The notes below the pieces were generated by a model, which was not told the origin of the DNA, searched no databases, and worked only from the letters and a program-made list of their open reading frames with translations. From positions 1 to 42,039 of the forward strand of contig DVFQ01000121.1 in the NCBI GenBank assembly GCA_018713185.1: a stretch of DNA of 42,039 nucleotides. Reading direction: 5' to 3'. How positions within the stretch are numbered: the stretch's first letter is position 1; the number at the start of each line of letters is the position of its first letter. The position numbers were made by a program, and so were the translations under genes. This stretch comes from Candidatus Copromonas avistercoris (nom. illeg.) (lineage in GTDB: Bacteria > Bacillota > Clostridia > Lachnospirales > Lachnospiraceae). This document shows positions 1-42,039 of this stretch, one piece after another.

Positions 1-70
1 GGCAGGACAAGAAAAATAAGAATATTGCATATGCGGTCAAAGGAAGGATTTTCAAATTGGCCGGAAAATG

Positions 71-103
71 AGGGCTCTGCTTTTGGCAGGGCTCTTTTTT
101 TCC
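71..103 (+). terminator. Rho-independent terminator of an upstream operon
   Basis: Hairpin AGGGCTCTGC-TTTTG-GCAGGGCTCT (10 bp with G-U pairs) followed by a T-run. Confidence 0.75.
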
Positions 104-146
104 ACTTTTTTCCAGAAAAAAACCAGGGAAAAATCTTAAAAATTCC

Positions 147-175
147 TTGCTATTTTAAAACAAATGTAATAAGAT
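147..175 (+). promoter_or_regulatory. sigmaA-type promoter of the dcw operon
   Basis: TTGCTA (147-152), 17-nt spacer, TAAGAT (170-175), upstream of mraZ. Confidence 0.65.
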
Positions 176-183
176 TAAAGCAG

Positions 184-230
184 AAGTGGCGGAAAGTGGG
201 TTTAAGTGGAATGAAGTGGTAAAAAAGTGG
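184..230 (+). promoter_or_regulatory. Phased AAGTGG repeats, probable MraZ operator
   Basis: AAGTGG at 184, 194, 204, 214 and 225 (periods 10,10,10,11), between the predicted TSS and mraZ. Confidence 0.8.
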
Positions 231-266
231 TGACCCATGGGACGCGAGGGATGACAGGAGAAAAGG

Positions 267-692
267 ATGTTTATTGGAGAGTACAGTCATACGATTGATG
301 CAAAAGGCCGTCTGATCGTACCATCCAAATTCCGGGAGCAGCTGGGCGAGGAGTTCGTTGTGACAAAGGGATTGGATGGCTGTCTCTTCGTGTACGAAAA
401 TTCGGAATGGAAATCTTTTGAAGAAAAGCTCCACGCCCTTCCTCTTACCAATGCCAACGCGAGAAAATTTACAAGATTTTTCCTGGCCGGCGCCAGCGCT
501 TGTGAGTTGGATCGCCAGGGACGGATCCTGATTCCGGCCGTTTTGAGAGAGTTTGCGAAGCTGGAAAAGGACGTTGTCCTGGTGGGAGTCGGAAGCCGGA
601 TCGAGATCTGGAACAAGTCCATATGGAATGAAAAGAACGTATATGACGATATGGATGAGATCGCAGAGAATATGGAAGGACTTGGCATATGA
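267..692 (+). CDS. mraZ: Transcriptional regulator MraZ
   Basis: [24 protein letters not shown] and second SpoVT/AbrB-like repeat; first gene of the dcw cluster; SD AGGAG. Confidence 0.97.
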
Positions 693-1636
693 TGTTTGAG
701 CATAAATCCGTGCTTTTAAAGGAAACGGTGGACAGCCTGGATATCAAGCCCGGCGGAATTTACGTGGACGGGACCTTAGGCGGCGGAGGACATGCTTTTG
801 AGGTATTGAGCCGTCTTAACGGAACCGGCCGCTTGATCGGGATCGATCAGGATGAAGCGGCGATCCGGGCGGCGGGAGAGCGGTTATCCCGTTTTGGAGA
901 CAGGGTAACGATTGTAAGAGACAACTACAGGAACATTGACGATGTGCTTAAGAGGCTGGGAATCGGCCGGGTAGACGGGATCTATCTGGACCTGGGGGTT
1001 TCCTCTTACCAGCTGGATACGGCGGACCGGGGCTTTACTTACCGGGAGGACGCCGCCCTCGATATGAGGATGGATCAGAGAGGTTCTCTGACGGCGGCGG
1101 ACGTGGTGAACGAGTATTCAAAAGAAGAGCTGACCCGGATCCTAAGGGATTACGGGGAGGAACGGTTCGCGGGAAAGATCGCGGAGAAAATCGTAAAAGC
1201 CAGGGAGGATCACAGGATCGAAACGACGGACGAGCTGGTGGAGCTAATTAAGGCGGCGATTCCGGTAAAGATGCGCACCGGAGGCGGACATCCGGCAAAA
1301 AGAACCTTCCAGGCGATCCGGATCGAAGTGAATCAGGAACTTCAGGTTTTACAGGATTCCATCGATACGATGATCGGGCTTTTAAAGCCGGGCGGACGGC
1401 TGTCGATCATTACCTTCCATTCTTTGGAGGACCGGATCGTAAAAAATGGATTCCGCATCAATGAACATCCATGTATCTGCCCGCCGGATTTTCCGGTCTG
1501 TGTCTGCGGGCGGAAAAGCCGGGGAACGGTGGTAACGAAAAAACCGGTGGTTCCGTCAAAGGAAGAGCTGGCTGAAAATCACCGCTCCAAAAGCGCAAAG
1601 CTCCGCGTGTTTCAGCGGGCGGAGGATGAAACGTAG
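689..1636 (+). CDS. rsmH: 16S rRNA (cytosine1402-N4)-methyltransferase
   Basis: [41 protein letters not shown] motifs. Confidence 0.97.
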
Positions 1637-1677
1637 ATTTGAAATGATTGTTTTGGAATAGAAGGGAGAGAGGACAT

Positions 1678-2187
1678 ATGGCAGCAGCGAAAAGCCGGAG
1701 AAGAGAAACGCCTTACAGAGCCGGTACTCCATATGTATCCGGAACGGCAGCAAGAAAGCTTGCCGCGGTAAGGGAGCCGCAGAGCCAGCTGGAACGGCCG
1801 GTCCGCCAGGAAAAAACGAACCGGGTCAGCGCGGTGACGATCCGCAGGAACCGGGAAAAAGCGCTGCAGATGGATCTGCCGTATGTGATCGCGCTTACGG
1901 CGGCGGTTGTGTGCGCTCTTTATCTGTGTGTAAATTACCTTCAGCTTCAGTCCTCGATCACGGCGAAGTTAAAGAATATCGAGACGCTGGAGAAGGAGAT
2001 CGAGACCTTAAAGACAAATAACGACGCGTTGGAAACCAGGATCGAAACTTCCGTGGATCTGGACTATGTTTATCAAGTAGCGACTGAGGAACTTGGAATG
2101 GTTTATGCCAATAAGGATCAGGTGCGCCTGTATGACAAGACAGAAAGCGAGTATGTAAGACAATATGAAGACATCCCGGAACAGTAA
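1678..2187 (+). CDS. ftsL: FtsL-like cell division protein
   Basis: Basic N-terminus, one TM segment, coiled-coil; position between rsmH and PBP. Start at 1678 has SD GGGAGAGAGG; the ORF opens at 1648. Confidence 0.75.
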   Translation: MAAAKSRRRETPYRAGTPYVSGTAARKLAAVREPQSQLERPVRQEKTNRVSAVTIRRNREKALQMDLPYVIALTAAVVCALYLCVNYLQLQSSITAKLKNIETLEKEIETLKTNNDALETRIETSVDLDYVYQVATEELGMVYANKDQVRLYDKTESEYVRQYEDIPEQ

Positions 2188-4504
2188 CGGCGGAAACAAG
2201 CGAATATTCACACGGTTCATGCAAGAAAAGCTGGCAGTCACGTTTCTCGTGACGATGCTGGCTTTATTTGGACTTGTGGTTGTTTTATACCAGATGATAG
2301 AGGAAAACAACGAGGATTATACCCAGATTGTCCTGCGCCAGCATTCCTCCTATGACAGCCGGACGCTGCCCTACAGACGGGGAGACATCGTGGACCGGAA
2401 CGGAACCTATCTGGCCACCAGCGAGATGGTCTATAACCTGATCATCGATCCCAATCAGATCAATCAGCGCAGGGACAATTACCTGGAGCCGACGGTGACG
2501 GCTCTCTGCGAGGTATTTGGATACGACAGGACGGAAATCACGAATCTGATCGACGAAAACGCGGATTCCTACTATATTCCTTATGAAAAGCAGCTTTCCA
2601 TGGACCAGAAGGAGGCGTTTGAGGCCAAGGCGGATGAGCTGAACGAGGCCTATGCCGCGTCGGGAAGCCGGAACCGGGTCAAGGGCGTCTGGTTTGAGCA
2701 GGAGTACCGGAGGGTTTATCCGTACAATTCTCTGGCCTGCAACGTGGTGGGCTTTTCTTTTGACAATGGAAATCAGGGAAGCGGCGGGATCGAGCAGTAT
2801 TACAACGACCAGCTGATCGGGACCAACGGGCGCGAGTACGGATATCTGGACGATGAGTCCAACATGGAGCGGGTGATCAAACCGGCGGAAAACGGCAATA
2901 CCATCGTCTCTACCATCGACGCCAACGTACAGAAGATCGTAGAAAAATATATTGACGAGTGGATGGCCGGGATCGGAAGCCAGACGGCGGCGGTAATCGC
3001 CATGGATCCGAGGAACGGAGAAATTCTGGCCATGGCCACCAACCGGCGGTACGACCTTAATAATCCCAGGGATTTAAGCGGCTACTATACCCAGGCGGAA
3101 ATCGACGCCATGACCGAGGAGGAGCAGAGCGAGGCGTGGAACCAGCTGTGGAGAAACTTCTGCGTCAGCGACAGCTTTGAGCCTGGTTCCCCATCCAAGG
3201 CGATGACGGTCGCGGCCTGCCTGGAGGAGGGCGTCGTAAGCCCCAATTCCACCTTTGTCTGCGACGGCGGCTATGAAGTGGGCGGCTACCGGATCCGGTG
3301 CGTCAGCCGCATGGGACACGGAACCATCGACTTGGCCCATACGCTGATGCTTTCCTGCAACGACGCCATGATGCAGATGTCGGCGGCGTTGGGCGTGGAT
3401 CGGTTTACCAAGTATCAGGCGCTGTTCGGCCTGGGGCAGAAAACCGGCATCGATCTTCCCGGCGAGGCGGATACCTCGGGACTGATTTACACGGCGGAAA
3501 ATATGGGGCCGACGGACCTGGCCTGCAATTCCTTCGGACAAACCTATAACTGTACCATGGTGCAGATGGCGGCCGCGTTAAGCTCGATTATCAACGGCGG
3601 CTCCTACTATGAGCCTCATGTAGTGAAGCAGATCTTAAATGAACAGGGCGCGGTGGTGAAAAACGTGGACCCGGTTCTGGTTCGGGAGACGGTTTCTCAG
3701 TCCACCAGCGATTTCATCTGCGAGGCGCTGTTCCAGACGGTGGAAAGCGACGACGGAACCGGTAAGGCCGGCCGGGTTGCCGGCTATAAGGTAGGCGGAA
3801 AGACGGGAACGGCCCAGAAGATCCCCCGCTCCGCAGAAAATTATCTCCCTTCCTTCGCGGGCTTCGCGCCGGCGGACGATCCCCAGATCCTGGTGTATGT
3901 CGTGATCGATACGCCGAATCTCCCGGGACAGGAGCAGGCCCACAGCACCTTTGCGACGGAGGTGTTCCAGAAGATCCTGACGGAAGTTCTTCCTTACTTG
4001 AATATCTTCCCGGATATCGATGTGGCGGCGCCGGAGGACGAGAGCCTGGCAGAACAGGGCGAAGGAATCGTAAACCAGAACGAAGGCGGCTTAGAGCCGA
4101 CGGAAGGCGCCGGAGAAACCGGAGACGGGACCTCCGGAGAAACCCAGAGCGGAGAAGCCGGAGAGACGATGGAACCGGCTACGGATGAAAACGGGGAGAC
4201 GATCCCCATGGAGACGGAGAATCCAGGCGAAGAGGTGATCCCCTATGAGGGCGGTCTGGGACTGCCTGACAGTATGCCTGGAGGCTCAGTGATCGAGCCG
4301 ATGCCTGGGGACGCTCAGATCATGGAAGCGCCCGGCCCAGGGGAACAAAGCCCCGGAGGTGTTGAGTCCGGCGGGACCGGATCCGCCGGCGGTGAATCCG
4401 GCAGGTTGGAATCCGGCGGGGCACAGTCCCAGGGCGCGGGAACCGAAGGGCCGGGATCCGGGGACGCCGGCTTGGGAGAAGCAGGAAACGCCGGAGACGA
4501 ATAA
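2165..4504 (+). CDS. ftsI: Class B penicillin-binding protein (FtsI/PBP2 type) with long low-complexity C-terminal tail
   Basis: TM, RGDIVDRNGTYLA, SPSK (SxxK), SCN (SxN), KTGTAQ motifs; about 150-aa Gly/Glu/Ser-rich tail. Confidence 0.9.
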   Translation: MKTSRNSNGGNKRIFTRFMQEKLAVTFLVTMLALFGLVVVLYQMIEENNEDYTQIVLRQHSSYDSRTLPYRRGDIVDRNGTYLATSEMVYNLIIDPNQINQRRDNYLEPTVTALCEVFGYDRTEITNLIDENADSYYIPYEKQLSMDQKEAFEAKADELNEAYAASGSRNRVKGVWFEQEYRRVYPYNSLACNVVGFSFDNGNQGSGGIEQYYNDQLIGTNGREYGYLDDESNMERVIKPAENGNTIVSTIDANVQKIVEKYIDEWMAGIGSQTAAVIAMDPRNGEILAMATNRRYDLNNPRDLSGYYTQAEIDAMTEEEQSEAWNQLWRNFCVSDSFEPGSPSKAMTVAACLEEGVVSPNSTFVCDGGYEVGGYRIRCVSRMGHGTIDLAHTLMLSCNDAMMQMSAALGVDRFTKYQALFGLGQKTGIDLPGEADTSGLIYTAENMGPTDLACNSFGQTYNCTMVQMAAALSSIINGGSYYEPHVVKQILNEQGAVVKNVDPVLVRETVSQSTSDFICEALFQTVESDDGTGKAGRVAGYKVGGKTGTAQKIPRSAENYLPSFAGFAPADDPQILVYVVIDTPNLPGQEQAHSTFATEVFQKILTEVLPYLNIFPDIDVAAPEDESLAEQGEGIVNQNEGGLEPTEGAGETGDGTSGETQSGEAGETMEPATDENGETIPMETENPGEEVIPYEGGLGLPDSMPGGSVIEPMPGDAQIMEAPGPGEQSPGGVESGGTGSAGGESGRLESGGAQSQGAGTEGPGSGDAGLGEAGNAGDE

Positions 4505-4552
4505 TTCCGGACCATCTTAATATAATGAATAACAAATGTCCATGAGGACGGG

Positions 4553-6400
4553 ATGGCAATGGCCCTGTTTCTGGCGCGTCATAAACGAAAGATCCTGACG
4601 GCGGCTTTGATCCTGGCGCTGATGCTTGCGGGTCTCTGCGGCCAGCTGGGATACTTGATGATTTTCCGGTCGGAGCATTACAGCGAACGGGCAAAAGAGC
4701 TTCATGAGCGGGAGCGGACCATCAAGGCGGCCAGGGGCGAGATCCGGGACCGGAATGGGACGGTGATCGCGGCCAACCGGACGGTCTGCACCGTTTCCGT
4801 GATCCACAGCCAGGTTTCGGAGCCGGAGAAGGTGATCGGCGCGCTCTGCGCCGAACTGGGGCTTCCCCAGGAGGAGGTCAAAAAAAAGGTGGAAAAACGC
4901 TCCTCCCGCGAGATCATCAAGACCAATGTGGCCAAGGAAACGGGAGACCGGATCCGAAGCTACGGCCTGTCGGGGATCAAGGTGGACGAAGATTATAAAC
5001 GGTATTATCCCTACGGCAGCATGGCCTCCAAGGTGCTGGGATTTACAGGCGCGGATAATCAGGGGATCATCGGCTTGGAGGTCATGTATGAGTCGGTTTT
5101 AAAGGGAACGGACGGGACGCTTCTGACGCCGGCCGACGCCAGGGGCATCGAACTGGAGGACGCGGGAGAGGAGCGGATCGAACCGGTTCCGGGGAACACG
5201 CTGACGGTGAGTCTGGATGTAAACATTCAGAAATACGCGGAGCAGGCGGCCTATCAGGTAATGGAGCAGAAGGGCGCCAAGGCCGTTTCGATCATTATTA
5301 TGGATCCCAGGAACGGCGAGATTTACGCCATGGTCAACGCCCCGGAATTTGACCTTAACGATCCTTTTTCCCTGACGCGGGATACGGCCCCCTGGGAGGC
5401 GGCGGAAGAGCCGGAGAACGCGGAAGCGCTTGCCGGGATAGGAGCGCCGGAGACAGCGGAAGCACTTGCCGGGCAAGAAGCGCAGGAGAACGCGGACGGA
5501 TCCGCAGAAGCAGGAGTGCAGGCGGCGCTGAACCAAATGTGGCGGAACCGCTGCATCAACGATACGTATGAACCAGGTTCGACCTTTAAGATCATAACGG
5601 CGGCCGCCGGATTGGAGCAGGGCGCCGTAAGTCTTACGGATCGTTTTTTTTGTCCGGGTTTCCGGATTGTGGAGGACCGGAGGATCCGCTGTCATAAAAC
5701 GGGCGGCCACGGTTCCGAGACCTTCCTCGAGGGAGCGATGAATTCCTGCAACCCGGTGTTTATCGACGTGGGACAGCGGCTGGGAGCGGAGGCGTTTTAC
5801 CACTATTTTGAACAGTTTGGGCTCCTGGAAAAGACCGGGATCGATCTTCCGGGCGAGGCGGCCACGATCATGCACAAAAAGGAAAACATCGGATTGGTGG
5901 AGCTGGCGACCATTTCCTTCGGCCAGTCCTTCCAGATCACGCCGATCCAGCTGATCACCACCGCTTCTTCGATCATCAACGGCGGGAACCGGATCACGCC
6001 TCATCTGGGCTTAAGTATAAGTAAAAGCGACGGTTCTTCCTATAAAAAGCTGGAATATCCGGTGCGCTCCGGAATCGTTTCCAAAGAAACCAGCGCCTCC
6101 ATGCGTTATATTTTAGAGCAGGTTGTCGCGGAGGGAAGCGGGAAGAAGGCGGCGGTTGCCGGCTTCCGGATCGGCGGGAAAACCGCCACTTCGGAAAAGC
6201 TTCCCAGAAGCTTGAAAAAATATATTTCCTCCTTTATCGGCTTCGCGCCGGCAGACGATCCCCAGGTGATCGCGCTCATTACCATCGATGAGCCTGTGGG
6301 CGTTTATTACGGCGGGACCATCGCTGCTCCCGTAATTGGGGATATTTTCAAGAATATTCTGCCTTATCTGGAAATTCAATTTCAAGAAGGTTGCGATTGA
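4553..6400 (+). CDS. Class B penicillin-binding protein (SpoVD/FtsI type)
   Basis: RGEIRDRNGTVIAANR, YEPGSTFK (SxxK), SCN, GGKTATSEK third motif; tandem repeat insert before the active-site serine. Confidence 0.9.
   Translation: MAMALFLARHKRKILTAALILALMLAGLCGQLGYLMIFRSEHYSERAKELHERERTIKAARGEIRDRNGTVIAANRTVCTVSVIHSQVSEPEKVIGALCAELGLPQEEVKKKVEKRSSREIIKTNVAKETGDRIRSYGLSGIKVDEDYKRYYPYGSMASKVLGFTGADNQGIIGLEVMYESVLKGTDGTLLTPADARGIELEDAGEERIEPVPGNTLTVSLDVNIQKYAEQAAYQVMEQKGAKAVSIIIMDPRNGEIYAMVNAPEFDLNDPFSLTRDTAPWEAAEEPENAEALAGIGAPETAEALAGQEAQENADGSAEAGVQAALNQMWRNRCINDTYEPGSTFKIITAAAGLEQGAVSLTDRFFCPGFRIVEDRRIRCHKTGGHGSETFLEGAMNSCNPVFIDVGQRLGAEAFYHYFEQFGLLEKTGIDLPGEAATIMHKKENIGLVELATISFGQSFQITPIQLITTASSIINGGNRITPHLGLSISKSDGSSYKKLEYPVRSGIVSKETSASMRYILEQVVAEGSGKKAAVAGFRIGGKTATSEKLPRSLKKYISSFIGFAPADDPQVIALITIDEPVGVYYGGTIAAPVIGDIFKNILPYLEIQFQEGCD
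5411..5518 (+). repeat. In-frame 36-bp tandem repeat (3 imperfect copies) in the second PBP gene
   Basis: 5411-5446, 5447-5482, 5483-5518 encode PENAEALAGIGA / PETAEALAGQEA / QENADGSAEAGV. Confidence 0.85.
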
Positions 6401-6425
6401 TTATTCCGGGAAAAGGACTTATACT
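6397..6425 (+). promoter_or_regulatory. sigmaA-type promoter upstream of mraY
   Basis: TTGATT (6397-6402), 17-nt spacer, TATACT (6420-6425). Confidence 0.65.
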
Positions 6426-6459
6426 ATTTCTACGTGTACATAAAAGATAGAGGTGCAGC

Positions 6460-7428
6460 ATGGTAAACGAAACAATCCTGGCGGTTATTATCGCCTTTGC
6501 GATCAGCGCGGCGCTCTGCCCGGTGGTGATCCCATTTCTCCATAAATTAAAATTCGGCCAGCAGGTCCGGGACGACGGCCCTCAGGCCCATTTGAAAAAG
6601 CAGGGGACGCCGACGATGGGCGGACTGATCATCCTGACCAGCATTGTGATCACATCCCTTTTTTATCTTAAGGATTACCCGCGGATCATCCCAGTCCTGT
6701 TTGTGACCGTGGGATTTGGGATCATTGGGTTTCTGGACGATTACATCAAGATCGTCATGAAGCGCTCGGAGGGTTTAAACCCGAAGCAGAAGCTGATCGG
6801 ACAGATCATTATCACCGGGATCTTTGCCTGCTATCTTTTGACCTCAAAGGATGTGGGAACCGAAATGCTGATCCCGTTTACCGGAGGCTTTGAGGACGGT
6901 TATTATCTGGATCTGGGCTGGCTTTTTGTTCCCGCGCTCTTTTTTATTGTTCTGGGAACGGACAACGGCGTAAACTTTACCGATGGGCTGGACGGACTCT
7001 GTACCAGCGTGACGATCCTGGTGGCTACCTTTTTTACGGTGGTGGCGCTGGGGGAACGAAGCGGGATCAGTCCCATTACAGGAGCCGTAGTGGGAAGCCT
7101 TTTAGGGTTTCTTCTATTCAATGTATATCCGGCCCGGGTTTTTATGGGAGATACCGGCTCTCTGGCGTTGGGCGGCTTTGTGGCGTCAAGCGCTTTTATG
7201 ATGCAGATGCCGATTTTTATCGCGATCGTGGGACTCATCTATCTGGTAGAGGTGCTGTCCGTAATTATTCAGGTGGCGTATTTTAAGAAGACCGGCGGAA
7301 AACGGATTTTCCGGATGGCGCCGATCCATCATCATTTTGAGCTGGGCGGCTGGTCGGAAACCAGGGTGGTTGCCGTATTCTCGATCATAACGGCGATTCT
7401 CTGCCTGATTGCTTACTTAGGATTATAG
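6460..7428 (+). CDS. mraY: Phospho-N-acetylmuramoyl-pentapeptide-transferase
   Basis: GTPTMGG, GFLDDYIK, NFTDGLDGL, APIHHHFELGGWSE motifs. Confidence 0.98.
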   Translation: MVNETILAVIIAFAISAALCPVVIPFLHKLKFGQQVRDDGPQAHLKKQGTPTMGGLIILTSIVITSLFYLKDYPRIIPVLFVTVGFGIIGFLDDYIKIVMKRSEGLNPKQKLIGQIIITGIFACYLLTSKDVGTEMLIPFTGGFEDGYYLDLGWLFVPALFFIVLGTDNGVNFTDGLDGLCTSVTILVATFFTVVALGERSGISPITGAVVGSLLGFLLFNVYPARVFMGDTGSLALGGFVASSAFMMQMPIFIAIVGLIYLVEVLSVIIQVAYFKKTGGKRIFRMAPIHHHFELGGWSETRVVAVFSIITAILCLIAYLGL

Positions 7429-7439
7429 GAGGCGAAAGC

Positions 7440-8786
7440 ATGTCACAGAAAGTATTGGTAGCTGGCTCCGGGATCAGCGGGATCGCGGCGGCAAAGCTTC
7501 TTTTGGCCCAGGGCGGCGAAGTGGTTTTATATGACGGAAACACAGGGCTTTCCGCGGAGGAGCTGAAAAAGAAATTCGACAAGGACGCGAAGGTTACGGT
7601 CCTTTTGGGAGAACTGAAAAAGACGGATCTTTCGGGAGTGGAGCTGTGCGTGATCAGCCCGGGAATCCCTCTGGACGCGCCCTTTGTGGCGGTTTTAGAC
7701 GAGGCGAAGATCCCGATCTGGAGTGAGATCGAGCTTGCCTACCACTGCTCCAAGGGAAAACTGGCGGCGATCACGGGAACCAACGGAAAGACGACGACGA
7801 CCGCGCTTACAGGCGAGATCATGAAGCGCCATTTTGAAAGTGTTTTTGTGGTGGGCAATATCGGCGAGCCTTATACGGCCCATGCGCTGGAGACCACCGA
7901 TGATTCGGTGGTGGTGGCGGAGGTTTCCAGCTTCCAGCTGGAGACGATCATGGATTTCCATCCCAACGTGTCGGCGATCACCAATATTACGCCGGATCAT
8001 CTGGACCGCCATAAGACCATGGAGGGCTATATCCAGGTAAAAGAGGGGATCACCAGGAACCAGACGGAGGAGGACAGCTGTGTCTTAAATTATGACGATC
8101 CGATCCTGCGTGCCTTTGGGGAAACCTTAAAGTGCAAGGTCCTGTATTTCAGCCGCAGGGAAAAGCTGGAAACCGGTGTTTTCATGGACGGAGATCAGAT
8201 CGTTTACCGTCATGACCGGAAAACGGAGCCGATCCTGGATGTGAAGGAGCTTCAGATCATCGGCGGTCATAATCATGAAAACGTAATGACGGCTGCGGCC
8301 ATCGGAATCCTGATGGGCGTATCCACAAAGGAGATCCGGGAAGCCTGCCTGGCCTTTAAGGCGGTGGAGCATCGGATCGAGTTTGTCCGCGAACGGTTCG
8401 GAGTTACCTACTATAACGACTCCAAGGGAACCAATCCGGACGCGGCGATCCAGGCGATCAAAGCGATGCCGGGGCCGACGCTCCTGATCGCGGGCGGCTA
8501 CGACAAACACTCCGAATATGATGAGTGGATCGAAAGCTTTGACGGCAAGGTGCGGTATCTGGTGCTGATCGGCCAGACCAGGGACAAGATCGCCGAGTGC
8601 GCCAAGCGCCACGGAATTACCGATATTATGTACGCCGAGGATATGCAGGAGGCGGTTCAGGTCTGCGCCTCTTACGCCAACGCCGGAGATTACGTCCTGC
8701 TTTCCCCCGCCTGCGCAAGCTGGGGAATGTTTAAGAATTATGAGGAACGGGGACGGATCTTTAAAGAATGCGTGAACAGCCTGTAG
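7440..8786 (+). CDS. murD: UDP-N-acetylmuramoylalanine--D-glutamate ligase
   Basis: GTNGKTTTTAL, NITPDHLDRH, VEHRIEFV, NDSKGTNPDAAIQAI motifs. Confidence 0.98.
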   Translation: MSQKVLVAGSGISGIAAAKLLLAQGGEVVLYDGNTGLSAEELKKKFDKDAKVTVLLGELKKTDLSGVELCVISPGIPLDAPFVAVLDEAKIPIWSEIELAYHCSKGKLAAITGTNGKTTTTALTGEIMKRHFESVFVVGNIGEPYTAHALETTDDSVVVAEVSSFQLETIMDFHPNVSAITNITPDHLDRHKTMEGYIQVKEGITRNQTEEDSCVLNYDDPILRAFGETLKCKVLYFSRREKLETGVFMDGDQIVYRHDRKTEPILDVKELQIIGGHNHENVMTAAAIGILMGVSTKEIREACLAFKAVEHRIEFVRERFGVTYYNDSKGTNPDAAIQAIKAMPGPTLLIAGGYDKHSEYDEWIESFDGKVRYLVLIGQTRDKIAECAKRHGITDIMYAEDMQEAVQVCASYANAGDYVLLSPACASWGMFKNYEERGRIFKECVNSL

Positions 8787-8841
8787 CGCTTTGAAATAAA
8801 GAAGCGGAAACGTCCGTTATTGAGAGGAAAGGAGGACCAGG

Positions 8842-10056
8842 ATGGCACGTGCCCATGCGCAGACAAGGACGCCCAAGGTTCCGGTCCGGGATCAGACCCG
8901 CATCCAGGGGGAGGCCCAGCCGAAGAAGAAGCGTCCCCGCCGGTTTTATGATTACAGCCTGCTGTTTACCATTATTTTCCTGACGGTATTCGGCCTGATC
9001 ATGATCTACAGCTCCAGCTATTACAATGCCCAGGTAAACGGCCAGCCTCCGTCCTATTATATGGTCCGCCAGGCGCAGATCGCCTTTGCCGGCTTCGTGA
9101 TGATGCTGGTGATCTCCAAAATGAACTATCACTTTTTCGCGAGGTTCACCATTCCGGCCATTGTGGTGTCCTACGTTTGTATGCTGCTGGTGAATTTTAC
9201 CAGCCTGGGCATCGAGGTCAACGGAAAGAAGCGGTGGCTGGGAACCCGGTCGCTGCGGATCCAGCCGGCAGAGCTGGTCAAGGTTACGGTGATCCTGGTT
9301 TTGGCGGTGATGATTACCAAGCTGGGGAAAAAGATCAACGAATGGCGGGTCTGGGGAATGTTAGCGGCATTGATCGGACCGCTGGCCCTTCTGGTAACGG
9401 CCAACAACCTAAGTTCCGGTATTATTATCGTCGGCATCGCGTTCGTAATGATGTTTGTGGCCTGCAAACGGAAGTGGCCCTTTGTCTTGACGGCGGCGCT
9501 GATCGCGGCGGTGATCCTGTTTGCCGAACCGGTGGCTTTGGCGCTGGAGCAGGTGGGGATCCTCCATGAATATCAGCTGGAGCGGATCCTGGTCTGGAAG
9601 GAACCGGAGGCCTACGCCCAGGACGGCGGCTTCCAGGTGCTTCAAGGACTTTACGCCATTGGCTCAGGCGGCCTCCTTGGAAAAGGGCTGGGACAGAGTA
9701 TCCAGAAGCTCAGCTTCCTTCCCGAGCCCCAGAACGACATGATTTTCGCCATTATCTGCGAGGAGCTGGGATTGTTTGGCGCGGTTTCCGTGATCCTGAT
9801 CTTTTTGTTTATGCTGTACCGGTTCATGGTGATCGCCGGCAACGCGCCGGATCTGTTCGGCGCCCTTTTGGTGGTCGGGGTAATGGCCCATATCGCCATC
9901 CAGGTGGTTTTAAATATCGCGGTTGTTACCAACGTGATCCCCAATACGGGAATTACTCTTCCGTTTATCAGCTACGGTGGCACCTCCGTCTTATTTTTGA
10001 TGATCGAAATGGGAATGGTTTTGAGCGTTTCCAATCAGATCCGGCTGGAAAGCTAG
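8842..10056 (+). CDS. ftsW: SEDS-family glycan polymerase FtsW/SpoVE
   Basis: Multi-TM; YSSSYY, GRG-like SLRIQPAEL, FLPEPQNDMIFAIICEELG, ISYGGTSV motifs. Confidence 0.92.
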   Translation: MARAHAQTRTPKVPVRDQTRIQGEAQPKKKRPRRFYDYSLLFTIIFLTVFGLIMIYSSSYYNAQVNGQPPSYYMVRQAQIAFAGFVMMLVISKMNYHFFARFTIPAIVVSYVCMLLVNFTSLGIEVNGKKRWLGTRSLRIQPAELVKVTVILVLAVMITKLGKKINEWRVWGMLAALIGPLALLVTANNLSSGIIIVGIAFVMMFVACKRKWPFVLTAALIAAVILFAEPVALALEQVGILHEYQLERILVWKEPEAYAQDGGFQVLQGLYAIGSGGLLGKGLGQSIQKLSFLPEPQNDMIFAIICEELGLFGAVSVILIFLFMLYRFMVIAGNAPDLFGALLVVGVMAHIAIQVVLNIAVVTNVIPNTGITLPFISYGGTSVLFLMIEMGMVLSVSNQIRLES

Positions 10057-10126
10057 GCGGCCGGGACTGGAAAACGCCAGGCGGCTGGAGCTAGAAAAGT
10101 CGGCTGGCCGGAACTGGCGGAAAGGA
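10055..10126 (+). repeat. Imperfect intergenic tandem repeat (about 23-24 bp, 3 degenerate copies)
   Basis: AGGCGGCCGGGACTGGAAAACGCC / AGGCGGCTGGAGCTAGAAAAGTC / GGCTGGCCGGAACTGG. Confidence 0.55.
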
Positions 10127-10192
10127 AAAACGGGAACCGGACATTCTCCCCCTGCATAAGATACGGTATAGCTTTTTTCTGGGGGGATCGGC

Positions 10193-11500
10193 TTGTCCGC
10201 GATACAGGTGCAGGGGCTTTTGCCGTTAAATGGAAGGATCCAGATCCAAGGCTCAAAAAACGGGGTGCTGCCCCTGATGGCGGCGGCGCTTTTGGGGCGG
10301 GGCGTGACGGTGCTCCGCCGTGTTCCCCGGATTTCCGATGTAAGGATCATGGCGGATATCCTGAGATATTTAGGATGCCGGGTCAGCTTGGAAAAGGACT
10401 GCGTGACGATCGACGCTTCGGCGCTTTGCAGGAACCAGATCCCCAGAACCTATGCGGGGAAGATGCGTTCCTCCTGCCTCCTTTTAGGACCTCTGCTTGC
10501 CAGACTGGGAGAGGCGGTGATCGCTTATCCCGGCGGCTGCGTGATCGGAAAGCGGCCCATCGATTTCCATATTCATGCGCTGGAGCGGCTGGGAGCCGGA
10601 TTTAAGGAGCAGAACGGCTGGATCACGGCCAAGGCCGCGGCGAAATCTGGGCGGCTTTTTGGTACCTGGATCGTATTTCCCTATCCCAGCGTCGGCGCGA
10701 CGGAGAACGCGCTGTTGGCCTCGGTTCTGGCGGAGGGGACGACCATCCTTTTAAACTGCGCCATGGAGCCGGAAATCGAAGAACTCTGCCGGTTCCTGAT
10801 CAAAATGGGGGCTAGGATCCGCGGCGCGGGCGGCCCGGAGCTGGTGATCGAAGGAAAAGAGCAGCTGGAAGCCTGCGAATTTGATCTGCGGGGGGACCGG
10901 ATCTGCGGAGGAACTTATTTGGCGGCGGCCATGACCGCCGGCGGGGACGTGACGGTTTCGGGCGTCCGTCCGGGTGATCTGAGAGAGCCTCTGAAAGCAA
11001 TGAGGCGGATGGGAGCCAGGATCCAGGCGGATGAGGAAAAGCAGGAGATCCGGCTGGTGATGGAAAAGCGGCCGGAGCCGGTGCGGCTGGAAACGGGGCC
11101 TTATCCCATGTTTCCTACGGACCTTCAGTCCATCCTTCTGGCGGCGGCCTGTACGGCCAATGGAAAAAGCCGGATCCGGGAAGCGGTGTTTGAAGCCCGG
11201 TTTGAGGCGGCCAAAGAGATGCGGCAGTTTGGAGCCGGGATCATGATTGAAAAAGATACGGTTTTTGCGGAAGGACGCTATCCGTTAAGGCCGGCCGTTG
11301 TGAAGGCGCCGGATCTGCGGGGCGGCGCGGCCCTTGTGCTGGCGGCATTGGCGGCGGAGGGAGAGAGCCGGATCGCGGATTCCGGGTATATAAAAAGAGG
11401 ATATGAGGATATCTGCCGGGATCTTCGCATGCTGGGCGCGGATGTGCGGGAAATCGGACCGGGCGATGAGACGGCGGCAGAGGGAAAGAGATACAGGTGA
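10193..11500 (+). CDS. murA: UDP-N-acetylglucosamine 1-carboxyvinyltransferase (TTG start)
   Basis: GSKNGVLPL, PGGCVIGKRPIDFHI (catalytic Cys context), FPTDLQ, DLRGGAALVLAAL; SD GGGGGGA before TTG. Confidence 0.93.
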   Translation: MSAIQVQGLLPLNGRIQIQGSKNGVLPLMAAALLGRGVTVLRRVPRISDVRIMADILRYLGCRVSLEKDCVTIDASALCRNQIPRTYAGKMRSSCLLLGPLLARLGEAVIAYPGGCVIGKRPIDFHIHALERLGAGFKEQNGWITAKAAAKSGRLFGTWIVFPYPSVGATENALLASVLAEGTTILLNCAMEPEIEELCRFLIKMGARIRGAGGPELVIEGKEQLEACEFDLRGDRICGGTYLAAAMTAGGDVTVSGVRPGDLREPLKAMRRMGARIQADEEKQEIRLVMEKRPEPVRLETGPYPMFPTDLQSILLAAACTANGKSRIREAVFEARFEAAKEMRQFGAGIMIEKDTVFAEGRYPLRPAVVKAPDLRGGAALVLAALAAEGESRIADSGYIKRGYEDICRDLRMLGADVREIGPGDETAAEGKRYR

Positions 11501-12282
11501 TGGAGATGAGAAGACGAAGAGGACGCGGCGGATATGGACTTTACAGACGCAGAAGGCGGGGGAAGAAGATCGGGCTGGTGCTGGGAGTGGTGTTTGGCCT
11601 TCTTCTTCTGATCGCCGTTCTTTTGTTTTCTGTGCGGATCACGGAGATCGAGGTAAGCGGAAACCAACATTATACCAAGGAACAGATCATCGATTTGATC
11701 TTTAGTGAACGGTGGTCGGATAATTCCGCTTATTGCTATTATGAGAACCAGTTCCGGGAGCATAAGTCGATCCCCTTTATCGAAGAATATACCATTGAGT
11801 TTAAAAGCCCCACGAAGGTGGAGATCGTGGTGTTTGAAAAGAGCGTAGTGGGCTACGTGTCGGACATGAGCAGCTATATGTATTTTGATAAGGATGGCAT
11901 TATCGTGGAAAGCTCTTCGGAGCAGCTTCCCGGCGTGCCGTGGGTAACGGGCCTGGAATACGGACATATCGTCCTCCATCAGCCGCTGCCGGTGGCCGAT
12001 CAGGAAATCTTCGAGGAGATCCTGAATCTGACCCAGGTGCTTTCCTTAAATGAGGTCGAGGTGGACGAGATCCATTATAACAGCTTCGGAGAAGCGGAGC
12101 TGTCCATCGGCGGGATCAAGGTGGAGCTGGGAGATTCGTCGGAAATCAATGGAAAGATCGCGGAATTAAGGGATATTCTTCCAGAGCTGGAAGGACTTTC
12201 CGGCACCCTGTATCTGGATACCTACGACGCGGCTAATTCCAGTCCGACCTATACGTTCCGCAAGGAACCGCAGGAATCTTAG
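11500..12282 (+). CDS. ftsQ: DivIB/FtsQ-type POTRA-domain cell division protein
   Basis: Basic N-terminus, single TM, ITEIEVSGNQHYTKEQI POTRA; between murA and ftsZ. Confidence 0.85.
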   Translation: MEMRRRRGRGGYGLYRRRRRGKKIGLVLGVVFGLLLLIAVLLFSVRITEIEVSGNQHYTKEQIIDLIFSERWSDNSAYCYYENQFREHKSIPFIEEYTIEFKSPTKVEIVVFEKSVVGYVSDMSSYMYFDKDGIIVESSSEQLPGVPWVTGLEYGHIVLHQPLPVADQEIFEEILNLTQVLSLNEVEVDEIHYNSFGEAELSIGGIKVELGDSSEINGKIAELRDILPELEGLSGTLYLDTYDAANSSPTYTFRKEPQES

Positions 12283-12340
12283 GCGGATTTCGCGGCCGGG
12301 CAGGGAAAGAAAATTAAAGCTTTATTTAAAAAATTAGTGG

Positions 12341-12369
12341 TTGATATTTTCATAAAAATCAAATATGAT
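12341..12369 (+). promoter_or_regulatory. sigmaA-type promoter of ftsZ
   Basis: TTGATA (12341-12346), 17-nt spacer, TATGAT (12364-12369). Confidence 0.75.
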
Positions 12370-12450
12370 ATATGTTAGACCAGCGAGTGATGAATACAGA
12401 AAAAAGATCATAATAGAAATCAGGACGAGAGGGAGAAGGAGGAGACAGTC

Positions 12451-13635
12451 TTGTTGGAGATTAAGATAAATGAGGCGGAGAATTCCGCGAGAATTCTTGT
12501 AATCGGCGTAGGCGGCGCCGGAAATAACGCGGTGAACCGCATGGTAGAAGAGAATATTATGGGTGTCGAATTTATCGGCATTAATACGGACAAGCAGGCG
12601 CTTCAGTTCTGTAAGGCTCCGACGGCGATGCAGATCGGCGAGAAGCTGACCAAGGGACTCGGCGCTGGCGCGAAGCCGGAGATCGGCGAAAAGGCGGCGG
12701 AAGAGAGCCAGGAGGAGATCGCCCAGGCAATGAAGGGCGCGGACATGGTGTTCGTAACCTGCGGTATGGGCGGCGGAACCGGAACAGGAGCCGCGCCGGT
12801 GATCGCGAGGATTGCCAAGGATATGGGAATTTTAACGGTGGGCGTTGTGACGAAGCCCTTCCGTTTCGAGGCGAAGCAGCGGATGAACAATGCCCTGGAG
12901 GGAATTGAGAATCTGAAAAACTCCGTCGATACCCTGATTGTGATCCCCAACGACCGTCTTCTTGAGATCGTTGACAGAAGAACGACGATGCCGGACGCTT
13001 TAAAGAAAGCGGACGAGGTTCTTCAGCAGGCAGTGCAGGGAATTACGGATCTGATCAATGTTCCTGGCCTGATCAACCTGGATTTCGCGGATGTCCAGAC
13101 CGTTATGACGGATAAGGGCATCGCTCATATCGGAATCGGAAAGGCCAAGGGCGACGAGAAGGCCCTGGAGGCTGTAAAGCAGGCGGTATCCAGCCCGCTT
13201 CTGGAAACGACCATCGAGGGCGCTTCCCATGTAATTATCAATATCTCGGGCGATATCAGCCTGATCGAGGCCAACGAGGCCGCCAGCTATGTACAGGAGC
13301 TGGCTGGCGACGACGCTAATATTATCTTCGGCGCGATGTACGATGAAAACGCGGAGGATGAGGCGACGATTACGGTAATCGCTACCGGCCTGGACGCTCA
13401 CGGAGCCAATACTCCGGTGGAGCGGGCAATGAAGGATTTTACAAATTATAAGCCCAAGATGCCGGCTTCTCTCCAGAAACCGGCGGCAGCTCCGGCTCCG
13501 GCGGCTTCCAAATCGCCGAAAGAAGCCGCGGCTACGGCTCCTCAGTTAAATATTCCCGCCGGAACCCCTGTTTACCGTCCAGCGCAGAAAGAAACCCAGA
13601 TCAATATTCCGGATTTCTTGAAGAACCGCAGATAG
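12451..13635 (+). CDS. ftsZ: Cell division protein FtsZ (TTG start)
   Basis: [28 protein letters not shown], conserved C-terminal peptide [20 protein letters not shown]. Confidence 0.98.
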
Positions 13636-13670
13636 GACAAGTCTGTTTTATCTTTTTCATCAGGATACAA

Positions 13671-13703
13671 AGGGGGCGGATTTCGTCCGTCCCCTATCTT
13701 TTT
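13671..13703 (+). terminator. Rho-independent terminator of ftsZ
   Basis: AGGGGGCGGA-TTTCG-TCCGTCCCCT followed by ATCTTTTT. Confidence 0.85.
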
Positions 13704-13975
13704 CGACACGCTTCTTTCCATCGAAGGAGAGCGGCGTGCGGATCTTATGCTTCTTTTATTTTCATATTTTTTCACATTTTTATTTTTTCACTTTTTAAAT
13801 TTCTATCGTTTTCATTTGCAATGTCTTTCTATCACGGCGGATCTTGTTTGAGGTCTTCGTCTGTTCTTCGTTTGCGAAGGATCTTATCACCGGTTTCCGG
13901 TTCTGTCAGCTTCTCTTGTTTTTTCAAAGAAAATGGAAAAAAGGGCGATAAATAACGGGTGTTCTCTCCTTGGTT

Positions 13976-14008
13976 TTGACAAAATCCGAAGGGCTGTCTG
14001 GCTATAAT
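13976..14008 (+). promoter_or_regulatory. spoIIG-type promoter with 21-bp spacer
   Basis: TTGACA (13976-13981), 21 nt, TATAAT (14003-14008), upstream of spoIIGA. Confidence 0.7.
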
Positions 14009-14053
14009 TATGGCTGGATCGCTGGAAAGGTACAGGCAAAGGAGATGGGCTCC

Positions 14054-14839
14054 TTGGATTATGTTTGGTATGCGGATGTTTTTTTCCTGACGGAGCTTCT
14101 TAGGAATTACTTTCTTCTTTTCCTGACGGCAGTTTTTGAGAGAAGAAATCCGTTCCGGTTCCGACTGATCCTGGCGGCTGCGGCAGGAAGCTTTGGCAGT
14201 ATTCTTTTTTGGCTGCTTCCGGTTCTTCGGCAGCCGGTCTGTATTCCGGTGGCTGCGGCTGCTTTGGGGAGTCTTATGGTTTTTCTGGCGTTTCCCATCA
14301 ACGGTAAAAGGGTCGCGGTCCGGCTTTTGGGCTTCCTTTTTGCGTCGGCCGCCGTTATGAGCGGCGGACTTTCCTTTTTTCGGCAGTTTTTTTATTTGAC
14401 GGAGCTGGAAAGCTTGCTTTGCATGGGAGCGGTCATGGCTGGTCTGGCGGCCTTTTTTTGGGCGGCAGCCCAGAGCCGGAGACTGGGGACGCTTCGGTAT
14501 CCGGTGCGTCTTTATTACCGGGGCAAAGAAAAGGAATTTATGGCTCTTGCGGATTCCGGAAACCGACTGCGGGAGCCGGTGACCGGAAAGCCGGTCAGCG
14601 TCATTTCCTATGAGGACTGCCAGGGGTTCTGCGATACGCTTTCGGCTGTATTTTGTATCCCATACCGCTCCGTGGGAAAGGAACAGGGGATGCTGACGGG
14701 GATCGTCTTTGAACGGATGGAGATTTTCCGGGATTCCGGGGTGCTTACGGTTGAAAAGCCGGTGGTGGCCGTCGCCAGGGAGCCGCTTTCGGCCGACGGG
14801 AGCTTTACCATGCTGCTGCCGGAGGAATTGGTCATATGA
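14054..14839 (+). CDS. spoIIGA: Sporulation sigma-E factor-processing peptidase SpoIIGA (TTG start proposed)
   Basis: Hydrophobic N-terminal TM domain, ADSGN aspartic-protease motif, adjacent sigE; AAAGGAG 9 nt before TTG at 14054. Confidence 0.88.
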
Positions 14840-14852
14840 GGAGGAGAGGTTT

Positions 14853-15593
14853 ATGATTATCAAGATTTCGATCCCAAACCGGATCAAGCTGAAAAAGGTC
14901 GCCAGCCTGCGGGCGGTATTCTGGCCGAAGGAAGGCGAGATCCATTATATTGGAGGGGCCGACGTGCTTCCGGCGCCGCTTTCGGCCGCGGAGGAGACGG
15001 AGACGCTGGCCCGCTTTGGAACAGAAGGGGAGAAGGAGGCCAAGTCCCGCCTGATCGAGCATAATCTGCGCCTTGTGGTGTACATAGCAAAAAAATTCGA
15101 CAATACCAGCGTGGGCGTCGAAGATTTGATCTCCATCGGGACCATCGGCTTGATCAAGGCGATCAATACGTTTAATCCCGCGAAAAATATCAAGCTGGCG
15201 ACGTACGCGTCCAGGTGCATTGAAAACGAGATTTTAATGTATCTGCGCAGAACCAGCAAAACCCGGCTGGAGGTTTCCATCGACGAGCCTTTAAACGTGG
15301 ACTGGGACGGGAACGAACTGCTGCTTTCCGACATCCTGGGAACCGAGGAGGATGTGATTTCCAAGAACATGGAGGCGGAGATCGAACGGGATCTTTTGAA
15401 AAACGCCATCGAGCATTTAAGTCCCAGGGAAAAGCGGATCGTCGAACTGCGTTTCGGCCTAAAGGACGCGGAGGGAGCGGAGATGACCCAGAAGGAGGTG
15501 GCGGATCTGATGGGGATTTCCCAATCCTATATTTCCAGATTGGAAAAAAAGATCATGAAACGGCTGAAAAAGGAGATCGTACGTTTCGAGTAA
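14853..15593 (+). CDS. sigE: RNA polymerase sporulation sigma factor SigE (pro-sigmaE)
   Basis: Pro-sequence with [52 protein letters not shown]. Confidence 0.97.
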
Positions 15594-15748
15594 GACGTTC
15601 TTACCAAAAATTCATTGACAGTTTCCCCAGTTTTGTACTTCCATTTCAAAAAGAAATAAGGTAGAATGGAGCATGACGAGACGAAGAACAGATAGAGAAA
15701 TCGGGAATTTTCTGCGGCGGAGGCCACAGAAGAGAAAGGGGAAACTTT

Positions 15749-16645
15749 ATGAAAATTGCGGTGGTGACGGACAGCAACAGCGGGATCACTCAGAAGCAGG
15801 GAGAAGAGATGGGGATTTCGGTTGTCCCTATGCCGTTTATGATCGATGGCGAAACATATTTTGAAGATATTACGCTGACGCAGGAGGAATTTTATCACAG
15901 GCTGGAGCGGAATGCGGACATTTCCACTTCCCAGCCGTCGCCGGAGACGGTGACGAAGCTTTGGGACCGTCTGCTTTCCGATCATGACCAAGTGGTCCAT
16001 ATTCCCATGTCCAGTGGCCTTTCCAGCTCCTGTGAAATGGCGATGGCGATGGCGGCCCAGGAGCCTTATGAGGGCCGGGTTTTCGTGGTAGATAATCAGC
16101 GGATTTCCGTAACCCAGTACCAGTCGGTGCGGGACGCGCTGATGCTGATTGGTCAGGGAGCGGACGGGGCGCAGATCAAAAAGCGGCTGGAAGAGACGGC
16201 GAAGGATTCCGTTATTTTTATTACAGTGGATACGCTGAAATATCTGAAAAAGGGAGGGCGGATCACGCCGGCGGCCGCGGCCTTGGGCACGCTTTTAAAG
16301 ATCAAGCCGGTTTTGATCATCCTGGGTGAGAAGCTGGACGCTTACGCGAAAGCGAGAACGGTAAAGCAGGCCAAATCCGTGATGCTGACGGCGATCCAAA
16401 AGGAGTTGGAAACCAGGCTCCATGACGGGGAATGCCGCAGGTGCCATCTGGCGATCGCCCATACCAACAATGAAGAGGCGGCCCTGGAATTTAAGAAGGA
16501 AGTGGAGGAACGGTATCCTTACGCGGATGTGATCATGGCTCCGCTGTCCTTAAGCATCGCCTGCCACATTGGCCCTGGAAGCCTTGCGGTAACGGCGACG
16601 AGAAAGATGGATGAGGAATATGAAGAAGATCACGGAGCGGTTTAG
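15749..16645 (+). CDS. DegV family fatty-acid-binding protein
   Basis: AVVTDSNSGI, SSGLSSSCEMA, LKKGGRI, IGPGSLAVT motifs. Confidence 0.93.
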   Translation: MKIAVVTDSNSGITQKQGEEMGISVVPMPFMIDGETYFEDITLTQEEFYHRLERNADISTSQPSPETVTKLWDRLLSDHDQVVHIPMSSGLSSSCEMAMAMAAQEPYEGRVFVVDNQRISVTQYQSVRDALMLIGQGADGAQIKKRLEETAKDSVIFITVDTLKYLKKGGRITPAAAALGTLLKIKPVLIILGEKLDAYAKARTVKQAKSVMLTAIQKELETRLHDGECRRCHLAIAHTNNEEAALEFKKEVEERYPYADVIMAPLSLSIACHIGPGSLAVTATRKMDEEYEEDHGAV

Positions 16646-18092
16646 GCAGTTTTACGGGAAGCACACGCCCAGCGTCAAGCTTCCGATGGTGGCGGCCGCG
16701 CTGATCTTCTGCATGATCCCGCTGTTGATCCAGAGCCGGGTGTTATCCAGCTCTTCCAGGCAGCAGCAGATCGACCGGCGGATCATCGACGTCCAGAACC
16801 AGTGCCAGATTTTAAGCAACAAGATGTCCAGGGGAAGCTATCTGACCAACTCTGTCGTCGATAACGCCTCCCTGGACTCGGAGCTTTCTACGCTTGCGGA
16901 TATTTTTAACGGGCGGATCCTGATCGTGAATTCCGGCTTCCGGGTCGTCAGGGATACGTTTTCTCTTTCGGAAGGCAAGATTTGTATTTCGGAGGAGGTG
17001 ATCCGCTGTTTCCAGGGCGAAAGCACCAACCGATACGATACCAAGCGTCATTATTTTATCCTGGCAATCCCGATCCCGGAATATGTCCAAAGTACCGGCG
17101 GCTTTACCGCGGGGAAAACGGCGGGGGTCATGCTGGTGACCGCCTCCACGGAGAGCATGTTTGAGCTGGAGGAAAGCCTCAACGACCGGGCGGCTCTTTA
17201 CCAGCTGATGATCTTTGTCGTACTGTCCATTGTGATCTTTTCCGTGGTGCATCTTTTGATCCGGCCCTTTGAGCGGCTGGTGGCTTCCGTCGGCCATGTG
17301 GCGGAGGGAAATCTGGATGAGGATATCGCGGAGGATACGTACCGGGAGACAAAGGAGATTTCCGGCGTGATCAATAAAACGCTGGATAAGCTAAAATCGG
17401 TGGAACAGTCCCGTCAGGAGTTTGTATCCAACGTGTCCCATGAGCTTAAGACGCCCATTACCTCGATCCGCGTGCTGGCGGATTCCCTGATGGGAATGGA
17501 GGAGGCTCCCAAGGAGCTGTACCAGGAATTTATGCAGGACATTTCGGATGAGATCGACCGGGAGAGCAAGATCATCGACGATCTTTTGAACCTGGTAAAA
17601 ATGGACAAGGTTTCTCAGGAAAACAGCTTTGCGCCGGTTCAGATCAACGGGCTGGTGGAGATGATCTTAAAGCGGCTGCGTCCCATTGCCAGGAAGCGGA
17701 ATATCGAGCTGATCTTTGAAAGCATGAGAGAGGTCACGGCGGACATCGACGAGGTGAAGTTTTCCCTGGCGGTCAACAACCTGGTGGAAAACGCGGTAAA
17801 GTATAACCGGGAAGACGGATGGGTGCGGGTGACGCTGGACGCGGATCATAAATTCTTTTATTTAAAGGTGGCGGATTCCGGAATCGGGATCCCCAAGGAA
17901 CTGACGGAACGCGTGTTTGAGCGGTTTTACCGGGTGGATAAGGCCAGATCCAGAGAAACCGGCGGAACGGGGCTGGGACTGGCGATCACGAAAAGCGTCA
18001 TCCTCCTTCATCACGGAGCGATCCGTGTGGAAAGCACGGAGGGGGAGGGAACGACCTTTACGGTGCGGATCCCCCTGATCTATATTCCGTAG
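16620..18092 (+). CDS. Membrane sensor histidine kinase (extracytoplasmic sensor-HAMP-HisKA-HATPase)
   Basis: Two TM segments, HAMP, FVSNVSHELKTPITSI H-box, NLVENAVKY N-box, GTGLGLAI. ORF can also start at 16611. Confidence 0.93.
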   Translation: MKKITERFRQFYGKHTPSVKLPMVAAALIFCMIPLLIQSRVLSSSSRQQQIDRRIIDVQNQCQILSNKMSRGSYLTNSVVDNASLDSELSTLADIFNGRILIVNSGFRVVRDTFSLSEGKICISEEVIRCFQGESTNRYDTKRHYFILAIPIPEYVQSTGGFTAGKTAGVMLVTASTESMFELEESLNDRAALYQLMIFVVLSIVIFSVVHLLIRPFERLVASVGHVAEGNLDEDIAEDTYRETKEISGVINKTLDKLKSVEQSRQEFVSNVSHELKTPITSIRVLADSLMGMEEAPKELYQEFMQDISDEIDRESKIIDDLLNLVKMDKVSQENSFAPVQINGLVEMILKRLRPIARKRNIELIFESMREVTADIDEVKFSLAVNNLVENAVKYNREDGWVRVTLDADHKFFYLKVADSGIGIPKELTERVFERFYRVDKARSRETGGTGLGLAITKSVILLHHGAIRVESTEGEGTTFTVRIPLIYIP

Positions 18093-18110
18093 AAAGAGAG
18101 GAGACAGGAT

Positions 18111-19046
18111 TTGAATCGAACGAAGCTTTTTTCCCGGACGGTCTTCCTTTTCCTTTTTTGCTGCGCGCTGCTTTTAGGGTGCGCAAAAGGCGGACAGGAG
18201 GCCGAAACGGGAACCGCTTATACTATTTTTTATCTGAATGCCGCGGGAAACCAGCTTTCCGGCGCGCAATACCGGACGGAAACGGCCGGGCAGGACGAGC
18301 TGATCCAGGAGCTTTTAGGCTGCATGATGCAGGTGCCGCCGGATCTGGACTGCCTGAGCGCGATCCCGGAGCGGATTGAAAAAATTACCTACCGGGTGGA
18401 GGAAAACGTCCTTTATCTGTATGCGGACGCCAATTACGCGCTGATGGGAGCGGTGGAGGAAATCCTCTGCAGGGCGGCGCTGGTAAAAACGCTGACGCAG
18501 ATTCCTGGGATCGATTATCTGAGCATCTACTGCGCCGAGCAGCCGATCACGGACGCGGCGGGGAATCCGGTGGGGATGCTGTCGGCTTCGGACTTCGTGG
18601 ACAGTATCCGCGATGTCAATTCTTTCGAGAGAACGGAGCTGACGCTGTATTTTGCCAACGAGGCGGGAGACGCCCTGGTAAAAGAAACCCGGACGGTGAT
18701 GCGAAGCTCCAATACGTCCATGGAGCGGCTGATCATGGAGCAGCTGATCGAGGGTCCGGAGTCGGAGGGAGCTTATCCGACCATTCCCGCGGATGTGAAG
18801 CTTTTAAATATTTCCATCAGCGATTCGGTCTGCTCCATCAACCTGGACGCGGCCTTTTTGAACAACACCCTTCCGGTGGCCAACGATATCCCGATCTATT
18901 CCATCGTAAATTCCCTCCTGGAGCTTTCCACGGTGAACCGGGTGCAGATCCGGATCAACGGCTCTCAGGACGCGGTGTTTAGGGATCAGATTTCGTTAAA
19001 TACCACCTTTGAACGGAATTACGAGTATATCGAAGGAGGACAATAG
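18111..19046 (+). CDS. GerM-like lipoprotein with two GerMN domains (TTG start)
   Basis: Signal peptide with lipobox LLLGC; two repeats of the Y-x-x-N-E/A-A-G...L..LL..P type; SD GAGAGGAG before TTG. Confidence 0.8.
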   Translation: MNRTKLFSRTVFLFLFCCALLLGCAKGGQEAETGTAYTIFYLNAAGNQLSGAQYRTETAGQDELIQELLGCMMQVPPDLDCLSAIPERIEKITYRVEENVLYLYADANYALMGAVEEILCRAALVKTLTQIPGIDYLSIYCAEQPITDAAGNPVGMLSASDFVDSIRDVNSFERTELTLYFANEAGDALVKETRTVMRSSNTSMERLIMEQLIEGPESEGAYPTIPADVKLLNISISDSVCSINLDAAFLNNTLPVANDIPIYSIVNSLLELSTVNRVQIRINGSQDAVFRDQISLNTTFERNYEYIEGGQ

Positions 19047-19047
19047 C

Positions 19048-21369
19048 ATAAAAAGACCTTTGCTGTATCTGACAGGGGGACTGGTACTTGGAGAGACGAT
19101 GGCCCTTTGGATGACGGCGGAGAGGGTGCGATTTTTGGCGGCGGCCGTCCTGCTGATCCTTTGCCTTGCCCTGTGGAAAAAATACGGGGGCGAGGGGAAG
19201 GAGAAAGCGGCGGCTGCCGTTTTTGCCGGATTTTTTCTGGGATTTTTCGTGATGGCGTTGGAAACCTGGCGGTTTGAAGGGGAGGGGACGGCCTGGGACG
19301 CCTTTAAAGAGGAGGACGCGCGGATCTGGGGACGGGTGGAGGCGATCGAGGAAAGAGAAGACGGGTTCCGGCTGATCCTCGGGGATGTGAAAACCTCCGC
19401 GGGGACGAAGATCCGGCGGGTGTTCTGCTATACGGACCAGGCGGAGGGGCTGAAGCTGGGAAGAAGGATCACGGCTTCCGGCGCCGGCGAGGAGCCGGAG
19501 GGGGCGGGAAATCCGGGGAGTTTTGATTACCGGCTCTACTGCCGGGGAATGGGGATCGGCGGCGTTTTCTACGCGGAGAGCTATGAGGCGGCGGACGCCC
19601 GCGTGGACCGGCTGGCAGAGGCCCTTCGGAATTTGAAAGCGGTCTTTTCCGCCAGGCTGCTAGAAATCGCGCCCCAGGAGGACGCGGGAATTTTAATGGC
19701 GGTTCTTTTAGGCGATAAAACCAGGCTGCCGGATCCGGTCTATGAGCTTTACAGAAGGAACGGGATTTCCCATCTTCTTGCCATCAGCGGCCTTCATGTT
19801 TCCGTGATCGGCCTGGGGATCTGGAAGGGCTTCCGTAAGGGCGGGGCCGGTTTCTGGGTTTCGGGGCTTCTGGCCTCCGGGATTTTGATCCTCTATGGGA
19901 AAATGGTGGGCTTCGGGCCGTCGGTAACGCGGGCGGTTCTTATGGCCTCTCTGTCTTTTTTGGCGAAGGCCTTCGGCAGGACCTATGATCTTCCCTCGGC
20001 CCTCTGTGTTCCCTGTTTGATCCTTTTGATCTTCAGACCCTATCTTTTGACCCAGGCCGGGTTCCAGCTTTCCTTTCTGGCCGTGGGCGCCATTTTCTAT
20101 CCGGGAAGCGTCCTGCTCCGCCTGGCGGGAAAGAGAAAGCTTCTCCAGTCCTTTTTGATCAGTCTTTCGGTGCAGATGGCGACGGGGCCGGTGATCCTGT
20201 ACCATTCCTTTGAGCTTCCGCCCTATGGAGTGTTTCTGAATCTGGCGGTGATCCCTTTGATGACGTATGTGGCGGTTTCCGGCTTCGCCGGGCTTTTCGG
20301 CTCCTTCCTTTGGGAGGCCGGCGGGGCGGCCTTTCTGGGCGGGGCCCATTATGTTCTAAGGTTTTATGAAGGGCTTTGCCTGCTTACGGAGCGGCTTCCC
20401 TATTCCAATCTGGTGCTGGGAAGGCCCGCCTTCTGGCAGATGGCCCTTTATTATGGATGCCTGCTGGCGGGAACGCTGGTTTTTTCCCGGGCCCTAAAAC
20501 GGCCGGGCGTCCGCCGGATGCTTTTCGGCGCTCTTTTCTGGGCGGCGGGATACGTGTTCCTTCTTCCAATCCGTCCGTCGGGACTATTTGTGACCTTCTT
20601 GGATGTGGGCCAGGGAGATGGGATTTATCTGGAAGCGGATGGAAGGAATCTTTTGGTGGACTGCGGAAGCTCCTGGGGAAACGAGGTGGGGGAGAACTGC
20701 CTGGTCCCGTTTTTAAAGAGCCGCGGCGTGACTCATCTGGACGGGGCGGCGGTGAGCCACGGCGACTGGGACCATGTGAGCGGGATCCGGTATCTGCTGG
20801 AATCAGAGGAATCGGGCGTTACCATTGGGACGCTCCTATTAGCCAAGGCCGGAAGCGGGGAGATTTATGAGGAGCTAGCCAGGATGGCCAGAAAACGGGG
20901 AAGCGCCGTCCGCTATCTGGAGGCCGGGGACCGGCTGGAGGGGATTTTGGGCCGGGAGGTTTCGGTGGAATGCCTGTACCCGGCCGGGGATTTTTCCAGC
21001 GAGGACCGCAATGAGGAGTCGCTGGTGCTGTCGGTGGCCTACGGCGGGTTTTCCATGCTCCTGACGGGAGACGTGGGAATTTCCGGCGAGGAGCAGATGA
21101 TCGAGGAGGGGAGGCTCCGGCCGGTGACGGTCTTAAAGGCGGGCCACCATGGCTCCTCCACTTCCTCGGGCGAGGACTTTGTCCGCATTCTTAAGCCTTC
21201 CTGGGTGATTTTTTCCTACGGCGAGGGCAACCGGTATGGGCATCCCCATGAGGAGGTTGTGGAGCGCTTTCAAGACGCCGGTTCCAGTCTCTTGGGAACG
21301 GCCCGGATGGGGGCGATCGAGCTTACAACGGACGGGAAGCGGGTCCGTTTGAAGGGGTACCGGAATTAA
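19048..21369 (+). CDS. comEC: DNA internalization-related competence protein ComEC/Rec2
   Basis: DUF4131-like N-terminus, GDKTRLP, HLLAISGLHVSVIG, LDVGQGDGIYLE, SHGDWDHVSG metallo-beta-lactamase domain. Start uncertain (see findings). Confidence 0.93.
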   Translation: MKRPLLYLTGGLVLGETMALWMTAERVRFLAAAVLLILCLALWKKYGGEGKEKAAAAVFAGFFLGFFVMALETWRFEGEGTAWDAFKEEDARIWGRVEAIEEREDGFRLILGDVKTSAGTKIRRVFCYTDQAEGLKLGRRITASGAGEEPEGAGNPGSFDYRLYCRGMGIGGVFYAESYEAADARVDRLAEALRNLKAVFSARLLEIAPQEDAGILMAVLLGDKTRLPDPVYELYRRNGISHLLAISGLHVSVIGLGIWKGFRKGGAGFWVSGLLASGILILYGKMVGFGPSVTRAVLMASLSFLAKAFGRTYDLPSALCVPCLILLIFRPYLLTQAGFQLSFLAVGAIFYPGSVLLRLAGKRKLLQSFLISLSVQMATGPVILYHSFELPPYGVFLNLAVIPLMTYVAVSGFAGLFGSFLWEAGGAAFLGGAHYVLRFYEGLCLLTERLPYSNLVLGRPAFWQMALYYGCLLAGTLVFSRALKRPGVRRMLFGALFWAAGYVFLLPIRPSGLFVTFLDVGQGDGIYLEADGRNLLVDCGSSWGNEVGENCLVPFLKSRGVTHLDGAAVSHGDWDHVSGIRYLLESEESGVTIGTLLLAKAGSGEIYEELARMARKRGSAVRYLEAGDRLEGILGREVSVECLYPAGDFSSEDRNEESLVLSVAYGGFSMLLTGDVGISGEEQMIEEGRLRPVTVLKAGHHGSSTSSGEDFVRILKPSWVIFSYGEGNRYGHPHEEVVERFQDAGSSLLGTARMGAIELTTDGKRVRLKGYRN

Positions 21370-21390
21370 GGACGGCGGGGCTTAGGTTTC

Positions 21391-21419
21391 TTGACAGCCG
21401 TCGGGATCTTTGATAAAGT
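21391..21419 (+). promoter_or_regulatory. sigmaA-type promoter of ccdA-tlpA
   Basis: TTGACA (21391-21396), 17-nt spacer, TAAAGT (21414-21419). Confidence 0.7.
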
Positions 21420-21445
21420 AAGGGGAAAATGAAGGAGAATTTGCA

Positions 21446-22783
21446 ATGGGATTTTCACTGGATATCAGCGTACCGGCTTTGACGGTCTTTCTGCAGGGGC
21501 TTTTCAGCTTTTTCTCACCCTGCGTTCTTCCGCTGCTGCCGCTCTATTTAAGCTACTTGACGGGGCAGTCGGAAAAAAGCAGGCTTCGAGGGCTTGTCAA
21601 TACGGTCTTTTTCGTGATCGGAGTCAGCTTCGCTTTTTTTGTTCTTGGATTGGGCGTATCGGCCCTGGGAATGTTTTTTAGAGGAAATCAGCTGCTGTTC
21701 GCGAGGATCGGCGGGGTGCTGGTGATCCTTTTTGGCCTTTATCAGCTGGGGGTATTCGGAACATCCAGCGTTCTCTCAAGGGAGCTTCGCCTTCCGTTCC
21801 AGCTGGACGGCGCGGCCATGTCGCCTGCGGCGGCTTTGATCTTGGGCTTTACCTTCAGCTTTTCCTGGACCCCCTGCGTGGGACCGGCGCTTGCCAGCGT
21901 TCTTTTGCTGGCCGCGTCGGCTGATACCAAAGCCCATGGATTCCTTCTTATCGGCGTTTATACCCTGGGATTCATTCTGCCGTTTCTTGCGGTGGGGCTG
22001 TTTACGTCGGCGCTTCTTGGCGTGTTCCGGAAGTACCGCCGCGGGGTGCAGTACACGGTGAAAGCCGGAGCGGTGCTGATGATCTTCATGGGCGTTCTTA
22101 TGATAACGGGCCAGATGAATACGGTCAGCGGATATCTGTCGGAGCTTTCCGGAACGGAGAATGTTGGGACAGAGGCTTCCGGGGATGTGACAGCCGGGCC
22201 GGAGTCAGCGGAGACGGAGATTCCCGATACGGCGGATGCCTCCGGCGGTGAGAATGCGGGGAACGCGTCCGCTGGGGAATCGGAAGCAGCAGAGGAGCCA
22301 GAAGCAGCGGGCGGAGGAGCGGAAGCAGCTTCCGGCGTGCTTCCGGCGATCGACTTTACGCTGACGGACCAGTATGGAAATGAACACACGCTTTCGGATT
22401 ACAAAGGAAAAACCGTTTTCTTAAATTTCTGGGCGACCTGGTGTCACTGGTGTGTGACGGAGATGGATGATATCCAGATGCTGTATGATGAATACAAGGA
22501 AGCCGGAGATGATTCGGTGGTGATCTTAGGGATTGCCGCTCCGGATTACGGCAGCGAGGTTTCCCAAGAGGAAATCACGGCGTTTCTTGAGGAAAACGGG
22601 TATTCGTATCCGGTTTTGATGGATGACGGAGGGAATGTGTTTACCAGCTATGGCGTTTATTCCTACCCTACCACGTTTATGTTTAACGCCGACGGAAATG
22701 TATTTGGGTACGCTCCGGGCATGCTGACGGAGGAAATGATGAGAAGCATTATTGAACAGACGGAGAGCGGAGTCCGCCAGTAG
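21446..22783 (+). CDS. CcdA-type membrane thiol transporter fused to TlpA-like thioredoxin domain
   Basis: FSPCVLPLLPLYLSYL and SWTPCVGPAL (CcdA), low-complexity linker, NFWATWCHWCVTEMDD thioredoxin fold. Confidence 0.93.
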   Translation: MGFSLDISVPALTVFLQGLFSFFSPCVLPLLPLYLSYLTGQSEKSRLRGLVNTVFFVIGVSFAFFVLGLGVSALGMFFRGNQLLFARIGGVLVILFGLYQLGVFGTSSVLSRELRLPFQLDGAAMSPAAALILGFTFSFSWTPCVGPALASVLLLAASADTKAHGFLLIGVYTLGFILPFLAVGLFTSALLGVFRKYRRGVQYTVKAGAVLMIFMGVLMITGQMNTVSGYLSELSGTENVGTEASGDVTAGPESAETEIPDTADASGGENAGNASAGESEAAEEPEAAGGGAEAASGVLPAIDFTLTDQYGNEHTLSDYKGKTVFLNFWATWCHWCVTEMDDIQMLYDEYKEAGDDSVVILGIAAPDYGSEVSQEEITAFLEENGYSYPVLMDDGGNVFTSYGVYSYPTTFMFNADGNVFGYAPGMLTEEMMRSIIEQTESGVRQ

Positions 22784-22805
22784 GAAAGAAGGGAGGAACG
22801 GCCGG

Positions 22806-23786
22806 ATGCAGACGTTAAATCAGGATATCAAAGAGCGGCGTTTCCGGCGGGTCTATCTGCTGTTCGGCGAGGAACCGTTCCTTGTAAGCAGCTATAAAAA
22901 GCGGCTTAGGGAAGCGATTTCCGGAGACGATACGATGAATTTTAATTATTTCGAGGGAAAATCGCCGGACGTGAAGGAAATCATCAGCCTTGCCGATACG
23001 ATGCCCTTCTTTGCGGAGCGCCGTCTGATCATGGTGGATGAGAGCGGATTTTTTAAAGGCGCGGCGCCGGAGGAGTTGGCGGACTATATTCCGGAGCTGC
23101 CGGAAACCACCTGCCTGGTTTTCTGTGAGAAGGAAGTGGACAAACGGAACCGGCTGTATAAAAAGGTGAAGGAGACCGGCTACGCGGCGGAATTAAATAA
23201 GCAGGATTCGGCATCCCTAACGCGGTGGGCGGGTGGGATCCTGGCCAGGGACGGGAAGAAGATCACCAGGCAGACCATGGAATATTTTCTGGAAAGAACG
23301 GGAGATGAGATGGAAAATATCCGCATGGAGCTGGAAAAGCTGATCTGCTATACCATGGGCCGCGAGGTGATCACGAAGGAGGACATCGACGCCGTCGGAA
23401 CCGTTCATGTCAACAGCCGGATTTTTGAGATGACAGCGGCGATCGTGGCGGGAAACCGGACGAAGGCCATGGAGCTTTACGAAGATCTTTTAACGCTGAG
23501 AGAGCCGCCGATGAGGATTTTGTTTTTGATCGCGCGGCAGTTTAATCAGCTGCTTTTGGCAAAGGAGCTGTCGGCAGGCGGAAGCGGCAAGGGCGAGATC
23601 GCGTCCCGGCTCAAGGTTCCGCCCTTTGCGGCGGGAAAGCTTCTGGGACAGGCAAAGGCTTTCAGCCGGGAGCAGATGATCGCTTATGTGAAGCACTGTG
23701 TGGAGATCGAGGAGGACGTAAAGACGGGAAAGCTTTCCGACCGGCTGGCGGTGGAGCTTTTGATCGCGGGAAAATACGGAAAATAG
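22806..23786 (+). CDS. holA: DNA polymerase III subunit delta
   Basis: RRVYLLFGEEPFLV, TLREPPMRILFLIARQFNQLL; synteny upstream of rpsT. Confidence 0.93.
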   Translation: MQTLNQDIKERRFRRVYLLFGEEPFLVSSYKKRLREAISGDDTMNFNYFEGKSPDVKEIISLADTMPFFAERRLIMVDESGFFKGAAPEELADYIPELPETTCLVFCEKEVDKRNRLYKKVKETGYAAELNKQDSASLTRWAGGILARDGKKITRQTMEYFLERTGDEMENIRMELEKLICYTMGREVITKEDIDAVGTVHVNSRIFEMTAAIVAGNRTKAMELYEDLLTLREPPMRILFLIARQFNQLLLAKELSAGGSGKGEIASRLKVPPFAAGKLLGQAKAFSREQMIAYVKHCVEIEEDVKTGKLSDRLAVELLIAGKYGK

Positions 23787-23809
23787 CCGGGATAGAACAG
23801 CAAAAAATA

Positions 23810-23850
23810 AAAAGCGCAGTTTCCGACACACCCAACGGAAACGCGCTTTT
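23810..23850. terminator. Bidirectional terminator between holA and rpsT
   Basis: AAAAGCGCAGTTTCCG...CGGAAACGCGCTTTT stem with one bulge and A/T flanks. Confidence 0.8.
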
Positions 23851-23879
23851 CGTTTATGCATAGTAATCCAGTCTTATGA

Positions 23880-24143
23880 TTAAGCCATTGCGTTAACGGC
23901 TTTGGACAAACGGGATACTTTTCTGGAAGCGGTATTTTTGTGATATACGCCCTTGGAAGTAGCCTTGTCGATTTCGCTGATCGCAGCAAGAAGCGCAGCC
24001 TGTGCAGCAGCCTTGTCACCGGCGGTAATTGCGGCGTCAACCTTCTTTACGAATGTTTTCACTCTTGAACGAATTGCTTTGTTTCTGGCAGCCTTAGTTT
24101 CTGCAACCAGAATTCTTTTCTTTGCAGATTTGATGTTAGCCAA
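23880..24143 (-). CDS. rpsT: 30S ribosomal protein S20 (TTG start)
   Basis: (M)ANIKSAKKRILVAETKAARNKAIRSRVKTFVKK; GGAGGTG 6 nt before TTG. Confidence 0.97.
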   Translation of the reverse strand: MANIKSAKKRILVAETKAARNKAIRSRVKTFVKKVDAAITAGDKAAAQAALLAAISEIDKATSKGVYHKNTASRKVSRLSKAVNAMA

Positions 24144-24233
24144 TCTGTACACCTCCATATGAATTCAAAATGATCGCTGTTTGTTTTGCATCAAAGTCTG
24201 GACACGGACAGTTCAATGTAAACACGCTATAAT

Positions 24234-24262
24234 ATTTTAACGAATATATCCGAGGATGTCAA
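24234..24262 (-). promoter_or_regulatory. sigmaA promoter of rpsT
   Basis: Minus strand TTGACA (24262-24257), 17-nt spacer, TAAAAT (24239-24234). Confidence 0.75.
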
Positions 24263-24271
24263 TACATAATT
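24242..24271 (+). promoter_or_regulatory. Candidate sigmaG-type promoter of gpr
   Basis: GAATA (24242-24246), 18-nt spacer, CATAATT (24265-24271); one mismatch to GHATR-N18-CATNHTA. Confidence 0.5.
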
Positions 24272-24364
24272 CCTTCTTTTTTGCCAAAGACTATCCATGA
24301 AATGTGAAATCAAAGAGCAGATCAAAGCGAAAAAAAACGGCAGGAAGAAAGGAAAGGACGGACG

Positions 24365-25462
24365 ATGGGGAAAAAGGAGAAAGGGAAGAAACAAGCGGCA
24401 TCCAATAAGGAACGGAGAAGGGATGGACGCGGGCAGGAGCAGCGGGTGCAGCCGGGGCTTTGGGACCGGTTCCAGGCGCGTACGGACCTGGCGCTGGAGG
24501 AACGGGAGCGGTTCCCCGGCGACGGAGGAGAGGCCGCGGGCGTTGTATTAAAGGAGAAAGAAAGGAGCGGAGGGTTCCGCCTGACGGAGGTTACGATCCT
24601 GGATGAGGAAGGGGCGAGGCAGATGGGAAAGCCGGCAGGCGTCTATCTGACTCTGGAAGCGCCTTTGTTTTTCGGCCGGGAGGAGAAGCGGCTAAAAGCG
24701 GCGGCCGGCGAGACGGCGGCGCTTCTGGGGCGGCTGTTTTCCCGTCATGGAATCGGCAAGACAAGAGCTCCCAGGCTTTTCGTGGTCGGGCTTGGGAATC
24801 CGGAGGCGACGCCGGACGCTCTGGGACCGATGGTGCTGGAGCGGCTGACGATGACCCGCCATCTTTTCTTTCCCGGAAACGGCGGGAACGGGGAAGAACC
24901 GCAGGGCCCTATGCTCAGCGGGATCGCTCCCGGGGTCATGGCCAGAACGGGCATGGAGACGGCTGAAATCATCCGGGGGATCGTAAGGGAAACCCAGCCG
25001 GACGCAGTTTTAGCGGTGGACGCGCTGGCTGCCAGGAGCGCCGGGCGGCTGGGGAATACGATCCAGCTTTCCGATACGGGGATCCATCCCGGTTCCGGAG
25101 TCGGAAACCATAGGAGCAGCCTGACGGAGGAAACCCTGGGGGTGCCGGTGTTCGCCCTGGGCGCGCCGACGGTGGTGGGCGCAGCCTCCATTGTAAACGA
25201 TACCATCGACGCCATGGTCGCGGTTTTAAAGGAAAATACCTCTCTGCGGGATTATGGGGAGGCGGTGGAAGCCATGGAGCCGGAAAAGCAGTATCAGCTG
25301 ATCCGGGAGATTTTGGAGCCGCGGCTGGGTCCCATGTATGTGACGCCCCATGATATTGATTTTAGGGTGGAGCTTTTAAGCCGGGTGATTTCCGAGGGGA
25401 TCCAGAAGGCGGTATTTGCGCTTCCTGGATGTGATGAAAAGAAGAAGCGCGGCATAAAATAA
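24365..25462 (+). CDS. gpr: GPR endopeptidase (germination protease)
   Basis: RTDLALEERE, VVGLGNPEATPDALGP, GNTIQLSDTGIHPGSGVGNHR, LGAPTVV motifs. Confidence 0.96.
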   Translation: MGKKEKGKKQAASNKERRRDGRGQEQRVQPGLWDRFQARTDLALEERERFPGDGGEAAGVVLKEKERSGGFRLTEVTILDEEGARQMGKPAGVYLTLEAPLFFGREEKRLKAAAGETAALLGRLFSRHGIGKTRAPRLFVVGLGNPEATPDALGPMVLERLTMTRHLFFPGNGGNGEEPQGPMLSGIAPGVMARTGMETAEIIRGIVRETQPDAVLAVDALAARSAGRLGNTIQLSDTGIHPGSGVGNHRSSLTEETLGVPVFALGAPTVVGAASIVNDTIDAMVAVLKENTSLRDYGEAVEAMEPEKQYQLIREILEPRLGPMYVTPHDIDFRVELLSRVISEGIQKAVFALPGCDEKKKRGIK

Positions 25463-25489
25463 AAAGAAAAGCGGCGGCGGAAGGCGGAC

Positions 25490-26779
25490 ATGGGGTACAG
25501 ATGGCGCAGATTTTGGCGGAGGCTTCGGTTGGCCCGCCCGTCGCCAAGGCTTATTTTGGCGGCGGCCGGGCTTTTCCTGCTCTGGGCGGCCGTAAGCTTG
25601 GGGAAAGGCGGAACGGTGGATTTTGAGGCGTACCGGGTACAGCTGGCGGAAAAAGTGATGGAAGGCTGGTTTCCGGCTTCCCGATACGGAACAAAAGATT
25701 CAATTTTCGCGTTCTGTGAACCGATTTTATTCCGATATCTGGCCCGCCAGGAAACGGGCCAAGACCCGCCTGGAACGGAGTTGGCCGAAACGGGACGGGG
25801 CGAAGCAGGATCGACCGGAGCGGAATTAGCCGAAACAGAACGGGCGGGGGCAGAAACGGCTGAGCTGGGATCGGCCGGGACAGGATTGGGCGGAGCGGGG
25901 CTGGCTGGAGCAGGATTGGAGCCGGAAAACGGAAGACCGGAGACGGCTCCGGCGGCGGGAGAAAACGCGGAGGCCGCAGCGGAAGCAAGCTTGGGGAACG
26001 GACAAAGGGCTTCTTCGGATTTCTTATTAAAAAAGCTTGCCGATTATGATTACCTGATGCAGAATTATTACAGCGTCCATCCCACAACCACGGCAGACCG
26101 GGAACTGATGAACGCGGAAACGCTTTTGGGCGTGGATCTTACGCTGGAAAAGGATCTGGAAAATCCCCAGATCCTGATCTATCACACCCATTCCCAGGAG
26201 GAATTTATTGATTATCCGGAGAATCCGGAGGCGACGATCGTGGGCGTGGGAACGTACCTTGCCGGGCTTTTGGAGCAGAAGGGCTACGGGGTCATTCATG
26301 ACACCGGGGTTTATGACGTCAGGGATGGAACGCTGGACCGGAGCCAGGCTTATACATACGCGCTGGAGGGGATCAACGGGATCCTGCAGGAGCATCCATC
26401 CATCGAGGTGGTTTTGGATATCCATCGGGACGGCGTGGCGGAGGGGACGAAGCTGGTGACGGAGATCAATGGGAAACCGACGGCAAAGATCATGTTTTTC
26501 AACGGGATTTCCCAAACGCCGGACGGCCCCATCGAATATCTTCCCAATCCGAACCGGGAGGGGAATCTGGCCTTCAGCCTTCAGATGCAGTTAGAAGCGG
26601 CGGAGCAGTTTCCCGGTTTTACCAGAAAGATTTATTTAAAGGGCCTGCGGTACAACCTGCACGTGAGACCCCGGGCTTCTTTGATCGAGGTGGGGGCCCA
26701 GACCAATACGTATGAGGAGGCGAAAAACGCCATGGAACCGCTGGCTGAGATTTTGGACGCGGTGCTGTCGGGGAGGTAG
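25490..26779 (+). CDS. spoIIP: Stage II sporulation protein P
   Basis: ILIYHTHSQEEF, VVLDIHRDG, NPNREGNLAFSLQMQ, RASLIEVGAQTNT; downstream of gpr. Confidence 0.95.
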   Translation: MGYRWRRFWRRLRLARPSPRLILAAAGLFLLWAAVSLGKGGTVDFEAYRVQLAEKVMEGWFPASRYGTKDSIFAFCEPILFRYLARQETGQDPPGTELAETGRGEAGSTGAELAETERAGAETAELGSAGTGLGGAGLAGAGLEPENGRPETAPAAGENAEAAAEASLGNGQRASSDFLLKKLADYDYLMQNYYSVHPTTTADRELMNAETLLGVDLTLEKDLENPQILIYHTHSQEEFIDYPENPEATIVGVGTYLAGLLEQKGYGVIHDTGVYDVRDGTLDRSQAYTYALEGINGILQEHPSIEVVLDIHRDGVAEGTKLVTEINGKPTAKIMFFNGISQTPDGPIEYLPNPNREGNLAFSLQMQLEAAEQFPGFTRKIYLKGLRYNLHVRPRASLIEVGAQTNTYEEAKNAMEPLAEILDAVLSGR

Positions 26780-26796
26780 AGCGGGTCAGGAAAAAA

Positions 26797-26847
26797 GCGG
26801 CAGGCTCCGGGAATCAAACGTAATGGATTCCAACGGAAGCCTGCCGC
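26797..26847. terminator. Terminator between convergent spoIIP and MATE genes
   Basis: GCGGCAGGCTCCG ... CGGAAGCCTGCCGC inverted repeat in the convergent intergenic region. Confidence 0.65.
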
Positions 26848-26867
26848 CGGTGTTTTGCGGAATCGAT

Positions 26868-28229
26868 TTATGAAAAATCAAGATGCTTTTCCCAGCGCCC
26901 GGAAAGATAATAGATTTCCAGGATCAGGGAACATACGATCCATCCTGCTGGATAGGCAAAGCCGACGACGCCGGGCGTATTGGAAATGGACGTGGCGACG
27001 AACAGGTATGCCTGACGGAAAAGGACGAAGGAGAACAGCAGAACGACCATCGGAACTTTCGCGTTTCCCGCGCCTCTTAAGGAACCGGCCACCACCTGAT
27101 TGGGGCCGCAGAATACCATGAAGAACAGGCAGAGGCGGAGGAACAGAACGCCGTACTCCAATACCTTTGGATCCCGGCTGAAAAGCTGAATAAACTGGGG
27201 AGCTAAAATCCAGAGGATCGCCGCCATGGTCAGGGAAATGATCGTGGACAGGCCCAGAGCCACGTTGGTGCCCTTTCTGGCTCTTTTTACGTCGCGGGCG
27301 CCCAGATTCTGTCCGACGAAGGTGGTTGCCGCCTGGCCGATGCTCTGCATAGGCAGCATGACGAACTGATCGATCTTGGTATAGCAGCTCCATCCGGCCA
27401 TGCAGCTGGAGCCGAAATAGTTGATGTAGGACTGAACGTAGGCGTTGGAGAAGGCTGTAATGGACTGCTGGAGCCCGGAGGGAAGCCCGATCATCAGGAT
27501 CTGCTTTAAGATCTTTTTTTCAATGCGCAGATCCTTCCATACCAGCCGGTAGTTTTCCGTGCTTTTTGTAAGGACCAAAAGCACCAGTGCGGCGGAAGCG
27601 AACTGGGAGATAATGGTAGCCCAGGCCACGCCGGCCACGCCCATATGGAAGCTGATCACGAACCACAGGTCGAGGATAATGTTCATGATACTGGAGAAAC
27701 CCAGGAACAGGAGCGGCCGCCTGGTATCGCCCACCGACCGAAGGATCCCGCTTCCCATGTTGTAAACAAGAAGACCAGAGATCCCGCCGAAATAGATCTG
27801 AAGATATTCCGAAGACAGGGGAAGAACATCGTCCGGCGTGTCCATCAATTCCAGCATGAACGGAGCGATATAGATCCCAATCCCCGTAAGGATCACGCCG
27901 CAGATAAAGGTGACGGCAATGGTGGTTTCCACCGCCAGATGGAGCTTTTCGTCGTTGTGGGAGCCGAAATAGCGGCTAATGACGACGCCGGCTCCGATGG
28001 AAACGCCGTTGAAAAACAGAACCAGCATATTGACGATGCTGGTGGTGGAGCCGACGGCGGCCAGCGCTTCGCTGCCGACAAAGTTGCCCACCACAAGACT
28101 GTCCACCGTATTGTAGAGCTGCTGAAACAGGTTGCCGAAGAGCAGCGGGATCGTAAACATGATCAGATGCCGGACGATGGAGCCGGACGTCATATCCACG
28201 GCCTTCAGCTTCTTATGTTCGTGTGACAA
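26868..28229 (-). CDS. MATE family efflux transporter
   Basis: IPLLFGNLFQQLYNTVDSLVVGNFVG, GLPSGLQQSI, FVGQNLGA motifs; 12-TM profile. Confidence 0.93.
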   Translation of the reverse strand: MSHEHKKLKAVDMTSGSIVRHLIMFTIPLLFGNLFQQLYNTVDSLVVGNFVGSEALAAVGSTTSIVNMLVLFFNGVSIGAGVVISRYFGSHNDEKLHLAVETTIAVTFICGVILTGIGIYIAPFMLELMDTPDDVLPLSSEYLQIYFGGISGLLVYNMGSGILRSVGDTRRPLLFLGFSSIMNIILDLWFVISFHMGVAGVAWATIISQFASAALVLLVLTKSTENYRLVWKDLRIEKKILKQILMIGLPSGLQQSITAFSNAYVQSYINYFGSSCMAGWSCYTKIDQFVMLPMQSIGQAATTFVGQNLGARDVKRARKGTNVALGLSTIISLTMAAILWILAPQFIQLFSRDPKVLEYGVLFLRLCLFFMVFCGPNQVVAGSLRGAGNAKVPMVVLLFSFVLFRQAYLFVATSISNTPGVVGFAYPAGWIVCSLILEIYYLSGRWEKHLDFS

Positions 28230-28298
28230 AGTGCATTCCTCCCCTTTCGTTTTGTAACTTAAGTTTACTCCAGGCCATAGGGAAAGTCAACCGCTCCG

Positions 28299-28370
28299 GG
28301 CGATTCTTAGCGTCCCGCGCAGGCGGTTCTTAGCGTCCCGCGCGCAGACGGTTCTTCGTGTCCCGCGCCT
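28299..28370 (+). repeat. Intergenic tandem repeat, 3 copies of about 23-25 bp
   Basis: GGCGATTCTTAGCGTCCCGCGCA / GGCGGTTCTTAGCGTCCCGCGCGCA / GACGGTTCTTCGTGTCCCGCGCCT. Confidence 0.85.
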
Positions 28371-28371
28371 C

Positions 28372-28400
28372 TTGCGTATGTACCGAAAAAATGATATCAT
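28372..28400 (+). promoter_or_regulatory. sigmaA-type promoter of lepA
   Basis: TTGCGT (28372-28377), 17-nt spacer, TATCAT (28395-28400). Confidence 0.6.
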
Positions 28401-28483
28401 GAGATGGAATAAAGGAAGGCGGGGCGGTTTTCGTTCCTTCCTAAAGAATTGAGAAAAGACAGACGGAAAGTAGAGGAAAAAGA

Positions 28484-30298
28484 ATGGCGCAATATTCCCA
28501 GGATAAGATCAGGAATTTTTGTATTATCGCTCATATCGACCATGGAAAATCAACGTTAGCGGACCGGATCATTGAAAAGACCGGGCTTTTGACCAGCCGC
28601 GAGATGCAGGATCAGGTGCTGGATAATATGGATCTGGAGCGGGAGCGTGGGATCACGATCAAGTCCCAGGCGGTGCGGACGGTCTATAAGGCGAAGGACG
28701 GCGAGGAGTATATCTTTAATTTGATCGATACGCCCGGTCATGTAGACTTTAACTATGAGGTCTCCAGAAGCTTAGCGGCCTGCGAGGGAGCTATTTTGGT
28801 TGTGGACGCCGCCCAGGGGATCGAGGCCCAGACCCTTGCGAACGTGTACCTGGCTCTGGACCATGACCTGGAGGTGGTGCCGGTGATCAATAAGATCGAT
28901 CTTCCCAGCGCGGATCCGGAACGGGTGGCGGAGGAGATCGAGGATGTGATCGGGATCGAGGCCCATGACGCGCCCCGGATTTCCGCCAAGCAGGGGATCA
29001 ATATCGAGGATGTCCTGGAGGCGATCGTAGCGAAGGTCCCGGCGCCGTCGGGAGATCCGTCCGCGCCCTTAAAGGCGTTGATCTTTGACTCGGTTTATGA
29101 TTCTTACCGCGGCGTCATCGTGTTCTGCCGGATCCGGGAGGGCGCGATCAAAAAAGGGATGCCGGTTCAGATGATGGCGACGGGCGCCTCCTACGATGTG
29201 GTGGAGGTGGGATATTTCGGCGCAGGCCAGTTTATTCCCTGCGAGGAGCTGTCCGCCGGTATGGTGGGCTATTTTACCGCCAGCATTAAAAATGTAAAGG
29301 ATACCCGGGTCGGCGATACGGTGACGGATCGTTCCAATCCCTGCGCCGAGCCGCTTCCCGGCTATAAAAAGGTAACCTCCATGGTGTACTGCGGCCTGTA
29401 TCCCGCCGACGGAGCCAAATATCCGGAGCTTCGGGACGCGCTGGAAAAGCTGCAGCTAAACGACGCGTCGCTGTTTTTTGAGCCGGAGACCTCGGTGGCG
29501 CTGGGCTTTGGCTTCCGCTGCGGCTTCTTAGGCCTTCTTCATCTGGAAATTATCCAGGAGCGGCTGGAGCGGGAATACAACTTGGATCTGGTGACCACGG
29601 CGCCCAGCGTTATCTACCGGGTCCATAAGACCAACGGGGAGGTCATCGACCTGACCAATCCCACCAATATGCCGGATCCGTCGGAGATCGATTACATGGA
29701 GGAGCCCATCGTCAGCGCCGAGATCATGGTGACGACGGAGTACGTGGGCGCGATCATGAAGCTGTGCCAGGAGCGGCGCGGCGTTTATCTGGGCATGGAG
29801 TATCTGGAGGCGACCCGGGCGCTGCTAAAGTATGAGCTGCCGTTAAATGAGATCATCTACGACTTTTTTGACGCCTTAAAGTCCCGGTCCAGGGGCTACG
29901 CTTCCTTCGACTATGATCTGAAGGGCTATCAGAAATCGGATTTGGTCAAGCTGGATATTTTGATCAACCGGGAAGAGGTGGACGCGCTGTCCTTTATCGT
30001 GTTCGCCGGATCCGCCTATGAGCGGGGCAGGAAGATGTGCGAGAAGCTGAAGGAGGAGATCCCGCGCCATCTGTTTGAGATCCCGATCCAGGCCGCGGTG
30101 GGCGGAAAGATCATCGCCAGAGAGACGGTAAAGGCCATGCGAAAGGACGTTCTGGCCAAGTGTTACGGCGGCGACATCACCAGAAAGAAAAAGCTTCTGG
30201 AAAAGCAGAAGGAAGGAAAGAAGCGGATGCGCCAGATCGGAAACGTGGAGATCCCGCAGAAGGCATTTATGAGCGTCTTAAAGCTGGATGAGGAGTAA
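28484..30298 (+). CDS. lepA: Elongation factor 4 (LepA)
   Basis: [42 protein letters not shown]-terminal LepA domain. Confidence 0.98.
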
Positions 30299-30300
30299 AA

Positions 30301-30360
30301 GGCGCGGCGGGAAAAGATCGAGGCGCGGCGGGAACGTAAAAAACGCGGCGGAAATTAGGG
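30301..30360 (+). repeat. Intergenic 21-bp tandem repeat (about 3 copies)
   Basis: GGCGCGGCGGGAAAAGATCGA / GGCGCGGCGGGAACGTAAAAA / ACGCGGCGGAAATTAGGG. Confidence 0.7.
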
Positions 30361-30367
30361 AGCGGAG

Positions 30368-31375
30368 ATGAAGCTTACGACACTGTGCTACCTGGAGCGG
30401 GAAGGATGCTACCTGATGCTCCACCGGGTCAGCAAAAAGAATGATGTAAATAAGGATAAATGGATCGGAGTGGGAGGCAAGTTTGAACCGGGCGAAAGCC
30501 CGGAGGACTGCCTCCTGCGGGAGGTTTATGAGGAAACCGGCTACCGGCTGACGGATTATGCTCTTCGGGGGATCGTAACCTTCTTATTTAATGAGGACGA
30601 AGCGGAATACATGTTTTTATATACGGCGGCGGGATTCGAGGGAACGCCGGCTCTCTGCGACGAGGGGGTGCTGGAATGGGTTCCCAAGGAGGAGATCGAC
30701 CGGCTGTATCTTTGGGAGGGAGACCGGATCTTTTTTCAGCTTTTAAAGGATGAGGCTCCCTTCTTTTCTTTGAAGCTGCGCTATGAGGACGACCGGCTGG
30801 CGGAAGCGGCCTTAGACGGCCGCCCGATGGAGCTTTTGGATGTCTTGGATGAGACGGGAGAGCCCTCCGGCCTGGTCAGAGAGCGGACGCTCGTCCATCT
30901 TCGGGGCGATTACCATCGGACGGTCCATATCTGGCTTGCGAGAAAACGGGAGGACGGCGGTTATGATCTCCTTCTGCAGAAGCGCAGCGGCGGGAAGGAT
31001 ACGTTTCCCGGCTGCTATGACACCTCCAGCGCCGGACATGTGCGGGCGGGCGGCGGCTTTTTGGAGTCGGCTTTAAGGGAGCTGTCGGAAGAGCTGGGGA
31101 TCCAGGCAAAGGCGGAGGAGCTTTGTTTTCTGGGATACCGGGAGGATGTTTACCAGGAGGGCCGGTTCCGGAATCATGAACGCAGCGCGGTGTACCTTTA
31201 CACGGGGCCTGCGGGGATCGGCGACTTGACGCTCCAGGCGGACGAGGTGGAGTCGGTGCGGTGGATGGACCTTTCGGAGATCCTTACCAGGGTGCGCCAA
31301 GGGGATCCTGGATTTTGCTTATTTGAAGGCGAAATTCTTTTGCTGCGGGACTGGCTTTGTGAGAAGGAAGGGTGA
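30368..31375 (+). CDS. Two-domain Nudix protein (MutT-like plus IPP-isomerase/YfcD-like)
   Basis: N-terminal GGKFEPGESPEDCLLREVYEETGY Nudix box; C-terminal GHVRAGGGFLESALRELSEELGI Nudix-like box. Confidence 0.88.
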   Translation: MKLTTLCYLEREGCYLMLHRVSKKNDVNKDKWIGVGGKFEPGESPEDCLLREVYEETGYRLTDYALRGIVTFLFNEDEAEYMFLYTAAGFEGTPALCDEGVLEWVPKEEIDRLYLWEGDRIFFQLLKDEAPFFSLKLRYEDDRLAEAALDGRPMELLDVLDETGEPSGLVRERTLVHLRGDYHRTVHIWLARKREDGGYDLLLQKRSGGKDTFPGCYDTSSAGHVRAGGGFLESALRELSEELGIQAKAEELCFLGYREDVYQEGRFRNHERSAVYLYTGPAGIGDLTLQADEVESVRWMDLSEILTRVRQGDPGFCLFEGEILLLRDWLCEKEG

Positions 31376-31378
31376 TAC

Positions 31379-32530
31379 ATGAAAGAAATGGAGCTTTATC
31401 TGCATATTCCCTTCTGTGTAAAAAAATGCGGATACTGTGATTTTTTGTCGTTCCCAGCGGGGAAGGAGACGCAAAAAAGCTACAAAGAGGCGCTGTTGCG
31501 GGAAATAAAAGAAGCGGGGGAGCAGTACCGGGAGTATCAGGTAAGTACCATATTTATCGGGGGAGGTACGCCTACGATCCTGGATTCCTCCGATATGGCG
31601 GAACTTTTTGACGGGCTGCGGTCCACGTTCCGGATCCTTAAGGAAGCGGAGATTTCCATGGAGGCCAATCCAGGAACGGTGACAAAAGAGAAGCTTTCCG
31701 ATTACCGAAGGGCCGGGATCAACCGTTTAAGCTTCGGTCTTCAGTCGGCGGACAATGGGGAACTGAAGCTGCTGGGGCGGATCCATACCTGGGAGGACTT
31801 TTTAGAAAGCTATGGCCTTGCCAGAGAATGCGGCTTTTCCAATATCAATATCGATCTGATGTCGGCGCTTCCGGGACAGACGGCGGACGTCTGGCTGGAT
31901 ACCTTAAGGCGGACCGTAAAGCTGGAACCGGAGCATATTTCCGCCTACAGCCTGATGATCGAAGAGGGAACGCCTTTTTACGAGCGGTATGGAGGGACGG
32001 CGGGGGCCGCCCTGCTTCCCGGCGAGGAGGAGGACCGGGCCATGTATCATCGGACGCGGGAGTTTTTGTCCCAGCATGGATACCGGCAGTATGAGATCTC
32101 CAATTACGCCCGTCCCGGTCGGGAGTGCCGCCACAACATCGGATACTGGACGGGCGTTCCTTATCTGGGCCTTGGGCTGGGGGCCGCTTCCTATATGGAG
32201 GGGGAGCGGTTTTCCAATTCCCGCGGCATGGAGGAGTATTTAAGGGAGCCTGGAAGGCGGTTTGAGGCGCAGCGGCTGACAAAAAAGGATAGGGAGGAAG
32301 AGTTTTTCTTCTTGGGTCTCCGGCTGACGAAGGGGGTTTCCCTGGAGGAATTTGAACGCCGGTTCGGAGTTCCGGCAAAACAGGTATATCCGGGGATCAT
32401 GGAACGTCTGGCAAAGGAGAACGCCGCGGTTTTAGAGGACGGCCGTTTCTTCCTGACGGAATATGGGATGGACGTAAGCAATTATGTGATGGCCCAGTTT
32501 CTGCAGCAGGAGGAACAGGAGAATTTTTGA
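31379..32530 (+). CDS. hemW: Radical SAM protein HemW (coproporphyrinogen oxidase-like)
   Basis: YLHIPFCVKKCGYCDF, IFIGGGTPT, LSFGLQS motifs; synteny lepA-hemW-hrcA. Confidence 0.93.
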   Translation: MKEMELYLHIPFCVKKCGYCDFLSFPAGKETQKSYKEALLREIKEAGEQYREYQVSTIFIGGGTPTILDSSDMAELFDGLRSTFRILKEAEISMEANPGTVTKEKLSDYRRAGINRLSFGLQSADNGELKLLGRIHTWEDFLESYGLARECGFSNINIDLMSALPGQTADVWLDTLRRTVKLEPEHISAYSLMIEEGTPFYERYGGTAGAALLPGEEEDRAMYHRTREFLSQHGYRQYEISNYARPGRECRHNIGYWTGVPYLGLGLGAASYMEGERFSNSRGMEEYLREPGRRFEAQRLTKKDREEEFFFLGLRLTKGVSLEEFERRFGVPAKQVYPGIMERLAKENAAVLEDGRFFLTEYGMDVSNYVMAQFLQQEEQENF

Positions 32531-32557
32531 TGGATTTTACAAAAAAATGCTGTAAAA

Positions 32558-32600
32558 ATGAGACTTCTTATGGTAAAATTTCCCTAAGAAGTCATTTTTT
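32558..32600 (+). terminator. Putative terminator downstream of hemW
   Basis: ATGAgaCTTCTTA...TAAGAAGTCAT stem followed by T7. Confidence 0.6.
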
Positions 32601-32656
32601 TAAAGGAACGCATTTTTTAAAGGAAAGCTTCAATTTTAATCAGGGGGGAAATGTTT

Positions 32657-33865
32657 ATGGCAAAAGAAATGATTGCGATGCTTCTTGCCGGCGGCCAGGG
32701 CTCCAGACTGTATGCCTTGACCCAGAAGCTGGCAAAACCCGCAGTTCCTTTTGGCGGAAAGTATCGGATTATCGATTTTCCGCTTTCCAACTGTGTCAAC
32801 TCCGGAATCGATACGGTGGGAATCCTGACGCAGTATCAGCCGATGGTGCTGAATGAGTACATTGGAAACGGGCAGCCCTGGGATCTGGACCGCCTGTACG
32901 GAGGCGTCCATGTTCTGCCGCCTTACCAGAAGGCCTCCGGCTCCGACTGGTATAAGGGCACGGCCAACGCGATCTATCAGAATATTTCGTTTATTGAGCG
33001 CTATAATCCGCAGTACGTGATCATTCTTTCCGGAGACCAGATCTGCAAACAGGATTACAGTGATTTCCTTCGGTTCCACAAGGAGAAAAACGCGGAGTTC
33101 AGTGTGGCGGTGATGGAGGTTCCGTGGGAGGAGGCTTCCCGGTTCGGCCTGATGGTGACGGATGAGAACGACAAGATCACCGAGTTCCAGGAAAAACCCA
33201 AGGAGCCCAAGTCCAATTTGGCGTCCATGGGAATCTATATTTTCAACTGGGATATTTTAAGAAGATACCTGATCGAGGACGAAGAAGATCCGGAGTCGGA
33301 GAACGACTTTGGAAACAACATCATTCCCAATCTGCTGCGGGACGGCCGAGAAATGTACGCGTACCATTTCAGCGGCTACTGGAAGGACGTGGGAACGATT
33401 TCTTCCCTTTGGGAGGCCAATATGGAGGTTCTGGATCCGGAGCACAGCGGAATCAACCTGTTTGATGAGGACTGGAAGATCTACAGCCGGAACAGCGGTA
33501 TGACCGGACATAAGATCGGCGCCCAAGGCGTTGTGGAGAATTCCATGATCACAGACGGCTGCCGGATCGACGGCCATGTGAAGCACTCGATCCTCTTCTC
33601 CGGCGTTAAGGTCGAGCCGGGAGCGGTGATCGAGGACGCGGTGGTGATGGGCGGAACCGTGATCCAGTCGGGAGCCGTCGTATCCCACTGTATCGTGGCG
33701 GAGAATGTTGTGATCGGAAAGGACGCGGTGGTAGGCGCGATGCCCAAGGACGGAGAGAAGGGCGTCGCTACCATAGGCTCCGGCGTTTATATCGGCGACC
33801 AGGCGAAGATCGGCCCCAATGCCATGATCAGTGAAAACGTGAAAGGCGGTGAAGAAATATGGTAA
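32657..33865 (+). CDS. glgC: Glucose-1-phosphate adenylyltransferase
   Basis: [39 protein letters not shown] and C-terminal beta-helix. Alternative ATG at 32651. Confidence 0.95.
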
Positions 33866-34998
33866 GCTCCAATGCCAATGCCCTGGGAATCATTTTCCCC
33901 AACAGCTATGACAATCTTGTCCCGGAGCTGGCGGGTCTGCGCCTGATGGCGTCGATCCCCTTTGCCGGCCGTTACCGTATCATCGACTTTATCCTTTCCA
34001 GCATGGTAAACTGCGGGATCGATAATGTGTCCATGGTTGTAAGAGAGAATTATCATTCGCTGATGGACCATTTGGGCTCCGGCCGTGAATGGGATCTGAC
34101 GAGGAAAAACGGCGGCTTGAATATTATTCCGCCTTATTCCGAGCGGAATATCAAGGTATATAACGGGCGCGTGGAAGCGCTGGCCAGTATCCTTTCCTTC
34201 TTAAAGAAGCAGAAGGAAAAATACGTGGTGATGTCGGACGCCAATATCGCGGTCAATTTCGATTTTAACGCTCTTCTGGAGGCGCATATCGAGAGCGGGG
34301 CGGATGTGACCATCGCCTATACGGAGGATGAGATCCCCCAGGGACTGATGCAGTCCAACGATATCCGGGACCAGTATTATACCTTTACCATCGAGGACGG
34401 ACGGATCAAAAAGATCTATATGAACTCGAAGGCGCCCGGAGTTCAGAACCTGTCCATGAATATCTACGTTCTCAACCGGGAGCAGTTTGTGGATCAGATC
34501 AACCGCGCCTATGTCCGCGGCTATACCCATTTTGAGCGGGATGTTTTGGCGCCCCAGCTTAAGAAGTACAATATCCGGGCCTTTAAATACGAGGGCTACC
34601 GGGCGAGGATCTGCGATATGAAAAGCTATTTCGACGAGAATATGCGGCTTCTTGAGGATGAGAATCTGGAGGCTCTCTTCGGCGGGAACCAGATCTATAC
34701 CAAGATCCGTGACGATAACCCGACCCGGTATATCAACGGCTCCAAGGCCAATAATGTTCTGGTGGCCGACGGCTGCGTGATCGAGGGAGAAGTGGAGAAC
34801 AGCATCCTCTTTAGAGGCGTCAAGGTAGGAAAAGGCGCGAAGGTGAAGAATTGTATTTTGATGCAGGATACGGAGGTATCGGAGAACGCGGATATGGAAT
34901 ACGTCATCACCGATAAAAACGTCCGCATCGGCGGCGGGAAGCGATTAAAAGGAAACGATTCCTTCCCGGTTTATGTAGCAAAAAACCGGACTGTATAA
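33859..34998 (+). CDS. glgD: Glucose-1-phosphate adenylyltransferase regulatory subunit GlgD
   Basis: [31 protein letters not shown]; degenerate catalytic N-terminus; overlaps glgC stop. Confidence 0.93.
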
Positions 34999-35011
34999 GT
35001 CCGGTCTGCAC

Positions 35012-35051
35012 AGGCTCCTTTGGCAGGGATACTTGCCGCGGGAGCCTTTTG
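35012..35051 (+). terminator. Terminator downstream of glgD
   Basis: AGGCTCC ... GGAGCCT stem with nested GGCA/TGCC and TTTTGTTT tail. Confidence 0.75.
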
Positions 35052-35067
35052 TTTGCTTTAAGAATTC

Positions 35068-35766
35068 TTACTGGATCAGGAAAACCTCGCTGTTTCTTGT
35101 TCCGTGGGCCCGTGTTTCTCCATGGGTGTTGAAGAAAATATCGATGTGGTGGCCTTTTACGCCGCCGCCGATGTCCTCCGCCACATATTCGGTCCCATCA
35201 ATGAGAAGACGGCTTCCAATGGGAATGACCCGGGGATCCACAGCCACCGTATGGTTGGCGGCAGCCATCTTTCCGGAGCTGGTATGTCTTCCCCAGCCTT
35301 CCGAGCAGCTGTAGCAGGGGCAATAAGCGGTGGTCTTAAACACTCCAAGGGGGATCAAGTGTTCCCCAGAGCCGGTGGAGTGGTATAACGGCTTTGCCAC
35401 GGCGGTTCCGGATACGGAGAGGCTGATCTGGTAGGCGGCTTCCGGGAAGCTCTCCCAGTCAACGGTTACATGGAACCCAAAGTAGCCGCCGCCCATTCCT
35501 TTCTGGGCCAAGTCTTCCCGGTATTCATTGGCCTCGGCCGTAAGAACGGCGGCCGTTTCCTTTGTGGAGCGGTTGGTAATGGTGACGGAAACAGTCTGGG
35601 CTGTTTCCGGAGCGGCCGCGTCCCAGGCCCATCCGGCAATGGCGTTCCCCTCTACGCTGTCCAAGCAGCCGTTTAAGGTGCTGCCGGCAGCCAGCACGCT
35701 CACTGCCTGAGAAAGCGTCATCAAAATTCCTAAAGCAATTCCTGCGAAAATTCTTGTTTTATTCAT
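35068..35766 (-). CDS. Secreted 3D-domain protein with N-terminal GWAxD-type module
   Basis: Signal peptide; LNGCLDSVEGNAIAGWAWD...YREDLAQKGMGGGYFGF module; C-terminal TTAYCPCYSC...NHTVAVDPRVIPIGSRLLIDG (3D domain). Confidence 0.88.
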   Translation of the reverse strand: MNKTRIFAGIALGILMTLSQAVSVLAAGSTLNGCLDSVEGNAIAGWAWDAAAPETAQTVSVTITNRSTKETAAVLTAEANEYREDLAQKGMGGGYFGFHVTVDWESFPEAAYQISLSVSGTAVAKPLYHSTGSGEHLIPLGVFKTTAYCPCYSCSEGWGRHTSSGKMAAANHTVAVDPRVIPIGSRLLIDGTEYVAEDIGGGVKGHHIDIFFNTHGETRAHGTRNSEVFLIQ

Positions 35767-35848
35767 GAAAATCGATCCTTTCTGTTTCTGTCCGGATCAA
35801 AAACCCGGATTTTTGACCATTACATATTCGTTAAAAAATATTAGAATT

Positions 35849-35865
35849 TGTAACAAAAATGTAAT
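35849..35865 (+). promoter_or_regulatory. WalR(YycF)-type direct-repeat box
   Basis: TGTAAC-AAAAA-TGTAAT, exact match to TGTWAH-N5-TGTWAH, upstream of the minus-strand 3D gene. Confidence 0.6.
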
Positions 35866-35958
35866 ATATCGGAAACAAAAACTTATTTTACACATTTTTT
35901 TAAATTTGTCAACCCCATGCCTCTCCCACTGGCCTGTAAAAACAGGAATTATGCGCTG

Positions 35959-36016
35959 AAAAATCCCCCACATGTGGCTGATTTGATTCGATTTCCAACC
36001 ACATATGGGGGATTTT
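35959..36016. terminator. Strong bidirectional terminator between the two 3D-domain genes
   Basis: AAAATCCCCCACATGTGG ... CCACATATGGGGGATTTT near-perfect 18-bp stem with T-runs on both strands. Confidence 0.85.
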
Positions 36017-36089
36017 CTTTTTTTAAAAAATGTAATATTTTTTTGGATCCCGGCCGTTTCGGACGTGTTTTCCAGCGGCCTGAGGCTGT

Positions 36090-36845
36090 TTACTGACTGT
36101 CGCTTGGGGCTTCGATCACCGCGTAAACCTCAACGTCTTTCATTCCGTAGGCCAGGGCCTCTGCGTGGGTATCAAAGTAAAAGTCCAGGTGGTTTCCAAC
36201 TACGCCGCTTCCCATATCCTCCACCGTATAGACGATCCCGTCCACCATAAGTTTGGTGCCGATGGGGTAGTAGGCCAGATCGGCGGCGACGGTGTGGTTC
36301 TCTTTGGGAATCGTTCCGGAATAGGTACGGGCATGGCCTCCGGAGCAGGAGGTGCAGCTGCAGTAAGCGCTGGAGGAGAAGGTTCCCAGATATTCGCCTT
36401 TTATATAAGAAGCCGTTTCCGTCTCGCTGGCTTCCTCCGGCTGCTCCAGCCGGATCTCCTCGCCCTCGCTCCGGTCATAAAGATAGGTTCCGGAGAGGGA
36501 TTTCCAGGTATCGCCGTCCAAAACCTGGGCCGTTACAAGGTACCGGTCGCTTACATACGCTTCCCAGTCGATTTCCCAGGAAAAGAATACTCCTTCTCCC
36601 TCTTCGGAAGGAACGCCGTTAATAGTTTCAACATGGTGAAAATCCGGATCGCTTTCCCTGGCCACGGTGATCCGTACCGAAACGGGGGAACCGGTTTCAT
36701 TGCGGATCCAGCCGCAGATGACGCTGTCTGTGACGGCGTCCAGTTCTCCGCTTAAGGAAGAAGCGCAGGCCGGAAAGGAAAAACTGACGGAAAAAAGAAG
36801 GGCAGCGCCGGCCAAACAAAGCCTGTGTTGCAGATTTCTTTTCAT
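36090..36845 (-). CDS. Secreted 3D-domain protein, paralogue of 35068-35766
   Basis: Signal peptide; LSGELDAVTDSVICGWIRN module; SSAYCSCTSC...NHTVAADLAYYPIGTKLMVDG. Start at 36845 has SD AAAGAGG. Confidence 0.87.
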   Translation of the reverse strand: MKRNLQHRLCLAGAALLFSVSFSFPACASSLSGELDAVTDSVICGWIRNETGSPVSVRITVARESDPDFHHVETINGVPSEEGEGVFFSWEIDWEAYVSDRYLVTAQVLDGDTWKSLSGTYLYDRSEGEEIRLEQPEEASETETASYIKGEYLGTFSSSAYCSCTSCSGGHARTYSGTIPKENHTVAADLAYYPIGTKLMVDGIVYTVEDMGSGVVGNHLDFYFDTHAEALAYGMKDVEVYAVIEAPSDSQ

Positions 36846-36942
36846 AAGTACCTCTTTCAATGAATTCGTTGTAATAAAATCACGGGATTTATTTCATTAT
36901 ATTTACAAAGTTGTTAAAAGTCAAGAAAAGCAAAAAAACATC

Positions 36943-36971
36943 TTGACAAATGAGTGACGAAGTAATATAGT
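36943..36971 (+). promoter_or_regulatory. sigmaA promoter of the hrcA-dnaK operon
   Basis: TTGACA (36943-36948), 17-nt spacer, TATAGT (36966-36971). Confidence 0.85.
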
Positions 36972-36985
36972 AGCAACTGTAGATA

Positions 36986-37012
36986 TTAGCACTCCTTCAG
37001 AGAGAGTGCTAA
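36986..37012 (+). promoter_or_regulatory. CIRCE element (HrcA operator)
   Basis: TTAGCACTC-N9-GAGTGCTAA, perfect consensus. Confidence 0.98.
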
Positions 37013-37025
37013 CAAAGCGGAGAGG

Positions 37026-38087
37026 GTGAGATATTTGGAGCTGGATGAGAGAAAAGAAAAAATTTTAAAGGCGATTATCCAGACGTACCTGGAAACCGGG
37101 GAACCGGTGGGCTCCAGGACGATTTCCAAATATTCGGATCTCAATCTCAGCTCGGCGACGATCCGGAATGAGATGTCGGATCTCGAGGAACTGGGTTATA
37201 TTATCCAGCCCCATACGTCGGCCGGCCGGATCCCTTCGGATAAGGGCTACCGGTTCTATGTGGATCAGGTCATCCGGGAAAAGGACAGCGAGATAAAGGA
37301 AACCCAGGAGCTGATGATCAAACGGGTGGACCGGCTGGAGCTTTTGCTGAAGCAGCTTGCGCAGATCCTTGCCAAAAGCACAAACTATACGGCGCTGATC
37401 GGCGGACCCGGATACCATCAGTCGAAGTTAAAATTCATCCAGCTTTCAAGGGTGGAGGAAAAGAAGCTTCTGGTGGTAATCGTAGTAGAAGGGAATATTA
37501 TCCGGAACTCCTTCGTGACCCTGGAGGAAGGCTTGAGCGACGAAGAGATTTTAAATATGAATATTCTCCTAAACAACAGCTTGAACGGCCTTACCATCGA
37601 GGAGATCAATCTGGGGATCATTACGAAGCTAAAGGAACAGGCGGGCAGCCACCGGAAGGTGGTGGATCTGGTCTTGAGCGAGGTCAGCGAGGCGATCCAG
37701 GCCCAGGACGAGGACCTTCAGATTTATACCAGCGGCGCGACGAATATTTTCAAGTATCCGGAGCTTTCCGATACGGAAAAGGCCAGCGGGCTTTTGAATA
37801 CGCTGGAGCAGAAGGAACTTTTAAAGGGGCTGTTTGAGGAGCAGAGCCAGAACGAGGATCCGGGAGCGGATCCTGGAACCGGGATCCAGGTGTATATCGG
37901 CGATGAGCTTCCGGTTCAGACGATGAAGGACTGCAGCGTTGTAACAGCGAATTATACGCTGGGCGGCGGGCTTCGCGGCACGATCGGGATCGTGGGCCCG
38001 AAGCGGATGGATTATGAAAAGGTGGTATCGACGCTGCGAAGTCTTTTAACGCAGCTGAACGAGACATTTAAGAATGATGAAAGGTGA
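37026..38087 (+). CDS. hrcA: Heat-inducible transcription repressor HrcA
   Basis: RTISKYSDLNLSSATIRNEMSDLEELGYI, HTSAGRIPSDKGYRFYVD; start GTG 37026 or TTG 37035. Confidence 0.97.
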   Translation: MRYLELDERKEKILKAIIQTYLETGEPVGSRTISKYSDLNLSSATIRNEMSDLEELGYIIQPHTSAGRIPSDKGYRFYVDQVIREKDSEIKETQELMIKRVDRLELLLKQLAQILAKSTNYTALIGGPGYHQSKLKFIQLSRVEEKKLLVVIVVEGNIIRNSFVTLEEGLSDEEILNMNILLNNSLNGLTIEEINLGIITKLKEQAGSHRKVVDLVLSEVSEAIQAQDEDLQIYTSGATNIFKYPELSDTEKASGLLNTLEQKELLKGLFEEQSQNEDPGADPGTGIQVYIGDELPVQTMKDCSVVTANYTLGGGLRGTIGIVGPKRMDYEKVVSTLRSLLTQLNETFKNDER

Positions 38088-38695
38088 CGAGATCAGTGGA
38101 AGATAAAGAGCTGGAGAAAATGAAGCAGGATGAAAGTCCCAAGGACTCCGAAACGCCTTCCGCCGAAGAGAAGGAAAAGGAGACGGAGGCTGAGGACAAG
38201 GCGGGCGGGGACGCTGGTTCCGAGGAGAAAAAAGAAGGCTCCTCCGGAAAAAAGAAGGATCCGAAGGATACCCAGATCGAGGAGCTGACGGACCGTCTGA
38301 AGCGTTCCATGGCGGAATTTGATAATTACAGAAAGCGGACGGAGAAAGAAAAATCCGCGATGTATGAGATCGGCGCCCGGGATGTGATCGAAAAGATCCT
38401 TCCGGTGGTCGATAATTTTGAACGAGGTCTTGCCTCTGTTCCCGAGGAAGCGAAGGGAACTCCCTTCGAGGAGGGAATGGAGAAGATATATAAGCAGTTC
38501 ATGAAAACGCTGGATGAGATGGGCGTAAAACCCATTGAAGCAGTGGGAAAGCCGTTCGACCCGGATTTCCATAACGCGGTAATGCATATCGAGGACGAGA
38601 GCCTCGGGGAAAACGTGGTGGCGGCGGAGCTGCAGAAGGGTTACACTTACCGGGAATCGGTGGTGCGCCACAGCATGGTGCAGGTAGCCAATTAA
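38084..38695 (+). CDS. grpE: Nucleotide exchange factor GrpE
   Basis: MAEFDNYRKRTEKEK, VVDNFERGL, FDPDFHNAVMH; start GTG 38084 or 38096. Confidence 0.96.
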   Translation: MTRSVEDKELEKMKQDESPKDSETPSAEEKEKETEAEDKAGGDAGSEEKKEGSSGKKKDPKDTQIEELTDRLKRSMAEFDNYRKRTEKEKSAMYEIGARDVIEKILPVVDNFERGLASVPEEAKGTPFEEGMEKIYKQFMKTLDEMGVKPIEAVGKPFDPDFHNAVMHIEDESLGENVVAAELQKGYTYRESVVRHSMVQVAN

Positions 38696-38726
38696 ACGGG
38701 AAACAGACAGAGTTTGAATAAATTAG

Positions 38727-40604
<1,878 letters not shown>

Positions 40605-40644
40605 AATCTCCTGGTAGGGATTTCCGAAGGAGAAAAGACGGATT

Positions 40645-40696
40645 CGGAAAGGAGCTGCTGCACGGCTTAAGGAGGCTGCGCGGCGGCCCCTTTCCG
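40645..40696 (+). other. Large intercistronic RNA hairpin between dnaK and dnaJ
   Basis: CGGAAAGGAGCTGCTGC (40645-40661) pairs with GCGGCGGCCCCTTTCCG (40680-40696): 17 positions, one mismatch and two G-U; no following T-run. Confidence 0.7.
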
Positions 40697-40757
40697 TGCG
40701 CCTGACGGAATGCCCGGGAATCCTGGGTGACTAAGCGTTGGAAAGGTAATACGGAAA

Positions 40758-41897
40758 ATGGCAGAGAGCAAAAGAGATTATTATGAGGTCCTTGGGGTGC
40801 CCAGGGATGCGGATGAAGCGGCGTTAAAAAAGGCGTACCGCGTTCTGGCGAAAAAATATCATCCGGACGCCAATCCCGGCGATAAAGAGGCGGAGGCAAA
40901 ATTTAAAGAAGCTTCCGAGGCTTATAGCGTATTAAGCGATCCGGAGAAGCGCAGGCAGTATGATCAGTTCGGCCACGCGGCCTTTGAGGGCGGCGCGGGA
41001 GGAGCCGGCGGTTTCGGCGGTTTTGATTTTACAGGCGCGGACATGGGCGATATTTTCGGGGATATCTTCGGAGATTTCTTTGGCGGAGGCCGCAGCCGTT
41101 CTAGAAGTACGGGGCCGATGCGGGGAGCGAATTTAAGGACCGGGATCCGGATTACCTTTGAGGAAGCGATCTTTGGCTGTCAGAAGGAAATCGAGCTGAA
41201 TTTAAAGGACGAGTGCCCCAAGTGCCATGGAACCGGAGCCAAGCCGGGAACGTCGCCGGTCACCTGTCCTAAATGTAACGGAAAAGGAAAAATCGTTTAT
41301 ACGCAGCAGTCCTTCTTCGGCCAGGTACAGAATGTACAGACCTGTCCCGACTGCCATGGTACGGGAAAGATCATCCGGGAAAAGTGCCCGGACTGCTATG
41401 GAAGCGGTTATATTTCTTCGAGAAAGAAGATCCAGGTTACGATCCCGGCCGGAATCGACAACGGACAGAGCATCCGGATCGCCGGAAAGGGAGAGCCGGG
41501 CACCAACGGCGGCGAGCGGGGCGATCTGCTGGTCGAGGTAACGGTTTCCAGACATCCCGTATTTAAGCGTCAGGAAACGACGATCTTTTCTACGGTTCCG
41601 ATTTCCTTCGCCACGGCGGCGCTGGGCGGTACGATCCATATTAAGACCGTAGACGGAGATGTGGAATATGAGGTGAAGCCGGGAACCCAGACGGATACCA
41701 AGGTCCGGCTGCGGGGAAAAGGCGTGCCCTCGCTCCGCAATAAGAACATCCGCGGCGATCATTACGTTACGCTGGTGGTCACGGTCCCGGAGAAGTTAAA
41801 CGAGGAGCAGAAGGAAGCGCTGCGCCGCTTCGACAATGCGATGAACGGTATTTCTCCGGAGGGCGGAAAGAAAAAGAGAGGATTGTTCGGAAAATAA
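40758..41897 (+). CDS. dnaJ: Chaperone protein DnaJ
   Basis: J-domain with HPD, G/F region, four CxxCxGxG-type zinc motifs. Confidence 0.99.
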
Positions 41898-41913
41898 ATT
41901 CCGTTCAGTGCAT

Positions 41914-41955
41914 AAGCCGGGCAGGGTCGGTAAAAATACGGACTCTGCCCGGCTT
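41914..41955. terminator. Hairpin between dnaJ and the convergent partial gene
   Basis: AAGCCGGGCAGGGTC ... GACTCTGCCCGGCTT, 15-bp stem with one G-U; weak T-run. Confidence 0.65.
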
Positions 41956-41960
41956 AAGGT

Positions 41961-42039
41961 TTATACAAAAAGCTCTCGATATAGTTTTTTTGCATAATTG
42001 TCTGTCATTCCACTTATATAATCTGTAATCATAAGGATG
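41961..42039 (-). CDS. dgt: 3' end of a gene resembling deoxyguanosinetriphosphate triphosphohydrolase (partial, truncated by window)
   Basis: Minus-strand translation ILMITDYISGMTDNYAKKLYRELFV* ; DYISGMTDNYA resembles the dGTPase C-terminus. Not in the ORF track (too short). Confidence 0.6.
   Translation of the reverse strand, partial: ILMITDYISGMTDNYAKKLYRELFV

Follow-up and report, generated by a model that had tools for sequence, protein, structure and literature searches.

A nearly invariant 21-bp spacing at the putative Spo0A-activated spoIIG promoter of a Lachnospiraceae bacterium and its relatives

Introduction

The spoIIGA-sigE operon of Candidatus Copromonas avistercoris (an uncultured bacterium of the Lachnospiraceae; assembly GCA_018713185.1, here G000) raises a simple question: what kind of promoter carries perfect TTGACA and TATAAT hexamers exactly 21 bp apart, and is this layout peculiar to one genome or shared by its relatives? 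We addressed it in a stretch of 42,039 nucleotides of contig DVFQ01000121.1 (hereafter the window), starting from an initial annotation that had proposed a spoIIG-type promoter at this site and a TTG downstream of it as the true start of spoIIGA.

The locus and its genes

The order of the genes is ftsZ (12451-13635), a terminator-like hairpin, spoIIGA (to 14839), sigE and degV (Table 1). The hairpin at 13671-13695 would separate spoIIG from ftsZ transcription. SpoIIGA scores 173 bits against PF03419 (gathering score 28.4) and carries both the DSGN motif and the conserved N-terminal Y-x-D; its score against the NCBIfam equivalog TIGR02854 is 106, under the cut-off of 210, and we therefore regard it as a divergent member. 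The assembly also encodes Spo0A (Spo0A_C 155.5 bits, 296-aa frame). The spoIIG assignment proposed at the outset is borne out by the identity of the two genes, by this Spo0A and by the conservation of the 21-bp layout at orthologous promoters described below.

Two further observations concern the gene content. A second Spo0A C-terminal DNA-binding domain (L142, G000:C30:14262-14558) lies in a 121-aa frame that has no in-frame receiver domain. It is degV, not sigG, that follows sigE (window 15594-15750), a second sigma gene is absent from the flank in 48 of 76 related loci, and sigG has no match above cut-off in the 84% complete assembly.

Table 1. Features of the spoIIG region, in window coordinates.
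Feature	Position	Strand	Basis
Terminator-like hairpin after ftsZ	13671..13695	+	Pattern match only
Degenerate 0A-like box GGGCGAT with A-rich tail after it, at -33 from the start of the -35	13943..13949	+	Register of the conserved box
-35-like hexamer in TTTGACA, overlapping a reverse 0A half-site (complement TGTCAAA)	13975..13981 (hexamer 13976-13981)	+	Sequence and GACA conservation
21-bp spacer, conserved AAAT at its start, middle unconserved	13982..14002	+	Logo of relatives
-10 element TATAAT, without extended -10	14003..14008	+	Per-base conservation 86-100%
Expected transcription start, approximately 7 nt past the -10 (inferred)	14015	+	Sigma-A promoter geometry
Shine-Dalgarno AAAGGAG, 9 nt before TTG	14038..14044	+	Sequence; start alignment
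spoIIGA, pro-sigma-E processing protease, 261 aa, TTG start	14054..14839	+	PF03419, E 8e-51
sigE, sporulation sigma factor, second gene of the operon	14853..15593	+	NF006158 equivalog, 383 bits, above cut-off

A conserved 21-bp spacing

The perfect hexamers and their spacing are present as the initial annotation had described them, upstream of spoIIGA-sigE, and only 0.02 perfect TTGACA/TATAAT pairs with a spacing of 15-23 bp would be expected in the window. Scanning the whole assembly with TTGACA-N14..26-TATAAT returned 37 perfect pairs, with spacers of 17 bp (n = 24), 18 bp (n = 10), 16 bp (n = 2) and 21 bp (n = 1). The only one outside 16-18 bp is the spoIIG site of the window; with the other 36 all inside this range, the site is exceptional within its own genome.

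Our comparison covered approximately 170 relatives, divided into a phylum-wide set and a Lachnospirales set (SpoIIGA upstream regions of 30 relatives and 80 contigs located via SigE). Among related loci with any -35/-10 pair matching at least 10/12, 21 bp was the best spacer in approximately 92 of 99. At a threshold of at least 11/12, the 21-bp pair was found at 83 loci, versus 0.2 expected from dinucleotide shuffles, and each other spacer at three loci or fewer. One relative in culture, [Clostridium] aerotolerans DSM 5434 (L035), carries TTGACA-21-TATAAT. The 90 further loci sampled phylum-wide come from many families: 65 have 21 bp, several of them as GTGACA-21-TATAAT, 6 have 22 bp and 17 have no clear pair, and a 21-bp spacer scores best in approximately 65 of 79. 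The 22-bp minority consists of L133, L159, L144, L150, L153 and L172; the first two belong to one family (f109), which suggests lineage-specific shifts in spacing.

Across the approximately 170 relatives compared, the 21-bp spacing of the predicted spoIIG promoters is nearly invariant, probably because Spo0A occupies one half of the promoter. This near-invariance shows that the long spacer of this key sporulation promoter is no Bacillus oddity, and the conservation extends over Clostridia, most of which are genetically intractable. We did not find this near-invariance described in the literature searched, in which older papers are thinly covered, and we make no claim of priority. Taken together with homology to C. 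difficile and B. subtilis, from which the transcription start, the use of sigma-A, Spo0A binding and the mechanism are inferred, we consider it very probable that the window site is the spoIIG promoter, of the sigma-A type, poor on its own and activated by Spo0A~P. The weak 0A boxes of the window and the 17 of 90 phylum loci with no clear pair count against this reading.

The -35 hexamer and the 0A boxes

What, then, is the -35 hexamer? Because the loci behind the logos had been chosen for their promoter match, the conservation of the hexamers is overstated; GACA was not required in the Lachnospirales set and was partly required in the phylum set. In 90 non-redundant Lachnospirales loci, GACA is conserved at approximately 97-100% and TATAAT at 86-100% per base, the hexamer is preceded by T in 85% and followed by AAAT. 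The frequencies at hexamer positions 1-6 are 0.74, 0.78, 0.99, 1.0, 1.0 and 0.98 in Lachnospirales and 0.38, 0.83, 0.97, 1.0, 1.0 and 1.0 in 65 phylum loci. Ordinary promoters from the same DNA, defined as TATAAT sites with a hexamer at 17 bp matching at least 4/6 (n = 112), have the reverse profile, with 0.90 at T1 and T2 and 0.68-0.78 from G3 to A6. This inversion argues that the spoIIG "-35" is constrained at least partly, and perhaps mainly, as a reverse Spo0A half-site.

The initial annotation had read a near-0A box into the -35, and this claim stands in part. The window reads TTTTGACAAAA, whose complement TGTCAAA is indeed one base off the 0A box TGTCGAA; taken alone, the match is insignificant, since the window holds 13 one-mismatch 0A boxes versus 11.7 expected. 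We therefore rejected single 0A-box matches as stand-alone evidence, and the match at the -35 gains weight only because relatives conserve it: TTTGACA agrees with TTCGACA at 6/7, and at least 5/7 are found at the same register in 84 of 90 relatives.

Further upstream, the Lachnospiraceae logo has TGTCGAA at -43 and, 10 bp on, TGTCGATAAA at -33 (registers counted from the first base of the -35 as 0). Spo0A contacts bases G2, C4 and G5 of the 0A box (PMC3485338), and this triple peaks at -33 (34/90 loci) and -43 (21/90), with 6 loci or fewer elsewhere. At -33 the window has GGGCGAT followed by AAAT, in which G2, C4 and G5 are kept and the flanks are lost, and the congener G001 carries the identical box (GGGCGATAAAT). 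The -43 box is eroded to ATGGAAA, and the half-site at the -35 retains G2 and C4 but not the contacted G5. On its sequence, the case for placing the window promoter in the spoIIG promoter family is strong; given these degenerate boxes, strong binding of Spo0A at this copy is not claimable.

A variant of Spo0A activation, and not exclusive of it, is that Spo0A alone sits on GACA, with sigma region 4 placed downstream; the 21 bp would then be the distance from an activator site to the -10 and not a promoter spacer. Such an arrangement fits the freedom of T1 (38% phylum-wide) beside the 97-100% of GACA, which is opposite to ordinary 17-bp promoters. It also fits the deep Clostridia and phylum loci, where a second CA lies exactly 10 bp upstream (C-6 84%, A-5 75%), the pattern expected of two tandem reverse 0A half-sites. 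Nonetheless, T1 and T2 are still at 74-78% in Lachnospirales, and the contacted G5 would be restored by a C, in whose place there is usually the T2 that suits sigma; together these make a dual role of the hexamer equally likely. For B. subtilis spoIIG, a repositioning of the polymerase has been proposed. We regard Spo0A alone on GACA as a distinct possibility, somewhat short of probable.

The translation start of spoIIGA

The longest open reading frame begins at TTG 13970, 6 bp upstream of the -35, and the earlier objection that the called start precedes the promoter is therefore justified: the longest-ORF call sets the start upstream of the gene's own promoter, and we correct it to TTG 14054. 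AAAGGAG is followed by 9 nt and this TTG, exactly as had been noted, and the codon matches the position of the start in most relatives. The best start precedes the conserved Asp of Y-x-D by 7 codons in 75 of 101 loci, and TTG 14054 is that codon. TTG is the best start codon in 22 of the 101, and in the closest relatives, G001 and G020, the equivalent of 14054 is a TTG with no ATG.

Translation from ATG 14045 instead would make use of a stronger start codon, in frame and 9 nt upstream. However, this ATG directly abuts AAAGGAG (which ends at 14044) with zero spacing, G001 and G020 offer TTG alone, and the preference of 75/101 loci for a start 7 codons before Asp points to the downstream codon; we consider the ATG an unlikely start. 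A hairpin that might sequester the ribosome-binding site, AAGGAGATGGGCTCCTT (14039-14055), was also considered and rejected, as its folding is no better than that of shuffles (z 0.40) and it is lost in G001 and G020.

Proposed mechanism

Neither an extended -10 nor a hidden -35 at 17 bp is conserved among the 90 relatives, and both were rejected: TG precedes the -10 in 3/90 only, and the 17-bp position is mostly occupied by CAAAAT or CAAATT, with 63/90 matching TTGACA at 1/6. With both lacking, an activator is probably needed. That this is an ordinary sigma-A promoter, with an incidental TTGACA, an unimportant -35 and constitutive low expression from TATAAT alone or with a poor 17-bp -35, is very improbable in spite of the perfect TATAAT, as GACA at exactly 21 bp varies no more than TATAAT does, the 17-bp hexamer matches at approximately 1/6, TG before the -10 is confined to those 3/90, and the pair recurs at 83 loci versus 0.2 from shuffles.

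For the Spo0A-activated promoter, we propose the following sequence of events. The sigma-A-type promoter would be weak alone, because its elements are 21 bp apart and neither an extended -10 nor a usable -35 at 17 bp is there to help. When sporulation sets in, Spo0A~P would bind the upstream 0A-like boxes and also the -35, a composite in which GACA would double as a reverse 0A half-site. Through contact with region 4 of sigma-A, Spo0A~P would then bring RNA polymerase to use TATAAT. Transcription from near 14015 would give an mRNA leader of approximately 40 nt, in which AAAGGAG would drive translation of SpoIIGA from TTG 14054, with sigE next. By analogy with the known systems, the spoIIG promoter is the presumptive switch for the mother-cell sporulation operon spoIIGA-sigE.

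Other candidate targets

The same layout is found at spoIIE, where 18 loci were scored: the best spacer is 21 bp in 14 and 22 bp in 3. In the window's own genome (G000:C18) it reads TCGACA-21-TATACT, as it does in G001, and in G020 CTGACA-21-TATAAT. As a side observation, the SpoIIE frame is only approximately 460-500 aa long in many Lachnospiraceae (G000:C18:5089-6441, L222, L226, L228, L231); these short frames do not include the N-terminal part of the profile, before position ~310, which is the membrane part.

Genome-wide, exact TTGACA-N21-TATAAT has 29 matches in 21 genomes, many of them at the spoIIG or spoIIE promoter; the seven in G009 seem to include chance ones. The relaxed pattern NYGACA-N21-TATAMT has 5 matches in the window's own genome, versus 6 for a reversed-pattern control. 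They include spoIIE, spoIIG and G000:C153:7172; C46 and C153:28413 were rejected as targets: neither a gene start nor a 0A box is obvious at either, and they stand at the chance level of the 6 control matches.

The site at G000:C153:7172-7204 consists of TTGACA-21-TATACT with a perfect TGTCGAA exactly at -33. The gene that begins at G000:C153:7276 (L300/L302) adjoins yyaC (TIGR02841), and its product, with no match in Pfam or NCBIfam, is probably an uncharacterised membrane protein. The promoter layout is kept in G001 and G020 (three related genomes in all), and the gene co-occurs with spoIIGA across 61 genomes (Fisher p 3e-6, uncorrected for kinship). We propose it as a candidate third Spo0A/sigma-A target. 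In more distant relatives (L305, L310, L312, L314, L315, L319, L320, L323, L324), this gene has YGACA-N5-(T/C)GATAAAAT together with a TGnTAnnAT-like element. The distance from YGACA to the -10 is 31 bp in 11 of 30 loci, versus none at 27-30 bp, and 31 bp is 21 bp plus one helical turn.

Food for a broader hypothesis is that GACA-21-TATAAT might be a dedicated Spo0A code across Clostridia and not a stretched sigma-A promoter. The "-35" would be a reverse 0A half-site whose distance to the -10 is fixed, marking those sigma-A genes by which the cell is committed to stage II (spoIIG, spoIIE) and predicting further targets, such as the gene next to yyaC. We hold this tentatively, as slightly less likely than not. 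GACA-21-TATAAT offers a short, searchable signature for the Spo0A targets of committed sporulation in uncultured genomes; among the perfect matches in the genomes sampled, many lay at spoIIG or spoIIE.

Comparison with known systems

The B. subtilis spoIIG promoter has a spacer of approximately 22 bp. The window promoter resembles it in serving the same operon, in its long spacer and in having a 0A box at the -35, with putative ones upstream; it differs in its 21 bp and in the more degenerate upstream boxes. Spo0A acts on both spoIIG and spoIIE of B. subtilis, and both depend on sigma-A (PMC12090719).

In C. difficile, the spoIIGA promoter depends on sigma-A, with GTGACA and TATAAT mapped by RNA-seq, and sigE is down 240-fold in a spo0A mutant (PMC3789822). 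Gene and GACA/TATAAT elements are the same as in the window, and sigE is Spo0A-dependent in C. difficile; the window differs in having TTGACA and in the lack of sigG after sigE. The Spo0A DNA-binding domain binds DNA upstream of C. difficile spoIIGA and spoIIE weakly (PMC3485338), and the C. difficile spoIIE promoter has a putative Spo0A site adjoining the -35 (PMC13395437). Most of the Clostridia spoIIE promoters scored here, a Spo0A-activated class, share the 21-bp spacer of the window promoter, although they precede a different gene and, in the window's own genome, have TCGACA and TATACT. With these precedents in C. difficile and B. subtilis, the window promoter would belong to a known kind.
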